Source: Agaribacillus aureus (lineage in GTDB: Bacteria; Bacteroidota; Bacteroidia; Cytophagales; Cyclobacteriaceae). From it: DNA of 64,000 nt. Shown one piece after another: positions 1 through 64,000 of the stretch. The stretch lies in contig JAUJEB010000015.1 of the NCBI GenBank assembly GCA_030442055.1, positions 1 through 64,000 of the forward strand, read 5' to 3'. Each line of letters starts with the position of its first letter. The stretch's first letter is position 1. The position numbers were made by a program, and so were the translations under genes. The notes beneath the pieces were generated by a model. The model was not told the DNA's origin and searched no databases. It worked only from the letters and a program-made list of their open reading frames with translations.

Positions 1-303
1 TCAATCATAATTAACATTAAAATATAAAGATATGGGAAAAAACACTAAGTATCCCTAATGGATACTTTTTCCTCATCCCAATCTCAAACATTGCACAAGA
101 TTTTCCGCTTAACTTGACGGCTATGAGAATTTTCTACGTCCTTTTATTTGTTTTGGAAACGGAACGAGGCATTTGAATGCCAGCCAGCAGCCGCAATCAT
201 CCCAAAAATGGCTTTGCTAAGATAGTTAATGCTCTCTACACCCGGGTTTGCTTTTTATGCTGTGTCCAGTAAACAGGATGTCACTTTCATACTAAAAGGA
301 CTG
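1..303. other. Non-coding left edge
   Basis: No convincing gene is seen here. The stretch holds one short hairpin at 47-72, listed separately, and otherwise looks like ordinary AT-rich spacer downstream of the symporter gene that ends at 304. A gene beyond the left edge could end in this stretch. Confidence 0.5.
47..72. terminator. Hairpin, likely bidirectional terminator
   Basis: An 8-bp perfect stem AAGTATCC/GGATACTT with a 5-nt loop is followed by a T-run on the plus strand; on the minus strand it is followed by AGTGTTTTTT. It could end transcripts entering from the left and the symporter operon from the right, although it lies about 230 bp past the symporter stop. Confidence 0.55.
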
Positions 304-2025
304 TTAGCCGGTTTTACTATTTAAATTAACAAATGCATGGATGATAAAACTAATTACCACCACCAGCAAACAACCTAGCGCATTGTACCATAAAAAACCC
401 ATCGTCAATATGCCGGCAGCTTCAATGACGTTTAAATAGTGAATAACGATAATGATAATCTGGCTGATGATGGCTCCCCAAAACACGCCAGTATGTTGGA
501 TCGATTTGAAGAAAAAAGCCACAACAAATATGCCTAATACAATTGGGTAGAACAAAGACCCGATAAGGTTTACGGCCTGAATTAAGTTTTCGAAAAGGGA
601 TAGTGTCGAAGCGAATATGATCGCAATAACGCCCCACGCCAGCGTAAATAATTTAGAAGACATCAGATAGTGTTTATCCCCTTGCCCCCCGTTGATCTTT
701 CGTTTATAAATGTCGATCGTAGTAGTAGATCCGAGCGCATTTAGCTCGGAAGAGGTAGAGGACATCGCCGCCGAAAAGATAACGGCAAACAATAACCCGA
801 TAATACCTACCGGTAAATTGTTGATGACAAAATGCATGAAAACATAATCTTTATCATTAGTCTCTGCATTGGGCAACCCGGCGCTGATCACTTCTTTGGC
901 CTTTTCCCGGAGCTGGTCGGACTCCTCCTGTAGATTGTTCAGCACCGATCTGGTCTCGTCCACCCTGGTTTCATCTCCACCGTTGACGGCTTCCACCAAC
1001 TGCTCTACCGCCAGCTTCTTCGCCTGAAACTTTTCAGCATAATCATGCTCCAGTTCCTGAAACTCCTGGGCCCGGTCCGTTTGTACAATTTGTGCTTTTA
1101 CTGTGCTGTTAAAAAAAATGGGCGGGGCATTGAATTGATAAAATACAAATACCATAGCTCCGATAAACAAAATGATGAATTGCATAGGAATCTTCAGCAG
1201 GCCATTCATCATCAAACCCAGTCTGCTTTCTTTTAGTGACTTACCGGTAAGGTATCGCTGCACCTGGCTTTGGTCGGTTCCAAAATAGGACATAAAAAGA
1301 AATACGGCCCCGGTCATGCCTGACCAAAAGTTGTAGCGGTCGCTCAGGTCGAAGTCGAAGTTAACCACATTTAGTTTACCCATCTTCCCTGCTACATGCA
1401 TGGCATCCACGAAACCAATACCTTGCGGCAAAGAGGTAATGACCAGTATTCCAGCGACAATCATGCCGCCCATCATAATGGCCATCTGATGTTTTTGTGT
1501 TTGCGTAACGGCTTTGGTACCTCCCGATACGGTATAAATTATCACCGCTAAACCTATGACAACGTTTGTTATTCTCAGATCCCAGTTCAGCAGGGTAGAC
1601 AAAATAATCGACGGCGCATAAATCGTAATGCCTGCGGCAAGTCCCCGTTGCACTAAAAAAATAATAGCGGCCAGCATCCTTGTTTTAAGATCAAACCGGG
1701 TCTCCAGGTATTCATATGCTGTATAAACCTTCAGTCTATAATAAATGGGCAGGAAAAAGATGGATATCAATATCATGGCCAATGGCAACCCAAAATAAAA
1801 CTGGATAAAGCGCATGCCGTCTGTGTAAGCCTGGCCAGGTGTGGAAAGAAACGTGATAGCGCTAGCCTGTGTAGCCATTATTGATAAACCCACGGCCCAC
1901 CACTTGGTATCGTTGCCCCCGCGTAAATACGAGTCCATACTTTTTACGCCCCTGGTTTTGTATAAACCGTAAAAAACTATCAGGGCCAGGGTTCCAAAAA
2001 GAATCAGGTAATCTATATTACTCAT
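304..2025 (-). CDS. Sodium:solute symporter (SSS family) with coiled-coil loop
   Basis: A 573-aa inner-membrane transporter of the SSS family, expected to drive uptake of a small solute with sodium. It starts with a hydrophobic segment and an SMDSYLRGGNDTKWWAVG stretch typical of bacterial SSS proteins, and shows about 13 hydrophobic helices. Between about residues 305 and 390 lies a charged segment rich in E, Q, K and A that reads as a coiled coil in a loop, much longer than in classic members such as PutP. The substrate cannot be read from sequence. The start overlaps the stop of the 47-aa membrane protein upstream (ATGA), so the two are probably translationally coupled. The PIG-L deacetylase upstream suggests an amide- or N-acetyl-linked substrate, which is inference. 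Confidence 0.9.
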   Translation of the reverse strand: MSNIDYLILFGTLALIVFYGLYKTRGVKSMDSYLRGGNDTKWWAVGLSIMATQASAITFLSTPGQAYTDGMRFIQFYFGLPLAMILISIFFLPIYYRLKVYTAYEYLETRFDLKTRMLAAIIFLVQRGLAAGITIYAPSIILSTLLNWDLRITNVVIGLAVIIYTVSGGTKAVTQTQKHQMAIMMGGMIVAGILVITSLPQGIGFVDAMHVAGKMGKLNVVNFDFDLSDRYNFWSGMTGAVFLFMSYFGTDQSQVQRYLTGKSLKESRLGLMMNGLLKIPMQFIILFIGAMVFVFYQFNAPPIFFNSTVKAQIVQTDRAQEFQELEHDYAEKFQAKKLAVEQLVEAVNGGDETRVDETRSVLNNLQEESDQLREKAKEVISAGLPNAETNDKDYVFMHFVINNLPVGIIGLLFAVIFSAAMSSTSSELNALGSTTTIDIYKRKINGGQGDKHYLMSSKLFTLAWGVIAIIFASTLSLFENLIQAVNLIGSLFYPIVLGIFVVAFFFKSIQHTGVFWGAIISQIIIIVIHYLNVIEAAGILTMGFLWYNALGCLLVVVISFIIHAFVNLNSKTG

Positions 2026-2165
2026 TCAAAAAACCTGGTAAACAGATGGAACAGCAGAATTAAAAAAAACAGGTGGGCCATCAAAAACAGGTAGGCTCCT
2101 TTCCAGGAATTAAAAAACGGCGGCGAATCATCTTCGTGCCTGGAATCGTTATCAAATTTGTCCAT
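2022..2165 (-). CDS. Small single-pass membrane protein (47 aa), symporter partner
   Basis: This short ORF begins MDKFDNDSRHEDD, with an acidic hydrophilic head, followed by one hydrophobic helix (YLFLMAHLFFLILLFHLF) and a short tail. The start lies 9 bp after the stop of the PIG-L gene and the stop overlaps the symporter ATG in an ATGA junction. Position, coupling and composition argue that it is a real gene. I know no family name for it. It may be a small accessory subunit of the symporter, by analogy with the small DUF485/DUF997-type proteins encoded beside other SSS transporters; this is inference. Confidence 0.7.
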   Translation of the reverse strand: MDKFDNDSRHEDDSPPFFNSWKGAYLFLMAHLFFLILLFHLFTRFFE

Positions 2166-2174
2166 GACCAAACT

Positions 2175-4688
2175 TTACTTTACTTTTTCAGGGCTTTTGC
2201 CTAAGGAAATGATATTGGTAAAAAGACGATAGGCGCCCGGAACACCAGCCGGAAGCTGCCTGAAAAATGATATAGCGCAATAGGTATAATATCCCTGTCC
2301 ATATTTGGCAATCAGCAGACTGCCATTTTTGGGGTCTTCCCCTTTATCATGCCAGGACAGGATTTGATCGTATTCGCTACTCCACTCATTGGGAAAGTAC
2401 AGGCCTCTCTCCTGTACCCAGTTGTCAAAGTCTTCCAGGGTAATCTTATTGGGCGTGTTTAAGACCTCATGGCCGGGGTTCAAAAATTTCACCTTTGCAT
2501 CTTCCTCGGCAACACGATCGCGGGATATTTTCAACTTGTAGGGTGCAAAATCCTGCGTAACCAACCGAAAACTAGTATTGTATTGAACGATCAGGTTGCC
2601 ACCGCCACTGACATAGGAAAGCAGCTTATCCTGGTAATACTTCATTCTTTTATTGGTATTTAATGCCCTGACTCCCAAAATAACGGCATCGTACTTTTGA
2701 AGATTCGGAACGGAAATATCGTCATCACTCAACACATCGACCTCGTAGCCGATTTGTTCAAGGCTATTGGGAATGTCATCTCCTGCGCCGTCGATATAAC
2801 CAATTTTTTCCCCATACCGGGTAATATTTAATTTTACGAGTTTTACCGTAGATTCAGGCAGCAGGGTCTGCACGGGAATGTGGTCATAGTTGATAGATTT
2901 CACACTTTGACCATACCTCTTGCCATTATAATCCACGTAGGCTGATAAATTGCCAACGCTTTGTGCCTGGGAAGGAAATATCTTAAAGTCGAAAATAGCC
3001 TCACCTCCTTTCTTCATGGGTTCCAGGGCATAACTTTCAGGGGAGGCTTTCCATCCGGCCGGTAAATCAAGTTTCAAATGTCCTTCGACACTATCAGCAC
3101 TAGCCGTGACGGTTAAACTGACGGCTTTTGCCTTATCGTCAGCAAAGATCATGACACCTTCAGAAGCGTTCACCGAAACCGGCGGTACGATAATGAAGGG
3201 TCGGTAGGATTCACCAGCTACCGGATCATTCCATTTATAGACTACCGGTACCTCAAAATCGAAGGCCTCTTTATCTACTTTCAATTTAAATATGGCCCTG
3301 AGCGTTGGTTTATTTTCCGGCATGCCGATAAGTTTTTGATCACCTACGTTGAAAAGGCCATAACTCCCTTCATCTTTGAGCCAATAGGGAACAGTGAGCG
3401 GAAAGTCTTCGGGAATATTAATATCGAGGCTGTGGTTTAACCGGGTGTTATCAACCAGGGGTTTGTTGATGATGACCAGGTCATCTGTGCCAACCATCTT
3501 AAAATTTTGAACCTGCACCTTGGTCTTCGCTCTGGTGATCATTTCAATATCCAGCTTCACGTTAGATCCCGGGGTGGCATAATAATCGTCGGCCCGGATC
3601 TCCAGGTAGAGCCCCAGGCAATCTTTTATCAATTTTTTTACTTCCTGCTGCTTTTTTATTCTCCAAAAATCGTCTGAAAGGTCTTCCAGGGAATTATAAA
3701 GGTTTGCCAGGGCGGGCACCGATTGGGCAGGATTCTCAGGGTCAAAGTTTTTAATGAGGTTATTGACCATCTGTTCATATGCCTGCCCCTTTTCCACCCG
3801 GGACCATGAAAAATCTATGTTTTCAAAAAGGTCATTTTCAGGCTGGCTGCCTTTTACAATTTCCAGGAATTCAAGGCTTCCCCCCCTGGAACCGGTGGAG
3901 CCGAAACCCTGACTTTTATGCATACTTCGACTCGCAGCGGCCACTTCCGTATAAGATTTACCCAATAGCGGATTGTATTTACCAACGTCGACGGTGACCA
4001 CGCCTTCCGTGTCCTTGGTAATATTCTTATTCCACCACCGGCCCGTATTTATAAATAGCCTTTCCGGCTGCCAAACCTCTACGTGTTTTAACTGGTCTGA
4101 AAATGCCTGTGGATCCGCGGCCAAATCAAATGCCTCGATGGCAATCATGGCGGAGGCGGTATGGTGGCCGTGACCGGCTCTTTTGTCAGGAGGAAACCTG
4201 GTAATGATTACGTCTGGCCTGAAATTTCTTATAGTCCATACGGCATCGGACATGATCTCGTCTTTACCCCAGATTTCGAAGGTCTCTTCAAAGGATTTTG
4301 AATACCCGAAGTCATTGGCGCGGCTGAAAAACTGCTGCCCACCATCTATTCTTCGCGCCTGCAGCAATTCCTGCGTTCTGATCATTCCCAACTGTTCCCT
4401 GATTTCGGGTCCCACCAAATTTTGTCCGCCATCGCCGCGTGTCAGGGAAAGGTAACCCGTATTCACCAATCTTTCATTGGCGAGATACGCAATTAATCTT
4501 GTGTTTTCATCATCGGGATGTGCGGCTACATATAACACATTGCAGAGCACATTTAATTTCTTAAGCGCTAATTTAATTTCGGCCCCATTAGCCTGTTTAG
4601 GCTTTTGCGCTACTACAGCACCTGAAATAAGTATTGACAATAAACATATAAGAGATGGGAGATGTACGGACTGGGTAAAGTTTCTCAT
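2175..4688 (-). CDS. PIG-L family deacetylase, secreted, multidomain (837 aa)
   Basis: An exported zinc-dependent amidase/deacetylase of the PIG-L/LmbE family. A signal peptide (residues about 1-27) precedes the catalytic domain, where the metal motif AAHPDDEN lies at residues 55-62 and a second His cluster (GHGHHTAS) follows at about 170. The family removes acetyl groups from N-acetylglucosaminyl substrates. The middle region (about 350-600) is beta-rich and may be a NEW3-like sandwich. The last 200 residues resemble a ThuA/class I amidotransferase-like fold (DAVILGVRALN, GGNLIVQYN). It heads an operon with the 47-aa membrane protein and the symporter, so it probably trims a substrate in the periplasm before uptake. 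The exact substrate is unknown. Confidence 0.88.
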   Translation of the reverse strand: MRNFTQSVHLPSLICLLSILISGAVVAQKPKQANGAEIKLALKKLNVLCNVLYVAAHPDDENTRLIAYLANERLVNTGYLSLTRGDGGQNLVGPEIREQLGMIRTQELLQARRIDGGQQFFSRANDFGYSKSFEETFEIWGKDEIMSDAVWTIRNFRPDVIITRFPPDKRAGHGHHTASAMIAIEAFDLAADPQAFSDQLKHVEVWQPERLFINTGRWWNKNITKDTEGVVTVDVGKYNPLLGKSYTEVAAASRSMHKSQGFGSTGSRGGSLEFLEIVKGSQPENDLFENIDFSWSRVEKGQAYEQMVNNLIKNFDPENPAQSVPALANLYNSLEDLSDDFWRIKKQQEVKKLIKDCLGLYLEIRADDYYATPGSNVKLDIEMITRAKTKVQVQNFKMVGTDDLVIINKPLVDNTRLNHSLDINIPEDFPLTVPYWLKDEGSYGLFNVGDQKLIGMPENKPTLRAIFKLKVDKEAFDFEVPVVYKWNDPVAGESYRPFIIVPPVSVNASEGVMIFADDKAKAVSLTVTASADSVEGHLKLDLPAGWKASPESYALEPMKKGGEAIFDFKIFPSQAQSVGNLSAYVDYNGKRYGQSVKSINYDHIPVQTLLPESTVKLVKLNITRYGEKIGYIDGAGDDIPNSLEQIGYEVDVLSDDDISVPNLQKYDAVILGVRALNTNKRMKYYQDKLLSYVSGGGNLIVQYNTSFRLVTQDFAPYKLKISRDRVAEEDAKVKFLNPGHEVLNTPNKITLEDFDNWVQERGLYFPNEWSSEYDQILSWHDKGEDPKNGSLLIAKYGQGYYTYCAISFFRQLPAGVPGAYRLFTNIISLGKSPEKVK

Positions 4689-4711
4689 TAAGCAGTATCT
4701 TATTTAGGCGC

Positions 4712-4719
4712 CAAATATA
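4712..4719 (-). promoter_or_regulatory. -7 element of the PIG-L operon
   Basis: On the minus strand TATATTTG matches the Bacteroidota -7 consensus TAnnTTTG and sits 24 bp upstream of the PIG-L ATG. The expected -33 TTTG at 19-nt spacing is only TTTT, so the match is partial. Confidence 0.5.
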
Positions 4720-4837
4720 ATCGTTATTTGTTATACGAAAAATTCAAAATTAGGATGGGCTTGTTTAAATTTTGCTAAAAATACTCCGAGCATTTTGGGG
4801 TCGATTGCCAAACAGGCAAAGTTTTAAACCTGGGAAA

Positions 4838-5524
4838 TCAGGCGTGATCAAATTGAAATTTCAGATACTTGATACTTTCGCCCATTTCGTAAAATTTTGT
4901 TTCATACTTGGTTTTTATGCCGAAATGCTGGCTGTTATATGGCGAGCTATAAAGATCGTGGGTAAAAGCCAGGTTCCGGATATCCTGTCGCTCGGCCAGC
5001 ACTTCCAAAGTATAATCAAATAGGCCTGTATTGTCTGTTTTCAGGTTAATATAGCCACCGGGAATTACCAGGGGTTTGTAGATATCCAGGTAGAGGTTAT
5101 TGGTCAGTCTGTGCTTTTCGTCCCTCAGCTTAGGCCTAGGGTCGGGAAATGTAATCCAAATTTCGTTTACCTCTCCAGGCTCAAAGAAGCGAGGCAAAAA
5201 CTGAATTTGCGTTCTCAGAAAGGCTGCGTTAGCCAAACCTAGCTTCCTGGCCTGCCCGCTACCTACCCAGATCCTGTCACCTTTTATATCAACGCCGATA
5301 AAATTTCTATCCTTAAACAATTGGGCCAACCCCACGGTGTACTCTCCCCGGCCACAGGCCAGTTCCAGTACGATGTCATTGGAATTTTTAAACTGCAGCG
5401 ATCCCCACTGTCCCTTGATGTTTTCGTATAACTCCTTTTCAGGGCAAATCACATTAGGCCATTCGGCAATTTGCTGAAATCTTTTTATTTTATCACGCAC
5501 GGTTTTCTCCGTTTTTACGCACAA
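4838..5524 (-). CDS. trmB: tRNA (guanine-N7)-methyltransferase
   Basis: A 228-aa cytoplasmic SAM-dependent enzyme that forms m7G46 in the variable loop of tRNAs. The SAM-binding motif LELACGRGEYTVGLA lies at about residues 53-67, FIGVDIKGDRIW follows, and the family signature IWITFPDPRPK is present, with HRLTN after it. Length and motif order match TrmB along its whole length. It is a single gene, transcribed away from the divergent BlaI gene at 5649. Confidence 0.95.
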   Translation of the reverse strand: MCVKTEKTVRDKIKRFQQIAEWPNVICPEKELYENIKGQWGSLQFKNSNDIVLELACGRGEYTVGLAQLFKDRNFIGVDIKGDRIWVGSGQARKLGLANAAFLRTQIQFLPRFFEPGEVNEIWITFPDPRPKLRDEKHRLTNNLYLDIYKPLVIPGGYINLKTDNTGLFDYTLEVLAERQDIRNLAFTHDLYSSPYNSQHFGIKTKYETKFYEMGESIKYLKFQFDHA

Positions 5525-5592
5525 AAGTAATTAAACCTCCCCTTAAAAAAAATGACCCTGCGCAGGAGAATAAGCCAAAAACTGATCACCCA

Positions 5593-5644
5593 GTTATATA
5601 ACGTATAAATAAGTTGTATAACTGAAAAATAAGTTATACATTTG
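5593..5644 (+). promoter_or_regulatory. Promoter and BlaI-type operators of the blaI-M56 operon
   Basis: A TTG (5614-5616) and TACATTTG (5637-5644) separated by 20 nt match the Bacteroidota promoter. Three related dyads overlap it: GTTATATAAC (5593-5602, perfect palindrome), AGTTGTATAACT (5612-5623) and AAGTTATAC (5631-5639). Repressors of the BlaI/MecI family bind such dyads to shut off their own operon. The -7 box ends only 4 nt before the ATG, so the transcript would be almost leaderless. Confidence 0.6.
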
Positions 5645-5648
5645 TTTT

Positions 5649-6020
5649 ATGGAATTACTAACAAAGACCGAGGAAAAGGTAATGCAGATATTGTGGCGGA
5701 TCAAAAAGGGGTTTGTCAAGGACATTATTGAGCAGCTTCCATCACCCAAGCCTCCTTATAATACCATCTCATCTGTGGTAAGAATTCTCGAGCAAAAAGA
5801 GCTGGTTGGTCACAAAGCCTACGGCAAAACGCACGAATATTTTCCCACAGTATCAAAGACTGCTTACAAAAAATTCACCTTAAAGAAAATGATGAAAAAC
5901 TACTTCGACAATTCGCTGGAGGAAATGGTCTCTTTCATTGTAGCGGAGGAAAAATTGACCAAAGCCGATGAACAGGAGATTTTAAAAATTATAGAAAAAG
6001 GCAAGCAGTCCAAAAAATAA
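5649..6020 (+). CDS. BlaI/MecI family transcriptional repressor
   Basis: A 123-aa winged-helix repressor. The sequence MELLTKTEEKVMQILWRIKKG, followed by DIIEQLP, YNTISSVVRILEQKELV and GKTHEYFP, is the classic BlaI/MecI/CopY DNA-binding domain; the C-terminal 40 residues form the dimerisation helix that partner proteases usually affect. It is separated by 4 bp from the M56 sensor gene, the standard repressor/antirepressor arrangement. Dyads in front of it suggest autoregulation. The target is probably cell-wall stress rather than a specific beta-lactamase, since none is encoded nearby. Confidence 0.92.
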   Translation: MELLTKTEEKVMQILWRIKKGFVKDIIEQLPSPKPPYNTISSVVRILEQKELVGHKAYGKTHEYFPTVSKTAYKKFTLKKMMKNYFDNSLEEMVSFIVAEEKLTKADEQEILKIIEKGKQSKK

Positions 6021-6024
6021 ATCT

Positions 6025-7413
6025 ATGAGCGATCTGATACTATATTTTATTGAGTCAACCATCTGTGTACTCCTGCTTTTTTTGCTTTACAAACTTTTGT
6101 TTTCATCGCTGACTTTTTTCCACTGGAGAAGATACTACTGGTTACTCGGCGTTGGTTTATCGTTGATTATTCCTGCCTTACACATGGAGATATCCGCTAC
6201 AGATACAAACCCGCTCATACTCTATCCAACCGAGCTGGTAGATGAATTGGAAAGCGGGGTCAGGGATGAGATATCTGCAAAAGAACTATCTACGGTCACC
6301 GACGAAACCGGAAAAGATTCCTGGCTTCCAAGTCCCTACACGCTAACGGTACTTTACATGATCATTGTGCTGATTTTATTGATAAGGTTGGCAACAAAAT
6401 TTTTTTTCATCATCAAAACCAAAAATACCGTAAAAAAAGATTTCAAAGGTTACCAGGTAGTTGAATCGGATCAGGTCAAAATTCCCTATACTTTTCTAAA
6501 TAAAATATATTTTCCCAAAGATCATTCCCTCGATACCAGGGAATATGAGTTTATCCTCGAACACGAAAAGATCCATGTTTTCCAGAGGCATACGCTGGAC
6601 ATAATTTTTCTTTCAATTGTAAAGGCATTTTTTTGGTTTAACCCGCTTTATACACTAATTCTAAAAGACATAAAACTCCTACATGAATACATCGCAGATG
6701 ATCATGTAAGTCACAAAAGCAGCCAGACGATCAGTTACGCAAAGTTATTGTTAAAACTGGCTAGTGCTGGTTCCGCGCCGGCGTTAGTGCACAATTTTTC
6801 TAAACTTCAAATAAAAGAAAGGATCATTATGTTAAAACAGAAGAAAAACCGACCGCCTCTCAAAATGATGTTTTTGTTGGGCATTCCATTAATCATTTTT
6901 TTAATCTTTTCCTTTTCCATCGATAAAAAATCCCCGCCGCCACAAAAGGTCTCCGAGGGCATGGAAATGTTTTTGGTAATGAATTCGCTGTTACCTGGCT
7001 TTGCGCCGGTTCAGAATTCAACGCCCTTCGGCTACCCGTTGTCCGATGAATACAGCAAGGTTTCCTCAGGTTTTGGTATGGCTAAACATCCGGTGCACAA
7101 CACCGAAAAAATGCACCACGGCATTGACATGCCCGCCCCTATTGGCACACCGGTATACGCCACCGCCCCGGGGGTTGTTACCATGGTTAAAACTGCCACC
7201 GGTGGCTACGGGAAACATATCAAAATAGTACATGGCGCATACGAGACGCTTTACGCCCACCTTTCTGCCTTCGAAATAAAAGTCGGAGACAAGGTTACAA
7301 TGGGTCAGTTGATCGGTCGCGTGGGTAACACCGGACTGTCTACTGAACCGCACCTTCACTATGAAGTAATCAAGGACGGTAAACGGGTAGATCCTGAAAA
7401 AACGGGGTGTTAG
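6025..7413 (+). CDS. M56 (BlaR1-like) sensor protease fused to M23 peptidase domain
   Basis: A 462-aa membrane protein. The N-terminal half has several helices and the zinc motif H180-EKI-H184 of the M56 antirepressor proteases, which inactivate BlaI-type repressors. After a further helix (about 293-305), the periplasmic C-terminus (about 340-462) is not a penicillin-binding sensor as in BlaR1 but an M23 endopeptidase domain. It is complete: H364/D368 (HxxxD), H412 (YAHL) and H443/H445 (HLHYE). The protein could therefore cut or bind peptidoglycan and signal to BlaI. Fusions of this kind occur in Bacteroidota; the signal sensed is unknown. The gene is in an operon with blaI. Confidence 0.9.
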   Translation: MSDLILYFIESTICVLLLFLLYKLLFSSLTFFHWRRYYWLLGVGLSLIIPALHMEISATDTNPLILYPTELVDELESGVRDEISAKELSTVTDETGKDSWLPSPYTLTVLYMIIVLILLIRLATKFFFIIKTKNTVKKDFKGYQVVESDQVKIPYTFLNKIYFPKDHSLDTREYEFILEHEKIHVFQRHTLDIIFLSIVKAFFWFNPLYTLILKDIKLLHEYIADDHVSHKSSQTISYAKLLLKLASAGSAPALVHNFSKLQIKERIIMLKQKKNRPPLKMMFLLGIPLIIFLIFSFSIDKKSPPPQKVSEGMEMFLVMNSLLPGFAPVQNSTPFGYPLSDEYSKVSSGFGMAKHPVHNTEKMHHGIDMPAPIGTPVYATAPGVVTMVKTATGGYGKHIKIVHGAYETLYAHLSAFEIKVGDKVTMGQLIGRVGNTGLSTEPHLHYEVIKDGKRVDPEKTGC

Positions 7414-7470
7414 CTATAAACCAGGATTAGAAGGTATCAACAGGCCTGATTTACAGGAAATGCATGGCGG

Positions 7471-7562
7471 CTTTGTGGTGAACCACAAAGATACGGATGG
7501 GGCAGGAACTGCTGCCCCCTCAACCTCCACCAGGCCTATTTCCTGGCATGGAGGGTTGAGGG
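7471..7562. repeat. Two hairpins after the M56-M23 gene
   Basis: CTTTGTGGT/ACCACAAAG (7471-7479 and 7482-7490) forms a tight hairpin. A larger one spans 7517-7562, pairing CCCTCAACCTCC with GGAGGGTTGAGGG and an inner CCAGG/CCTGG. No long T-run follows, so they may act as processing or transcript-stabilising structures, or as a weak terminator between the convergent genes ending at 7413 and 7639. Confidence 0.5.
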
Positions 7563-7638
7563 TTCTATGCAGTGTGAGGAATAGTATTTAGTTTGTTTTT
7601 GACCGTATAATAAAATGGCTGAATGCAGTGCTTTTTTT

Positions 7639-8298
7639 TCAGTATGTAAAATTCCTGGCCGATGAGGGTATCGGGATTTCCGCTCGTAACAAGTCATCGG
7701 CAACCGGTTCCCCGGCCGTCATCTGAAGGGGAATGACGCCTGCCCAGATATCCAGGTCGTAATCTTCTTTTTCATCGACTGGTCCACCAACTCTGATTTT
7801 TGCGGAGGCGGATTCAATTTCTATCGCCAGCACGCTGGTCCCTTTTAACTCTTTTTCATATGGCGGTCTGGCTTCCTCCCAGCGGTTTCCGATAATATTG
7901 TTGGTAATCACCTCCAACGCATGGTTTTTCTGATCTTCTGATACCAGTTTTGCCTTTCCAAACACCACTACCGACCGGTAATTTATGGAGGAATGAAAAG
8001 CCGACCTCGCCACGACAATGCCATCGAGATGCGTGACTGCCACACACACGGGGATACCCTTTTCCAGGTTCACCAGCATTCTGCTCTTGGTGGCGCCATG
8101 CAGGTAGATCGTATCCCCCTCGCGCCCATAAGCGGTTGGAATCAAGAAGGGTTGTCCCTCCACTACAAAACTAACATGGCATACGAATGCTGCATCCAGT
8201 ATCTGATAGACCGTTTCTTTGTCGTAATGCGCCCTTTTGGGTACTCTTTTCAATTTGTTTCTTTCAGTGACTTCGTAATTATTCATAGATACAGTCAT
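7639..8298 (-). CDS. Pyridoxamine 5'-phosphate oxidase family flavoprotein
   Basis: A 219-aa split-barrel FMN-binding protein of the Pyridox_ox_2/NimA-like group. Seen are VYQILDAAFVCHVSFVVEGQPF, PTAYGREGDTIYLHGA, a VARSAFHSSINYRSVVVFGKA segment and a C-terminal IRVGGPVDEKEDY. Such proteins bind FMN or another flavin and reduce small substrates; most are not true PdxH enzymes. It is divergent from the PdxR-like regulator at 8441, a layout common for this family, so the regulator probably controls it in response to pyridoxal phosphate. A start at the internal Met four codons downstream is equally possible. Confidence 0.85.
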   Translation of the reverse strand: MTVSMNNYEVTERNKLKRVPKRAHYDKETVYQILDAAFVCHVSFVVEGQPFLIPTAYGREGDTIYLHGATKSRMLVNLEKGIPVCVAVTHLDGIVVARSAFHSSINYRSVVVFGKAKLVSEDQKNHALEVITNNIIGNRWEEARPPYEKELKGTSVLAIEIESASAKIRVGGPVDEKEDYDLDIWAGVIPLQMTAGEPVADDLLRAEIPIPSSARNFTY

Positions 8299-8440
8299 TA
8301 AGTTAATCGTTAATAACCTCCGCCGGTTTTTAGTGTTGTTATCAGGCTTTACAACCGGCCTAATTTTTAATGTCGGTCAAATGTAGTAATTTGCCGGACT
8401 ATCGTTATGATCCAATTTTAAACTTTTAGATGGTCCGGTT

Positions 8441-9916
8441 ATGTTACCTTTCAAAAGTATCATAGAAATTGACAAACATCAGAAGTCACCTGTTTACCTG
8501 CAAATAGTGAACAGTATTATCCGGGAAATTAACAGCGGCCGGATAGCTACCGGCCAAAAACTGCCGGGTTCCAGGGAAATGGCGGGACTGTTAAACCTAA
8601 ATAGAAAAACCGTCATTATGGCCTATGACGAGTTGATGGCGCAAGGCTGGGTAGAAACCCACCCTTCCAGGGGCAGCTTTATCAGCACTGAATTACCCAA
8701 AGTAAATTATCAAAAGATCCAGCCGGAAACGCGGCAAAAAGGCCAACCTGCCTTGGAAAAGTGTGGTTTTCCTATTGTGTCCAACCGGTATTTGGAGGCA
8801 CCGGTCTATGCAGAACACAGCATGTTGGAAATTGATGAAGGTTCGCCCGATGAACGGCTGGCGCCGATTGAAGATTTATACAGGTACTGTAAGGCCATTG
8901 CCAGAAGCAAAGCGGGCCGAAAACTATTGAAGTATCACGATGTGCAGGGAGAAATATCTTTTCGCAAATCACTGTCGAAATACTTATCCGAAACCCGCGG
9001 TCTTCACTATCCTGATGAAAACATTTTCATCACCCGGGGCAGCCAAATGGCCATATATCTGATTTTTAATACCCTGGTAAAGAAACACGACAATGTAATT
9101 GTAGGAGCCAGTAATTACGGTGCTGCCAATGCGGTCATTAAAAACCTGGAAGCCAATCTTTTGAAAGTCCCGGTGGACGACAATGGCATCGTTGTATCAG
9201 CCATTGAGGAGGCCTGTCAAAGGACCAATGTCAGGGCTGTTTATATTACGCCCCATCATCATTTTCCCACTACCGTAACGTTGAGCGCACAAAGAAGGAT
9301 TGAGCTTTTAAAGCTGGCTGAAAAGTACCGTTTTGTAATTCTGGAAGATGATTACGACTATGATTATCACTATTCCAGCAGCCCCATTCTACCGCTGGCC
9401 AGTCTGGACCATCAGGGGCTGGTGATTTATGTGGGCGCCTTTAGCAAATTGCTGGCACCGTCGATCCGCATCGGCTACCTCGCCGCACCGATGCCGCTGA
9501 TCCGGGAATTAAGGAAGCTGAGAAAAATTATCGACCGCCAGGGCGACCCGATCATGGAAAAGGCGCTTGGTGAAATGATTAGGGAGGGAGAATTGCAAAG
9601 GCACTTGAAAAAGTCTGTCAGGATATATAAGGAGAGAAGAGATCTATTTTGCCGGCTGCTGCAGGAAAACCTGGGAGATCATGTCGACTTTAAAGTTCCT
9701 GCCGGTGGCATGGTGGTGTGGACCCGCTTCGGAAAGCACATCGATCTGGCTGAGTTGGCCCAGGCGTTGAAAAGAAAAAAAATATTTATTGGTATTCAGA
9801 AAGATTTTGTGTTGGAGCATAATGCGATACGATTTGGTTTTGCTTCGCTTAATGAGCGGGAGATTTATCAAAGCATTGCTTCACTAAAGGAAACTTTGGA
9901 GGAATTGGTGGGTTAA
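8441..9916 (+). CDS. MocR/PdxR-type GntR-aminotransferase transcription regulator
   Basis: A 491-aa fusion regulator. Residues about 12-85 are a GntR winged helix (SPVYLQIVNSIIREINSG, LPGSREMAGLLNLNRKTV). Residues about 115-491 have an aminotransferase class I fold, with the PLP lysine K336 in GAFSKLLAPSIRIGYL and the upstream EDDYDYDYHY stretch typical of MocR proteins. Family members sense PLP and activate or repress a divergent target. The neighbour on the other side is the flavin-binding split-barrel gene, the likely target. Confidence 0.92.
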   Translation: MLPFKSIIEIDKHQKSPVYLQIVNSIIREINSGRIATGQKLPGSREMAGLLNLNRKTVIMAYDELMAQGWVETHPSRGSFISTELPKVNYQKIQPETRQKGQPALEKCGFPIVSNRYLEAPVYAEHSMLEIDEGSPDERLAPIEDLYRYCKAIARSKAGRKLLKYHDVQGEISFRKSLSKYLSETRGLHYPDENIFITRGSQMAIYLIFNTLVKKHDNVIVGASNYGAANAVIKNLEANLLKVPVDDNGIVVSAIEEACQRTNVRAVYITPHHHFPTTVTLSAQRRIELLKLAEKYRFVILEDDYDYDYHYSSSPILPLASLDHQGLVIYVGAFSKLLAPSIRIGYLAAPMPLIRELRKLRKIIDRQGDPIMEKALGEMIREGELQRHLKKSVRIYKERRDLFCRLLQENLGDHVDFKVPAGGMVVWTRFGKHIDLAELAQALKRKKIFIGIQKDFVLEHNAIRFGFASLNEREIYQSIASLKETLEELVG

Positions 9917-10080
9917 AAAAGGGTTTAGGTGAAAATTGTTCTTGGTGGAGGTCGGTCAAAGCTCTTTTAAATCTCGTTTCTGCCCGCCCTTTTGCAAGCT
10001 TCGCCAAATCCAATATAAATTGTTTTTGGCTGCGCTCGGCCTGGGCTCGTTTAAATCTCCTCTCTGAGAAGATTTTCCTA

Positions 10081-11373
10081 TCAACGATCTACAAACATCA
10101 CAGATGCTTTATCATCGGGGCTGTTCCTGTTGCTTTCAAAAGCCATGTCTTGGTGGCGGTGCTTTTGCGCTTTTTCATTCATTTTTAGAGTGAAAGGAGC
10201 AGGACTAAACGAGATGACAAATACCACCAGGCTAATCCACCCCAAGATTTTTCTGCCGGGAGACAAAGGTTGATCAAAATATGCCGGGGGATGATAGACA
10301 CCAATTACCCGCCCGATGATCAAAGCAAAAAGCAGCCAGCCCGGGTAACCCTGGATGGAGGGATCGTAGAAGCTGATCAGAAATTGACCGGTCAGGATAA
10401 AAACCGCGATCAATAATTTGTCCATCGGCCTTTTATCCAATCTGCCGAATATAAAATACAAGAATATCAAGTACAACGGTACCTGCCAGAATAATTCCTC
10501 CATGGTCAATACCGGGCTGATCAATCCTATACCCGCATAAAAAATCAGCACGAAAAACAGGATCTCCGACATTTTTTTATGCTTTTGCAAGCCAAACAGG
10601 CCATATAATACATGTCCTCCGTCCAGTTGGCCAATAGGCAATAAATTCAAGGCCGTGAAAAACAAGGCCAGGTAACCTGCGAAAAGCCAGGGATAGTGCA
10701 TCATTTCATAGACATTGGGAATCTTTGAGGCGTCGCTCACCACATATTTTTCAAAAAATTTGAACGTAAGGTTAGATCCCAGCTCGAGGATGGGATAAGA
10801 TTCCGAGGGCGTGAATTCCTCGTTGGGGTAAACCTTTTTGAAGTTCAGGGAGTCATAGGAACGCTGGTATTCGTAGGAATAAACGTTGTCTTTATAGTCC
10901 AGGCCAAATTCCTCGTAATCAGGGTGGATACTAAAAATATGCTCCGGTTCCGGCAAATGGGTAAACCCATAAAACAAAACGCCAATAGCCACCACAAAGC
11001 CTGCGAGCGGACCGGCAATGCCAATGTCAAAGAACTCTTTCCTGGATTTGATGCCTTCCTTGATCCGAATGACAGCACCCATCGTACCGATCAGCGGGAT
11101 TTGAAACCAAAAGGGAATATAATAAGGAAGTGTGACCTTAATTTTATACCAACGGGCGGTGAAATAATGACCAAATTCATGAACGGTCAAAATGCCTAAA
11201 AAGGGTATTGAAAAATATAAGCCGCTGAGAAAGTCTTCAAAGCTATAGTCTTCGGAATAGAAAATCGACCCACTGCCAATCCACTCGGCCCCGGAAAGGG
11301 TGGTGGTGATCATGGTAATGACAAATAATAAACCTTGCGTTATATAATTACCATACTTCTTATAAAAACTCAT
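10081..11373 (-). CDS. Site-2 protease family (M50) membrane metalloprotease
   Basis: A 430-aa polytopic membrane protease. The zinc motif HEFGH is at residues 65-69 inside an early helix and the second metal site LLPIGQLDGGH appears at about residue 250, so both halves of the S2P active site are present. The family cuts membrane-spanning substrates such as anti-sigma factors. A polar segment of roughly 75 residues (about 145-220) is inserted between the two sites. The gene overlaps the HAD gene upstream by 14 bp, so they are cotranscribed. The substrate is unknown. Confidence 0.88.
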   Translation of the reverse strand: MSFYKKYGNYITQGLLFVITMITTTLSGAEWIGSGSIFYSEDYSFEDFLSGLYFSIPFLGILTVHEFGHYFTARWYKIKVTLPYYIPFWFQIPLIGTMGAVIRIKEGIKSRKEFFDIGIAGPLAGFVVAIGVLFYGFTHLPEPEHIFSIHPDYEEFGLDYKDNVYSYEYQRSYDSLNFKKVYPNEEFTPSESYPILELGSNLTFKFFEKYVVSDASKIPNVYEMMHYPWLFAGYLALFFTALNLLPIGQLDGGHVLYGLFGLQKHKKMSEILFFVLIFYAGIGLISPVLTMEELFWQVPLYLIFLYFIFGRLDKRPMDKLLIAVFILTGQFLISFYDPSIQGYPGWLLFALIIGRVIGVYHPPAYFDQPLSPGRKILGWISLVVFVISFSPAPFTLKMNEKAQKHRHQDMAFESNRNSPDDKASVMFVDR

Positions 11374-11992
11374 CCCTTATAAAACCCAAATTTAGTTTAT
11401 TTGATTGTACCCAGTGTGTCTGAATATTCAATGATCCCGCTCCTTTAATATTATCACTATTATCCTCAAAAAAAATGGTTTCTTCGGGAATGAGATTTTG
11501 TTCGTCCAAAACGTGCCGGAATATCTCTGTATCCGGCTTCCTTTTGTTGATGCGATAGGAATAATAAACATAATCAAAAAGCCCGTGATATTGGTTCAAG
11601 TCATAGCTTTGATGGATGATCTCATTAAAAGCTTTGATGTGAATATCGTTGGTATTTGAAAGCACAAATAAGTTGTATTTCCCCTTCAGCTCCTCAATGA
11701 GCGACAGCCTTTCCACGGGGATATCCAGTAACATATCATTCCACGCCTGATCAATTTCCTCGTCTGATAAATTTTTTTTCAACAATCTTCTGATACATTT
11801 CCTGAAAGTTACCGAAGAGATAAGCCCTTTTTCGTAGTCATCAAAAAAAGGCGCTGACTCTACCATGGCGATGACCTGGTGCTCCGACATGCCACCCAAT
11901 TTTGCAAAACTTTTATACGTTTTGGGCACGTCGAGGTTGATGATCACACCCCCCAGATCAAAGATGATGTTTTTGATTTTTTTATGGCTCAA
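11360..11992 (-). CDS. HAD superfamily hydrolase (HAD-IA)
   Basis: A 210-aa cytoplasmic phosphatase-like protein. All four HAD motifs are visible: IIFDLGGVIINLD (motif I), LFVLSNTND (II), KRKPDTEIF (III) and IFFEDNSDNI (IV). The cap is small and helical as in subfamily IA. The substrate cannot be assigned. It is the first gene of a two-gene minus-strand unit with the M50 protease. Confidence 0.88.
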   Translation of the reverse strand: MSHKKIKNIIFDLGGVIINLDVPKTYKSFAKLGGMSEHQVIAMVESAPFFDDYEKGLISSVTFRKCIRRLLKKNLSDEEIDQAWNDMLLDIPVERLSLIEELKGKYNLFVLSNTNDIHIKAFNEIIHQSYDLNQYHGLFDYVYYSYRINKRKPDTEIFRHVLDEQNLIPEETIFFEDNSDNIKGAGSLNIQTHWVQSNKLNLGFIRDEFL

Positions 11993-12121
11993 TTTTTAGC
12001 AATTATTTGAATATTATAACACAAATATGTAACATTGCAATCCTAAATTCAAAGCGCTGGGAATAAAAGTGTGTAAAAGTTTTTCGAAACCCATAATCAC
12101 ACTCAAACTCACACTTTGACA

Positions 12122-12466
12122 GGGCCCTTAGCTCAGCTGGTTAGAGCACCTGACTCATCAATTTGGTGACTCTTTGGAGAAACTCAAAGATGCAAACCGG
12201 GTGAATTCAGGGAAACCTAAACCCCGACCTCAATTGTGATTGGGTTGGGATAAGGCAATCCTGAGCCAAGTCCGGCGAATAGATGTAAAAGTAGCCGGAA
12301 AGGTGCAGAGACTAGAGTGTGCGGAATCTTACCAATAATCACTCCTCGAGCGCCCGGCACCCTCCTCCCGGTAAACTGGGAAAGGGTGATGAGATAGTCC
12401 TACCCCGCGAAGGAAACTTTCGGAAGGTGAATCAGGGGGTCGCTGGTTCGAGCCCAGCAGGGCCCA
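12122..12466 (+). tRNA. tRNA-Ile(CAU), split by a group I intron
   Basis: The exons are 12122-12158 and 12430-12466. Joined, they give a complete cloverleaf: acceptor GGGCCCU/AGGGCCC, D-arm GCUC/GAGC, anticodon stem CCUGA/UCAGG around loop CUCAUAA, and T-arm GCUGG/CCAGC with UUCGAGC. The anticodon is CAU. Acceptor stem and T-arm resemble E. coli ileX rather than elongator or initiator tRNA-Met, so I call it tRNA-Ile2, in which TilS would convert C34 to lysidine to read AUA. The CCA end is not encoded. The isotype call over Met is an inference from identity elements. Confidence 0.9.
12159..12429 (+). ncRNA. Group I intron in tRNA-Ile(CAU), Azoarcus-like site
   Basis: A 271-nt self-splicing intron without an ORF. 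P1 pairs the exon/intron junction TCAT^C (12155-12159) with the guide GGTGA (12165-12169), giving the required U-G wobble at the 5' splice site. P2 is TCTTTG/CAAAGA (12171-12176, 12185-12190). Conserved core: AATTCAGGGAAACCTAA (12204-12220), GGCAATCCTGAGCCAA (12254-12269), P4 TCAGG/CCTGA, P6 TCCGGC/GCCGGA (12271-12276, 12294-12299), GTGCAGAGACTA (12303-12314) and P7 GACTA/TAGTC (12310-12314, 12395-12399). It ends in the terminal G at 12429. The core resembles subgroup IC3, and the insertion site after U36 matches the well-studied Azoarcus tRNA-Ile intron. Confidence 0.93.
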
Positions 12467-12498
12467 CTTGATGCTACTTTCAGTAGCAAAAACTTTAG

Positions 12499-12533
12499 AA
12501 CCCTGCCCATTGTTGGCAGGGTTTTTATTTTTT
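12499..12533. terminator. Terminator after tRNA-Ile
   Basis: A 7-bp GC-rich stem CCCTGCC/GGCAGGG (12501-12507 and 12515-12521), extended by A-T pairs, is followed by TTTTTATTTTTT on the plus strand. It sits 33 bp after the tRNA. On the minus strand a looser T-run follows, so it may also end the small gene at 12560. Confidence 0.8.
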
Positions 12534-12559
12534 CCGGCTATTTATTTGCTCTGCCGCCC

Positions 12560-12742
12560 TTATAGTTTGGGGTACATTTTTTGTTTAAAATCCGAAACTT
12601 CGTCTTTTAATTTCTTATTGGCTTTCTCCAAAAGCTGGTTTTGGTGTTTCATGATGCTGAGAAGGTCGTGCATGGCGTTGAGGTTTTCCAGTTGGGTGGC
12701 GACGATTTCTTCTAGGTCGGATTTGGTGTATCTTCGGTTCAT
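12560..12742 (-). CDS. Possible small coiled-coil protein (60 aa)
   Basis: Reads MNRRYTKSDLEEIVATQLEN and continues as a charged amphipathic helix with L and M at heptad spacing, ending KQKMYPKL. The composition is that of a real short coiled-coil protein. It has no recognisable family. It lies between the tRNA terminator and the AT-rich island and is transcribed towards the terminator. No clear -7 box was found in front of it. Confidence 0.45.
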   Translation of the reverse strand: MNRRYTKSDLEEIVATQLENLNAMHDLLSIMKHQNQLLEKANKKLKDEVSDFKQKMYPKL

Positions 12743-12880
12743 GACTTAATTTTATTTGCGAATATCATCAATAATAATTGATATAAAAATATAATTTAAA
12801 TTTTTAATACGCAAATTAATTGATGTAATAGATTCATTTAATCACCAAAAAAGTCAATGTATAATTTGACTTCAATCCAT

Positions 12881-12888
12881 TATATTTG
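12881..12888 (+). promoter_or_regulatory. Possible -7 element of the island operon
   Basis: TATATTTG matches TAnnTTTG and lies 40 bp before the Xre ATG. No -33 TTTG is found at 19-21 nt spacing, so support is partial. Confidence 0.4.
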
Positions 12889-12927
12889 GCTAATTCATAA
12901 ATAGATTTAATCTATACGTAATTAAAA

Positions 12928-13137
12928 ATGGCTAAAAAAGCAATAAATAGACTTAAGGTTGTCTTGGTGGAACAAGGCAGAACCAATAAATGGTTAGCCG
13001 AGAAATTAGATAAGAACACTGCCACTGTTTCTAGATGGTGTACCAATGAGATGCAACCTTCAATAGAAACACTAGTGGAAATTGCGAATGCTTTAAACGT
13101 TAATGTTAGAGACCTACTTGTTTCAACTAAAGATTAA
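12928..13137 (+). CDS. Xre-family HTH regulator
   Basis: A 69-aa protein made almost entirely of one HTH_3 domain: LKVVLVEQGRTNKWLAEKL, KNTATVSRWCTN as the recognition helix, then PSIETLVEIANALNVNVRDLL. It is the first gene of the AT-rich island and lies 5 bp before the four-helix membrane protein gene. Such small Xre proteins commonly repress the defence operon they open. No other domain is present. Confidence 0.85.
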   Translation: MAKKAINRLKVVLVEQGRTNKWLAEKLDKNTATVSRWCTNEMQPSIETLVEIANALNVNVRDLLVSTKD

Positions 13138-13142
13138 GAAGT

Positions 13143-13565
13143 ATGAAGCATTTGGAGATAATACTGCCACTAACAATATTAGTACTAGCATTCGTATTGA
13201 AGCTTGCAATAGATAGAAATGTTGAAGTCCCTAATCTAATACAGGCAATGTGTGAACTGCCTGTCGACATAATATTTTTATCCATTTCTTTTCTAATTGC
13301 ATTCACTATTTCCAAGCCAAAAGACCCTAGCGAAGGATTGTTTTATACAATAGCCTTTATAGTACTTGCGGTTGTTATTGTCATCTTATGGAGAAAGAGC
13401 TTAAAACTGTTTGAAACTAAAAATCGCCTATGGATTCTCCTACTATTTATAAATATGTCCATTTCGGTATTCTCGCTCCATCAATCTGTAGGTATTTTGT
13501 TACGAACTGAGAATTCAGCTCAAATAGAAAGTGTTGAACCCAAAACTGAGAAAGATGGACATTAA
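13143..13565 (+). CDS. Four-helix membrane protein of the defence island
   Basis: A 140-aa protein with four hydrophobic segments, at about residues 5-22, 40-57, 65-83 and 95-113, and a polar C-terminal tail (about 120-140). No family is recognised. It overlaps the TIR-like gene by 11 bp, so the two are probably translated together. Small multi-pass proteins paired with nucleotide-signalling or NAD-consuming partners in defence loci often form pores or anchor complexes; that role here is inference. Confidence 0.75.
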   Translation: MKHLEIILPLTILVLAFVLKLAIDRNVEVPNLIQAMCELPVDIIFLSISFLIAFTISKPKDPSEGLFYTIAFIVLAVVIVILWRKSLKLFETKNRLWILLLFINMSISVFSLHQSVGILLRTENSAQIESVEPKTEKDGH

Positions 13566-14262
13566 CATTATAACCATTGTCATTACCGCTATAACGAGCA
13601 TCTCAGTTAGTCTTACTGCCTTTATCTTATCCATAAATCTTAAGAAAAAAAGGTATGATAAAGAAAATAGCAGGGCATTGCTAGAGAGTATGAGAAAGTC
13701 CCTAGAACAAAAGATGTATGTTTTAAATGACAGGCTTGTACAAAATGAGGAAAGATGGCGCGATGTAAATCATCTACTACTGACCAAAGAGTATCTTGAA
13801 AATGAAAATTTGATAAAAGAGAATAACAAAACCTATTATTCAGGATTTCTTAAGGACAATGGAATTTCTGAAAACGATTTGAACATGGATAATCGTATGG
13901 TATTCGTCTTAACGCCCTTTAACGATAGGTTTTATAATGAATTCATGACAATTAAAGCCACTTGTGAAGATGCAGGGTTTAAGTGCTTTAGAGGAGATGA
14001 AAAGGAATTTAAAGGAGATATCTTTCCCGAAATGCTCAGATACATTGCAAAAGCCAGAATTATCATAGCAAATATCAATGGAAGAAATCCAAATGTGTTG
14101 TATGAATTAGGAGTAGCACAGGCAATGGATAAATCAGTAATTCTAGTTTCAAAAGAACCCAAAGACTTACCTATTGATATTCAGTCGCAAAGATTCCTTA
14201 TCTATTCAGATTCAGACTCACTAAGAGAGTCATTAAAAGTCGAACTAGAAAAATTGATATAA
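13555..14262 (+). CDS. Membrane-anchored TIR/deoxyribosyltransferase-like protein
   Basis: A 235-aa protein. One N-terminal helix (MDINIITIVITAITSISVSL) is followed by a charged coiled-coil stretch (about 30-90) and a C-terminal Rossmann-like domain (about 110-235). That domain carries MVFVLTPFNDRFYNEF, KARIIIANINGRNPNVLYELG and VAQAMDKSVILVS. The NPNVxYELGxAxAxxK signature belongs to nucleoside 2-deoxyribosyltransferase-like and TIR-like proteins, which cleave N-glycosidic bonds, often NAD+, in immunity. The Glu of YELG is the expected catalytic residue. I choose the ATG at 13555; an in-frame start at 13531 would enlarge the overlap with the upstream gene. The NTPase gene starts 7 bp downstream. 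Confidence 0.82.
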   Translation: MDINIITIVITAITSISVSLTAFILSINLKKKRYDKENSRALLESMRKSLEQKMYVLNDRLVQNEERWRDVNHLLLTKEYLENENLIKENNKTYYSGFLKDNGISENDLNMDNRMVFVLTPFNDRFYNEFMTIKATCEDAGFKCFRGDEKEFKGDIFPEMLRYIAKARIIIANINGRNPNVLYELGVAQAMDKSVILVSKEPKDLPIDIQSQRFLIYSDSDSLRESLKVELEKLI

Positions 14263-14269
14263 TTCATAA

Positions 14270-17200
14270 ATGAGTAGGTTACAGGCCATAGAAAATGCAC
14301 TCTCTGCCATTAATGAAACAGTCTTTCAAGAACTATGTGATAGTTTCCTTGCCTTAAGAAATACAAATTATTCAGCATTATCACGGGTTGGAAGTCAAAG
14401 TGGAAAACAAAAAAGTACTAAAGGAACTCCTGATACTTTCCTCTTACTACCAAGCGGTAAATACATTTTTGTTGAGCATTCCACCAATATTTCAGCAGGT
14501 TTATCAAAGTTAAAAGATGATATCGACAAGTGTCTTGATTCAGAAAAGACAGGTATTCCTTTAAGTCAAATTGCGGAAATTATTCTTTGTATAAATTTCA
14601 ATTTAAAGTCTAATGAGACACAAGAATTAGTTAGCCTCTTAAAAGACACAAGAATTGTACTCACCATTTATACCCTTGATTCTCTTTCCATTGAATTACA
14701 TTTAAATCATAGAGATTTAACCCATCAATATTTAGAGCTGCCTTTAGACACCGGCCAAATCGTTTCAATAGAAAAATTCATCGATGAATATAATAGGGCT
14801 TCTGGGGGAATCTCCACTCCAATCGACAATACTTTTTTGTATAGAGAACAGGAAATTAAGGAGCTAAAAGAAGGAATTCACTCCAACGACTTCATTATTT
14901 TAACCGGTGCCCCAGGAGTGGGAAAAACTAAATTGGCGCTAGAAGGAATTAAGTCATTTCTTACTGAAAATTTAGAGTTTGGAGCTTACTGTGTTTCTTA
15001 TAAGAGTCATACATTGTTGGATGACTTGTTTCAATATTTAAGTTCAGATAAAGACTACATTCTTTTTGTAGATGACGCGAATAGAATAGACGCTTTCAAT
15101 CAAATCACAGGTTTCTACAAAGCATCAAGAATGGGCAAACTAAAAGTAATCATTACTGTGCGGGATTACGCTTTTCAGGAAATAGGCATTTTGTGTCAAG
15201 AGTTTGCACCCAAGCGAATGGATATAGTTAAATTCACGGATGAACAAATAATAAAAATTGTAAGTGCAGAACCTTTTAAGACCAATCAATATTATCATAG
15301 ACAGATAACTCATATTGCCGACGGAAATCCAAGAATTGCCATTATGTCTGCACTTTTGGCAAATGAGAAAATGGACATTTATGCCTTAAATGATGTTTCA
15401 GACCTATTTGAAAAATATTTTTCAGCTTTTGTAAAAGATAAAGGAGAATTTGCCAAGAACTTAAATATTAAATGCCTTGGGTTAATTGCATTTTTCTATA
15501 CCATCCCATACAAGAACAAAGAAATAGTTAGTTCAATACTGGCTCACTTTGAAATCAACTACCCATCTTTTATTGACGTAATAGATAAGTTGGATAAATT
15601 GGAGCTAGTAGAAATTCAATTTGAGCACGTTAAAATCCCCGAGCAGAACCTTTCAACATATTTTTTCTACAAAGCGTTTATTAAGGATCGCCTGCTTTCA
15701 TTTGAGACATTACTCAGAAATTATTATGAAAGTAATAAAGATCGCTTCAAGGATTGTGTTTTCCCTGCAAACAACACCTTCGGAGCCAAGAATGTAATGG
15801 ATAAACTCCAACCTTTCTTAAGGAACTATTGGAAATTTGTTCAGAATGATGAAGAAAAAGGATTCAATTTTTTATCCACTTTTTGGCTCTATCTTTCTGA
15901 CGAAACCTTCGAATTTATATACAACCTAGTTGAAAAACTTCCGGAAAGCAATTCTGAAAATTATGAAGTAGCTTATGAAAATAATGCCTTTTCGTATAAT
16001 AGAAATAACATAATAGACCTAATTGAAAATTTTTTCAGGTTTCAAAAAAAAGAATTAAAAGATGCTATTCAATTAGCATTTGAATATGTCCGAAAAAAGC
16101 CAGAAAATTTACCCGAATTGATTTATGCAATTCGTGGGAATTTGATATTCGATGAGGATGATGAACCCCATAGGTTCGAGAGACAGTCAAATCTATTTAA
16201 GATCTTATTGGATGGCTTACATAAAAAAAATACTCTTTATACCAAGGCGTTTTATGAACTTTCAAAAACATTCCTGAAATATCAACACGATCATACAAAA
16301 GTTGGAAGGCATCATTCCTTTTATATGTATCAATACCAATTGCCAAATAATCAATTTATTCAAAAGTTCAGAGCTAATATTTGGAATGCGGTTAATGAAA
16401 ATTATTCTACCTATCCAGATGAATCTTTTAGTTTATTAGAAGACTATGGTGCAAATCCAGATGTTATTGAAGGAATAATGGAATTTGATATTCCGTTCGT
16501 ACTGGACATAATCGAAAATCATTTCACAATTGAATCTTTTGATCATTGTAAATATGTGCAAGACCAAGTTCGGTGGTTTAAAAGAAATTCCATGTCTCAT
16601 CCATCCTTTGAATCATTAATTCATTCATTCAGGAACTCTACTTATGAAACCTATCTAAAAATAGATTGGGACAGACTTCGGGATAGGGAGCAATATGAAT
16701 TTGAAGATTACAGGGAATATGAACGGCTAAAAGAGGAAGAAATAAGAACTTCATTTGTTCTAAAAAATGGAGAAGAAGTCGACGATTTCCTTAAAGCGTT
16801 TTTCTTTTTAAAAGAGAAAGCAAAAAACGAATGGAATTATAATAACTCATTAGATTTTGTAGTTGATGAAAATTACAAACATAATCCAAAAATAGGTTTA
16901 GTTTTACTTTCAAAGATTACTGAAGAAGACAACAAACTCAACTATATACCAAGAGCTATATTCCGGAATCACTTGAAAACAGACGTCGCAGCAAAAGAAA
17001 TTTGGTTGGTGCTACAGAAGAGAGATTTTAACTTAAAGCCTCATTGGGAACTTTCATTTTATGATTATTTGGACGAGGTTTTATTAGATAAAAAATACGT
17101 GTCTACCCTGATTGATACTATCAGCAGTATGCAAGGTTCAAGCACAATTCATTTTCATCGATTGCAACGTTTCTTATCTGTAGAGCCCAATCTGTTCAAA

Positions 17201-17986
17201 ATAATTTTGAGGAAGATAGTTGAAAGGAATGATAAAGGAGCTAAGTTGAGGGTTTGGATGGACTTTTTCAGCACTCATTTTGTAAACTTGGGGAATGATG
17301 TTGACCTTATCAAAAAAGCATATATCCAACAAAACAGAATTCAAAATCATTTTGACAATGAAGGTAAAGGGTTGCTCAATATTTTGAAGAAAGCTCCACA
17401 ATTCTTAATAGAATATATAGATAATTTGTTATCAGATGGACATAGGCGCGTTGGAGGCAACAGAAGATTAGGCTTTATATGGAAGGTAGCCGATATCGAG
17501 TCGACTCTTGTTGATGTCTTTGAATTGGTGATCAAGAAAAAACCTTATTTTGGAATACTTGATCATTTTTGCAACTCGTTCTTTCGCAATATACCAGAAG
17601 GTTTAGACAAGAAAGCGAAAGAATTTCTAATTGAATATGTTAAGCAGAATCACAATGATCATGAGAAAATGAATGTGATAGTTGATATTGCTCGACATTC
17701 AATGAAAGATATTTTTGACGATATATTACTGCTATTTGTTTCTTTAAATCAAGATGTTGAAGTTTTCTCTAAAATTTGGTGGAGGGGTAATGGGGGCTCA
17801 TATTCGGGAGATGTGATAATAGGAGATATGGAAGCTGCCGATTGGAGAAATATTTTGTCCATAGTTGAGAAATCAGATATTGGAATAAAATTGATTCCTA
17901 TAAAAACGTTTATAAATGAAAAAGTACAAAGTGCATTGAGAAGGGGGGATTGGGAGCGAAAGAGAAGGTTTTTAGAACGATACTAA
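14270..17986 (+). CDS. Large STAND-type P-loop NTPase with nuclease-like N-terminus (1,238 aa)
   Basis: Residues about 1-180 resemble a restriction-endonuclease-like fold, with KGTPDTFLLLPSGKYIFVEHST giving D55 and E69 as possible catalytic acids; the usual Lys after E is replaced by S71. The STAND module follows: Walker A GAPGVGKT at 213-220, Walker B YILFVDDANRID at about 264-275 and a KVIITVRDYAFQE sensor segment. The module resembles novel STAND NTPase 3. The C-terminal 750 residues are helical and repeat-like, the usual place for ligand sensing. Defence STANDs (Avs-type) sense phage proteins and activate an N-terminal effector. It is the last gene of the island operon. AT content and codon use differ from the flanking chromosomal genes. 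Confidence 0.83.
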   Translation: MSRLQAIENALSAINETVFQELCDSFLALRNTNYSALSRVGSQSGKQKSTKGTPDTFLLLPSGKYIFVEHSTNISAGLSKLKDDIDKCLDSEKTGIPLSQIAEIILCINFNLKSNETQELVSLLKDTRIVLTIYTLDSLSIELHLNHRDLTHQYLELPLDTGQIVSIEKFIDEYNRASGGISTPIDNTFLYREQEIKELKEGIHSNDFIILTGAPGVGKTKLALEGIKSFLTENLEFGAYCVSYKSHTLLDDLFQYLSSDKDYILFVDDANRIDAFNQITGFYKASRMGKLKVIITVRDYAFQEIGILCQEFAPKRMDIVKFTDEQIIKIVSAEPFKTNQYYHRQITHIADGNPRIAIMSALLANEKMDIYALNDVSDLFEKYFSAFVKDKGEFAKNLNIKCLGLIAFFYTIPYKNKEIVSSILAHFEINYPSFIDVIDKLDKLELVEIQFEHVKIPEQNLSTYFFYKAFIKDRLLSFETLLRNYYESNKDRFKDCVFPANNTFGAKNVMDKLQPFLRNYWKFVQNDEEKGFNFLSTFWLYLSDETFEFIYNLVEKLPESNSENYEVAYENNAFSYNRNNIIDLIENFFRFQKKELKDAIQLAFEYVRKKPENLPELIYAIRGNLIFDEDDEPHRFERQSNLFKILLDGLHKKNTLYTKAFYELSKTFLKYQHDHTKVGRHHSFYMYQYQLPNNQFIQKFRANIWNAVNENYSTYPDESFSLLEDYGANPDVIEGIMEFDIPFVLDIIENHFTIESFDHCKYVQDQVRWFKRNSMSHPSFESLIHSFRNSTYETYLKIDWDRLRDREQYEFEDYREYERLKEEEIRTSFVLKNGEEVDDFLKAFFFLKEKAKNEWNYNNSLDFVVDENYKHNPKIGLVLLSKITEEDNKLNYIPRAIFRNHLKTDVAAKEIWLVLQKRDFNLKPHWELSFYDYLDEVLLDKKYVSTLIDTISSMQGSSTIHFHRLQRFLSVEPNLFKIILRKIVERNDKGAKLRVWMDFFSTHFVNLGNDVDLIKKAYIQQNRIQNHFDNEGKGLLNILKKAPQFLIEYIDNLLSDGHRRVGGNRRLGFIWKVADIESTLVDVFELVIKKKPYFGILDHFCNSFFRNIPEGLDKKAKEFLIEYVKQNHNDHEKMNVIVDIARHSMKDIFDDILLLFVSLNQDVEVFSKIWWRGNGGSYSGDVIIGDMEAADWRNILSIVEKSDIGIKLIPIKTFINEKVQSALRRGDWERKRRFLERY

Positions 17987-18230
17987 ATATCGATAATCCT
18001 ATCGGTTTACCTACATATAATAATAACAATAATAGGTTGTATAAATTTTAAAAAGGGTTTTCACGTATTAGGTTTCGAAGTCTTTTATAATCTTTCCGTA
18101 TCGGCAATTTGTCGGTATAAAATTATGTCTAAATAGCACTACAACCCACATATCAACTATATTTGAAATATATCTGCCATTTTACACCTACAATTGTCAA
18201 ATACAATCTGACCAATAAACAAAAACCAAT

Positions 18231-18659
18231 ATGGAAAAACACCTAAGCGCAACTCCCGAATCGGGGAAGAGATTTTATCAAGACTTTCACGATAAAGGAA
18301 AGGTTGTTATGTTGAATTTACTCAAGTTCAAATCAAAGGCAGATTACAGGAATTTTGAAAGTTTAAAACCTGACCATGAAATCACAGGCGAAGAGGCCTA
18401 TGAATTATATATGGACAAGACCTTGCCGGAATTAACGAAAGCCGGAAGCAGGGTGTTATTCTACGGTAATAGTAAAAGCTTTTTAATCGGACCAGAATTT
18501 GAAAACTGGGATGCGGTTTTATTGGTCGAGCACGAATCCGTGGCTAAATTTATAGCATTCGCTCAAAATGAAGATTATTTGAAAAATGCCGGTCACAGAA
18601 CCGCTGCCCTGGAGGACTCAAGATTATTACCCATATCTGAAAATAGAAACTATACCTGA
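18231..18659 (+). CDS. DUF1330 family protein
   Basis: A 142-aa cytoplasmic protein with the ferredoxin-like alpha/beta pattern of DUF1330 (GKVVMLNLLKFKSKADY, GEEAYELYMDKTLPELTKAGSRVLFYG, WDAVLLVEHESVAKFIAFAQNEDYLK). The family has no settled reaction. It lies 45 bp upstream of an AraC regulator on the same strand and may be cotranscribed with it. Confidence 0.8.
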   Translation: MEKHLSATPESGKRFYQDFHDKGKVVMLNLLKFKSKADYRNFESLKPDHEITGEEAYELYMDKTLPELTKAGSRVLFYGNSKSFLIGPEFENWDAVLLVEHESVAKFIAFAQNEDYLKNAGHRTAALEDSRLLPISENRNYT

Positions 18660-18704
18660 CACGCTGAAAATGCACTTTACGCTAAATCTTGTGTGCCCCA
18701 TTAA

Positions 18705-19625
18705 ATGAAACATTTCAAAACCATATCAGATTACTGCCAGGGGATTAACATTCAGCCACCTAAACACCCGCACTTTGATATCAGAAGTTTTGAAGAAAAC
18801 ATGCCCGTGGTAAAAAAAAACATGGCCCCCTTCCGGCATGAGTTTTATGCGATTGCTATAAAGGCCGACGGCGATGGCAAGGCCATTACCGGCCATCATA
18901 CTGATTTCCCGGATGGCGCTACTATATTTTTCAATTCCCCATTCCAAATTATCTCCTGGGATATAATACCTAACTGGAAGGGTTATTACATCATGTTTTC
19001 CCAGGATTTTATTGCGCAATCAAGGCATTTTGCAAGCATACTACAGGACTTTCCTTTTCTGAAAATCGAAAAGTCTATCCCATTCGAAATAGACCAGGAA
19101 GACCTGCAAAACATTCTGGATATTTATAATAATATTCAAAAAGAATATCTCAATAGTGCCAATGACAAATTTCACTTAATTGAGGCGCACGTCCTTTTAC
19201 TTTTGAATTTTGTACGGCGCTACTTTTCAAAACAGGTCAATGCGACCGAAGCTGAAAGCCAGCTAAGAACTGCGGATCTTAAGTTATTGACAAGGTACCA
19301 AACACTCATTCAAACCAGTTTCTACCCCTCGACTAAGCTGGAAACATTTGCAGCCTTGCATTCAACCAGTTATTATGCGCAAAAGTTGAGTGTTCATCCC
19401 AACCATCTCAATGCCGTGGTGAAGGCCATTTCCGGAATCACAGCACTCGGGCATATCCACAATCATTTGCTGCAATTGGCTAAATCCTATTTAGCACAAA
19501 CAGCTTTGAGCGTAAAGGAAATTGCGTATACCTTATACTTCGACAGCCCCAATAATTTCAGCGCCTTTTTCAAAAAACACACGGGTTTAACACCCCTGAC
19601 CTACCGGCAAGAGGCCATTCTTTGA
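18705..19625 (+). CDS. AraC family transcriptional regulator
   Basis: A 306-aa regulator. The N-terminal region (about 1-180) is a cupin-like sensor with little conservation. The C-terminal two-helix HTH_18 domain spans about 205-306: LAALHSTSYYAQKLSVHPNHLNAVVKAISG, then LSVKEIAYTLYFDSPNNFSAFFKKHTGLTPLTYR. It probably controls the secreted SnoaL-like and hydrolase genes that follow. Confidence 0.9.
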   Translation: MKHFKTISDYCQGINIQPPKHPHFDIRSFEENMPVVKKNMAPFRHEFYAIAIKADGDGKAITGHHTDFPDGATIFFNSPFQIISWDIIPNWKGYYIMFSQDFIAQSRHFASILQDFPFLKIEKSIPFEIDQEDLQNILDIYNNIQKEYLNSANDKFHLIEAHVLLLLNFVRRYFSKQVNATEAESQLRTADLKLLTRYQTLIQTSFYPSTKLETFAALHSTSYYAQKLSVHPNHLNAVVKAISGITALGHIHNHLLQLAKSYLAQTALSVKEIAYTLYFDSPNNFSAFFKKHTGLTPLTYRQEAIL

Positions 19626-19707
19626 AATTTATACTACCCTCTTTGATTTCATAAACGCTGAGGCTTAATGTTCTCTCATCTTTGTATTGAACAAAAAACA
19701 AAACAAG

Positions 19708-20214
19708 ATGAAGACATTACTAACCGGGATTATAGCCCTTTTTAGTTTCACACTAAACGCTCAGAATATGAAAAATCCAAATGATGTAGTTACCAAATTA
19801 TTTATAAGTACAGACCAGCGGAATTGGTCTGAAGTAGAAAAATGCTTTGCTGAAGAAGTAGTATTAGACTACTCCTCCATGACTGGTAATCCGGCAGGAA
19901 CGCTAACGCCTTCCGAAATCGTAAGCGCCTGGAAAGGGATCTTACCGGGTTTTGAACACACCCATCACCAGGTTGGCAATTTTGTGACTTCACAAAATGG
20001 TGACAAAGCCCAGGTATTCTGCTATGGCACTGCTACCCATTTTCTGGAAGATGAAGCCGGAAATGTGTGGACCGTAGTCGGCTCCTACGACTTTGAGCTT
20101 GCACAAACCTCCAAAGACGCATGGCAAGTGAGTCGGATGAAGTTCAATTTCAAGTACCAGAATGGTAATACTTCATTGCATGAGAAAGCCATCCAAAGGG
20201 TTAACAATAAATAA
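19708..20214 (+). CDS. Secreted SnoaL_4-like (NTF2 fold) protein
   Basis: About 168 aa from the preferred ATG (MKTLLTGIIALFSFTLNAQ signal peptide); an in-frame TTG 21 bp upstream would add a polar extension that spoils the signal. The mature part matches SnoaL_4: KLFISTDQRNWSEVEKCFAEEVVLDYSSM, PSEIVSAWKGILPGFEHTHHQVGN and YDFELAQTSKDAWQVSRMKFNFKY. NTF2-fold proteins of this type bind or isomerise small organic molecules. It is the first of three successive exported products. Confidence 0.8.
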   Translation: MKTLLTGIIALFSFTLNAQNMKNPNDVVTKLFISTDQRNWSEVEKCFAEEVVLDYSSMTGNPAGTLTPSEIVSAWKGILPGFEHTHHQVGNFVTSQNGDKAQVFCYGTATHFLEDEAGNVWTVVGSYDFELAQTSKDAWQVSRMKFNFKYQNGNTSLHEKAIQRVNNK

Positions 20215-20221
20215 TAAAAAG

Positions 20222-20713
20222 ATGAAAAGTTTAGTAATCGGAATTATTACCCTCCTCAGTTTAAATCTAAATGCACAAACCATGAAAAATGAAGTCGCTA
20301 CCCGCAATAAGGAAACGGTCAAACAATTCTTTGAATTATTGGAAAAAGAGGATATCACTTCATTTATAGATCTATTTGCAGAAAACGGGAAACAGGTCAA
20401 CCCCTATGCATCAGGTTTATTTCCGGAGGGCGCCAGCGGGAAAGATGAATTAACAGCCTACTGGTCGCCCGTCCCGGGTAATTTTGATGGCATGGCATTT
20501 CCTATCCACGAGCTGCACGCCATGGAAGATCCGACCATTGTTTTTGTCAGATATACCGGTAAAATCAAGCTCAAAAATGACCTCGGATATTATGAAAATA
20601 ATTATTACTCAATTTTCAGATTTAATGACGATGGTAAAATCACGGAGTATGTAGAAATATTTAATCCAATAGTAGCAGCCAGAGGGTTTGGTATGCTCGA
20701 TCAAATCAAATAG
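20222..20713 (+). CDS. Secreted SnoaL-like (NTF2 fold) protein
   Basis: A 163-aa exported protein starting MKSLVIGIITLLSLNLNAQT, a signal peptide nearly the same as that of the gene before it. The NTF2 fold is seen in NKETVKQFFELLEKEDITSFIDLFAENGKQVNPYA and the end IFRFNDDGKITEYVEIFNPIVA. The ATG lies 7 bp after the stop of the previous gene and the stop is 7 bp before the lipoprotein hydrolase, so the three form one operon. The ligand is unknown. Confidence 0.82.
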   Translation: MKSLVIGIITLLSLNLNAQTMKNEVATRNKETVKQFFELLEKEDITSFIDLFAENGKQVNPYASGLFPEGASGKDELTAYWSPVPGNFDGMAFPIHELHAMEDPTIVFVRYTGKIKLKNDLGYYENNYYSIFRFNDDGKITEYVEIFNPIVAARGFGMLDQIK

Positions 20714-20720
20714 TAAAAAG

Positions 20721-21755
20721 ATGAAAAAGACATTATTAACAATAACAGCTTTATCATTCCTTGTCGCCTGTGGGAATCGAACAACGAATGAAAAAACAGC
20801 AAAAGCCGAATCAAAAGAAGTACAAACTGAAAATATTAAAACCATGGAAAAAATAAATTTCACAAGTGAGGGGATTAAATTGGTAGGTGACCTGTATTAC
20901 CCTTCAGACTATGAACTGGGCAAAAAATATCCGGCCATTGTGGTTTCCGGAAGCTGGACGACCGTAAAAGAGCAAATGGCAGGACTTTACGCCAAAAAAT
21001 TAGCCGAAGCAGGATACATCACTTTGGCATTTGATTTTAGAAATTATGGTGAAAGTGAAGGAGAACCAAGGTTTTATGAAAGTCCCGACTTGAAAAAAAC
21101 AGATATCAAAAATGCGGTGTCTTTCCTCGAAGGGCTTCCAGAAATAGATAATACCAAAATAGGCGCCTTTGGCGTATGTGCAGGCGCTATGTACACTTTA
21201 ATGGCAGCTTCTGAAGATGATAGAATTAAATCCGTTGTTACCACTGCTTCCTGGCTCCATGATGCTGAGGCTGTGAAATTATTCTATGGCGGAGCCGAAG
21301 GTGTAAACGCAAAAATTGAGGCGGCTCAAAACGCCAAGAAAGCATACGGAGAAAACGGAACCGTACAATACATCCCTGCCATTTCCACGGAAGATGAGTC
21401 GGCGGCGATGTATGGTCCCTACGACTACTATCTGAATCCTGAAAGGGGTGCTATTCCGGAATGGAGCGCCGATAAATTCGCTGTCATGTCATGGGAAGAT
21501 TGGTTAACCGTCGACCCCATGCCAACGGCGAAGAACCTGACGGTACCTACTTTAATGATCCACTCCGACGGCGCCGTTTTGCCGCAATACACTAAAAAAT
21601 ACTTTGAGAACATCACAACAGCTGATAAAAAGCTCCATTGGATGGAAACGGAGTTGGAATCGCCCTATCATCAATTTAACTATTATGACCAGGACGCCGA
21701 GGTAAAAGAATCTGTCAACGAGGCTAGTAAATGGTTTGGGCAGAAATTGAAATAA
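20721..21755 (+). CDS. Alpha/beta hydrolase lipoprotein with Cys nucleophile elbow
   Basis: A 344-aa protein. The start MKKTLLTITALSFLVACGNR gives a lipoprotein signal with the lipobox Cys in LVAC. The hydrolase fold follows (GDLYYPSDYELGKKYPAIVV, LAFDFRNYGESEG). The nucleophile elbow reads GAFGVCAGAMY, so Cys replaces the usual Ser; the same is seen in the YcjY/dienelactone-hydrolase-like group. The acid may lie in TLMIHSDGAV and the His in SPYHQFNYY near the C-terminus. It is the last gene of the SnoaL operon and ends at a clear terminator. Confidence 0.85.
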   Translation: MKKTLLTITALSFLVACGNRTTNEKTAKAESKEVQTENIKTMEKINFTSEGIKLVGDLYYPSDYELGKKYPAIVVSGSWTTVKEQMAGLYAKKLAEAGYITLAFDFRNYGESEGEPRFYESPDLKKTDIKNAVSFLEGLPEIDNTKIGAFGVCAGAMYTLMAASEDDRIKSVVTTASWLHDAEAVKLFYGGAEGVNAKIEAAQNAKKAYGENGTVQYIPAISTEDESAAMYGPYDYYLNPERGAIPEWSADKFAVMSWEDWLTVDPMPTAKNLTVPTLMIHSDGAVLPQYTKKYFENITTADKKLHWMETELESPYHQFNYYDQDAEVKESVNEASKWFGQKLK

Positions 21756-21781
21756 ATACGGCAAGTGTGCACACAAAATAA

Positions 21782-21815
21782 GGGGAAGCATTTTGAGATG
21801 CTTCCTCTTTCTATT
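21782..21815 (+). terminator. Terminator after the hydrolase gene
   Basis: Stem GGAAGCAT/ATGCTTCC (21784-21791 and 21798-21805) with a 6-nt loop is followed by TCTTTCTATTTT. It sits 27 bp after the stop codon. Confidence 0.75.
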
Positions 21816-21995
21816 TTATCTCTCCACTAGCTTCAGTTTTTAAATGAAGCTTAAAATGTGGCAAGTTTGAAACTTGACGTGACCCGTCCTGATAAGTTCA
21901 CAAAGTTTTATATGGCTGAATTGTTCTATAAGTTGAAAACTTAAACCAGGAGGAGGGTTGGAATTAGTTCTGCCACATCCACCGCCATCTCCCAC

Positions 21996-22178
21996 CGTCA
22001 TTGCGATGAACGAGTGCGCGAGTGAAGAAGCAATCCCCGGGCATTCTCCACTATACTTCGCTGGTAAGCAGCCTGGACGCTTTTCGGGGTTGCGGTGGTC
22101 AGGCAAGGTTTAGTGACTCATAGCCAAGGGATCCCTTCACAACCTACGCTCAAGGCTAACGCATTGTTCGGGATGACG
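21996..22178. repeat. MITE/REP-like element, copy 1
   Basis: Starts CGTCATTGCGATGAACGAGT and ends with GTTCGGGATGACG, an imperfect terminal inverted repeat. Inner arms GAAGCAATCCC and GGGATCCCTTC also pair, so the whole 183 bp can fold into a long hairpin. It has no coding capacity. The GTCATTGCGA...GAAGCAATC pattern is a widespread intergenic repeat. Confidence 0.75.
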
Positions 22179-22239
22179 TGGAATAGAAGGATTTGTCCTC
22201 CATTTAATGATTATTTACACCATTCCATCCACCCTCTGG

Positions 22240-22418
22240 CGTCATTGCGATGAACGAGTGAGCGAGTGAAGAAGCAATCCCCTGGCTTATAGCACAGTCC
22301 TTTGCCAATTGGCTACCTTAACGTCTGAGGTTCATTGGTTAGGCTTGGGTAAGTAGTTCATCGCTAAGGGATCGCTTCACAACCTACCCACTAGGCCAAC
22401 CCGTTGTTCGCGATGACG
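22240..22418. repeat. MITE/REP-like element, copy 2
   Basis: Starts CGTCATTGCGATGAACGAGT and ends GTTCGCGATGACG, with inner GAAGCAATCCC and GGGATCGCTTC. It is in the same orientation as copy 1, 61 bp away. Ends are well conserved and the middle has diverged, the pattern expected when paired ends are what is maintained. Confidence 0.75.
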
Positions 22419-22561
22419 CGGGAAGATGAGCGCTGGGTTGGGTAGTGTTGGTTTTCGCCATAGAAGCTTAAGTGATTTTAACTTTATATGATCCTATGCC
22501 ATAAGCCTCACTAGCATCAGTTGAAAACTTAAACCAGGTGGGTACGGTAAATTCTCTTCTT

Positions 22562-23632
22562 TCACTCCTCCTTCCTAAACAGCACGCAACTTGGAGTTTT
22601 GACCTCTTCATTCACACTGATCTGTGATAATTCTCCTGATTCTTGATTGATGCTGAACACCACCAGGTTATCCGAATCCTGATTCGCACATATTAACCAG
22701 TTGCCGTCGGGATCGATATTCATATCTCGTGGCGTTTTTCCACCGGTAGGTACATCACCGATCAAAGACATTTTTTCATCGTTTTCATCAAAATGAATAA
22801 TGGTGATCCCGTTAAATGTCCTGTTAGAAACGTAGATAAACCTTCCGTTGGGATGCATTCTTATTGCTGCTGCACTGGGAACATCCTTAAAATGGGCGGG
22901 AAGCGTAAGCATTGACGCTAATGGCTCAAACTTTCCATCAACTTTTTTAAAACTGTAAATCTTCGCATCCAGCTCTGAAAAGACAAAAGCGTAATTCCCG
23001 GATGGACTGATGACCATATGTCTCGGACCGGCGCCTGGGTCAACCTTCATGTGCTTCTCCTGCTGCTCCACAATGCTGTCGTGGGTAAATCTATAAGACT
23101 TCACCATATCTATCCCCAGGTCCACCGCATAGAATTGCCCTTCATCGTCCGGGCAGATAAAGTGAACGTGCGGGGCTTCCTGGCGCATTTTGTTGGGTCC
23201 GCTTCCCTTGTGAACCACATTGTGTATATGCGCTTGTATTTGACCTGTTGTAGTGACAGGGTAAACCAGTACATTGCCGGACATATATACCCCGACGATC
23301 AAGTGATACCCCGATTTTGAAAGTGCCAGATGACAGGCATATGATCCCGGTAAAGGACAACTGTTGATCAATTCCAGGTGCTTGCCTTCCGGTGACATAT
23401 TGATGCCATATGAACAAATTTTTGGTGCGTTCTCAATTGGACTTTCTTCAATCGCGAACAGATATTTACCATCATTTGAAATGGCCAGATAACTAGGGTT
23501 AGTTGCTTCAATACAATCAACATACTTAATTGTCCCAGTGGATGTATCAAAATCCAGGACATAGATGCCCCTCCCCTTTCCGTCTAATTCTTCACTTAGT
23601 TTTTCAGTATAACAACCAATGTATAGCTTCAT
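22562..23632 (-). CDS. Lactonase family beta-propeller protein (YbhE-like)
   Basis: A 356-aa seven-bladed propeller of the YbhE/6-phosphogluconolactonase type. It begins MKLYIGCYTEK and repeats the family blade pattern: NPSYLAISNDGKYLFAIEE, GPRHMVISPSGNYAFVFSE, AAIRMHPNGRFIYVSNR and TPRDMNIDPDGNWLICANQ. Members open sugar lactones. No signal peptide is visible, so it should be cytoplasmic. It is the last gene of the LacI-controlled operon, 105 bp after the mannonate dehydratase, which suggests that its substrate is a mannono- or related aldono-lactone. Confidence 0.85.
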   Translation of the reverse strand: MKLYIGCYTEKLSEELDGKGRGIYVLDFDTSTGTIKYVDCIEATNPSYLAISNDGKYLFAIEESPIENAPKICSYGINMSPEGKHLELINSCPLPGSYACHLALSKSGYHLIVGVYMSGNVLVYPVTTTGQIQAHIHNVVHKGSGPNKMRQEAPHVHFICPDDEGQFYAVDLGIDMVKSYRFTHDSIVEQQEKHMKVDPGAGPRHMVISPSGNYAFVFSELDAKIYSFKKVDGKFEPLASMLTLPAHFKDVPSAAAIRMHPNGRFIYVSNRTFNGITIIHFDENDEKMSLIGDVPTGGKTPRDMNIDPDGNWLICANQDSDNLVVFSINQESGELSQISVNEEVKTPSCVLFRKEE

Positions 23633-23737
23633 TGATGAGCGTTGTTTAAATTTAAAGTTACAGTATCATTAATATAGTACCACAATCCGAACTATTACAC
23701 AACCCCCGGCTCCTCACCAATCTACCAAATCATCCCT

Positions 23738-24808
23738 TTATTCAACTTGCTTTATCAAAGCCTTCATATAACCCATAGCATAGGCCATCCCGGCATGCCA
23801 TGGCGCATCACAGCTCATTTGCGGTGTATGATCGGGGATGATTACCCCGTCAAAGTTATTTCTTTTTAAAATCTTCAAAATCTCCAGCATATCAATGTCA
23901 CCCTCATCTACAAATACCTCCCTGTATTTTGGTACTTTCCCTATGACATTCCTGAAGTGTATATAAGCTATTTTTTGCTGTCGGCTATATTGTTCCGTTG
24001 CTTCATAAACATCACCTTCCGTCATTTCAGCGATAGATCCGAGGCAAAACTCCAGGTTATTTGCCTTGCTGTCTTTTATATCAATCAGCTTTTGGTACAA
24101 ATCGGGCTGATAAACCAGTCGCGGCGTTTTTCGAACATAGGGCAAGGGAGGGTCATCGGGATGGGCGGCTAATTTTACACCAGCCTCTTCGGCCACAGGC
24201 AGCAATTCTTTTAAAAAATAGGCCACCCTATTCCAAAGCTCGTCGTGATCAATCTCTGGCATCACACCCTCCGGCACATTTTCGTCATACACCATATTCC
24301 AAACCATGCCATTCGGAATGGGCGTATCATCGCCTTCCTCCATGGCTACTGACATGGCGCCTCCCCGGGCAAATTCGCCGGTAATCCGGGAGCTGACACC
24401 AGCCAGCGAAAAGTTGTAGCCAAAAATTGGAATACCGGCCTCGCCCACATTCCGGATGAGTTGTTTCAGGTTTTCCATTTGCTCCAGCTTCTTCGGACCG
24501 TCCAACAAAATGTCGTGCCAATGGGCCGGGTCAAAATTTTCGATAGCCTCTAATTCCAGGCCATGACTATTAATTTCAGCTTTAATGGCTTTTAATTCCT
24601 CAACCGACCAGATGGGCGTGCCAATCCCTGCTGTGCCCCACCCCTCCTTCTCTCCAACCGGTTGATTGGTGTTGTCTTTGGCATTTTTTTCATGCCCAAA
24701 ATAATCGACCATGTGTATGATCAGATGGGTGGCGCCACATTGTTTGGCAAATTTGTAGTGCGCTTCATTGAGCATGTGTTTGTATAGACCGAAACCTAGC
24801 TTGATCAT
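23738..24808 (-). CDS. uxuA: Mannonate dehydratase (UxuA family)
   Basis: A 356-aa TIM-barrel enzyme that removes water from D-mannonate to give 2-keto-3-deoxy-D-gluconate. Family features are seen along the chain: ELEAIENFDPAHWHDILLDG, IPIFGYNFSLAG, KLAAHPDDPPLPYVR, EFCLGSIAEM, IAYIHFRNV, EVFVDEGDIDM and GVIIPDHTPQM. The conserved His, Cys and Asp positions that bind the metal appear intact. It is slightly shorter than E. coli UxuA. It sits between the SDR and lactonase genes of the LacI operon. Confidence 0.88.
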   Translation of the reverse strand: MIKLGFGLYKHMLNEAHYKFAKQCGATHLIIHMVDYFGHEKNAKDNTNQPVGEKEGWGTAGIGTPIWSVEELKAIKAEINSHGLELEAIENFDPAHWHDILLDGPKKLEQMENLKQLIRNVGEAGIPIFGYNFSLAGVSSRITGEFARGGAMSVAMEEGDDTPIPNGMVWNMVYDENVPEGVMPEIDHDELWNRVAYFLKELLPVAEEAGVKLAAHPDDPPLPYVRKTPRLVYQPDLYQKLIDIKDSKANNLEFCLGSIAEMTEGDVYEATEQYSRQQKIAYIHFRNVIGKVPKYREVFVDEGDIDMLEILKILKRNNFDGVIIPDHTPQMSCDAPWHAGMAYAMGYMKALIKQVE

Positions 24809-24870
24809 CTTGCAATATCATTTTTATGCTTTCATTCATTTTTACCCGGAACCAAATGCGCTGATGGATC

Positions 24871-25674
24871 CTAATCATTTTTTCTCGGAGGTCGCGGATC
24901 GTATTGAATGGTATTGTTCATGTAACCACCATCGATGTACAAGTCCGCCCCATGGATATAAGAGGAAAGGCCGCTTGCCAAAAACGCGACGGCATTGGCG
25001 ACATCTCCCACTTCCCCAATATTGCCGGATGGAATCCACTTTTCAAATTTATCTACCCCGAATTTTGAAATTTCCTCGCGATTCATTTCCGTATAAATAG
25101 CACCCGGAGCCACAGAGACCACCCTGATGTTTTTATCAACCAGCTCCAACGACAGGCATTTGGTCATCATTTTCAGTCCTGCTTTGGAGGCGCAATAATG
25201 AACCAGGCCCTTTCGCGGCACCACATCGTGTATGGAAGAAATGTTGATAATCACGCCACCTCCCGTCTTTTCCATTCTCCTACCGGCTTGTTGCGCGCAA
25301 AGCCAGGGCCCCTTAAGGTTTATATTTATCACCCTATCCCACTCTTCCTCCGTCATATCCAGTACGTGGGTGACGGTTTCAGCACCCGCATTATTGACCA
25401 AAATGTCAATACCTCCGGTTTTGCCATCCATAAAGGTGAATAGGTCGGCTACGTCCGAGCTAGTGGCTACGTTGGCGTAACAGATCCACGCATTTACACC
25501 AAATTCCGATTTAATATCGGATGCCAGCAGCGCCGCTTTTTCTTTGTTCCTGTAGTAATTAACAATCACATCAGCACCACACGCTGCCAGTTTTCGACAT
25601 ATCGCCGCGCCAATGCCCTGGCTGCCACCGGTAACCAATGCCTTTTTTCCTTTAAGGTCTATTGTATTCATCAT
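24871..25674 (-). CDS. SDR family oxidoreductase
   Basis: A 267-aa short-chain dehydrogenase. The cofactor motif TGGSQGIGAAI is at about residues 16-26, NNAG at about 92, and the catalytic Ser-Tyr-Lys is in ISSIHDVVPRKGLVHYCASKAG. The C-terminus has PGAIYTEMN and the usual YIDGGY end. By neighbourhood it either oxidises a sugar such as mannose to the lactone that the adjacent lactonase could open, or interconverts mannonate and fructuronate. Sequence alone does not decide. It starts 8 bp after the RraA-like gene stop. Confidence 0.85.
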   Translation of the reverse strand: MMNTIDLKGKKALVTGGSQGIGAAICRKLAACGADVIVNYYRNKEKAALLASDIKSEFGVNAWICYANVATSSDVADLFTFMDGKTGGIDILVNNAGAETVTHVLDMTEEEWDRVININLKGPWLCAQQAGRRMEKTGGGVIINISSIHDVVPRKGLVHYCASKAGLKMMTKCLSLELVDKNIRVVSVAPGAIYTEMNREEISKFGVDKFEKWIPSGNIGEVGDVANAVAFLASGLSSYIHGADLYIDGGYMNNTIQYDPRPPRKND

Positions 25675-25682
25675 TTCTGATA

Positions 25683-26375
25683 TTACATGATTCCAAATTT
25701 TTCAAAGGCATCCACCGTGCTCATTCCTTGTTCGAGCGCCTTTTGCACCAATTTTTCTCCGCGGGCTTTCTCTATAGCGCCTGCGAAAGCATCGGCTTCC
25801 GCTTCCCGAGGAACTATAAGAACCCCATCCCTGTCTCCATAGATGATGTCACCTGGATTAACCCGGATGCTGTCAAACTCGATGGGTACATTATAATCTA
25901 TCACCTTGCCCCTGGGACCCTGGTCCTGGGCATATCCACCAAATGAAAATGTTGGGAAATTGCGTTTAAGAATTTCATTGGTATCTCTTGAGTAGCCATT
26001 TAGTACAGCGCCCGCAGCCCCGAGTTTAATGGCCCGTGTACTCATGAGCCCTCCCCAAAGTGCGTACCTGGGCGAAGCGCCGGAACAAATATAAACCTCA
26101 TTTTCCCTGAGGCTATCCAGTGCTTCAAACATGATCCCGAAGGGCTTTTTCATCATCGGATTTTTGGTATTCTCCGCCACCTCTTCAAACACATCGGCCT
26201 CCAATGCCGGCATGGCGCGTCCGATGGTTATAAAATCATGGCGCAAGGGTTTCACCTGCGGGGGCAGGAATTGATTCTGAAATCCCAATTTGTCCAGGAC
26301 ATCGCCCACCAGCGCTACGAAGAGTTCCTTTTTAGCGATGCTAAATAGCTCATTGTCATTTTTCCAAATTCCCAT
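25683..26375 (-). CDS. RraA-like aldolase/decarboxylase family protein
   Basis: A 230-aa protein of the RraA/HMG-CHA aldolase fold. Family signatures are IGRAMPAL, LWGGLMSTRAIKLGAAGAVLNGYSRD (with the conserved Arg-Asp pair), FSFGGYAQDQGPRG and GDIIYGDRDGVLIVP. Enzymatic members use Mg to cleave 4-hydroxy-2-oxo acids, releasing pyruvate; others act as RNase E regulators. Because the operon makes 2-keto-3-deoxygluconate through the mannonate dehydratase, this protein is a candidate to cleave it. The start overlaps the cupin gene by 20 bp. Confidence 0.85.
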   Translation of the reverse strand: MGIWKNDNELFSIAKKELFVALVGDVLDKLGFQNQFLPPQVKPLRHDFITIGRAMPALEADVFEEVAENTKNPMMKKPFGIMFEALDSLRENEVYICSGASPRYALWGGLMSTRAIKLGAAGAVLNGYSRDTNEILKRNFPTFSFGGYAQDQGPRGKVIDYNVPIEFDSIRVNPGDIIYGDRDGVLIVPREAEADAFAGAIEKARGEKLVQKALEQGMSTVDAFEKFGIM

Positions 26376-26811
26376 TGGCGCTTTTTATTAAGTTTGGTTT
26401 ATTAAATACCTGCATCACTGCTTCCTGTAACACCTGACGCTGTCGGTGATCCAAATCGAAGAATTCATAATCACCGGTATGCGTTTCTGACTTCTCAACA
26501 ATTACCACCTCGCTATCGGGCGTCATCGCTATATTGTGCCAGACATTTTTGGGTATGTTATATAGGATGCCCGGCTGCATTAACTCGGCATGGAAAGTGG
26601 GTTTATCATCCTTCAAATCAGCGGTGATTAATGCTACCTTTCCGTTTTGTAACCAAAAAACCTCGTCAGTTTGCCTGTGCACATCAATCTTCCTGATATT
26701 GGTTATATCCTGCTCTTCCATATAATTGAGTTGCGCCACCTGCCAACCCTCACTGATCAACAGGGGATGATAACCGGGAAGTCTGTTAGCATATTTTTCT
26801 ATTAAATTCAT
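26356..26811 (-). CDS. Cupin-fold protein (151 aa)
   Basis: From the ATG at 26811 the product reads MNLIEKYANRLPGYHPLLIS and has a single-domain cupin pattern with metal-ligand-like residues in DVHRQTDEVFWLQNGKVALI and YNIPKNVWHNIAM. A much longer upstream extension in the same frame would overlap the transporter gene and is a shadow; the true gene starts 9 bp after the transporter ends. Cupins in such operons are often sugar isomerases or epimerases, or sugar-acid binding proteins. The reaction is unknown. Confidence 0.75.
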   Translation of the reverse strand: MNLIEKYANRLPGYHPLLISEGWQVAQLNYMEEQDITNIRKIDVHRQTDEVFWLQNGKVALITADLKDDKPTFHAELMQPGILYNIPKNVWHNIAMTPDSEVVIVEKSETHTGDYEFFDLDHRQRQVLQEAVMQVFNKPNLIKSANGNLEK

Positions 26812-26819
26812 ATAAGACA

Positions 26820-28214
26820 CTAATTTTCTTTGGTCCACATTTTTTCTATTTCTTCCAAAGTCCTGTTCTTTGTTTCCGGTACCACTTTCCAAACAAAATA
26901 TAAACCGGGAAGCATTACGGCGGCATAGACCCAAAAGGTGGGCCCGATACCCAGCCAGCCTCGCAACATTGGAAAAGTCTGCGTAACCACTGTGGAACCG
27001 ACAAACAGGCAAAATGTACCTATGGCCATGGCCCTCCCCCGAACTTTTGTGGGATAAATTTCCGATAAAAGCACCCAGACACCAGGGCCTATCGTCGCTG
27101 CAAAAACCATGATATAAAACAAAAATGAGGCGACTATTGCTACACCTGCCTGATTTACATCCTGGCTTCCGGAAAATTGAAAACCGATAAGAAACAACGC
27201 AATGCTCAATCCGAAAAAACCGGCCATCAAAATTGGCTTCCTGCCGAAATGGTCTATTTTCCAAATGGCGACAACAGTAAATATCATATTCACAAATCCG
27301 ATCAAAGCGGCTGTTCCGAATGCCGAGCCCGACTGAAAACCGGCCAATTCAAAAATAGTGGGCGCATAATACATTACCGTGGTAATACCGGTAAACTGGC
27401 TAATAAGCGGTAATGCCAGTCCAATAATCAGGGCAACTCTGAGCTTCCTGCCAAATAGCTGCTTAAAATTATTGGATTCGTGGCTGATCGTATCCGCTAT
27501 TTCATCCATCTCCTTCCCCGCCATACCCGCGCCGTGTATTCTCGTCAAAATGGCTAAGGCCTCCTCAGTGTGGTTTTCCTTGGTGAGCCACCTGGGGCTT
27601 TTGGGAACAAAGAACAGCAGCAGGAAAAATATGGCAGCCGGTAATACCTCGGAGCCAAACATGGCACGCCAGACCTCCTCAACGAATATGTAGTTCAAGA
27701 AACCATTGGTTACTTCGCGGTGGCCGGCATTATTGAGTAAGAAGGTATTTGAAAGATAGGAGCATAATATGCCCAGGGTAATAGCAAATTGATAAAGAGA
27801 AACCAGCCTCCCTCGTAAATGGGCCGGCGCCAGTTCGGAGATGTATAACGGTGCTACCATGGCGGCAATGCCTACACCCACACCGCCAATGAGCCTGGCA
27901 GCTACTAAAAACCCGGGCGTTTCAGGAATAGTGGAAGCAACAGCGGATACCAGGAACAACAAGGCCGAGACCATCAGAATAAGCCTTCGCCCATATTTGT
28001 CGCTCAGATACCCGGAAATAGCTGCTCCGATCACACTTCCCAGCAGTGCCGAACTCATGATCCAGCCTTCCATCACATCATTCAATAAAAACTTTTCTCT
28101 CAAAAAACCAATGGTACCGGAAGCAACGGCGGTGTCAAACCCAAACAAAAAGCCACCCAGGCCGGCGGTGATTGAAATCAGAAACAGGTACTTGGTATTT
28201 TGATCTGCGTTCAT
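26820..28214 (-). CDS. MFS sugar porter family transporter
   Basis: A 464-aa inner-membrane permease with 12 helices. Sugar-porter signatures are present: GGFLFGFDTAVASGTIGFL, DKYGRRLILM, VAPLYISELAPAHLRGRLVSLYQ, PKSPRWL, LPLISQFTGITTVMYYAPTIF, LSEIYPTKVRGRAMA and PETKNRTLEEIE. The family imports hexoses or sugar acids with protons. It is the first gene of the operon, preceded by two LacI-type operators at 28333-28403. The likely substrate is mannose or a mannose-derived acid, by context only. Confidence 0.92.
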   Translation of the reverse strand: MNADQNTKYLFLISITAGLGGFLFGFDTAVASGTIGFLREKFLLNDVMEGWIMSSALLGSVIGAAISGYLSDKYGRRLILMVSALLFLVSAVASTIPETPGFLVAARLIGGVGVGIAAMVAPLYISELAPAHLRGRLVSLYQFAITLGILCSYLSNTFLLNNAGHREVTNGFLNYIFVEEVWRAMFGSEVLPAAIFFLLLFFVPKSPRWLTKENHTEEALAILTRIHGAGMAGKEMDEIADTISHESNNFKQLFGRKLRVALIIGLALPLISQFTGITTVMYYAPTIFELAGFQSGSAFGTAALIGFVNMIFTVVAIWKIDHFGRKPILMAGFFGLSIALFLIGFQFSGSQDVNQAGVAIVASFLFYIMVFAATIGPGVWVLLSEIYPTKVRGRAMAIGTFCLFVGSTVVTQTFPMLRGWLGIGPTFWVYAAVMLPGLYFVWKVVPETKNRTLEEIEKMWTKEN

Positions 28215-28332
28215 ACTTAAGGTATCATATAATCAATAGCTGATCTCAAATGTTTCAATGGCGTTTTTTTCTCTTGCCGAAACGTCACCTGGCGTAAAAT
28301 AGCAGGTGGCTCATCCCTTCTCACACCTGAAA

Positions 28333-28346
28333 CTAAATCGGTTTAG
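28333..28346. promoter_or_regulatory. LacI-type operator O1
   Basis: CTAAATCGGTTTAG is a near-perfect palindrome 119 bp upstream of the sugar porter ATG. The same core is found three more times beside the LacI gene and the mannosidase operon. Confidence 0.75.
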
Positions 28347-28387
28347 CAAATCTTTAAAAAAAATCGCTTCTTTTAATTTTTTCTTTC

Positions 28388-28403
28388 ACTAAATCGATTT
28401 AGT
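28388..28403. promoter_or_regulatory. LacI-type operator O2
   Basis: ACTAAATCGATTTAGT is a perfect 16-bp palindrome, 56 bp from O1 (first-base spacing). The central CG step is typical for LacI/GalR-family operators. It lies between the LacI gene stop and the sugar porter operon start. Confidence 0.8.
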
Positions 28404-28464
28404 AACACAATTTTAAAGATTATAAAGTTTTAATCCAACAGTTTCAGTCAAAATATTTGAACCT

Positions 28465-29469
28465 TTAGGTGTTCCGCACTTTCATGCTTGGTTCTACAAT
28501 CTTGTTTAAGTGTGGATCGTCGCCTGGTTTATTTTCAATTTGTCTCATTAACATATCGATCGAGTTTTGAGCGATTTGTTCTACCGGCAGTACCAGCGCT
28601 GTCACTTCCGGCCGGAAAATGGAAAACACTTCGTGATCACCAAAACTAGCGATTGAAACTGCACCGGGATAGTCAACCTCCATTTCTCTGATCTTGGCAA
28701 TACCGTATAAGGCCAAATAGTGTGTTTCAAACACGATACCATCTACGCCTTGATTTAAGATTAGCTCCTCCACAGCCTTTCGACAATCCGACTTGGCATG
28801 CTGGTGATCAACTATTTTTAGATTATTGCTATCTTTTGCCCTCCCTTCAATGGCATTTTCAAAACCTCTTTGCCGGTCCTTTATAGCCGTCAGGTCCAGG
28901 TTTAGCCCTACATAACCTATATTTTTTCTGCCGGATTCTATTAAGTGTTTCACTAATTTTTGAGCGCCGAGGTAATTGTCTACAACAACATAGGGCAGGT
29001 CGGCTTCAGGGTAATGGCGATCAAACAGCACCACGGGCAATCCCGCATCAGAAATAGTCTTTATGTCCTCCAGATTATGTTGGGTGGATGCAATTAAGAT
29101 ACCGTCTACCTGCTGTGCTTCAAATGTTAGTAAAAGTTCTTTTTCCTTGACGGGATCCTCATGGGTGGTTCCAAGTAAAACCTGATATCCTAATTTTAAA
29201 GATAATTGCTCTATCGATTCGGCTATAAGCCCATAATAGGTATCAATAATACGAGGAACAATCAAAGCCAGGGTCTTGCTACTACCGGTAGATAAGTTTC
29301 TGGCAATCATATTTGGCCTGAACTTGAGTCTTTTAGCGACACTGAGGATGAGTGCTTGCGTATCGGGATTAATCTTATGAAGGTCGCCCTTTCCGTTAAG
29401 TACCATTGACACAGTGGTCTTGGAAAGATTCACCTCCTTAGCTATCATATCAAGTGATACTCTTTTCAT
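28465..29469 (-). CDS. LacI family transcriptional regulator
   Basis: A 334-aa repressor. The HTH is at the N-terminus (MIAKEVNLSKTTVSMVLNGKG), the hinge helix region carries PNMIARNLSTGSSKTLALIVP, and the periplasmic-binding-like domain follows (IDTYYGLIAESIEQLSLKLGYQVLLGTTHEDP, DGILIASTQHN, VDNYLGAQKLVKHLIE, ASFGDHEVFSIFRPEVTAL). It is transcribed in the same direction as the sugar operon whose operators begin 60 bp downstream. Near-identical operators also stand before the GH38 mannosidase, so it is probably the regulator of both units; the inducer may be a mannose-derived metabolite. Confidence 0.92.
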   Translation of the reverse strand: MKRVSLDMIAKEVNLSKTTVSMVLNGKGDLHKINPDTQALILSVAKRLKFRPNMIARNLSTGSSKTLALIVPRIIDTYYGLIAESIEQLSLKLGYQVLLGTTHEDPVKEKELLLTFEAQQVDGILIASTQHNLEDIKTISDAGLPVVLFDRHYPEADLPYVVVDNYLGAQKLVKHLIESGRKNIGYVGLNLDLTAIKDRQRGFENAIEGRAKDSNNLKIVDHQHAKSDCRKAVEELILNQGVDGIVFETHYLALYGIAKIREMEVDYPGAVSIASFGDHEVFSIFRPEVTALVLPVEQIAQNSIDMLMRQIENKPGDDPHLNKIVEPSMKVRNT

Positions 29470-29674
29470 TTTTTAAATCAATTCTAAAATTCTTCCCTAA
29501 AATTTATGAGACCGGTAAGTTAATCGTCATTAAATTAATAGCAAAAATATTAAAACTAATCGATAGTCATAGATTCTTTTGAATTCGGTTGGTTTTATGA
29601 GGTGTTAACAAAGATTGTTTTTTATTTAATAAACTATAAATACATACTGATCCAGAGAACAGTAATCGCTTTGT

Positions 29675-30175
29675 TCACCACCAGTAAGTAATGTCTTTTG
29701 TTTTTTCGTAATTCGTCCGGACGCTCTTCTCCCCGAAGCCAAGTTTTCTAATAGTAAATAGGTTTTCCTGCATTTCAAATACTTCTATAAGCATAGAATT
29801 CTTGACCTCAATTTTATTAAATGGCGCGACATCCGATGCGCATTGTTCACACTGGACTACCAGCTCATTAAATTGTACATTGAATAATTTTAGGTTTATC
29901 TTTTTATCAGTTGTCAATGTTAAAGTGCTGTCGAGATAGCTTGCGATCAATACGCGAAGTTCATCGGAATTGGCGTGCTCCGATAGTCTGAATGATTTAT
30001 CACCCTTAAACTCCTGAAGGGCAACTTCGAAGTCATCTATAAAAAATTTCGAATTTACGATAATGGTAGAATCACTTTCATTATAAACTGCCTTGGTCAC
30101 CGAAATTTTGAAGGGATGCATATCTCCCATTATTAAAACGATGTATATCAAGTACAAACTGAAATAGTGTGCCAT
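29675..30175 (-). CDS. DUF6702 family exported protein
   Basis: A 166-aa protein. The first 18 residues are hydrophobic and act as an export signal, followed by MHPFKISVTKAVYNESDSTIIVNSKFFIDDFEVAL, the hallmark of DUF6702 in Bacteroidota. The function is unknown. It stands alone between the LacI gene and the mannosidase. The promoter at 30180-30210 places the transcript start at about the ATG. Confidence 0.75.
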   Translation of the reverse strand: MAHYFSLYLIYIVLIMGDMHPFKISVTKAVYNESDSTIIVNSKFFIDDFEVALQEFKGDKSFRLSEHANSDELRVLIASYLDSTLTLTTDKKINLKLFNVQFNELVVQCEQCASDVAPFNKIEVKNSMLIEVFEMQENLFTIRKLGFGEKSVRTNYEKTKDITYWW

Positions 30176-30179
30176 TTTT

Positions 30180-30210
30180 CAAAGATGATTAAAATAAATA
30201 GTTTCTCAAA
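30180..30210 (-). promoter_or_regulatory. Promoter of the DUF6702 gene
   Basis: On the minus strand TTTG (30210-30207), 19 nt, and CATCTTTG (30187-30180) fit the Bacteroidota promoter with one mismatch. The -7 box ends 4 nt before the ATG, so the message would be essentially leaderless. Confidence 0.55.
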
Positions 30211-30276
30211 ATAGGTTAGCTTTTCTGCCATAGCGCTGTGCACCACAACTGTATTTATTTAAACCTATATTTATAA

Positions 30277-30311
30277 CTAAACCGATTTAATTAAAAACTA
30301 AATCGGTTTAA
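30277..30311. promoter_or_regulatory. LacI-type operators O3 and O4
   Basis: CTAAACCGATTTAA (30277-30290) and CTAAATCGGTTTAA (30298-30311) are two copies with 21-bp spacing, two helical turns, on the same face of the DNA. O4 ends 3 bp before the -33 box of the mannosidase promoter. They match O1 and O2 in front of the sugar porter operon. Confidence 0.8.
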
Positions 30312-30314
30312 ATA

Positions 30315-30345
30315 TTTGTTAATTCAAAAATAGAACCTATCTTTG
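30315..30345 (+). promoter_or_regulatory. Promoter of the GH38 operon
   Basis: TTTG (30315-30318), exactly 19 nt, then TATCTTTG (30338-30345) is a full match to the Bacteroidota -33/-7 consensus. LacI-type operators lie directly upstream. Confidence 0.85.
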
Positions 30346-30481
30346 CTGTGGATATTGTGTTTCTTTTTTAAAAATGGCAACAATAGTTTCAGGGAGGTCG
30401 TTCGCTTTCAAAAAAGCGCTCAGACACTACCTCTATAGGAAGACCGTTTGACTAATCTAAGTTTAAAAACAATTAACGCTA

Positions 30482-30622
30482 ATGATCATAAAAACAAAAG
30501 TTTTACTTTTTTTTGGACCATTAGTATGCCGGTCCACGCTGCCATTCCCTCTTGCCGAGGTATTTCAAAACAAAACTGATTTTAAACAAAAAATTGAGAG
30601 TTCAAGACAATCATTAACATGA
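30482..30622 (+). CDS. Possible 46-aa leader ORF overlapping the mannosidase start
   Basis: Reads MIIKTKVLLFFGPLVCRS and ends SSRQSLT with its stop in an ATGA overlap with the mannosidase ATG. The N-terminus is hydrophobic. The overlap suggests a coupled leader peptide or the remnant of a small exported protein, but there is no family match I know, and it could be chance. Confidence 0.3.
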   Translation: MIIKTKVLLFFGPLVCRSTLPFPLAEVFQNKTDFKQKIESSRQSLT

Positions 30623-33600
30623 CCATATTTAGCTATCCACAAATTATCTTAGTGACATGTTTGTTCCTGTTGATTGCACTTTTACCGGTGCCAAGTAGCA
30701 TGGCTCACGACGGCGCCGGCAATAATCATATTCACACCATCAACACCAACTACAAACTCTATCAGCAATGCAGCAAAGATGTCGAAGGCTATGCCTATAA
30801 GTTAAGCGGGGGGGAATATGATTATCCGTCGCTTCGGGACGATCACAGGGATGCCATGATCGCCAGGGCTACCACAGGTAAAAGTGGCTTTGAGTTCATG
30901 ACAGGAAAAGTCGGAGAAAATCACAAGGGAGATAATGTTACGTTCTTTTTCTATTCTGATGTCGATCTCAACAAGCGCCTCCCCTATGATATTAAGGTAA
31001 ATGACAAATCCCTCCTCACCTTCCAGGCCAGGGAAGACGGCTCCATGGAAATCCTCAAAAACCCCGGCAAGGGGGATTTGGAGTACATACTGGTTAAAAG
31101 GGACCTCAATGGCGATGGTATTGGCGCTTTGAGACTTACTGTACCCAAAAGCATTGTTTCTAATGGTACACAGGCTAAAATTTCAGTCTACGGACATCAC
31201 AAAGGAAGTAATTCCTGGTTCATGATATTTAAGGTGCCGGATGCGGTATCGCAACTTGCTACGTCAGCGACACAGGAAGTTTCTTTTCGGGTTCGCCAGT
31301 TTAATGACATGTTGCTCATCGATGCTCCGCTTCGATTGGCCGGACAATCAGTACAGCTGGTTAGCGATGGTAAAAAAAGCCAAAAGGCCACGTTCAAAGC
31401 CCAGGGCGAATTGGCAAAAACATCTGTTAAGATCGCCGCACCTCAAAAATCTTTTATTATCCATTTTGAAGGGGACGTTTTTAAACTAAAAATCGAAAAC
31501 CCATCTGAGGAAATCAATCGATCGGAAGTGGTAGGAAAATTTGTGTATCAGGTGCATTCACATACTGGCAACGGCTGGTCCATGACGTTTAGCAAGTTTT
31601 ATCGACCCGATCATTTTCAAGCTTATGCCAACTTCTTTGATAAGCAATACGCCAACAGCAAGGTTTCCATCATGAACTCCAGCCATCAGGACATCGCCTG
31701 GGTGGATCGACCGGAAATATGTATCATCCTGCGGGATACTTTGCTACTCACCCCTGTTTTGAAAGACGCCTTCGAACGCGCCGATTATGGTTTTGACGTG
31801 GAAGATGCGCTGATGTTACGCGAATACCTGGACCGGCATCCGGATGCGAGGGCCAGAATAAGCGAATTGTTAAGTAGAAAGCTATTATCAATAGGCGCCA
31901 CCTACAATTGTCCCTACGAAGACATGTACAGTGGCGAAGATATCGTGCGTCAACTTTACGTAGGAAAAAAATGGCTTAAAAGTACCTTTGACGGCTACGA
32001 TTCAAAGGTTTACTGGAATGTAGACGTGCCGGGAAAAACCCTCCAGATGCCGCAAATACTAAAAAAAGCAGGGGTCGACTATATGGTTATCAGCCGGCAT
32101 GCCAAGAGCTTCTTTCACTGGGCAAGCCCTGATGGCAGCTCGGTATTTACTTATTCCCCGGGTCATTATGGTACGGATTTGATCCACTTATCCCAGGACC
32201 GCGGAAACCAGCTTAAGTACGGTGCTGAGCAAGTAGTCTGGTGGGGTCAGTATTCCGAAGAAAAAGATCATTATACGCCATTATTGTCCAGCCAGGACAT
32301 GCTGCCGGCTATTGATTATTCAGGGTATATAGATAGCTGGAATGAAAAGGAAAGCATTAAAGACGCCAACAAAAAGGAGAAAAAAATCTATCTGCCCGAC
32401 ATGGAGCTGATGACGGTAGATGAGTTCATGCCGTTAGCCGCCCAAAGCGTCGACCTCGTAGATACCATCGTTGGGGAACGTCCTAATGTATGGGTTTATA
32501 TCCATGGCCCGACACATCATACGGCACTCACCGCCAGCAGAGAAGGCTCTAAGTTATTGACTGCTGCTGAAAAGTTTTCCACCGCATCCTATCTGCTGGA
32601 CAAGTCGAAAATGCCTTACCCGGCAGATGCCTTTGACCAGGCATGGCAGGATAAAGTGTACCCCGATCACGGTTGGGGCGGGCACGACGGAGATATCACA
32701 GACGGGTTGTTCGAATCGAAGTTTGTCAGCTCAAGAGTACAGGGGCAGCAATTACTTGACAAGTCACTCGCCTTTCTTTCGGGTCGGGTAAACACTAAAA
32801 AGGGTGTGGGTACGCCGGTGATTGTTTTCAACAGCCTGTCATGGGAACGAACCGACCCGGTGAGCGTGGCTATCTACCTTCCGCGCGGGGTATCGAAGGA
32901 TATATCTATAAAAGATGCGGGCGGCAATGAGCTGACCTCACAAGTTTCGGATCTCAGGCGCCACCCTGATGGCTCCATCAGCAAGGCAAAACTGACTTTC
33001 ATTGCTGAAAAAGTGCCCTCGGTAGGTTACAAGACCTTTTACGTACACCATACCGCCCCTGGTTCAACGACCCTCAATGGCCTGGCAAAGACGACCTCTT
33101 ATGAAAACCCTTACTACCGGCTCACTTTTTCAGAAGGCGGCCTGTCACAAGTATATGACAAGGAATTGAAAAAGGACCTATTTAACACGCAGGATTTTAA
33201 AACAGGTGAAATATTTACCTTGGAATCCGTAGGGAATGGCGCAGGAGAGTTTGGAGATATTCAGCAACCCTTTATGAACGACTTTGACCAGATGAGTATC
33301 CACGCCCCTGAGGTGGAAATGATCGAAAACGGAAGCGTCTTTACTACTTACCGCATCAAACAGCAAATACTACACGCCATTGCGCAGCAGGAAATTACCG
33401 TTTACCATAAGCTTAAGCGCGTTCAATTTGATAACAAACTGCTCAACTGGGACGGAAAACTCTATCGCGAGTTCCGCACAGCGTATCCGGTGAATATGGA
33501 AAATGCCACAATTACCTACGATGTGCCTTTCGGATCGGTTCAGGTAGGGCGTGACGAGATCCAGACGGCTGGTGAGCGCTATACACCCCTGTGCAAAGAC

Positions 33601-34182
33601 GTGCATCCGCGGGCCATTATGGATTGGATTTCCGCCTCTGATCAGGACATGACCGTGACGCTGAGCTCTTCCGTGGCAGCGGCAGATTGGATAGACCCAA
33701 CAAAAGAGAGTGAAAAGGCGGTGCTTCAACACTTACTACTTGCCAGCCGTAAGTCCTGCCATTGGGAAGGTAACCTGTATTCGCAGGAAGGTACCCACAC
33801 CTATGCCCACATCTTAACTTCTACACCGGTGGGTGATCAATCCGGAAGTCTGATCGCTGAGCAGTTCAACGAGCCACTTTTTGTCATATACAACCCGGAA
33901 AAATCAGCCAAAGCCAGCCTACCGGATGAAGAAAGCTTTTTTGCTGTGCAGGGAAATGAGGTAATCATCTCGGCGATCAAAAAGGCGGAAGATTCGGACG
34001 ATGTCGTGCTGAGGCTTTATAACAGAGATGGCAAGCGCACGGCGGTGGCTATCAACTCGCATTTTGATTACGATGACATTTATCAAACCAATATTATTGA
34101 AGAAAACCCACAAAAAATAAAACAATTGGACCTGGGAAAATATGCGATTGAGACTGTAATCATCGATGTTAAAGAGAGATGA
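30619..34182 (+). CDS. Glycoside hydrolase family 38 alpha-mannosidase, exported
   Basis: A 1,187-aa enzyme with an N-terminal signal (FLLIALLPVPSSMAHDG). A beta-rich region of about 330 residues precedes the GH38 barrel. The metal motif H356-Q-D358-IAW is the HxD of GH38, and the nucleophile is D469 in YWNVDVPGKT. Family features continue in VWVYIHGPTHHTALTASREGS and YPDHGWGGHDGDITDGLFESKF, and C-terminal beta domains follow (ENPYYRLTFSEGGLSQVYDKE). The enzyme cleaves alpha-mannosyl linkages in the periplasm or on the surface. The LacI operators and promoter upstream link it to the mannonate operon. Confidence 0.9.
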   Translation: MTIFSYPQIILVTCLFLLIALLPVPSSMAHDGAGNNHIHTINTNYKLYQQCSKDVEGYAYKLSGGEYDYPSLRDDHRDAMIARATTGKSGFEFMTGKVGENHKGDNVTFFFYSDVDLNKRLPYDIKVNDKSLLTFQAREDGSMEILKNPGKGDLEYILVKRDLNGDGIGALRLTVPKSIVSNGTQAKISVYGHHKGSNSWFMIFKVPDAVSQLATSATQEVSFRVRQFNDMLLIDAPLRLAGQSVQLVSDGKKSQKATFKAQGELAKTSVKIAAPQKSFIIHFEGDVFKLKIENPSEEINRSEVVGKFVYQVHSHTGNGWSMTFSKFYRPDHFQAYANFFDKQYANSKVSIMNSSHQDIAWVDRPEICIILRDTLLLTPVLKDAFERADYGFDVEDALMLREYLDRHPDARARISELLSRKLLSIGATYNCPYEDMYSGEDIVRQLYVGKKWLKSTFDGYDSKVYWNVDVPGKTLQMPQILKKAGVDYMVISRHAKSFFHWASPDGSSVFTYSPGHYGTDLIHLSQDRGNQLKYGAEQVVWWGQYSEEKDHYTPLLSSQDMLPAIDYSGYIDSWNEKESIKDANKKEKKIYLPDMELMTVDEFMPLAAQSVDLVDTIVGERPNVWVYIHGPTHHTALTASREGSKLLTAAEKFSTASYLLDKSKMPYPADAFDQAWQDKVYPDHGWGGHDGDITDGLFESKFVSSRVQGQQLLDKSLAFLSGRVNTKKGVGTPVIVFNSLSWERTDPVSVAIYLPRGVSKDISIKDAGGNELTSQVSDLRRHPDGSISKAKLTFIAEKVPSVGYKTFYVHHTAPGSTTLNGLAKTTSYENPYYRLTFSEGGLSQVYDKELKKDLFNTQDFKTGEIFTLESVGNGAGEFGDIQQPFMNDFDQMSIHAPEVEMIENGSVFTTYRIKQQILHAIAQQEITVYHKLKRVQFDNKLLNWDGKLYREFRTAYPVNMENATITYDVPFGSVQVGRDEIQTAGERYTPLCKDVHPRAIMDWISASDQDMTVTLSSSVAAADWIDPTKESEKAVLQHLLLASRKSCHWEGNLYSQEGTHTYAHILTSTPVGDQSGSLIAEQFNEPLFVIYNPEKSAKASLPDEESFFAVQGNEVIISAIKKAEDSDDVVLRLYNRDGKRTAVAINSHFDYDDIYQTNIIEENPQKIKQLDLGKYAIETVIIDVKER

Positions 34183-34241
34183 AAGGAAGACAGCTTCAGC
34201 TAAATTGCAAAACAGCGGGATCATTTAAAACATAACATTAA

Positions 34242-34417
34242 ATGATTGAATTGAGCGGAATAGCATGGGATCACCCGACAGGTTATGAACCATTAATAGC
34301 GCTCAGGAATAGGGAGCCGAACTCTTGCACCAAGGACCCATCGACAACAAGCCTTCTGATCCCCTGATGAAACACTTAAACGAACTATACAAATCCACGC
34401 ACTACGATGACAAGTAG
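34242..34417 (+). pseudogene. Remnant of an extracellular solute-binding protein gene
   Basis: The 5' piece reads MIELSGIAWDHPTGYEPLIA, resembling the N-terminal GxxWDHPRGxxPL motif I recall from a group of extracellular solute-binding proteins encoded near CoA-transferase genes. It runs out of frame after about 27 residues. Another frame then reads AELLHQGPIDNKPSDPL and on to HYDDK, stopping 11 bp inside the enoyl-CoA hydratase gene. A normal gene of about 380 codons appears to have lost its middle, leaving both ends in different frames. The conserved overlap with the next gene supports this reading; the family assignment is from memory. Confidence 0.6.
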
Positions 34418-35180
34418 TTACGACCATATCGAAATCCTTGTTGAGGACAACCTGGCATTCCTGGTTTTTAATCGCCCTGATCAACTCAATGCGATGAACC
34501 GGAAGATGATGTCGGAGATCATTCAGGGCATTGAAGCTATTAATCTAAACGAGCAGGTAAAGGTTGCCATCATAAAAGGAAAGGGAAGAGCTTTTATGGC
34601 AGGTGCGGACATTAAGGAATATGCCAGCCAAACGCCTGAGGAATTTAACACATTTCAGGAAAACGGGAAAAAACTCTATGAATCGATTGAGCAATCACCG
34701 AAACCATGGATTGCAGCGGTTGATGGTTTTGCCCTGGGAGGCGGCTGTGAAATCGCGTTGTGTTGTGATTTAATACTTGCCTCGAGCCGCTCCGCACTAG
34801 GATTGCCGGAAGTGCACCTGAGTCTTATTCCGGGAGGCGGAGGTACGCAACGGCTGACTCAAAAAGTGGGCATTAACATCGCTAAAGAAATGCTTTTTAC
34901 CGGCGGTCAATACACAGCCGCAGAACTGTATAGCCGGGGGGTGGTGAATCGCGTTTTCGACGATAACAATTTTGACGAAGAGGTATTGGCTTTTGCGAAA
35001 AAACTGGCGCGAAGGTCCACCCAATCCATTGCCCAATTGAAGTGGCTTGTGCAATTGAGTTTGACAAGTGTCCTGTTTGAAGATCGCATTGACGAAGAAG
35101 GTCGCGCGGTGGAGCAACTTTTTCTGACGGATGAGGCGCGCCAGGCCATCAAGGCATTTATTTCAAAAACCAAAGACTAA
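34407..35180 (+). CDS. Enoyl-CoA hydratase/isomerase family protein
   Basis: A 257-aa crotonase-fold enzyme. Seen are NRPDQLNAMN, the first oxyanion-hole segment KGKGRAFMAGADIKEYA, the second, ALGGGCEIALCCDLILAS, the Glu region LGLPEVHLSLIPGGGGTQRLT and RGVVNRVFDD. It acts on acyl-CoA thioesters in the cytoplasm. It is 4 bp from the CoA-transferase gene. The link to mannose use is unclear; the pair may handle an organic acid released with or from the glycan. Confidence 0.9.
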   Translation: MTSSYDHIEILVEDNLAFLVFNRPDQLNAMNRKMMSEIIQGIEAINLNEQVKVAIIKGKGRAFMAGADIKEYASQTPEEFNTFQENGKKLYESIEQSPKPWIAAVDGFALGGGCEIALCCDLILASSRSALGLPEVHLSLIPGGGGTQRLTQKVGINIAKEMLFTGGQYTAAELYSRGVVNRVFDDNNFDEEVLAFAKKLARRSTQSIAQLKWLVQLSLTSVLFEDRIDEEGRAVEQLFLTDEARQAIKAFISKTKD

Positions 35181-35184
35181 ACCG

Positions 35185-36375
35185 ATGGAAAAACACGGCC
35201 CGCTAAAGGGATTGGTTATTGCCGATTTTTCACAATTGGCACAAGGGCCCTTTGCTACACAAATGCTTAGTGACATGGGAGCGGAAGTCGTTAAGATCGA
35301 ACCCGAAAAGGGCGACTGGATGCGACACTATGCCTACGGCAACCTTTATCCCGAAGGAGAAAGTATCTCATTTGTCAGCTTTAACAGGAACAAACGTAGC
35401 ATTGCCCTTAATCTCAAAGATCCGGAGGAAAAGGAAATCGCCATTGAAATCATTAAAAAGTCAGATATCCTGGTGGAGAACTTTCGTCCGCTTGTGATGG
35501 AAAGACTAGGTCTGGGGTATGAGGAGATGAAAACCATCAATCCGCGACTGGTGTACTGTTCCAGCTCCGGCTATGGTGCATCAGGTCCCTATCTCAAGCG
35601 ACCGGGACAAGATCTGATGGCCCAATCCATATCGGGAAGTGCGGCACTCAACGGAAAAAAAGGTGATATTCCGATGGCTACAGCTGTAGGGCAGGCCGAT
35701 TTGTTGACAAGCCTGTTCATTGTACAATCCGTTCTGGCAGCTATTTATTCAAGGGAAAAAACAGGGAAAGGTCAAAAGATTGAAGCTAACCTGCTGAATT
35801 CTGCCATCGGCTTTCACATCCAGGAGGTTACGGCCTTTTTACATCAAGGGACAAACCCCGAACGCAGCGAAAGTGGCATTCCAAACCCCTGGCTTGGGGC
35901 ACCTTATGGAATTTATCACACGCAGGACGGGTATGTGTCGGTAGGTATGAACTCCGTCAGAAAGCTTGCACAGCTATTGAACCTGACCAAGTACGATTCG
36001 GAAGTATTCGAATCCAATAATATCATTGAAAACCGGGATGAAATCAGAAAGGATTTTCAGGAAGTTTTCCAGACAAAAACAACGGAAGCATGGTTGGCTG
36101 TTTTACTGGAGCACGACATTTGGTGCTCACAGGTAAATACCTTTACAGAGATGGTGGAAGATCCCCAGGTCAAACACAATAACATGATCCTGGAATACGA
36201 CCATCCAACGATCGGCATGGTGAAAACCACCGGCTTTCCGGTATCCTTCAGCGATACCCCTCAGCAGATTTATCGACCGGCACCCTTATTGAACGAGCAC
36301 GCCGGGGAGATTCTCAAAACATTTTGTCAGTACGACGATCGACAGATCGATCGTTTTTTGTCAAAAAAAGATTAA
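35185..36375 (+). CDS. CaiB/BaiF family (class III) CoA-transferase
   Basis: 396 aa from the ATG at 35185, which follows the hydratase stop by 4 bp and begins MEKHGPLKGLVIADFSQLAQ. Family III signatures are present: GPFATQMLSDMGAEVVKIEPEKGDWMR, FVSFNRNKRSIALNLKDPEEK, DILVENFRPLVMERLGLGYEEM and SGYGASGPY, with the catalytic Asp in PGQDLMAQ. It moves CoA between carboxylic acids. An upstream in-frame Met at 35131 would overlap the hydratase gene by 50 bp and is less likely. Confidence 0.9.
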   Translation: MEKHGPLKGLVIADFSQLAQGPFATQMLSDMGAEVVKIEPEKGDWMRHYAYGNLYPEGESISFVSFNRNKRSIALNLKDPEEKEIAIEIIKKSDILVENFRPLVMERLGLGYEEMKTINPRLVYCSSSGYGASGPYLKRPGQDLMAQSISGSAALNGKKGDIPMATAVGQADLLTSLFIVQSVLAAIYSREKTGKGQKIEANLLNSAIGFHIQEVTAFLHQGTNPERSESGIPNPWLGAPYGIYHTQDGYVSVGMNSVRKLAQLLNLTKYDSEVFESNNIIENRDEIRKDFQEVFQTKTTEAWLAVLLEHDIWCSQVNTFTEMVEDPQVKHNNMILEYDHPTIGMVKTTGFPVSFSDTPQQIYRPAPLLNEHAGEILKTFCQYDDRQIDRFLSKKD

Positions 36376-36417
36376 ATCAAACCAGGCAATAATGCGAAGC
36401 TTGTTGACCAATGCCGG

Positions 36418-36744
36418 TTATTCGTAAAGTATGTGAAAGGCTTCAAACAAGGTGAGTGCCTCGTTGATGGATAGGGTGAGGGAAGTTACATCTTCTATGG
36501 ATAGGCAAAAACCGATATTTGCATTTGGATTTTTTACGATCGCCCTAGGTTCACCCATTAAATCATAATGGAAATCTCCTTCTTTTAAGTATCCCAATAT
36601 CTGTCTGAAATGATCCAGTGCCGGGGCGGTGAAGGAGGCACAGCAACATTTGTAAGTCAAAGAAAATGTTTTGCACCTTTTGCAATAGCTAATTTGGCAA
36701 TCCTGGGTCTGGCTTAATGTAATATACCCTGCTGTTGTACACAT
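36418..36744 (-). CDS. Cys-rich small protein, DUF6686-like
   Basis: A 108-aa protein with a CKRC motif (YCKRCKTFSLTYKCCC) near the N-terminus and C21-type cysteines, followed by an alpha/beta segment (HFRQILGYL, NEALTLFEAFHILYE). The pattern matches the small DUF6686-like proteins found beside iron-uptake genes in Bacteroidota; the assignment is tentative. It is downstream of the PepSY gene on the same strand, with an iron-box-like TTAGAAT and the motif CAATCGCTA in the 280-bp gap. Confidence 0.65.
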   Translation of the reverse strand: MCTTAGYITLSQTQDCQISYCKRCKTFSLTYKCCCASFTAPALDHFRQILGYLKEGDFHYDLMGEPRAIVKNPNANIGFCLSIEDVTSLTLSINEALTLFEAFHILYE

Positions 36745-37024
36745 GTTTTTAAATTAATTTCTATCAGTTGAAGGCATTGTGGTTTGATAGTACCCTGCCA
36801 TTTTGATAGATTTGATTGGTTTAATATCATTTAACGTTTTTGATTCACTGGGGAAGGATCTATCAGCAAGTTGTTTAGCAATATTTTCTCTTAACTGGAT
36901 CAGTCCAGACAACACAAATATTCATGAATTAGAATAGTTTTCCAATCGCTAATTGTAGTCAATTCAGGTGACTATCTGTAGGTATATTTACGAAATTGTC
37001 TTTTTTTTAGTGGATAAAGCACCG

Positions 37025-38692
37025 TTATGGTGTTTTTCTGCCATCGGTCAAAACTGCCGGCTCGGGAATTAATTCCGTTTCTTCCACACGTATTTGTTTG
37101 GTATTCCCAACTTTCTTTGCTAATACTTGTTCCGGAATTTTCAAAACCCATAATGCTACAACCAGGGCGATCAGGCCGGTGAGTAACCAACTTATATCAA
37201 CCCCTGCCACGTTTGGAAAGGTGGTCAAAACAAGCCAGAACCAATCTCCGGTAGCGATACCATTTACCAATGGCACCAGCAGGGAAAGCACCCCACCGAT
37301 AATCAGGTAATTTTTGTTTTGCCGGGCATAGCTATTCCAGAAACAACCTATGACAAAAAGCAGGAGCCAACTTGAAAAAAAGATCGTATTGACCAGGAAT
37401 GCCCGACCTTCCATACCGATTGGTACCATTTTATTTGCTATGAAGATGATGGCAAAGGCCGGGAACATACTCAGACAAATGGCCAGGTATACTTTAGTTA
37501 CCTTGTGATGGAATTTCCGTTGCTTCTCTGTGTATCTGTTGTTATCCCGTGCTGCCTGCCAAAGCAGTATGCCGCTTATAATCATAAAACAGGTGATCAT
37601 AGACAAAACAAAATACACGACCCTGATGAGGAATCCTCCAAAATCTGCAAAATGGAGCTTGCCGATAATCTCAATAACCGAGGAATAGTATTTCTTCTCG
37701 GCAGGAAATAAGCTTGCTTCTTCAATAGGGATACCGTCTGACATGTACATGGTGATGCGGCCATCTGTGGCTATCCCTTTACCGTCTTTTATCGTCCAGG
37801 TAATCAGGGCATCTTCCAGACCGTAATTTCTTACCGCAGCCCTGGTAACGCGATAACCGGGATAGGTCTCCTCGATCTTTTTTTTCAAGGTGACCATGGA
37901 AATGTTATCGGCAGGTTTAGCATCGTGTTCCAATTCAATGGCGTTTTCAGGCCTGAGGATATTGAAGACTTTGGACGAGTCTCCCCCATATAATATTAAT
38001 ACGCTGGGTAGTAGTACGAAACTAAGCAATCCAAAAAAAGCGCCGGTGACGGCGTATACGATTTGAAACGGAAGTCCAATGACTCCCAGTACGGTATGTG
38101 CGTTTGTCCATATCTGCTTCCATTTGCCTTGTACAATAAAAGCATAGAATTTGGTAAGCAGGTTTCTCCAGTGAATGAGCAGACCGGTAATCGAGGCAAA
38201 GAGGAAAAACAAAGCCACAAATCCTGATAAATAAAGGCCGATAACTGGTATTTGTCTAAAATAATGTAACCTAAAAAGCGTAATTCCTACTGTCGTTAAG
38301 GGCTTTGTGATGTCTTGTACCGAGTAACTCCCAGGCTCGACATAGGCGGCCATGCGTTCCGTGGTACTATCTGTATCATGGACTGCACCGTAAACCTGAA
38401 AAAAAGGATCGTGATGATCCGGAAAAGCAATATTTGTAATAGAATGCCGATCCAGATCATATACCTTATCTACCGCTTCGAACGCTTTGTCGTAATCGAA
38501 ATCCTCTGCCACCGGTATCCTGGCAGCTGGGTTTTCCCACTGATAAAAGTCATCCCTAAATAAGGTAAATGCCCCTGCATAAAAAATCACAAAAAGTGCA
38601 AAGCTAATTACAATGCCTGCTACAGTATGCGTGTGAAATAACACATTATACGCCCGGTTGCCTAAGCCCTTAAGTTTCATAACAGAAGACAT
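37025..38692 (-). CDS. PepSY-associated transmembrane protein (555 aa)
   Basis: An inner-membrane protein of the PepSY_TM family. It has an N-terminal helix (TVAGIVISFALFVIFYAGAF), a periplasmic domain with PepSY features (LKKKIEETYPGYRVTRAAVR), and further helices with conserved His (LHYFRQIP, LIHWRNLL, NAHTVLGVIGLPF, KLHFADFGGFLIRV). Members are thought to reduce Fe3+-siderophores with bound haem. It is the last gene of the operon that starts at 40697; its ATG is next to the stop of the small membrane gene at 38693. Confidence 0.85.
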   Translation of the reverse strand: MSSVMKLKGLGNRAYNVLFHTHTVAGIVISFALFVIFYAGAFTLFRDDFYQWENPAARIPVAEDFDYDKAFEAVDKVYDLDRHSITNIAFPDHHDPFFQVYGAVHDTDSTTERMAAYVEPGSYSVQDITKPLTTVGITLFRLHYFRQIPVIGLYLSGFVALFFLFASITGLLIHWRNLLTKFYAFIVQGKWKQIWTNAHTVLGVIGLPFQIVYAVTGAFFGLLSFVLLPSVLILYGGDSSKVFNILRPENAIELEHDAKPADNISMVTLKKKIEETYPGYRVTRAAVRNYGLEDALITWTIKDGKGIATDGRITMYMSDGIPIEEASLFPAEKKYYSSVIEIIGKLHFADFGGFLIRVVYFVLSMITCFMIISGILLWQAARDNNRYTEKQRKFHHKVTKVYLAICLSMFPAFAIIFIANKMVPIGMEGRAFLVNTIFFSSWLLLFVIGCFWNSYARQNKNYLIIGGVLSLLVPLVNGIATGDWFWLVLTTFPNVAGVDISWLLTGLIALVVALWVLKIPEQVLAKKVGNTKQIRVEETELIPEPAVLTDGRKTP

Positions 38693-38968
38693 TTAGATGA
38701 AAATAATGATTGAACAGACCGTGGCAATAGAGCCGAAAAGGCTCCAGACATGCCACGCTTTTCTCATAAAAAAAGCGATTACCATAAAAAACACCCAAAG
38801 AAGATAGGTGCTGTATGCCGTAGTCATGATGACAGAAGGGTTGTTCTTGATAAGTGTTCCCAGGGCGATATTTATAAGCATAGTTACCACATAACTACCT
38901 AATATAGCCGCTGTTACTTTTGATACCCTCGTCCAGGTTCCTGAGAGATATTGTGATTTTGCAGGCAT
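38693..38968 (-). CDS. Small membrane protein, DUF3649-like
   Basis: About 91 aa from MPAKSQYLSGTWTRVSKVTAAILG; three hydrophobic helices follow. The position between PepSY genes and the AILGSYVVTMLINIAL pattern match the DUF3649-type iron-uptake membrane proteins of siderophore loci. I chose the ATG at 38968 because it leaves a 1-bp gap to the preceding gene, while a start at 38983 would overlap it by 14 bp. Confidence 0.7.
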   Translation of the reverse strand: MPAKSQYLSGTWTRVSKVTAAILGSYVVTMLINIALGTLIKNNPSVIMTTAYSTYLLWVFFMVIAFFMRKAWHVWSLFGSIATVCSIIIFI

Positions 38969-38969
38969 A

Positions 38970-39284
38970 TTAAATAAAATCATAAATTAAGGATCCAGCC
39001 ACCAATAACCCCCAAAACACAAGCCAATTGGGATGTGTTTTGACAGATAGTACCAAGGCGCTGAGAACCGTCATAAGGACCACCGCCCAAACAATTATAG
39101 CTGTAGGTGTATCGTACATCGACGTAAATGACCATACAGACCAACCGAGAAAAAGAATACTAACCAATAATACCAGCTTTCTGTTTTTTCTTAAAGGAAT
39201 GCCTATCGTCGCCAGACCTTCCGGGAAATATTTAGATGTCCCGTAAAGCAAAAGACAGGCAATAATTGTTGTAGTAATGGCCAT
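38970..39284 (-). CDS. Small membrane protein, DUF3325-like
   Basis: A 104-aa protein with three to four helices and a KNRK turn after the first helix, like DUF3325 proteins. It sits between a PepSY gene and the DUF3649-like gene, the order commonly seen in siderophore-reduction operons. The exact role is unknown; it may stabilise the reductase complex. Confidence 0.7.
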   Translation of the reverse strand: MAITTTIIACLLLYGTSKYFPEGLATIGIPLRKNRKLVLLVSILFLGWSVWSFTSMYDTPTAIIVWAVVLMTVLSALVLSVKTHPNWLVFWGLLVAGSLIYDFI

Positions 39285-39290
39285 TAGAAG

Positions 39291-40697
39291 TTATTTAATT
39301 TTGTGGCTATTATATGTCGTGAAGGTCGGCAATTGAACGGCCGTCTTTAAAACCGTTTGGCTATTCTTGTCTCTGGCACGGCCAAATACGCTGTAAGCCT
39401 GCGCCATCATCGGGATAGTAATTATGAATACCCCCAAAAAGAAAAACCTTGTAAACCAAGCCCTTACCGGGCCTCTAGTATTGACCACAGCGGTTTGACC
39501 TACAAGTTGATCACGCTTCATTTTTTCAGGTGACACGGCCCGCTTATTGACTTTTGATTTGTCATTTTTTTTGTTTTTACGACCCCACCACAGCAAAAAT
39601 CCTGTGACTGGTAAGGAAGCGGTAATGAAGCTAATGATAAAGGCCAATATCTTTCCAAAAATACCTCCTATCGCCCCCACATGAATGTCGTAATTCATGC
39701 GTATCACCTTATCCGCAAGTTTGGCATCTTCATACTTTCCATAAATACCCGGGGTATCGATTTCCTCCAATGTATGCTGATCATAAAACCGGTAGTCGGA
39801 ACTATAGTGCACGCCTTCCTGAAAAGATGTCTCCACGTAAATGGAGGATGAATCCGTGGCGGGGTAATGAACCTCAAAGCTTTTATAATCTGGCGATGCT
39901 GCTATTAACCTAGGAATTAGTTTGTCAATAGGTTTCAGTGCTTCTCCAGATTCATCAAAAGTCGCGGTACTAATATTGTTTGGAATAATAAACTGAGGGG
40001 CTTTTTCGCCGCCCCAGGTTTTATAAGTAACAAAATAAATCCAGTCAAAGGCCATGACCAGCCCCGAGAATGCCAGCACTAGCGCTAGTACAGAAGCATA
40101 AAAACCCATAATAGCATGAAGATCGAAGTTTTTTCGCCTCCATCTCGTTGTACTTTTCCAGTCAAATTTGAGCCTTTGCCGCCGACCTTTCTTATTTTTT
40201 GGCCACCATAAAATAATCCCTGTTATCAGCATTAGCACAAATACCATGGTCCCGTAAGATGTAACTTGCGATCCAATGGCCCTGGGTAACCACAGATACA
40301 AGTGACCATCCAGTACAAATCCAAAAAATCCGCCCCGGTAATTTTTGGTTCCTAAAACTTCACCGCTATAGGGGTTTAAAAAAACGGATTGATAGAATAA
40401 GGGGTCAGGTTCATAAAAGATCACCTCCAGGGGATCTGTGTCGCGACCATAGGCTGTACCATGGATATGTTTTCCGGGTATTACTTTATGCGCCAGTTCT
40501 TTTGCTTTTGTTGGTGAGATAAAAGCGCGATCTTCTTTTTGCACTGTTCTATCAACCTCAACCAATCCGAGAATCTCTTCCTGGAATACCCAAAAACACC
40601 CGGTGATCGCAACAATAAATACAACCACTCCGGACGCCAACCCGAGATAGAGATGTATTTTACCTATAATATTTTTTAGTGCATTTTTTTTTGCCAT
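39291..40697 (-). CDS. PepSY domain reductase-like membrane protein (468 aa)
   Basis: An inner-membrane protein. The N-terminal helix has KNIIGKIHLYLGLASGVVVFIVAITGC, then a PepSY domain, GHLYLWLPRAIGSQVTSYGTMV, LHAIMGFYASVLALVLAFSG and a late YDIHVGAIGGIFGK helix. The repeated His in transmembrane helices suggest haem binding, as in FoxB-type siderophore reductases. The promoter at 40725-40754 starts the operon. An insert after the last helix (KNKKNDKSKVNK) is cytoplasmic and basic, followed by one further helix. Confidence 0.88.
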   Translation of the reverse strand: MAKKNALKNIIGKIHLYLGLASGVVVFIVAITGCFWVFQEEILGLVEVDRTVQKEDRAFISPTKAKELAHKVIPGKHIHGTAYGRDTDPLEVIFYEPDPLFYQSVFLNPYSGEVLGTKNYRGGFFGFVLDGHLYLWLPRAIGSQVTSYGTMVFVLMLITGIILWWPKNKKGRRQRLKFDWKSTTRWRRKNFDLHAIMGFYASVLALVLAFSGLVMAFDWIYFVTYKTWGGEKAPQFIIPNNISTATFDESGEALKPIDKLIPRLIAASPDYKSFEVHYPATDSSSIYVETSFQEGVHYSSDYRFYDQHTLEEIDTPGIYGKYEDAKLADKVIRMNYDIHVGAIGGIFGKILAFIISFITASLPVTGFLLWWGRKNKKNDKSKVNKRAVSPEKMKRDQLVGQTAVVNTRGPVRAWFTRFFFLGVFIITIPMMAQAYSVFGRARDKNSQTVLKTAVQLPTFTTYNSHKIK

Positions 40698-40724
40698 GTA
40701 TCAAAAAGAAAACCGGGACCTTCC

Positions 40725-40754
40725 CAAAAGTACCTTGCCAGGATTTCAACCAAA
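40725..40754 (-). promoter_or_regulatory. Promoter of the PepSY operon
   Basis: On the minus strand TTTG (40754-40751), 18 nt, and TACTTTTG (40732-40725) match the consensus. The box lies 28 bp before the ATG. Confidence 0.65.
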
Positions 40755-40770
40755 CCGGTGGTTTCAGCGA

Positions 40771-40974
40771 CTAACGTGCGTCAATTACCTCCTCTTCAGG
40801 AACACAATGGCTCCCGAAGAGTGGTAATTGGGGTATTAAGCAACGCTCGTCTAAATAAAATTTGGCTTTAATTTGTATCAATTGACCTTTGGGACAAACC
40901 GAAGGATTAAAGTAGATTATGTATATTTTTTCAGGTGTTAATTCGACTTTATTTAGAGTTATTATAAGTGACAA
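40771..40974 (-). CDS. Doubtful 67-aa ORF upstream of PepSY
   Basis: From a TTG start the product is protein-like in composition (NPSVCPKGQLIQIKAKFYLD, CVPEEEVIDAR), but no family is recognised. Its first codons overlap a possible iron box and the PepSY operon has its own promoter downstream of it. It may be a real small gene or a chance ORF. Confidence 0.28.
   Translation of the reverse strand: MSLIITLNKVELTPEKIYIIYFNPSVCPKGQLIQIKAKFYLDERCLIPQLPLFGSHCVPEEEVIDAR
40952..40968. promoter_or_regulatory. Weak iron-box-like site
   Basis: TTTAGAGTTATTATAAG shares TTTAGA-N5-TmTAAm with the stronger boxes at 46267, 46477, 56292 and 57621, with two mismatches in the right arm. Confidence 0.35.
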
Positions 40975-41274
40975 ATTTCGTGTGTGAAGAGGTTGTATAC
41001 AATCGCTAGTTATAGTCTTTTTGTGTAGCTAACTATAGCGATATTGTGGCGATAACCGGTTAACTAACAAACCAGGCTCAACGCCTATAAAATCTGATAC
41101 CAGCATGTTTCGAAATAATATTTCAGAGGGCTATTTAACACGAAAACACACAAACAGGGGCGAAAATCAGATTAGAAAGAAAATTTAAGACGAAAGTAAT
41201 TGTTTTCACTACTCATAGCGATTGACTGAAAGAAAAATCCACCTTAACTTTAAAAAATTATTTACACTACTACT

Positions 41275-41502
41275 TTGAACACACTTGATCAGATAAAATC
41301 CGGAGATTCAGCCATGATACAAAAGGTTAGTTCGGGCGCGTTGGCATGTAAACTTACCGAAATGGGTTTGTATCCCGGAAAAGAAATAAAGATACTTTTT
41401 AAAGCGCCTCTTGGTGACCCAATAGCAATTGAGGTGGGAGATTATACGCTTTCGTTGCGCAAGGAAGAAGCTGCGTCGATAGAAGTTACGGTTGGCACCT
41501 AA
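41275..41502 (+). CDS. feoA: Ferrous iron transport protein A
   Basis: A 75-aa SH3-like FeoA protein. The start is TTG (MNTLDQIKSGDSAMIQKV); the next ATG would remove the conserved first strand, so TTG is preferred. The family motif CKLTEMGLYPGKEIKILF and the end LSLRKEEAASIEV are seen. It assists FeoB in Fe2+ import at the inner membrane. feoB starts 3 bp downstream. Confidence 0.9.
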   Translation: MNTLDQIKSGDSAMIQKVSSGALACKLTEMGLYPGKEIKILFKAPLGDPIAIEVGDYTLSLRKEEAASIEVTVGT

Positions 41503-41505
41503 TTT

Positions 41506-43494
41506 ATGAGCATTCAAAAGATAGCATTAGTAGGAAATCCCAATTCCGGTAAAAGCTCCGTCTTCAACCAATTGACGGGCCTCAACCAACATGTCGGAAA
41601 CTACCCCGGCGTGACGGTAGATAAGAAGACCGGTTCATTTCCTGGCAAAGAAGGCGGAAAGATTAAGGTAATCGATTTACCGGGGATTTATAGCATCTAT
41701 CCCAAGTCCGAAGATGAGCGGGTGGTATTTGAAATTTTGAAAGATAAAGGGCATAAAAATTATCCTGACCTTTGTGTGGTGGTTGTCGACGTCACCAACC
41801 TGGAAAGGAATCTTTTATTATTTACCCAACTACATGATTTAAAAATACCCACCATCCTGGTGGTTAACATGGTCGATTTACTGGAGGGAGAAGGTATCAG
41901 TGTGGATCTCGAAAAACTAAGTGAATTGCTTGGAGGTGTACCTGTTATTCCGATGAATGCCAGGAAGGGTGAGGGTATTGAGGCGCTGAAAAATGCCATC
42001 TACGATTTCAATCAGACTACATGGACCCCTTTTTTAAAACAGTACGCAACGCATGATCACGGACTTAAGCATTTACCGTCACCTTCTGAGCAAATTGAAG
42101 ATACGGACCGCAGGTTTAAAAAAATTACACAAATCCTGAAGTTCTGTGTAAAAAGAGCTGAACCCTCCAAATCCAGAAAACTCATCAGCAACCGGATTGA
42201 TAAAGTTGTCACCCACCCCATATGGGGATATGCGATATTTCTGTTCATTCTTCTCCTCATCTTTCAGGCCATTTACGAATTGGCCAGCGTACCCATGGAT
42301 TTGATTGACAACGTGTTTTTGTTGTTAAGTCAAGGCACCAGAGACGCGCTTCCTCCGGGGGTATTCACGGATCTTATTGCGGAGGGAATTGTGCCGGGAA
42401 TCGGTGGTATTGTCATTTTTGTACCGCAGATCGTTTTACTTTTTGCATTCATTGCCATTTTGGAAGAAACCGGGTACATGTCCAGAGTGGTTTTTATCAT
42501 GGATCGACTGATGCGTCCTTTTGGTCTTAATGGAAAAAGTGTTGTGCCGCTGATATCCGGGGTTGCATGTGCCATCCCGGCGATTATGGCTACCCGCACA
42601 ATCGATCAGTGGAAAGACCGTTTGATTACGATCATGGTAACCCCGCTTACCAGCTGCTCCGCGCGATTGCCGGTATATACTTTGTTGATTGCCCTGGTGG
42701 TACCGGATAAAAGTGTATGGGGATTTATGAACCTGCAGGGACTGGTATTGCTCGGCATGTACCTGCTCGGGTTTGCAGCGGCATTTCTGGCGGCCATTAT
42801 CTTTAAGCTAATCATTCGATCCCGTCAAAAAAGTTTCCTGATCATGGAAATGCCTACTTACAAGATCCCAAGATGGTCTAATGTTGGCATCACCTTGTGG
42901 GAAAAGACCAAAGTTTTTGTTTGGGAAGCGGGCAGGGTGATCATGGCCATTTCCATAATCTTATGGGTACTGGCTTCCTACGGCCCGCCCAATCGCATTG
43001 AAAAAGCGGTAAGCGCCATTCCTATCCCTGAAAATGTAGCCGACGATGCAAAAATGAGCTATGAAGAACAGGTTTCTTCTGTCAAATTGGAAAATTCATG
43101 GATCGGCCTGCTTGGTAAACAACTGGAGCCGGCCATTGCACCCTTAGGTTATGACTGGCAGGTTGGCATTGCGCTCATCACCTCTTTTGCAGCCCGAGAG
43201 GTTTTTGTAAGTTCTATGGCTACCATCTACAGCGTTGGCGAAGACTTTGAGGATGAAGCCACCATGCTTCAACGGATGCGACAGGAAGTCAACCCCCGGA
43301 CAGGACAAAGCGTATATAATTTAGCATCCGGCCTGTCGTTAATGGTGTTTTATGCATTTGCTATGCAATGCATGAGTACCCTCGCGATCGTGAAGCGGGA
43401 AACGAAAAGTTGGAAGTGGCCTTTGCTTCAGTTGGTTTATATGACTACCTTAGCGTATATAGGTGCCTTTATTACGTATAACCTTTTACAATGA
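41506..43494 (+). CDS. feoB: Ferrous iron transporter FeoB
   Basis: A 662-aa Fe2+ importer. The G domain has G1 GNPNSGKSS at residues 10-18, DLPGIYS (G3), NMVDL (G4) and NARKG (G5). The membrane part shows both Gate motifs, VACAIPAIMATRTI and TSFAAREVFVSSM, with the conserved Cys in the first. It moves ferrous iron into the cytoplasm. Its stop overlaps the start of a small Cys-rich membrane protein (ATGA). Confidence 0.96.
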   Translation: MSIQKIALVGNPNSGKSSVFNQLTGLNQHVGNYPGVTVDKKTGSFPGKEGGKIKVIDLPGIYSIYPKSEDERVVFEILKDKGHKNYPDLCVVVVDVTNLERNLLLFTQLHDLKIPTILVVNMVDLLEGEGISVDLEKLSELLGGVPVIPMNARKGEGIEALKNAIYDFNQTTWTPFLKQYATHDHGLKHLPSPSEQIEDTDRRFKKITQILKFCVKRAEPSKSRKLISNRIDKVVTHPIWGYAIFLFILLLIFQAIYELASVPMDLIDNVFLLLSQGTRDALPPGVFTDLIAEGIVPGIGGIVIFVPQIVLLFAFIAILEETGYMSRVVFIMDRLMRPFGLNGKSVVPLISGVACAIPAIMATRTIDQWKDRLITIMVTPLTSCSARLPVYTLLIALVVPDKSVWGFMNLQGLVLLGMYLLGFAAAFLAAIIFKLIIRSRQKSFLIMEMPTYKIPRWSNVGITLWEKTKVFVWEAGRVIMAISIILWVLASYGPPNRIEKAVSAIPIPENVADDAKMSYEEQVSSVKLENSWIGLLGKQLEPAIAPLGYDWQVGIALITSFAAREVFVSSMATIYSVGEDFEDEATMLQRMRQEVNPRTGQSVYNLASGLSLMVFYAFAMQCMSTLAIVKRETKSWKWPLLQLVYMTTLAYIGAFITYNLLQ

Positions 43495-43628
43495 TTCAGG
43501 GAATTTTAGTCGTGATACTCTTCTTAATAGCAAGTTTTTATCTTGGAAGGATGATATATGGCGAGTTGTCAGGAAAAGGTAAACACTGCGATAACTGCGC
43601 AGTCAAAGACCGGGGCATTAAGTCTTAA
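43491..43628 (+). CDS. FeoB-associated Cys-rich membrane protein (45 aa)
   Basis: Reads MIQGILVVILFLIASFYLGR then a cytoplasmic tail with HCDNC. One helix plus CxxC is the pattern of FeoB-associated Cys-rich membrane proteins. The ATG overlaps the FeoB stop (ATGA), showing coupling. The role may be iron relay or stabilising FeoB. Confidence 0.85.
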   Translation: MIQGILVVILFLIASFYLGRMIYGELSGKGKHCDNCAVKDRGIKS

Positions 43629-43814
43629 CCGGTCCGGTGCTAAAATTTGTATTATCATATTATTCTAAAGTGCAAAACCCACCTTAATGCTGTGGCTTGA
43701 ATAGTAATATTGCTCTGCAAGGCAGTTAACCGGTAATCAAGCGTATGGCCGGTAACCGGCGATAAAGATAAAGGGATTATAGCTTCTATTTTCATTACCT
43801 ATTTTTCCATAAAG

Positions 43815-43851
43815 GAAAAGCAGACCCCATATTGATGACTGGAGTCTGCTT
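43815..43851 (-). terminator. Terminator after the first TonB receptor gene
   Basis: Stem AGCAGAC-CC/GG-GTCTGCT (43819-43828 and 43841-43850); on the minus strand a TTTTCCTTT run follows. It sits about 40 bp past the receptor stop and could also slow transcripts arriving from feoB. Confidence 0.55.
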
Positions 43852-43889
43852 AAAAACGTAAATGATTACTAAACAATTAAAAAAGCGTT

Positions 43890-46229
43890 CTAAAACGTGT
43901 AGCTCACAGACAGTCTGCCATTAATACCCGGTTCAGACTGCCAATATAAATAGTTGCTGAAAGCAGACCCGGAGTACAGGTATTCATCTAAAATGTTGTT
44001 TACATTTAACCTGACATGGAAGTTACTGTTACGCCAGGACACCGCCCCGTCGAGCCTGAAATAGTCTGGCAACGCTGATTCGTTGTCAGCACCCCAGTTC
44101 CAGGAAGAACGGTCCACCTGGTATTGATAACCAAGTGAAATACCGAATCCTTTTAATATGGACTCGTCTTTAAAGCCATAGTTAAACCATCCGTTGGTGA
44201 TGTGCTTTGCATGTCCTGCTACCCTAAGGCCTACGTTATCGGGGTTGGTATCTTCGGTAATTTCAACGTTGGTATTAGCATAGTTTAAAACAACGTTTAA
44301 TTGCTCCGTTACCTGGCCCTGCAAATCAAACTCTATCCCTTTAGATTGTACCTCTCCCAGCTGAATGGAAAAGTTTGGATTTTCCGGATCTCCAACCAAT
44401 ATGTTTTCTTTAGTAATTTGAAAGGCGCCCAACGATGCCTTCACCTTACCATCGAAGAATGATTTCTTGATACCACCTTCTATATCTACAGCATCTTCGG
44501 GCTCAAAATTATCTCCTGAAGCGCTTAGACCTAATTGTGGAATAAATGAGTGATCATACAAACCGTAGACCGTAAGGGAAGGAATGACATCAAAACTCGC
44601 CCCAAAACGCGGTGTAATTTTGTCGTTCTTAACTTCATTACCATAAGCAAAAACCTTGGCGTCGGTGTATCTTGCCGCCAGGGTAAGTCGAAGTCTGTCC
44701 TGAGCGAGCCCTATTTCATCCTGCACATAATAACCTGTAATCTCAGCACCCTGGTAAGCGCCTTCTCCCCGGGTTTTCACGCTTTCAGACCGATCTACTT
44801 CCGGAAGTACGGAAATATTATATTCCGGGGCAAAAACATTGAAAGGACCATTGACATCAATGACACCAGCCTGATTCCAATCGGCCCAATACTTTTTATT
44901 TGAATGGTCGACTCCTGCCAGTATCTTGTGCCGGATAGCACCTGTTTTTACGTCTCCTGAAGCATAAAGCTGAGCGAATTGCGCATTGTTCAGTGCATCC
45001 CAGATGCCTACGGTACGTAATACATCTCCGTTATCTGCGACGCTGGCTACCCAGGCAGAAAAACCCTGCTGATCGTACCTGACATAGGCGTGTTGGGCTT
45101 CGACGCTCCAGTTTTCGTTAAACTTATGTGAAAAATTAGTGAATACGCTCCATTCTTTGATATCTGTTTTGGGGAAGTTACTGTCGATGGCAGTGAAATT
45201 TCTTCCCACGCTACCAAAACCACGTTCCGTCGGCCCAAAGACGTAAGCAGCACCAACATACATATCCGCCCGCTGATAGGTAAATTCGGAGGTGAGGGAG
45301 GTATTGTCTGAAATTTCATACGTGAGCGACGGAGCGATGCTGTATCGGTTGGACTCCTCAAAATCACGGTGTGACTCCTGGGTTTGATACATACCATTCA
45401 GGCGATATTGTAATCTTCCGCTGGGATTGATTTTTCCGCCCAGGTCTACGGTGCCGCGAAAGGTGTTAAAACTTCCGGCAGTCGCTGATACTTCCCTGAT
45501 TGTTCTTTTGGTTGGTTTTTTAGTGACCACATTGTAAAAGCCACCAGGTTCCCCTGCTGAAAGCATAAATCCTGCGGGGCCTTTGACAAATTCGATGCGC
45601 TCAACCATGGACATATCTTCTGCCAATGGCCCCCAGGGCATTTCTACGTTCATACCATTTCTGAATGCGGGCAATTTAAATCCACGCATATTTATGCGGG
45701 CGAAATGCCCCCAGTGCTCTATCATTTGTGCACCACTTACATTTCTTGTAATTCCCTCCATCATGCTGATTGCCTGCTGGTCTTTTATCAGCTCATTGCT
45801 AACAACCTGCACATTTTGTGGTAGTTTTGCAATCTCTGTTTTAACCCTAAGCCCCTGAGAAGGCTCTACCCTGATATAAGGATTAAGATCCGCTTCTACG
45901 ACCACTTCATTTAATTTTCTTTGATCTTCATCAAGGAAAATAGTAGGTACCTTCGTTTCCCTTCCGGCAGTAACCTTAATTTTTACTTCCTTGTCATTAA
46001 ATCCTACAAACGAGATTACCAAGGTATAGGCGCCTTCCTTCACAGATAAAAACTCGTATCTTCCATTGTTATCTGTCGTACCACCGAGGTCAGTGCCTTT
46101 TAAATAAACACTGGCAGATGGTAAACCTGTTTTATCAGCTGTTTGTACCTGCCCTGATACTTTGCCCACCTGCGCTACCGCGTTTGTAAATAATCCTAGT
46201 AAAAGTATTGTTCCAAATGTTCGTATCAT
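43890..46229 (-). CDS. TonB-dependent siderophore receptor (FhuA/FecA-like)
   Basis: About 779 aa from the ATG at 46229 (MIRTFGTILLLGLFTNAVAQ signal); an upstream in-frame Met would hide the signal. A carboxypeptidase-regulatory-like domain (about 20-105) comes first, then the plug (PQNVQVVSNELIKDQQA, NMRGFKLPAFRNGMNVEM, VERIEFVKGPAGFMLSAGEPGG) and a 22-strand barrel ending in RLSVSYTF. It imports ferric siderophores across the outer membrane. An iron box lies in its promoter spacer. Confidence 0.92.
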   Translation of the reverse strand: MIRTFGTILLLGLFTNAVAQVGKVSGQVQTADKTGLPSASVYLKGTDLGGTTDNNGRYEFLSVKEGAYTLVISFVGFNDKEVKIKVTAGRETKVPTIFLDEDQRKLNEVVVEADLNPYIRVEPSQGLRVKTEIAKLPQNVQVVSNELIKDQQAISMMEGITRNVSGAQMIEHWGHFARINMRGFKLPAFRNGMNVEMPWGPLAEDMSMVERIEFVKGPAGFMLSAGEPGGFYNVVTKKPTKRTIREVSATAGSFNTFRGTVDLGGKINPSGRLQYRLNGMYQTQESHRDFEESNRYSIAPSLTYEISDNTSLTSEFTYQRADMYVGAAYVFGPTERGFGSVGRNFTAIDSNFPKTDIKEWSVFTNFSHKFNENWSVEAQHAYVRYDQQGFSAWVASVADNGDVLRTVGIWDALNNAQFAQLYASGDVKTGAIRHKILAGVDHSNKKYWADWNQAGVIDVNGPFNVFAPEYNISVLPEVDRSESVKTRGEGAYQGAEITGYYVQDEIGLAQDRLRLTLAARYTDAKVFAYGNEVKNDKITPRFGASFDVIPSLTVYGLYDHSFIPQLGLSASGDNFEPEDAVDIEGGIKKSFFDGKVKASLGAFQITKENILVGDPENPNFSIQLGEVQSKGIEFDLQGQVTEQLNVVLNYANTNVEITEDTNPDNVGLRVAGHAKHITNGWFNYGFKDESILKGFGISLGYQYQVDRSSWNWGADNESALPDYFRLDGAVSWRNSNFHVRLNVNNILDEYLYSGSAFSNYLYWQSEPGINGRLSVSYTF

Positions 46230-46255
46230 TTTATTGATTGGTTTAGTTTGATGCG

Positions 46256-46287
46256 CAAAATTATTATTTAGAACCAATCTAAACAAT
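46256..46287 (-). promoter_or_regulatory. Promoter of TonB receptor 1
   Basis: On the minus strand ATTG (46287-46284), 20 nt, then TAATTTTG (46263-46256). The iron box TTTAGA-N5-TCTAAA at 46267-46283 fills the spacer, so repressor binding would block RNA polymerase. Confidence 0.55.
46267..46283. promoter_or_regulatory. Iron-repressor-type operator
   Basis: TTTAGAACCAATCTAAA, six-base arms spaced by five, lies inside the receptor promoter. Four related sites lie at iron genes in this window. Confidence 0.65.
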
Positions 46288-46410
46288 CGCTAAAATTAGC
46301 TAAATGGGGTCATTATGAGTAGGTATTTTACACACCGGGGGAATGACTCAACACGCCATTAATGCCGGTATTGGCAAGTTCTGCCAATGGTGTGATTAAC
46401 TATCACTAGC

Positions 46411-46469
46411 GATCAAATATACCTAGGTATTGGGATTGATAACTAACGCTGAGTGAGTGATATTTGATC
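46411..46469. repeat. 10-bp inverted repeat with 39-nt spacer
   Basis: GATCAAATAT (46411-46420) pairs perfectly with ATATTTGATC (46460-46469). It stands between the receptor promoter and the small Cys gene pair. It may be two half sites of a DNA-binding protein. Confidence 0.55.
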
Positions 46470-46476
46470 AAAAATT

Positions 46477-46495
46477 ATTTAGAATTATTCTAAAT
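46477..46495. promoter_or_regulatory. Iron-repressor-type operator
   Basis: ATTTAGAATTATTCTAAAT is a 19-bp perfect palindrome around one central T, 78 bp before the small gene at 46573. Confidence 0.7.
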
Positions 46496-46572
46496 TATAA
46501 GGAAATCTTTGGAGCCGTGTGCCGCATGCCTAACGAAGTCTGAGGTTCATAAAAGCTTAAATTCTTAATACC

Positions 46573-46749
46573 ATGAACAGCGCTGGTTATGATCAACTAT
46601 CAAACCTGATAACGGTCGAATTGAATCGCGAATATCCCAATGTGGTAAAACTCAAAACTATTGTGGAGGAATCAAATTGTCCATACCTAAGGAAGCTGGT
46701 ATTGACAAAAATTAAAGCATTTAAAAATGGACTACCCATAAAGAAATAA
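46573..46749 (+). CDS. Small protein of the iron region (58 aa)
   Basis: Reads MNSAGYDQLSNLITVELNRE and continues with VEESNCPYLRKLVLTKIKAF to KNGLPIKK. It is basic and helical with one Cys, and no family is recognised. It ends 4 bp before the Cys-rich gene at 46754 and follows an iron-type operator, so the two form an iron-responsive pair. Confidence 0.6.
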   Translation: MNSAGYDQLSNLITVELNREYPNVVKLKTIVEESNCPYLRKLVLTKIKAFKNGLPIKK

Positions 46750-46753
46750 ATAT

Positions 46754-47080
46754 ATGATTTGCAACCCTGAATTAATTGTAAATGGAACATATTTCAATGT
46801 TTCCCAATGTACCGATTGTCACCGAGTAGGCCTGTATTATAAAAATCTATTGGTTGGCTTTAACCCCAAACAGTTTATGGCATTTGCTCAATCTTTCAGT
46901 GAAATAAATTTTGAAAAGGCGGCCGTCAGATTTCCTGACGACCTTGAACACATTGTAGTAAATACCTGTCACCGGGATATTCAGTTTACTTTTACCAAAG
47001 CCGAATTTGAAGAGTTCAGAGAGACGTGTCAGAAAGCCCTCATCATCGTAAAAGCAAATCAGATTTTGAGGGTAAAATAA
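46754..47080 (+). CDS. Cys-rich small protein, second DUF6686-like copy
   Basis: A 108-aa protein of the same size and general plan as the one at 36418: CTDCHRVGLYYKNLLVGF with CxxC near the start, then FMAFAQSF and a Cys-containing NTCHRDIQFTFTKAEFEEFRE. Its placement next to another iron box suggests that the two copies share an iron-linked role such as metal or cluster handling. The family label is tentative. Confidence 0.65.
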   Translation: MICNPELIVNGTYFNVSQCTDCHRVGLYYKNLLVGFNPKQFMAFAQSFSEINFEKAAVRFPDDLEHIVVNTCHRDIQFTFTKAEFEEFRETCQKALIIVKANQILRVK

Positions 47081-47124
47081 GTATTCCCGATCCATCACTC
47101 AATGCCAGTAATACTAACAAACCC

Positions 47125-50100
47125 TTATTTGACCTTTTCAAAATCGTAGGCTACCTGATCCACCAAATCCGCCGGAAGTCTTGTTTTCAAATGATTGTAA
47201 AGGGTTGAAAATGACATGGCCTGCCTATCGAATTTGTCTATTACTTGCAGCATCTCCCGGTTGAAGGCCTGATGCCCTAGTTTTTGACTTAACGCATAGA
47301 TGGCAACCGTTCCTTTATTCTTCTCCAGGTAGTCAACGCCATCCGCGTATATTAACGGTGGTTCAACATTTGGTTCATTTCCTCTTTCTTTGCCATAGGC
47401 ATCCTTCTTTTTCTGCAAAAGCCCGTCAACCGCTTCCTCGCCATAGGTTTGTCTGACGACTTGTAAGGCCAATGCCTCCGGCAGGGCTACTTTTAAGATG
47501 TCTGCGCCCTGCACATTGCCTATCAGCACACGTTGATATAGCCAATGACGCATCAGCTGGGTGGCAGTTGAAAACATGATATAGGCTTTTTCCTCAATCC
47601 CGGAACTATCCGCTATCCATCCTTCTTTCTCAGAAATGGCTATACCATTTGGAAAAGTGTAATGCTCGTTTTGGTAAAATGGAATTTCTACTAACCGAAC
47701 CTCACTAAAAGGATAAGTTCCCAATTCCTCATTAATGAAATCTATTGACGATTGAATGGATTTTTGATAAAGCGGGAGATTAAATGTATGTTCCTTTTTA
47801 TGAAAGATCCCGACCTTGATGGTTTTGACCTGAAACTCAATTTTTTCAAATGATCCCGAACAAAAGTACCATTCAAAAGGCGAAGCAGCTTCCAATTCAT
47901 ATTCAAAGTAATTTCTATGACCTTGCTTGCTGGAGTGCTTAAGTACGCCGGGGGCCACGACTGTTTGCCCTTCGCTGGTACTTACTCTAATTTTCCCGCC
48001 TAACCAAAGTGCATCAGGCGAAAAAGCGTCCTGCCATAACCTTATGCTATCTTCCACAGGGGCCATCCGTGAATTGATCTTTCCTAATCCTTGATCTACT
48101 CTGTCCCTGTTTTTATTCAATTCGCGATCTGCGTGATAACCAATTGTCGGCAAAATATCCCTGGCATCCATAAAAAGACCATTAAACGCCAGGTCCGGTT
48201 GGGCATCACTCTGGGTAAATCCGTCGTAGCATTTTTCTGCCTTTATCGTAATATTTACACGCTCCAAACTGTCGAGTCTGTACGCAACAGCGACGATGTC
48301 CATTTCCTTATCTTCCCAGGCCACGCCTACCGATTCGCCATTCCACAGAATATCTTTGATATCTACAAATTCTGCAGTGTTCAGATACAATGTATCAATA
48401 CTTACGCTATGCAAATTTGTTAACTGCATATCTGCCTGATAGGTGGCTTTCCTTATTTCCGGAAACAGGTCAAGGGACAGGTCTATACCCGTAATGACGG
48501 GCTGGGGAATTTCCTCGATCCACTTGTACTTTTGTTCGTAGGTAGCATCTTTCAGGTTAGCCATGGCGTCTGTCTCAAAGTTGCCCTTGTCATTAACCTC
48601 ACGTACAATAAATGATTGGAGAAAGAAAAAGCCGATGAGACAAATCAAAACCACAAATTTGCCGTACCAATTGATCTGGTTGGTTTGAAAGGTAAGCTTC
48701 TTAACAAAACTTAATGATGCTCCTCGCCGCCAAAAATGAATGCCAAGTAATACAAAAACAACTGCCAGGGTGGCCCACATGATGAAATACCAAAAAGAGG
48801 CGATTGACCATATACCATATCCGTTCATTTCAGAAAAATCCTCTATACCTGGTGTTAAAGCATAGCCAAACCTCAGCTCTTCCATAATCCCCATGTCAAA
48901 ACTGATAATATTAAAGAAATAATAACCTACACCCAGGATGTGGGTAAGAAACCTGTGCCCCGTCAACCCGGCCAGGAAAAATACCAGCGCGATATTGAGG
49001 ATATAAGTAAGCCAACCCCATTTGTAACCAAGCAGGTCTCCGGCATACAACCCCGGGTCTATTTCCTTCCAGCCGCCCATCAGTATCTGTGCTAACACGC
49101 CACAAACAATAATGGTAAGTGCCATTATCAGCGCTACCCCACACATGGCAACAAATTTTGATAGTTGACCGACCCATACCGGAACAGGTAAGGCATCGGT
49201 AATTTGCCAGATATTGGCCGTTTTATCCTTAAAAAACAATTCTCCGGCCCAGATCATCAATAACATCATAATGAACGCCCCCATGGTAAGCCTGGCCAGC
49301 GTCATGGAAGAGGTAAGTGGTTGCTGTGGCCCTAGGTAGTAGGTGGCGTTCCACATGATGTTTTGTAAAAAGAACATTAATCCCAGAATTCCCACAATAA
49401 TCTTGAAGTTAACCGGTCGTACTACATTCCTGAACTCCAGCACGGAAAGTCGCCAGAATTTCCGTATATATTCAATCGCTGAAAAAATAAGCCTCACATG
49501 GGGTACAGCAATTTCCTTTTTAGACACCGGGGTGCTAGAATCTATGGCTTTCTTTCTGCCCCTTAAAGAAATTGCACCTATAAAGTCTTTAAATGAAAAC
49601 TTCCTGTAAGCATACCAGAACAATAGCAGGCTTCCCCCCAGCCAAATGAGGCGGTTTAAAAAGTAAATGGAATTTAGCGGCAGATAGGCCGTATTTTTTG
49701 CATCTGCGGGTAGGGCATCAAGCACTTGCGCGGTATACACATAGGCAAACGGATCTATTAACTCAATAAACGTCGTATCAGCAGCATTACCACTGACAGT
49801 CTCTGCCACCAAAAATAGCATCACATAGGCAAATACGCTCAAATATCCCGCCGCCATTCTTTTGAAAATTACCAAAGAGGCAAAACATACAATCGTGAGC
49901 ATCAAAAGATTAGAAACGGTTAAAAGCAAAAACCCGTGGGTCATTTGTCCCCAGGGAGTGGGACCGAACTTATCAGGTGTACCGATGCCCGAAAAGGGTA
50001 CCAGGACCATGCCAACAAATATGCCTGCTCCAAGAATAACATTGATTAAAAAAGCCGACAAAAACCTTCCTGCGAAGAATCTTTTTTCATTAATCGGAAG

Positions 50101-50373
50101 CGCATAAATAATGCCGGCAGATTTGTATTGAATATCCTTATAAAGCACAGTCCCTGTAATAATTGATATAATCACAATGAGGATAATGCCGCCGCCTGCA
50201 AAGTTTTTATAGAATAATGCCGCTCCATTCATGAGAGTGGCGTCATTTACGTAATATTCGTAACTGCCTTGCGTATACCAGATACCCTGAAAGACCAGCA
50301 TTAAAAAAAACAAAAGGGTCATCGGCTGCTTGAAGCGGGCCCTTAGTTCGAATTTTAAGATTTTAGAAATCAT
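47125..50373 (-). CDS. ABC-2 permease fused to inactive M1 peptidase-like domain
   Basis: A 1,082-aa protein. The first 590 residues hold two ABC-2-type permease halves with about 12 helices. A C-terminal part (about 610-1082) resembles M1 aminopeptidase N: an N-terminal beta domain (ITGIDLSLDLFPEIRKATYQAD) and a catalytic-like helix. The zinc motif HELAHQWW is replaced by TQLMRHWL at about residue 940, so both His and the Glu are lost; the later Glu survives in LPEALALQ. The domain is probably a non-enzymatic binding module. It is transcribed with the ATPase gene upstream (gap 11 bp). Such fusions are known in Bacteroidota; substrate unknown. Confidence 0.85.
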   Translation of the reverse strand: MISKILKFELRARFKQPMTLLFFLMLVFQGIWYTQGSYEYYVNDATLMNGAALFYKNFAGGGIILIVIISIITGTVLYKDIQYKSAGIIYALPINEKRFFAGRFLSAFLINVILGAGIFVGMVLVPFSGIGTPDKFGPTPWGQMTHGFLLLTVSNLLMLTIVCFASLVIFKRMAAGYLSVFAYVMLFLVAETVSGNAADTTFIELIDPFAYVYTAQVLDALPADAKNTAYLPLNSIYFLNRLIWLGGSLLLFWYAYRKFSFKDFIGAISLRGRKKAIDSSTPVSKKEIAVPHVRLIFSAIEYIRKFWRLSVLEFRNVVRPVNFKIIVGILGLMFFLQNIMWNATYYLGPQQPLTSSMTLARLTMGAFIMMLLMIWAGELFFKDKTANIWQITDALPVPVWVGQLSKFVAMCGVALIMALTIIVCGVLAQILMGGWKEIDPGLYAGDLLGYKWGWLTYILNIALVFFLAGLTGHRFLTHILGVGYYFFNIISFDMGIMEELRFGYALTPGIEDFSEMNGYGIWSIASFWYFIMWATLAVVFVLLGIHFWRRGASLSFVKKLTFQTNQINWYGKFVVLICLIGFFFLQSFIVREVNDKGNFETDAMANLKDATYEQKYKWIEEIPQPVITGIDLSLDLFPEIRKATYQADMQLTNLHSVSIDTLYLNTAEFVDIKDILWNGESVGVAWEDKEMDIVAVAYRLDSLERVNITIKAEKCYDGFTQSDAQPDLAFNGLFMDARDILPTIGYHADRELNKNRDRVDQGLGKINSRMAPVEDSIRLWQDAFSPDALWLGGKIRVSTSEGQTVVAPGVLKHSSKQGHRNYFEYELEAASPFEWYFCSGSFEKIEFQVKTIKVGIFHKKEHTFNLPLYQKSIQSSIDFINEELGTYPFSEVRLVEIPFYQNEHYTFPNGIAISEKEGWIADSSGIEEKAYIMFSTATQLMRHWLYQRVLIGNVQGADILKVALPEALALQVVRQTYGEEAVDGLLQKKKDAYGKERGNEPNVEPPLIYADGVDYLEKNKGTVAIYALSQKLGHQAFNREMLQVIDKFDRQAMSFSTLYNHLKTRLPADLVDQVAYDFEKVK

Positions 50374-50384
50374 CGGATTGGTAT

Positions 50385-51272
50385 TTAAGCGCCTACAGCA
50401 ATTTTCTTTTTTGATAAAACATTAAAATAAGCGTCCTCCAATGTAGGGGCCTTTGACCAGAAATTACCATCAGGTAAATCATCAGCTATTACGGTGATCA
50501 TCAGCTTGCCCAGGTGAAAGCGACTGGATATAACATTCATTTGATTCTCATATTTGACCAGCTCATGCTTCTCGATCGGCTTTTCCCACAACCTTCCCTG
50601 TAGCGCTGCCTCAACATCATCAGGCGTTCCAGTAAGTAAAACCTCTCCTTTTCCGATGATAGCCATCTGGCTACAAAGTGTACTCACGTCCTCCACGATG
50701 TGGGTAGAGAGGATCACGACTGTATTTTCACCGATCTCTGAAAGCAAGTTGTAAAACCTATTCCTTTCCATCGGGTCGAGACCGGCTGTTGGTTCATCTA
50801 CAATGATCAATTTAGGTTCGCCTAAGAGCGCCTGGGCTATGCCAAATCTTTGCTTCATACCTCCTGAATAACCGCCCAGCTTTTTATTTCGCACATCCCA
50901 TAAATTTACCTTTTCCAGCAGGGCCTCCACCTGCATTTTTCTTTCAGAGGCATTCACTATGCCCTTCATATCGGCAATATGCATCAGTAACTCCGTTGCC
51001 GTTACTGTTGGGTATACCCCAAATTCCTGGGGTAAATAGCCAAGTACCTCTCTCAATTTATCGGGCTGCCGGCCCACGTCTATATCGTCAAAACGGATAG
51101 TGCCGCTATCGGGATCCTGAAGTGTGGCAATGGTCCGCATCAAGGTAGATTTTCCGGCACCATTCTGGCCGAGCAAGCCAAACATCCCTTTATTAATGGT
51201 GAGACTTACATTTTTCAGTGCCTGCACACCGTTGCTATAGGTTTTATTAAGGTTTTCTATGGTTAAATTCAT
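50385..51272 (-). CDS. ABC transporter ATP-binding protein
   Basis: A 295-aa ATPase: Walker A GLLGQNGAGKST, Q-loop LPQEFGVYP, signature YSGGMKQRFG, Walker B LIIVDEPTAGLD and H-switch STHIVEDV. It pairs with the fused permease that follows. The class fits export or membrane-remodelling ABC-2 systems. Confidence 0.94.
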   Translation of the reverse strand: MNLTIENLNKTYSNGVQALKNVSLTINKGMFGLLGQNGAGKSTLMRTIATLQDPDSGTIRFDDIDVGRQPDKLREVLGYLPQEFGVYPTVTATELLMHIADMKGIVNASERKMQVEALLEKVNLWDVRNKKLGGYSGGMKQRFGIAQALLGEPKLIIVDEPTAGLDPMERNRFYNLLSEIGENTVVILSTHIVEDVSTLCSQMAIIGKGEVLLTGTPDDVEAALQGRLWEKPIEKHELVKYENQMNVISSRFHLGKLMITVIADDLPDGNFWSKAPTLEDAYFNVLSKKKIAVGA

Positions 51273-51296
51273 GGTTAAAATGTTTGGTATTTTAGG

Positions 51297-51974
51297 TTAA
51301 ATTTTCTTGGTAATCCAGCCACCGTAAATAGTCGATTGGTGAAACCGGACGGGTTTTTCGAAACCGGCAGCTTCCAGCAAACCGATTAGCCTTTTCTCTG
51401 GTATATAATGTATTTGTGTCTTTATTTTTTCAAGTCGCTCATCTATAATTACAGGATCCATATCAGCTGGCAGCGTATGGCGAAGAATGTCAAGATTCTG
51501 TCTGATTTCGTTCTGATCGCCAAAGATGTCAACTAATACAAAAGGGGAATTGGCTTCCAGCCTTGAGGAGATACTTTCCAATAAGTTTTGCTTGGCGCCA
51601 TCATCTGGTAAAAAGTGTAATACCAGTATCAAGGTCGCCGCACCAAAAAGCCCGGATGGTGCTAAATCCTGTACTTGCCTGCAGGCTATCGATATATTTT
51701 TATGGTCTGCCACTTTCTTCCTGGCAAGGGCAATCATTTCCGGTGAAGGATCTATACCGGTTATAGGCCAGTCTAAACCCGATTGCCGAAAAGCAAGTAT
51801 TTCATTGCCAGTACCACAGCCTACCACCAAAAGTTCCTTATTGCCGGTATCATTAGCATCCTTTACAAGTGCCGGCAACAGGTTGATGACAAACTGATAA
51901 TGCGGCATCCATACCGATATAAAATCATCATAATTAGCCGCTCTTTCCTTTTCAAATAACTCTACATCTTTCAT
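51297..51974 (-). CDS. Class I SAM-dependent methyltransferase
   Basis: A 225-aa soluble enzyme with motif I LLVVGCGTGNEIL (about residues 48-60), GIDPSPEMIALARKKV, and FGAATLILVLHFLPDDGAKQNLL. It belongs to the methyltransferase 12/25 group. The substrate is not evident. It lies 24 bp upstream of the ATPase gene and downstream of the MATE gene in the receptor 2 operon, so it may modify a siderophore or a ligand that the exporters handle. Confidence 0.85.
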   Translation of the reverse strand: MKDVELFEKERAANYDDFISVWMPHYQFVINLLPALVKDANDTGNKELLVVGCGTGNEILAFRQSGLDWPITGIDPSPEMIALARKKVADHKNISIACRQVQDLAPSGLFGAATLILVLHFLPDDGAKQNLLESISSRLEANSPFVLVDIFGDQNEIRQNLDILRHTLPADMDPVIIDERLEKIKTQIHYIPEKRLIGLLEAAGFEKPVRFHQSTIYGGWITKKI

Positions 51975-52049
51975 AAACTACCATTAGACTATTTCAACAC
52001 ATTTCGTTATGTCTGCGGATAAAACACGATATCTTTTGTCTCTCCTTGA

Positions 52050-53420
52050 TCATGCCGACTCCGGGAGTCCTGGTGATGGTTTCAATTTCAAGAACAGCTT
52101 TCTTACCACCAGCAATATCCAGATGCTGATAACCACGTCTATGAGTGTAGCGCCATAGTACACCCAGTTAACGCCAAAATATTTCGGAAGCAACAACATC
52201 ACGGGGACATAAAACACCAGCTGCCGGGCCATTCCGATAATACTACCATATTTCTCCTCATTGATAGCCGGAAAAAAGGTCAGCGACATGAATACAAAAG
52301 GCAGAACCGGCAATGCCAGCATGTAGATCTGAAAATTGAAAAGATCCTGCCCTGAAAATACCAGCTGCGGAAGCACCAGTCTGAGAGAGGCTTCAGGAAA
52401 TATCATGAGTGCCAACCAAAAGGGAGCAACAATATATAAACCCGTTTTGGTAAATAGCAAAAAGCTGTCTTTTACCCGGTAGTACAAGCCGGCGCCAAAA
52501 TTAATGCCTATAACAGGCTGCAGCGCACGCATCAAACCAAACAGCGGGGTCATAATAAAGAGCAGAATGCGATTGGCTGCTGCAAAAAAAGCCAGATCCT
52601 TTTCATCGCCTGCACCCACTATGGCATTAAATACGACAATGGCTTGTACCAACCCCATAATGGTTAAGATGAAGCCGGGAAATCCCATTTTTAATATAGA
52701 CTGAAAAACAGCCTTATCATAAATCAGGGAGTTGATATTGCTGTTGAACGATGCCTTGCCACGGTTAAAATAAAGGTAGCCAACTATACAATAGATCAAC
52801 ATGCCAATATTGGTTGCCCATGCCGCTCCGGCCACGCCCATTTCCAAATAACGAATAAAAAGAGGTGTGAGCACAAGGTTAACAATCAAACCATAACTCA
52901 TCATTATGGCGGCCGTTTTCATTCTTCCTTCACCCCGTATAATGAAGTTAAGCCCAAGACCGTAAACCCAAAATGGTGATGCGAGCAGAGTGATCCTGAA
53001 ATAATCAACGCCATAAGCCAGCACCTCTCCGCTTCCACCCATCATCCGGATCAATGGACTGGCAAAAAAGTATGAAGGAATGGCAAAGATACCGGTTGTA
53101 ACCAGCATCACAAGCGTCGAATTAGCAAGGATTTTTTCCTGGGTCGCCATGTCATCCTTTCCTATGGCAATACTGAGTAAATTGGCAGCCCCTGTTCCTG
53201 CCCATGCCCCAAAACCCATCATAATAGACGCCAAAGGATAGGCCAGTGCCACACCGGACAAGGCTGTTTCATCCATCAACTGCCCGATGTATACGGTATC
53301 CATAAAAGCGTTTAAACCAAAAAGTACCATGGCCAGAATGGCTGGCAGAGATAACTTCCACATCACCTTTGTCAGTGCTTCATTTAGTATGAGTTCTTTT
53401 TGCCGGTCTTTTAAATCCAT
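52050..53420 (-). CDS. MATE family efflux transporter
   Basis: A 456-aa exporter with 12 helices: VMWKLSLPAILAMVLFGLNAFMDTVYIGQ, the GAWAGTGAANLLSIAIG stretch, GFPGFILTIMGLVQAIVVFNAIVG and ALQPVIGINFGAG. MATE transporters export organic molecules with Na+ or H+. It overlaps the DoxX-like gene by 10 bp. Its place in a TonB receptor operon suggests export of a siderophore or its breakdown product. Confidence 0.92.
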   Translation of the reverse strand: MDLKDRQKELILNEALTKVMWKLSLPAILAMVLFGLNAFMDTVYIGQLMDETALSGVALAYPLASIMMGFGAWAGTGAANLLSIAIGKDDMATQEKILANSTLVMLVTTGIFAIPSYFFASPLIRMMGGSGEVLAYGVDYFRITLLASPFWVYGLGLNFIIRGEGRMKTAAIMMSYGLIVNLVLTPLFIRYLEMGVAGAAWATNIGMLIYCIVGYLYFNRGKASFNSNINSLIYDKAVFQSILKMGFPGFILTIMGLVQAIVVFNAIVGAGDEKDLAFFAAANRILLFIMTPLFGLMRALQPVIGINFGAGLYYRVKDSFLLFTKTGLYIVAPFWLALMIFPEASLRLVLPQLVFSGQDLFNFQIYMLALPVLPFVFMSLTFFPAINEEKYGSIIGMARQLVFYVPVMLLLPKYFGVNWVYYGATLIDVVISIWILLVVRKLFLKLKPSPGLPESA

Positions 53421-53827
53421 GTTCTTTGAGGTTGAAGAAACGTTCTTTTTAATGTTTTATAGTGTTGTAAAATCAGGAAGGCGTTGAGCAGAAACGTTAC
53501 CGCGTCAAAAATGATAAAATCCATATACCGGGAGATGAATACATGTGTCATTAAAAGACAAAGCATTAATGGCACCATCATCACCGCTCCCAGTAAATAT
53601 GTTCGCTTAAAAACCAGCAGGAGACCATTCAACAACTGGAAAAACCCGACAAAATACAGATACCCGGTTCCTTGCAAAAAATCGTAAAACTCAAAAAACC
53701 TGGGATCCGTCATTTCAGTATCTGATTTGAAGACGGAAGGGTCGTATGGAAAAAATAGTTTTTCAACCCCTGCCCATATAAACAACAAGGCAATTAGAAA
53801 CCGGATAATATAAGTTACTATTTTCAT
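53411..53827 (-). CDS. DoxX/MauE-like small membrane protein
   Basis: A 138-aa four-helix protein with the DoxX pattern: YIIRFLIALLFIWAGVEKLFFPYDP, FEFYDFLQGTGYLYFVGFFQLLNGLLLVF, LLGAVMMVPLMLCLL. It starts one base after the receptor 2 stop and overlaps MATE. A redox-linked membrane role is possible. Confidence 0.8.
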   Translation of the reverse strand: MKIVTYIIRFLIALLFIWAGVEKLFFPYDPSVFKSDTEMTDPRFFEFYDFLQGTGYLYFVGFFQLLNGLLLVFKRTYLLGAVMMVPLMLCLLMTHVFISRYMDFIIFDAVTFLLNAFLILQHYKTLKRTFLQPQRTWI

Positions 53828-56230
53828 TTAAAATTTTATCGCCGAGGTAAATCCATAAGTTTGAGGTAAGCCATAGCTTGCAAAACCTGCCGCACCCCCA
53901 ATGCCGTAACCATAGCTGTAATACACTTTATCAGCAATGTTTTTTCCCCAAAGCGATAATTCGAACCGCTTATAGGAAACGCCCGCCCTGCCATTCAATA
54001 GTCCATAAGCATCCTGTCGCACTGTGTTTTCGGGATCGAAAAACATTTCGGATTGGAACGTATAATCGAGGCTAAAGAATAGGGTGGTGCTTGGATTCAG
54101 TTGCCAGTCATAGTTGACAGCAAAATTGCCATTCCACTCAGGGGAGTACCCTTGCCTGTTTCCGTTATTATTAATGAGGTCTCCGGAGAAGCCTATCACC
54201 TCAAAATCTGTAATTTCGGTAGACAGGTATCCAATATTTGCTATAAGGCTCAGTCCCTTAACCGGCACCCACTCCGTCTCCAATTCCAATCCTCGGCTTT
54301 TTGATTTTCCAAGGTTGTCAACACCAAAAAGAAAGCTGTTTATATCTATAACCGTAAATAACTGCTGATCTCTCCAACTAATAATAAATCCTGTAAGATT
54401 GGCCCTGAGCCGGTTGTCAAGTAGAGAGGTCTTTAGCCCAATCTCATAGTTCCAGCTAAATTCGGGGTTATACTTCGCGTCATCGGCGTTATCTACAAAA
54501 GAATTCAAACCGCCCGGCCGGTACCCGCGGGTGACATGCCCGAACAAAAAGACACGATCTGATGGTTTAAAGGTAGCGCCAATTTTTGGAGAAACGGCTT
54601 CAAAACGTTCATCGGCACTAAACTGTGCATTCAAAATAGGCGAAGGAACCGGGCCTGATCCGGTAATTAGGATATTATCAGGGGCTTCAAAAGGTTCTCC
54701 ATTTTGAAAATGATCACGGCTGACAGCTAATTCGCTTTTTTCCGTCTCAAAACGCAAGCCAGCTAAAAGTCCCCATTTTTCCGTCAGTTGATAATCCACC
54801 TGACCAAAAAAAGAAACCCCTGTTTGCTCTGTTTCACTGGCCGTAATTTGCATATATTCGCCAACCGAGTTCCCCGACATTGTGCCATTTACCACCGGGC
54901 TATTGTCTTCCGAGGTGACATGATAAAAATAAAGCCCGCCAATCCACTTAAATTTTGATTTAACACTGGAGTTAAACCTTAATTCTTGACTGATGGTGGT
55001 TTGCTCCCTATTTCCGCCGGAAACGTATTGTACATCAAATGGGGTGAAATCAAAATCATCGTTATCTCTGTCGTTCTTGTAAATCTGAAGGGCAGTGATG
55101 GAATTAATGGTTATTTTAGGTAAGTCGTACTTTACTTTCAAGGCACTATTGTTGGTCCGGGTACGGTATTTTCCCTGGCGGTCAAAATTGACTTCATAGG
55201 GGTGATTTTCTTTCATCGAATCCAGGCGAATTCCTGAGAAATTAAAACCGCCCACCAATGCATAGGCATGTACATCCCGGTCTTCGACATTCGTATGAAG
55301 GGTTAGCTGCAGTCGCTCGGTAGGAAAAAAACTAAGGCGTGCGCCACCGGAAAAAGTTTCTCTGCCCAACAGGTTGTCAGTGTCAAGGGCCAGGTTGTTG
55401 ACGTAACCGTCGCGCCGTGTAAAACTGCCATGAACCCTGGCATAAATTTTTTCCCGTACCAAAGGAAAACTCAACCCTGCCGATGTGTTGAGCTGGTTAA
55501 GATTTCCGTAGCCAAACCTGACATATCCATTAGTCGTATTGGTAGGTCTTTTGGTGATAATATTTATGGCGCCGGCCAGGGCATTTCTACCATAGAGCGT
55601 GCCTTGAGGTCCTTTTAACACTTCTATTCGCTCAATATCCGAAAATAACGTGGGAAAGCCGATAACATTAAAGAATGGAACATCATCCACATATAAACCA
55701 ACGGCCGGGGTGACATCTATGGAATAAATACCACGGCTGGCAAGGGTTTGAAAGCTCCCACCTCCGTCGTCATAGGATTTGAAATTGGCCGCCACCCTAT
55801 TCAACTCCACCAATTCGTTGATCTGTAGCTGCTCTATTTGCTTGGACTGCAGGGCCGTCATGGCTATCGGTGTCTTTTGAATGTTTTGAAGCTGCTTATT
55901 GGCTGTAACAATAATTTGATTGAGTTCCGTCACAGTGCCGGATAATTTAAAGTCCATTTTAAGGTTATCGATGACCTCAACTTTCTTTTGTATTGCTTGA
56001 AATCCAACAAAGTTTACCTGGATAAAATGGCTGCCCGGTTTTATATCATCAATTGAAAAATTTCCCTCGACGTCTGCTACGGCGCCTTTAAAAGTGTTGA
56101 GTATTTGAACGGTGGCCCCAGGTAAGGCTTCGCCGGAATAATTGGTTATTTTGCCCGACAATTGATACTGACCCACAGCAGTCAGGCCAATCATTAAGCA
56201 TAAAAAGGTTAGTGTAAATAGTTTTTTCAT
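53828..56230 (-). CDS. TonB-dependent receptor (iron-complex type), operon head
   Basis: An 800-aa outer-membrane receptor. A signal peptide (TFLCLMIGLTAVGQ) leads into a carboxypeptidase-regulatory domain (about 22-105), then a plug with IIVTANKQLQNIQKTPIAMTAL, RGIYSIDVTPAVGLYVDDVPF and IERIEVLKGPQGTLYGRNALAGAINIITKRP, and a barrel with a C-terminal GFTSAIKF. It imports an iron chelate. Six minus-strand genes follow it closely: DoxX, MATE, methyltransferase, ATPase, permease. Confidence 0.9.
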   Translation of the reverse strand: MKKLFTLTFLCLMIGLTAVGQYQLSGKITNYSGEALPGATVQILNTFKGAVADVEGNFSIDDIKPGSHFIQVNFVGFQAIQKKVEVIDNLKMDFKLSGTVTELNQIIVTANKQLQNIQKTPIAMTALQSKQIEQLQINELVELNRVAANFKSYDDGGGSFQTLASRGIYSIDVTPAVGLYVDDVPFFNVIGFPTLFSDIERIEVLKGPQGTLYGRNALAGAINIITKRPTNTTNGYVRFGYGNLNQLNTSAGLSFPLVREKIYARVHGSFTRRDGYVNNLALDTDNLLGRETFSGGARLSFFPTERLQLTLHTNVEDRDVHAYALVGGFNFSGIRLDSMKENHPYEVNFDRQGKYRTRTNNSALKVKYDLPKITINSITALQIYKNDRDNDDFDFTPFDVQYVSGGNREQTTISQELRFNSSVKSKFKWIGGLYFYHVTSEDNSPVVNGTMSGNSVGEYMQITASETEQTGVSFFGQVDYQLTEKWGLLAGLRFETEKSELAVSRDHFQNGEPFEAPDNILITGSGPVPSPILNAQFSADERFEAVSPKIGATFKPSDRVFLFGHVTRGYRPGGLNSFVDNADDAKYNPEFSWNYEIGLKTSLLDNRLRANLTGFIISWRDQQLFTVIDINSFLFGVDNLGKSKSRGLELETEWVPVKGLSLIANIGYLSTEITDFEVIGFSGDLINNNGNRQGYSPEWNGNFAVNYDWQLNPSTTLFFSLDYTFQSEMFFDPENTVRQDAYGLLNGRAGVSYKRFELSLWGKNIADKVYYSYGYGIGGAAGFASYGLPQTYGFTSAIKF

Positions 56231-56291
56231 AATTGCAATAATGTTGCATTAATTGTTCCTTTGAATTAGATTACATATCTTTATGACTTGC

Positions 56292-56312
56292 TATTTAGAA
56301 TGATTCTAAATA
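56292..56312. promoter_or_regulatory. Iron-repressor-type operator, perfect palindrome
   Basis: The core TTTAGAATGATTCTAAA is extended by AT on each side to give 10-bp perfect arms around a central G. It lies between the receptor 2 operon and the divergent PchR-like regulator gene. Confidence 0.75.
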
Positions 56313-56383
56313 CATCCAAATATAGAAGGTAGTTTAAGACAAGCGCCTACGTCAAACGGAATAAAAACTACGCACGAAGAAAA

Positions 56384-57373
56384 TTGAAGACTCGAATAGA
56401 ACTTGCAGATCTGGAAGAATTAATTGCCGAAAACAATTATCCCCAGAATTTCGGGGGAAAATTTGATGGCATTGTAGAGAGAACCTATAGTGCTGAGCCC
56501 TGGTTAGGAAAAGGCAGCTACAAGGAGACGTTCTTTAACGGCATACATATAGGGTATGGAGACATGAACCTGTCCCGCACCACATCTCTCAGGTTTGTAA
56601 GTGACTTTGAAACAGTAGAGATGCATTTTGCGCTTGAAGGGCATACTTTCACTAAGGAAGCCTTCTCGAGCAAAACTTACGAGTTTAAGGGAGGTCAGCA
56701 TAATATTGTCTTCGCAACGGGATTTAAAGGGGTTTCAGACTGGTCACAGGGGGATATGAAGATCTTTGAGGTAAATCTACTTCCGGAATTCTTCGCCAGA
56801 CATCTACCCGACGGGTATACATTATTCAGGAATTTTAAAAAGGCCATAGACCAAAAAAACAACGCGCTTTTAGGCGCCAGCAATTATCCGATCAACGCCC
56901 AGATGTTTTTAGTGATCCACGATGTGCTCACATGCCATCGGGTCGGAGAATTTAAAAAAATGTTTTTGGAGTCAAAGGTTATAGAGTTATTGCTTCTCCA
57001 GCTCGAACAAATTGCCGCTTTCGACGATAACCCATTGTCGACATTAGCGCCCAGAGATATAGAAAAAATGCACGCTGTCAGGGAACTGTTGGTGGAAAAT
57101 ATGAGTCATTATCATTCCTTGCAAACATTGGCTGCGGCTGTTGGTACCAATGAATTCACCTTAAAGAAAGGCTTCAAAGAAGTTTTCGGCAAAACCGTCT
57201 TTCAGTACTTCAACGAACTTAAAATGACGCACGCCAGAGAAATGTTAATGAAGGACGATTTGTCGGTCGGTGAGGTATCGGCCCTGGTCGGCTATAAGAA
57301 TCCCCAGCATTTTTCAACCGCTTTTAAGAGACGTTATGGAATTACGCCGATTGAATTAAAACTATGCCGTTGA
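56384..57373 (+). CDS. AraC family regulator, PchR-like
   Basis: A 329-aa regulator starting with TTG; no ATG fits upstream. The N-terminal sensor (about 1-215) resembles PchR-type siderophore sensors, and the C-terminal AraC domain (about 228-329) contains LQTLAAAVGTNEFTLKKGFKEVFGKTVFQYFNELKM and VGEVSALVGYKNPQHFSTAFKRRYGITPIE. PchR proteins bind ferric siderophores and activate receptor genes. It is divergent from receptor 2, sharing the iron box at 56292. Confidence 0.9.
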   Translation: MKTRIELADLEELIAENNYPQNFGGKFDGIVERTYSAEPWLGKGSYKETFFNGIHIGYGDMNLSRTTSLRFVSDFETVEMHFALEGHTFTKEAFSSKTYEFKGGQHNIVFATGFKGVSDWSQGDMKIFEVNLLPEFFARHLPDGYTLFRNFKKAIDQKNNALLGASNYPINAQMFLVIHDVLTCHRVGEFKKMFLESKVIELLLLQLEQIAAFDDNPLSTLAPRDIEKMHAVRELLVENMSHYHSLQTLAAAVGTNEFTLKKGFKEVFGKTVFQYFNELKMTHAREMLMKDDLSVGEVSALVGYKNPQHFSTAFKRRYGITPIELKLCR

Positions 57374-57620
57374 AAATTAAATTTAGCATTTCCCGGGAAT
57401 ACGCATAAATACCATCACTGTAATCTTCTTTTCTCGCATCTTGCCGTTTTTAATTCCGGATTCCCGGTTGAGTAGTTGGTCAATCCTTAAGTTAGCTCAT
57501 CAGCTATAAGCTGGTCAGGGGACTTTTTTAGATTTTTCACTAGTACTAGCTACCTGCAACCCGCAAATTACCTAAGAGTAGCGATTGAACTCTTTAAAAT
57601 TCGTTTTCAATTTTGCATTG

Positions 57621-57637
57621 TTTAGAATGATTATAAA
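57621..57637. promoter_or_regulatory. Iron-repressor-type operator of the sigma gene
   Basis: TTTAGAATGATTATAAA, one mismatch from palindromic, lies directly in front of the sigma factor gene. Confidence 0.6.
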
Positions 57638-57643
57638 CAATCA

Positions 57644-58216
57644 TTGGTAAAAAACATTGTCTTGATCCTTAAGAAAACTTATATACAGACCGGAGGAGCT
57701 CTTAGTATCCAAACCAAGGAAGGTTTTGAAAAAGTATATCGGTTATACGTTAAAAAATTGTGCCGTATTGCTTACAATCAAATCCAGGACGAATGTATAG
57801 TAGAAGGCATTGTTCAAAATGTGTTTATCTCTCTTTGGGAACGACGGGCAAGTCTGTCCATAAAGGGTCCAATAGAAAACTATCTTGTCCGGGCTGTGAA
57901 GCTGGCAGCGCTGGATCATATTCGTACCCAAATCAACCACAGAAAACACCTTGAATTATCGCTTGCCAATCATTGCGGGAAGGAAAACTGTACAGAGGAA
58001 AAACTCAATTTCAACGAATTGACGGAACAGGTCAATCATTTGGTTGATCAACTCCCTTGTCAGTGCCGCGAGGTTTATAGGCTTAGCCGTGAGAAGGGTA
58101 AGACCATCAGCCAAATAGCTTCCACACTTTTAATTGCCGAAAAAACCGTGGAGGCACATCTGACCAAGGCTTTAAAATTTTTGCGGCTGCATCTTGTTGA
58201 ATATCAGCGCGTATAG
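57644..58216 (+). CDS. ECF sigma-70 factor (FecI-like)
   Basis: 190 aa from a TTG; a later start is possible since family similarity begins at about residue 27 (FEKVYRLYVKKLCRIAYNQIQDE). Sigma region 2 runs to LDHIRTQINH and region 4 holds PCQCREVYRLSREKGKTISQIASTLLIAEKTVEAHLTKALKFLR. It should direct transcription of the downstream FecR/receptor genes. The iron box sits a few bases upstream. Confidence 0.85.
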   Translation: MVKNIVLILKKTYIQTGGALSIQTKEGFEKVYRLYVKKLCRIAYNQIQDECIVEGIVQNVFISLWERRASLSIKGPIENYLVRAVKLAALDHIRTQINHRKHLELSLANHCGKENCTEEKLNFNELTEQVNHLVDQLPCQCREVYRLSREKGKTISQIASTLLIAEKTVEAHLTKALKFLRLHLVEYQRV

Positions 58217-58310
58217 AGCATCTCATTAAAATTTTTCATTTTTTTCTCATTTAACACTAAGGGTAATTCGCCTGCCATACTACTTCCTGGTAAATGGCTC
58301 TAAAATTTAT

Positions 58311-59015
58311 ATGATCAAGGTTACTCCTGAGTTAATAGAAAAATATCATTTAGGCCTGTGTTCCGATGAAGAGCGGGATGCAGTCGAAAACTGGCTTCTA
58401 AACACTGAAGACGAAATAAGCGATCTTTCAGAAAGGGCCCTGGAAAAAATGGAAGCAAACATTTGGAAAAATGTCACCGCCGAACAAGCACAAGCCCGTC
58501 ATCGATCGTATGTTTTTCCTTTAAAAAAAATGATGCGTTACGCAGCGGTGGCTTGTGTTGGTGCAATGGCCATTTTGGCGACAGGATATGCTATCCGATG
58601 TGATATAAATTGGATGAATACTGAACTGGCGTTTGACAATACAAATGGTCAAACTACTAAGTATCTTCATGCCGGTGCTATAGACTTGCGCGTATTTCCG
58701 CAAAGCAAAATTTTTACGTCTACCAATCTTTGTGGTAGTAGCGTGGCGATAAGTTTCTGCGGCAATCACAAAATCCAAAATACGTCAAAACAGGAAGTTA
58801 AGCTTAGTATTAGCTCTCCGTGCAATACTACATTTACCATAGTGGATGTCAGTCTGAGGCCAAAAGGAAAATGTGCGCTGTACACCGGTCGAAAGGGGAA
58901 AAATTATCTGGTCAAAAACAATGACCCTTTCAGCCTGCCTCCGGCGGAGTGGCAACGATATCGAAGTTTATTTCTGGTTGATGGCACTAAAAAAGAAAGT
59001 ATAGGGTGGTCATGA
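58311..59015 (+). CDS. Short FecR-like anti-sigma factor, Cys-rich
   Basis: 234 aa. A cytoplasmic anti-sigma part (LIEKYHLGLCSDEERDAVENWL) of about 72 residues, one helix (74-95) and a short periplasmic part of about 140 residues. Usual FecR proteins of this phylum are over 300 aa and end with a DUF4974 domain; this one lacks it. Five Cys lie in the periplasmic part (97, 141, 150, 171, 188), unusual for FecR. The stop overlaps the receptor 3 ATG in an ATGA junction. Confidence 0.72.
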   Translation: MIKVTPELIEKYHLGLCSDEERDAVENWLLNTEDEISDLSERALEKMEANIWKNVTAEQAQARHRSYVFPLKKMMRYAAVACVGAMAILATGYAIRCDINWMNTELAFDNTNGQTTKYLHAGAIDLRVFPQSKIFTSTNLCGSSVAISFCGNHKIQNTSKQEVKLSISSPCNTTFTIVDVSLRPKGKCALYTGRKGKNYLVKNNDPFSLPPAEWQRYRSLFLVDGTKKESIGWS

Positions 59016-61441
59016 GGTTTAAAATCGTCATACTGGGTATGTTGATTGTCAGCAGCTCTTTCTTTTCACATGCTCAGAGAATCAAAGAAGGCACCATTCG
59101 GGGAATTGTGCTTGACGAACGCAACGAGCCATTGGTGGGATCTTCTGTCGTGGTGAAAGGTACTGAAAAGGGAGTTTTAACGGATACAAATGGGGCTTAT
59201 AGCATCAATAATTTGTCTCCTGGCAATTATCAAATAGAAGCATCCTTTATCGGTTTCCGCAAAGTCGTTAAAACACTTACTGTCAAAAACGGGGATCCCA
59301 TCAAACTTGATTTTGTTTTACCGGAACAACTTTCAGAGCTGGGAGAAGTTACCATCATCGGCAATGCCGAAACAGTGGAAATTAGGGAAAAAGGCTTTAA
59401 TGTTGAGGCTATCGAGACCCGGCAACTTAAAGCGCAGAGTATTGACATTAACAGGGTATTGGACCGTTCAGCAGGTGTAAGAATACGGCGTTCCGGCGGT
59501 ATGGGATCCGATTTTATCTATTCGCTGGATGGCATGTCAGGACAGTCTATCAGGTTTTTTGTAGATGGTATTCCTATGGATTATTTTGGATCTTCCTACT
59601 CCATTAATAATTTCCCAACATCGTTGGTTGACCGCATCGACATTTATAAAGGGGTGGTGCCCATTGATCTTGGTTCCGATGCCCTGGGAGGCGCTATTAA
59701 TTTAGTAACGAATAAAGACATTGTGAATTTCCTGGAAGCATCCTACTCTTACGGATCTTTCAACACGCATCAAGCTACAGTACAGGGCCAGTGGACCACC
59801 CCGGAATCGGGCTTTACCGCAAAATTATCTACGTTTTACAATTACTCCGATAACAATTACAAGGTCTGGGGTCGTGGCGTTACTTATGCCAATGAAGAAA
59901 CAGACTTTCGTCCGGTAACATTCACAAAAGAGAATCCCGCCACCCGTTTCAACGATAATTTCCGCACTGTCAACGCCAAATTGGACCTTGGTTTTACCAA
60001 TAAACCATGGGCAGATCAGGTTTTTGTGGGAGCTGTCGTCTCCGACCTTGAGCGAGGTATTCAACATGGCCAAACAATGGCCGTAGTTTATGGGGATGTC
60101 AAATACAAGGAAGATTTTCTGATGCCATTTCTCACTTACCGAAAGGACAATCTTTTGACAGATGGATTAAACACTGATTTTTTTATATCCCTGGCCATGA
60201 AGGAAGGCATCACCGTGGATACGTCCACTTTCAGGTATGATTGGAGCGGTGAGATTGTCAATTCCAACCCCAATGGCGGAGAGATTAACCCCAATAGCCG
60301 GTCGGAATTTACCTTGGAGGAAGATGCTTATGTGGGTCGATGGAATACAACTTATTCCTTACGAGACAATCACAAATTAGGCATGAATTTTACCTACACC
60401 AATGTAGAAAGAAATGGGAAAGATCCTTTTCAGCCATGGTTCAGGATCCCGCTGCTCGAGCCACAATCTCTTCGAACATTATTCGGCGGTCTGTCTTATG
60501 AAAGTAAATTGTTTAATGACCGGCTAAACACCAGCATTTTTATAAAATATTACGGTTATAAAGCATCCATCAATGAAGATGTGCTTATCGCCATTGACGG
60601 AGAGCAGCAAACCATTGCCAGAGCCATAGAAAATGACCAGAGCAACTGGGGAGGTGGATTTGCCTCATCATTCAAAGTCACCCCCCAAATACGGGTCAAG
60701 CTATCGGTTGAACAAGCCACCCGAATGCCCAGCGCCGAGGAGGCCCTGGGTGATGGAATTACCATTCAGAACGCTCCCAACATAAAGCCGGAACAAAGCT
60801 TCAATATTAACGCGGGATTGACTTTGGGAAAATATTACAAGGGAGATCATAGCTTCAAAGCAGGCATCACAGGCTTTTACAGGGATACGGATGATCAGTT
60901 ACTTTTTACCGTAACTGACAATCAGGGTAATGGTCAATTTCAAAATATTTCCAAAACGCTTGGAAAAGGGGTTGAAGTGGATCTCAAATACGGATTCAAG
61001 GAATTTCTCGAATTTACTGCCAACGCTACCTATCTCGATATCCGCAACAATCAGGCATTTGATGAAACCGCCAATCAACCAAACATTGTGTATAAGGACA
61101 GGCTGCGAAACACGCCTTACCTGATGGCCAATGCCGGTTTTCGCTTCAAATTCCACCATATTATTCAAAAAGACGCACGCGCGTTTGCTTATGTGCAAAC
61201 GGGCTATGTGCACGAGTACTTTCTCGGGTGGCCCAGTCTGGGGACGGCTAGTCTAAAAAATACCATCCCCAGTCAGCTGGTTCACGACCTGGGTTTTAGC
61301 TATTCCTTTCCAAGGGAGAACTTATCTCTTGGATTCGATATTTCCAACATTACAAACCAGCAGGTATACGACAATTTTCTACTGCAAAAACCTGGAAGGG
61401 CATTCTTTGTGAAGATTACCTATTCCATTACCGCTAATTGA
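59012..61441 (+). CDS. TonB-dependent receptor, XusA-like
   Basis: 809 aa from the ATG at 59012 (MRFKIVILGMLIVSSSFFSHAQ signal). A carboxypeptidase-regulatory domain (about 25-110) precedes the plug (EVTIIGNAETVEIREKGFNVEAIETRQLK, FFVDGIPMDYFGSSYSINNFPTSLVDRIDIYKGVVPIDLGSDALGGAINLVT). No secretin/TonB-short N-terminal signalling domain is seen, although a sigma/FecR pair is encoded upstream. With the DUF4374 and PepSY genes it matches the xenosiderophore uptake operon xusABC of Bacteroides. Confidence 0.87.
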   Translation: MRFKIVILGMLIVSSSFFSHAQRIKEGTIRGIVLDERNEPLVGSSVVVKGTEKGVLTDTNGAYSINNLSPGNYQIEASFIGFRKVVKTLTVKNGDPIKLDFVLPEQLSELGEVTIIGNAETVEIREKGFNVEAIETRQLKAQSIDINRVLDRSAGVRIRRSGGMGSDFIYSLDGMSGQSIRFFVDGIPMDYFGSSYSINNFPTSLVDRIDIYKGVVPIDLGSDALGGAINLVTNKDIVNFLEASYSYGSFNTHQATVQGQWTTPESGFTAKLSTFYNYSDNNYKVWGRGVTYANEETDFRPVTFTKENPATRFNDNFRTVNAKLDLGFTNKPWADQVFVGAVVSDLERGIQHGQTMAVVYGDVKYKEDFLMPFLTYRKDNLLTDGLNTDFFISLAMKEGITVDTSTFRYDWSGEIVNSNPNGGEINPNSRSEFTLEEDAYVGRWNTTYSLRDNHKLGMNFTYTNVERNGKDPFQPWFRIPLLEPQSLRTLFGGLSYESKLFNDRLNTSIFIKYYGYKASINEDVLIAIDGEQQTIARAIENDQSNWGGGFASSFKVTPQIRVKLSVEQATRMPSAEEALGDGITIQNAPNIKPEQSFNINAGLTLGKYYKGDHSFKAGITGFYRDTDDQLLFTVTDNQGNGQFQNISKTLGKGVEVDLKYGFKEFLEFTANATYLDIRNNQAFDETANQPNIVYKDRLRNTPYLMANAGFRFKFHHIIQKDARAFAYVQTGYVHEYFLGWPSLGTASLKNTIPSQLVHDLGFSYSFPRENLSLGFDISNITNQQVYDNFLLQKPGRAFFVKITYSITAN

Positions 61442-61475
61442 TATAATTAATAACACCTAAATAAAATCTAACAAA

Positions 61476-62705
61476 ATGCGATTTCAAAAATTACATTTCA
61501 TACTATATGCGAAGATTTCCTTCATTGCACTCCTAACGATTACCTCCTGTAGCTCGGAGGATGACGGCGATCCCGGTCCCCAAATTTCCATACCGAAATA
61601 TAGCGTACTGGCTTCTGTGGGCGATCAGGAGTACTTAACCACTTCCGACGATTTAAGCTCCGGAAAAATCTCTATTGTCGGACAAGGACTTGAAACGAAT
61701 TCTTTTGGCTCGGCTGTTACAAAAGACGGTTATACGTACCTCAACAATTTCAATGAATCTACCGTTGATCAGTATCAGGTGACAGAAAACGGTTGGGAAA
61801 AAATCAACAGTATCTCGATTGCCCCATTATCACCTTCCGGCAGCTTCAGACTAATGCAAATTACCGGAGATAATACTCTGCTTTTGACAAACTGGCCCGA
61901 TGATAATGGGGATTGTCCGTATGCGATCGTCAGCCTGCCCAGTTTCACGGTAGCCAGTAATGGCTCCTTTAACATTCCGGATGTTAAAGGTTTTGACCCC
62001 GTTGAGATTGGAGGATTAGTCAAGGATGGGAAGATTTACCTTGGAACTATGTATTCAAATGTTGGTACCTGGGATTCTTTTCCTGATTCTTTGATTACCT
62101 GGAAATTGGATTATCCTTCGTTTACCAATCCCGAGATGATAGTCTCCACCGCCTCTTTGGGTACCGTCGCCGGTTTTACAGGCCCGAGCAGCCTGGTCGA
62201 TGAGAAAGGGGATATTTATCAACAAAATATCAGAAGCAAGCACTGGTATAATATGGGGACCCGGGAAGAAATGCCAACGGTTTTTGTCAGAATACGGGAT
62301 GGGGAATATGATGATTCTTATGTGTTTAATGTTTCGGAGAAATTTGGCGGAACTGTAAGTTTAATCGGCATTCAATATGTTGGAAATGGCATTGCATACG
62401 GAAAACTGCTGGATGAGGACGCGACAAATGAATGGGGCGACGCCTGGGCCAATAATTATACGTCTATTGTCAAGATTGATCTTTACAATAAAACGATTAC
62501 TAAACTAAACATTCCACAGGGACCATTTATTGCCATCAGAGAGGGTATTGTAGAAAACGGCAAACTATATCTTCCGATCAGCCCTGTCGGTCAAACGGCT
62601 CATATTTATGAAATCACCATCGGCGGTGGAGCCGATGATTTTGTAAAAGGCGCCGAGCTGGACGGAAACAATGTGGTGGCCAACGCCATCTTTAAAAACG
62701 AATAA
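61476..62705 (+). CDS. DUF4374 surface lipoprotein, XusB-like
   Basis: A 409-aa lipoprotein: the signal FIALLTITSCSSEDDGDPGP carries a lipobox Cys followed by an acidic stretch typical of surface export in Bacteroidota. The mature part has the DUF4374 propeller-like pattern (YSVLASVGDQEYLTTSDDLSSGKIS, YLNNFNESTVDQYQVTENGWEKI). XusB of Bacteroides belongs to this family and holds ferric siderophores. It lies between the receptor and PepSY genes, as in xusABC. Confidence 0.88.
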   Translation: MRFQKLHFILYAKISFIALLTITSCSSEDDGDPGPQISIPKYSVLASVGDQEYLTTSDDLSSGKISIVGQGLETNSFGSAVTKDGYTYLNNFNESTVDQYQVTENGWEKINSISIAPLSPSGSFRLMQITGDNTLLLTNWPDDNGDCPYAIVSLPSFTVASNGSFNIPDVKGFDPVEIGGLVKDGKIYLGTMYSNVGTWDSFPDSLITWKLDYPSFTNPEMIVSTASLGTVAGFTGPSSLVDEKGDIYQQNIRSKHWYNMGTREEMPTVFVRIRDGEYDDSYVFNVSEKFGGTVSLIGIQYVGNGIAYGKLLDEDATNEWGDAWANNYTSIVKIDLYNKTITKLNIPQGPFIAIREGIVENGKLYLPISPVGQTAHIYEITIGGGADDFVKGAELDGNNVVANAIFKNE

Positions 62706-62712
62706 TGCTGTT

Positions 62713-63996
62713 GTGACAAAAGCCAAAAAACAAGGTATTACTTTAAAAAAAGCTATTGGCAAAATACACCTCTGGCTCGGACTCGGTTCCGGGCTGGTGG
62801 TGTTTATATTGGGTGTGACGGGGTGTATTTTGGTTTTTGAAGAGGAGATCAGGTTACTGAACGGCACTAGCCGTATTTATAAAACCGTAGAGGATAAGGG
62901 GCTCTCTACCTTACCTCCCAGCCAGATTATGAAAAAGGCAAAAGAGGCTGTTCCATCTGAAAGGTCCATGGTCTATTCCATCTTTAAAAAACAGGAAAAT
63001 GCGGCAGTCATCACCTGGCATTACACTCCGGATCCCGACAATCCCAATGTGAGAGGCCAATACCTTGCCATCACCCAGGATCCATATACCGGAGAGATCT
63101 TAACCATAGAGGATTGGAACCATGATTTTTGGGGAACCATGTTTTACCTGCATACCAACTTATTGCTTCCCCCCGGCATAGGCAGTCCAATTACCAGCTA
63201 TGCCACACTTATTTTTGTAGTATTAATGATCACCGGTTTAGTGCTTTGGTACCCAAAAAGTAAAAAGGGATTCAGGCAACGTTTCACTGTTAAATGGACG
63301 GCCAGTCCAAAACGGCTCAACTATGACTTACACAACGTCTTTGGATTTTATATGACCTGGATGGCTATCTTCATTGCCATAACAGGTATGATCTTTGGCT
63401 TGAGCTGGTTCAGAAATGCTGTTTACTATACTACCTCAGGCGGAGAAACCCTGGACTTTTATAACGGGCCACAATCCAAGCCTCCTATCGATTCCTCCAC
63501 CATAGCCATATCCCGTCAGGACAATTTGGTTGATAGTTTGGTGGCGGCCACCCTTGCCAGGGAGAAAGATCTAACCGAATATTCCGTCAACTATCCGGAA
63601 AGAGAAGATGACATTATCAATGTTTCAGTATTTACAAAGCAAGGGAAAACCTATTTTCGACACAACGAATTTGCTTATGACCGGTATTCCGGCGAATTAC
63701 TATCCAGCGAATATTGGCAGGACCACAATGCCGGTGAACGGATCCTGCACCTGAATTATGCCATTCATCTGGGCCTGATCGGTGGTTTGCCCACAAAAAT
63801 CCTTGCTTTTCTGGTCAGTTTTATTGCTGCAAGTTTGCCAATCACCGGGTTTTACATTTGGTGGGGGCGCAAGAGAAAAGTCAAAGGTGAGAGCGCTACA
63901 TCGCGAAAAGCACTGACATCTGCAAATTACAAAAATGATCCCAAAGAGGTGGTTAAACCTATTTTTTCCATGAAACAGGACCCTAACAATCCTTAA
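62713..63996 (+). CDS. PepSY membrane reductase, XusC-like
   Basis: 427 aa from a GTG start 7 bp after the DUF4374 gene; the ATG at 62671 would overlap it by 35 bp. PepSY_TM features: KKAIGKIHLWLGLGSGLVVFILGVTGC, FYLHTNLLLPPGIGSPITSY, LNYDLHNVFGFYMTWMAIFIA, and LHLNYAIHLGLIGGLPTKIL. The conserved His are intact and could hold haem. Likely reduces the ferric siderophore after uptake. A new ATG at 63996 overlaps the stop, so the operon continues past the edge. Confidence 0.88.
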   Translation: MTKAKKQGITLKKAIGKIHLWLGLGSGLVVFILGVTGCILVFEEEIRLLNGTSRIYKTVEDKGLSTLPPSQIMKKAKEAVPSERSMVYSIFKKQENAAVITWHYTPDPDNPNVRGQYLAITQDPYTGEILTIEDWNHDFWGTMFYLHTNLLLPPGIGSPITSYATLIFVVLMITGLVLWYPKSKKGFRQRFTVKWTASPKRLNYDLHNVFGFYMTWMAIFIAITGMIFGLSWFRNAVYYTTSGGETLDFYNGPQSKPPIDSSTIAISRQDNLVDSLVAATLAREKDLTEYSVNYPEREDDIINVSVFTKQGKTYFRHNEFAYDRYSGELLSSEYWQDHNAGERILHLNYAIHLGLIGGLPTKILAFLVSFIAASLPITGFYIWWGRKRKVKGESATSRKALTSANYKNDPKEVVKPIFSMKQDPNNP

Positions 63997-64000
63997 TGGC

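What the first reader, a model, noticed from the sequence alone, without database searches (positions are those of the whole stretch)
12928..17986. Candidate defence operon: Xre, 4-helix protein, TIR-like protein, STAND NTPase
Four tightly packed genes with AT-rich composition unlike the flanks. Each resembles a piece of known immune systems, but I do not recognise the combination of a small four-helix protein and a membrane-anchored deoxyribosyltransferase-like protein with a nuclease-type STAND.
Basis: inference. Interest (0 to 1): 0.75.

Follow-up and report, generated by a model that had tools for sequence, protein, structure and literature searches.

The report
Membrane TIR-like pair beside STAND nuclease
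Four packed genes in an unnamed bacterial genome look like two phage-defence modules placed side by side: a two-gene membrane unit with an NAD-cutting-type enzyme that phages also carry, and a nuclease sensor resembling Avs4; neither has been tested.

Summary
In detail: four tightly packed ORFs at 12928-17986, 33% GC against 43% outside. They are an Xre-type repressor (p1), a protein with four hydrophobic segments (p2), a membrane-anchored TIR/deoxyribosyltransferase-fold enzyme with a conserved catalytic-type Glu (p3), and a 1238-aa nSTAND3 protein (p4) whose N-terminal domain folds most like the Avs4 nuclease.

This is probably two modules rather than one indivisible system. p2+p3 form a conserved pair in 8 loci, in order and nearly touching; two of the p2 genes were found blind. 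Four of these loci are viral contigs with phage genes, one with the pair between portal and head protease. p4 has no p2-p3 beside it in 11 of 13 loci (one of the 11 cannot be judged upstream). The window and one Bacteroidetes MAG share the order p2-p3-p4 with 6-7 bp between p3 and p4, although the two p4 proteins are only 51% identical. So the link is real but optional. Xre is not conserved with it.

Closest known: the AC1 TIR+TM prophage locus, TIR+SLATT phage pairs, Swarozyc, Avs4. Best mechanism: p3 is a membrane-held NAD/nucleotide glycosidase switched through p2; p4 is an independent nuclease sensor. Function is inferred. New variant of a known kind.

The parts
12928..13137 (+). p1: 69-aa Xre/HTH_3 protein, probable regulator
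   Evidence: HTH_3 E 1e-10, above cut-off; not seen next to p2-p3 in the other loci printed
13143..13565 (+). p2: 140-aa protein with four hydrophobic segments, partner of p3
   Evidence: Hydropathy segments at 5, 39, 65, 98; relatives directly upstream of p3 in 7 other loci, two found blind
13260..13268 (+). p2 P40-x-D42 motif at the start of the second hydrophobic segment
   Evidence: P9, P40 and D42 are the only residues invariant in 8 of 8 p2 rows
13555..14262 (+). p3: 235 aa, N-terminal membrane segment and long helix, then TIR/NDT-fold domain (ORF open from 13531)
   Evidence: AF2 model mean pLDDT 89.8, helix 5-72 then alpha/beta domain 112-235; fold matches
13768..13776 (+). p3 N72-H73-L74 linker motif between long helix and enzyme domain
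   Evidence: Invariant in 8 of 8 p3 rows; function unknown
13990..14001 (+). p3 R146-G-D-E149
   Evidence: Invariant in 8 of 8; R146 and D148 invariant in 44 of 44 incl. soluble relatives
14092..14106 (+). p3 N180...E184, catalytic-type Glu
   Evidence: N180 and E184 invariant in 44 of 44; E184 aligns with the Glu of YELG in Rcl/DNPH1 in weak profile matches, E 0.16-0.51
14270..17986 (+). p4: 1238-aa STAND NTPase
   Evidence: nSTAND3 E 5.5e-9 in the window, found in 8 of 8 relatives scanned
14276..14737 (+). p4 N-terminal PD-(D/E)xK-type nuclease fold (residues 3-156), Avs4-like
14429..14476 (+). p4 P54-D55 ... E69 candidate active site
   Evidence: D55 and E69 invariant in 13 of 13; the canonical Lys two residues after E69 is Ser/Thr in 13 of 13
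14849..15214 (+). p4 nSTAND3 NTPase with Walker A 213-220 and D268-D269
   Evidence: Pfam match residues 194-315; G213, G216, G218, K219, T220, D268, D269 and G352-R355 invariant in 8 of 8
15707..17983 (+). p4 C-terminal part (from about residue 480), assumed sensor
   Evidence: Position only; no Pfam family matched here; sensor role inferred from Avs proteins

Best explanation
Two anti-phage modules stand end to end, perhaps under one Xre-type repressor. Module A (p2+p3) is a mobile membrane pair that phages also carry. p2 is a four-pass membrane protein; p3 is held beside it by one membrane segment, which continues as a long helix into a TIR/deoxyribosyltransferase-fold domain. Most likely an infection event at or near the membrane changes p2 or the p2-p3 complex, the long helix relays this, and p3 cleaves NAD+ or a related nucleotide at its N-glycosidic bond, stopping the infected cell. 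Module B (p4) is an Avs4-like STAND: its C-terminal part recognises a phage protein, the ATPase oligomerises, and the N-terminal nuclease domain cuts DNA. Shown: gene content, p2-p3 linkage, predicted folds, conserved catalytic-type residues, carriage on viral contigs, and the p2-p3-p4 order in a second genome. Inferred: defence role, substrate, trigger, direction of signalling, oligomerisation, nuclease activity, shared control.
Against: No assay. NAD+ as substrate cannot be read from the fold: deoxynucleotide hydrolases fit p3 slightly better than TIR domains. p2 relatives share only 20-29% identity with the window's p2 in alignment A4 and 3 invariant residues in 8. p4 lacks the canonical ExK Lys, and its model is poorest just there. 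No PADLOC Avs model matched p4. The p2-p3-p4 order in L056 argues that the modules may act together.
Confidence: 0.5

Rival explanations
1. Signal-and-pore: p3 makes an ADP-ribose-type messenger and p2 is the membrane effector that opens in response, as proposed in print for TIR+SLATT phage pairs and for the AC1 locus.
For: Published proposals for similar gene pairs (PMC9503650 and PMC9122126, passages); p2 has four hydrophobic segments and conserved P40-x-D42 in one of them.
Against: p3 is itself anchored in the membrane next to p2, which a freely diffusing messenger would not need (inference); no messenger-binding domain was found in p2.
Confidence: 0.25
2. One three-protein circuit: p4 senses the phage and activates or is activated by p2-p3, so the p2-p3-p4 order is functional.
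For: Same order and p3-p4 gaps of 7 and 6 bp in window and L056, with p4 51% and p3 56% identical; p3 of the two are sisters (95/97) and a p4 clade of the two is not rejected, AU p 0.086.
Against: 2 of 8 p2-p3 loci and 2 of 13 p4 loci are joined; p4's nearest relative, L159 at 65%, has no p2-p3; p4 carries its own effector-type domain.
Confidence: 0.15
3. p2-p3 is a prophage superinfection-exclusion or host-modifying unit without NADase-type killing; the p3 domain acts in nucleotide metabolism or binding.
For: Carriage on phage contigs and the fold shared with metabolic deoxynucleotide enzymes.
Against: Catalytic-type residues kept in 44 of 44 p3-like sequences; joined to a STAND in two genomes.
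Confidence: 0.15
4. Chance neighbours or a toxin-antitoxin unit of Xre with p2-p3; the four genes do not belong together.
For: Xre was not seen next to p2-p3 elsewhere; defence and toxin genes often cluster (general knowledge).
Against: p2-p3 linked in 8 loci and p3-p4 order and spacing repeated in a second genome.
Confidence: 0.05

Closest known systems
AC1 locus of a P2-like coliphage: TIR protein with transmembrane proteins (PMC9122126, passages; the DefenseFinder name Rst_2TM_1TM_TIR is recalled)
   Same: Phage-borne, TIR-type enzyme plus small membrane proteins, shown to protect E. coli C
   Different: Three genes there; here one four-segment protein and an enzyme with its own membrane segment. 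Its sequences were not in hand, so homology was not tested
TIR + SLATT pairs of Firmicute phages (PMC9503650, passages)
   Same: Two genes, TIR-type enzyme and membrane protein, sometimes with an HTH gene
   Different: SLATT is a 2TM domain; p2 has four segments, and no SLATT model reaches its cut-off in p3
Swarozyc (DUF4062 TIR-like NADase; PMC13174449 preprint, passages)
   Same: TIR/NDT-like fold with a conserved Glu
   Different: No DUF4062 match in p3; the passages seen mention no membrane partner
Avs4 (AVAST type 4)
   Different: No sequence match to a PADLOC Avs model or to Avs4 in the PDB sequences; p4 is shorter than the 1534 residues of the 8dgf chain
Avs5 (SIR2 + nSTAND3; PMC12931631, passages)
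   Same: nSTAND3 ATPase
   Different: SIR2 effector there, nuclease-type fold here
DNPH1/Rcl and nucleoside deoxyribosyltransferases
   Same: Same fold and aligned YELG Glu
   Different: Those are stand-alone soluble enzymes (recalled); p3 has a membrane segment and is paired with p2

Membership tests
Avs/AVAST (type 4) | N-terminal nuclease domain of the Avs4 fold | tested here: met
Avs/AVAST (type 4) | STAND NTPase domain | tested here: met
   nSTAND3 in 8 of 8 members; P-loop invariant in 8 of 8
Avs/AVAST (type 4) | Sequence match to a known Avs model | tested here: not met
   PADLOC 2.0.0: mad8, MkoA, PD-Lambda-4_A and IetA only, all domain-level; that the library holds Avs models is recalled
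Avs/AVAST (type 4) | C-terminal sensor that binds a phage portal or terminase | not testable with these tools
   Needs binding or phage assays
TIR + SLATT phage pair | SLATT domain | tested here: not met
   SLATT_4 14.1 bits against a cut-off of 55 in p3; RTasSLATT in 1 of 6 p3 proteins, E 0.0027
Thoeris / CBASS / Pycsar | ThsA effector, or CD-NTase/cyclase gene, among the four genes | tested here: not met
   None in Pfam, PADLOC or NCBIfam scans of the four proteins and two neighbours; a TIR effector model matches p3's domain only
AC1-type TIR + TM system | Homology of all its genes | not tested
Swarozyc | DUF4062 domain | tested here: not met
   Not among the Pfam matches of 6 p3 proteins at E 0.1
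TIR/DrHyd/SLOG class enzyme (p3) | Rossmann-type fold with catalytic Glu | tested here: met
   Fold; E184 in 44 of 44
TIR/DrHyd/SLOG class enzyme (p3) | NAD+ or nucleotide N-glycosidase activity | not testable with these tools
   Needs an enzyme assay

The most novel reading that the evidence does not exclude
p2-p3 is an undescribed phage-borne immune receptor made of two membrane proteins: a minimal four-pass sensor that gates a TIR-like glycosidase through a rigid helix, the bacterial look-alike of a TIR receptor at a membrane. In some Bacteroidota it has been wired to an Avs4-like STAND into one three-protein circuit.
Probability: 0.25. Interest if true: 0.75.

Novelty: new variant of a known kind. 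Interest (0 to 1): 0.5.

Why it matters
If right, a two-gene unit of about 1.1 kb, found on phage contigs of several kinds, combines a membrane protein and a TIR-like enzyme in one complex. That would give a simple case for asking how membrane events switch a TIR-type enzyme. The repeated but optional joining to a STAND nuclease is a natural case of defence modules being combined.

Tried and rejected
Rejected as one named system: no PADLOC match beyond single domains. Rejected that every p3-like protein has a p2: p2 was found for 4 of 89 viral locus ids (some duplicates; one search kept the best 80 of 122). The profile may miss very diverged p2, since only 3 residues are invariant in 8. Against the rule 'this p3 type always has p2': L062 matches p3 from residue 43 on but has no membrane segment and no p2; L172 has an N-terminal hydrophobic stretch and no p2 in the 1.26 kb seen upstream. 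Looked for p2/p3 remnants in 11 solo p4 loci: none credible; one p2 match at E 0.023 lies far from p4 in L159. L160's p4 starts 358 bp into its contig, so its upstream side cannot be judged. Leptospira: 2 of 13 plasmid records were looked at.

Sigma-70-type promoter and terminator scans did not clearly exceed shuffles (22 against 24.6, 4 against 3.2). TAnnTTTG in L001 gave 2 against 4.5 expected. The search for an empty site in G395 found a break but no clean junction. p2 alone found no viral relative, and L061's p3 alone found only itself. tblastn found no record covering 80% of p3 among 50,697 phage records with four p3 queries. Literature: ten searches of the held open-access library listed nothing that I recognised as a 4TM + TM-TIR-like pair; most hits were seen as listings only. 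Subscription papers and current DefenseFinder models were not searched. No fold family is excluded by absence from the lists.

Full report
What is there. The window holds four same-strand ORFs in 5.06 kb with almost no spacing. The block has 33.1% GC against 43.2% in the rest of the window. p1 is an HTH protein, p2 has four hydrophobic segments and no family above cut-off, p3 hits Nuc_deoxyrib_tr weakly, and p4 hits nSTAND3 above its cut-off. PADLOC gives single-domain matches only: a TIR effector model for p3, mad8 and IetA for p4, several HTH proteins for p1, nothing for p2. The genome has 9.4 Mb in 36 contigs and one match to p2. It is unnamed; that it is Bacteroidota is my inference from gene content.

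p2 and p3 are a unit. A search of 395 genomes of the phylum found p3-like domains in 66 (the window's own included), but apart from the window only one full-length relative, in G172 at 39% identity. A p2 relative lies just upstream of it. A scan of genome contigs gave a closer one, 56%, in a Bacteroidetes MAG, L056. Viral contigs gave L058-L061. Two class-level searches of 217 genomes each, which returned the same two hits, added G565, L187. In these 8 loci p2 precedes p3 with a gap of -11 to +5 bp by the starts I used. The p2 profile was built on six of the loci; it found p2 in L061 (E 7.8e-19) and L187 (E 4.4e-17) without having seen them. Of 89 viral locus ids with p3-like domains (some duplicates; one search kept 80 of 122), 4 have p2. 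Cases outside the rule are L062, p3-like from residue 43 on but without membrane segment or p2, and L172, with a hydrophobic N-terminus and no p2 in the 1.26 kb seen.

The unit is carried by phages. Neighbours on the viral contigs are an integrase, small terminase and DnaB-like helicase (L058), a large terminase (L059), an integrase-family recombinase (L060), and portal and head protease on either side of the pair (L061). The pair or block is poorer in GC than its surroundings in 7 of 7 loci measured: window, L056, L049, L058, L059, L060, L061. In L056 the block lies, by eye, beside a site-specific recombinase gene and a conjugation-type ATPase gene.

Are p2-p3 and p4 one system? They are joined in window and L056: 2 of 8 p2-p3 loci and 2 of 13 p4 loci. 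L160, one of the other 11 p4 loci, cannot be judged upstream. Both joined loci show the same order and a p3-p4 gap of 7 and 6 bp. The p4 proteins are 51% identical, so the order has lasted or recurred over long divergence. Window and L056 are sisters for p3 (95/97). For p4 the window is nearest to L159, which has no p2-p3, while a window+L056 clade is not rejected (AU p 0.086). This fits one joining with a later loss, or two joinings; the data do not decide.

Known relatives. Phage AC1 carries a TIR protein with transmembrane proteins; the cloned locus protects E. coli C against lambda, LF82_P8 and P2 (PMC9122126, passages). TIR+SLATT pairs of Firmicute phages, sometimes with an HTH gene, are proposed to act through an ADPr-regulated membrane effector (PMC9503650, passages). 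DUF4062 TIR-like NADases form Swarozyc, which assembles with phage portal (PMC13174449 preprint, passages). nSTAND3 with a SIR2 effector is described for Avs5 (PMC12931631, passages). The pair here works like the first two, but was not shown to be a member of either.

Verdict. It is best described as a membrane TIR-like pair, also carried by phages, joined to an Avs4-like STAND, with a regulator not seen with it elsewhere. Defence is likely from kin and context but untested.

Noticed in passing
window 12158-39284; L170 (G395): In the same-genus genome G395 the DNA similarity ends near window 12158, and by eye its next genes (PepSY-type) correspond to window 37025-39284, so about 25 kb around the block is rearranged or inserted.
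   Followed up: partly
L147:707-5506: A full-length p4 relative (52%) sits on a viral contig beside head genes, with an Xre-type gene and an ORF6N-like gene (by eye) upstream.
   Followed up: partly
L011, L012 and 11 other plasmid records: Full-length p4 relatives (40-42%) on 13 Leptospira plasmid records; some rows are split in pieces with an IS3-type transposase under the match.
   Followed up: partly
L180:3608-5438: Two tandem p3-like soluble genes with the same N-terminus, next to a DUF1778-GNAT pair, on an Acidithiobacillus caldus plasmid.
   Followed up: no
L015:5277-9069: A p4 relative encoded as two overlapping ORFs, one with nuclease and ATPase, one with the C-terminal part.
   Followed up: no
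L182:2836-4456: Two p3-like soluble genes directly follow a dcm, very-short-patch and type II restriction gene cluster on a Sphingorhabdus plasmid.
   Followed up: no
viral loci L058-L146: Soluble TIR/NDT-like proteins with an NPNVFYELG-type motif are common on viral contigs and match PHROG families of unknown function.
   Followed up: partly
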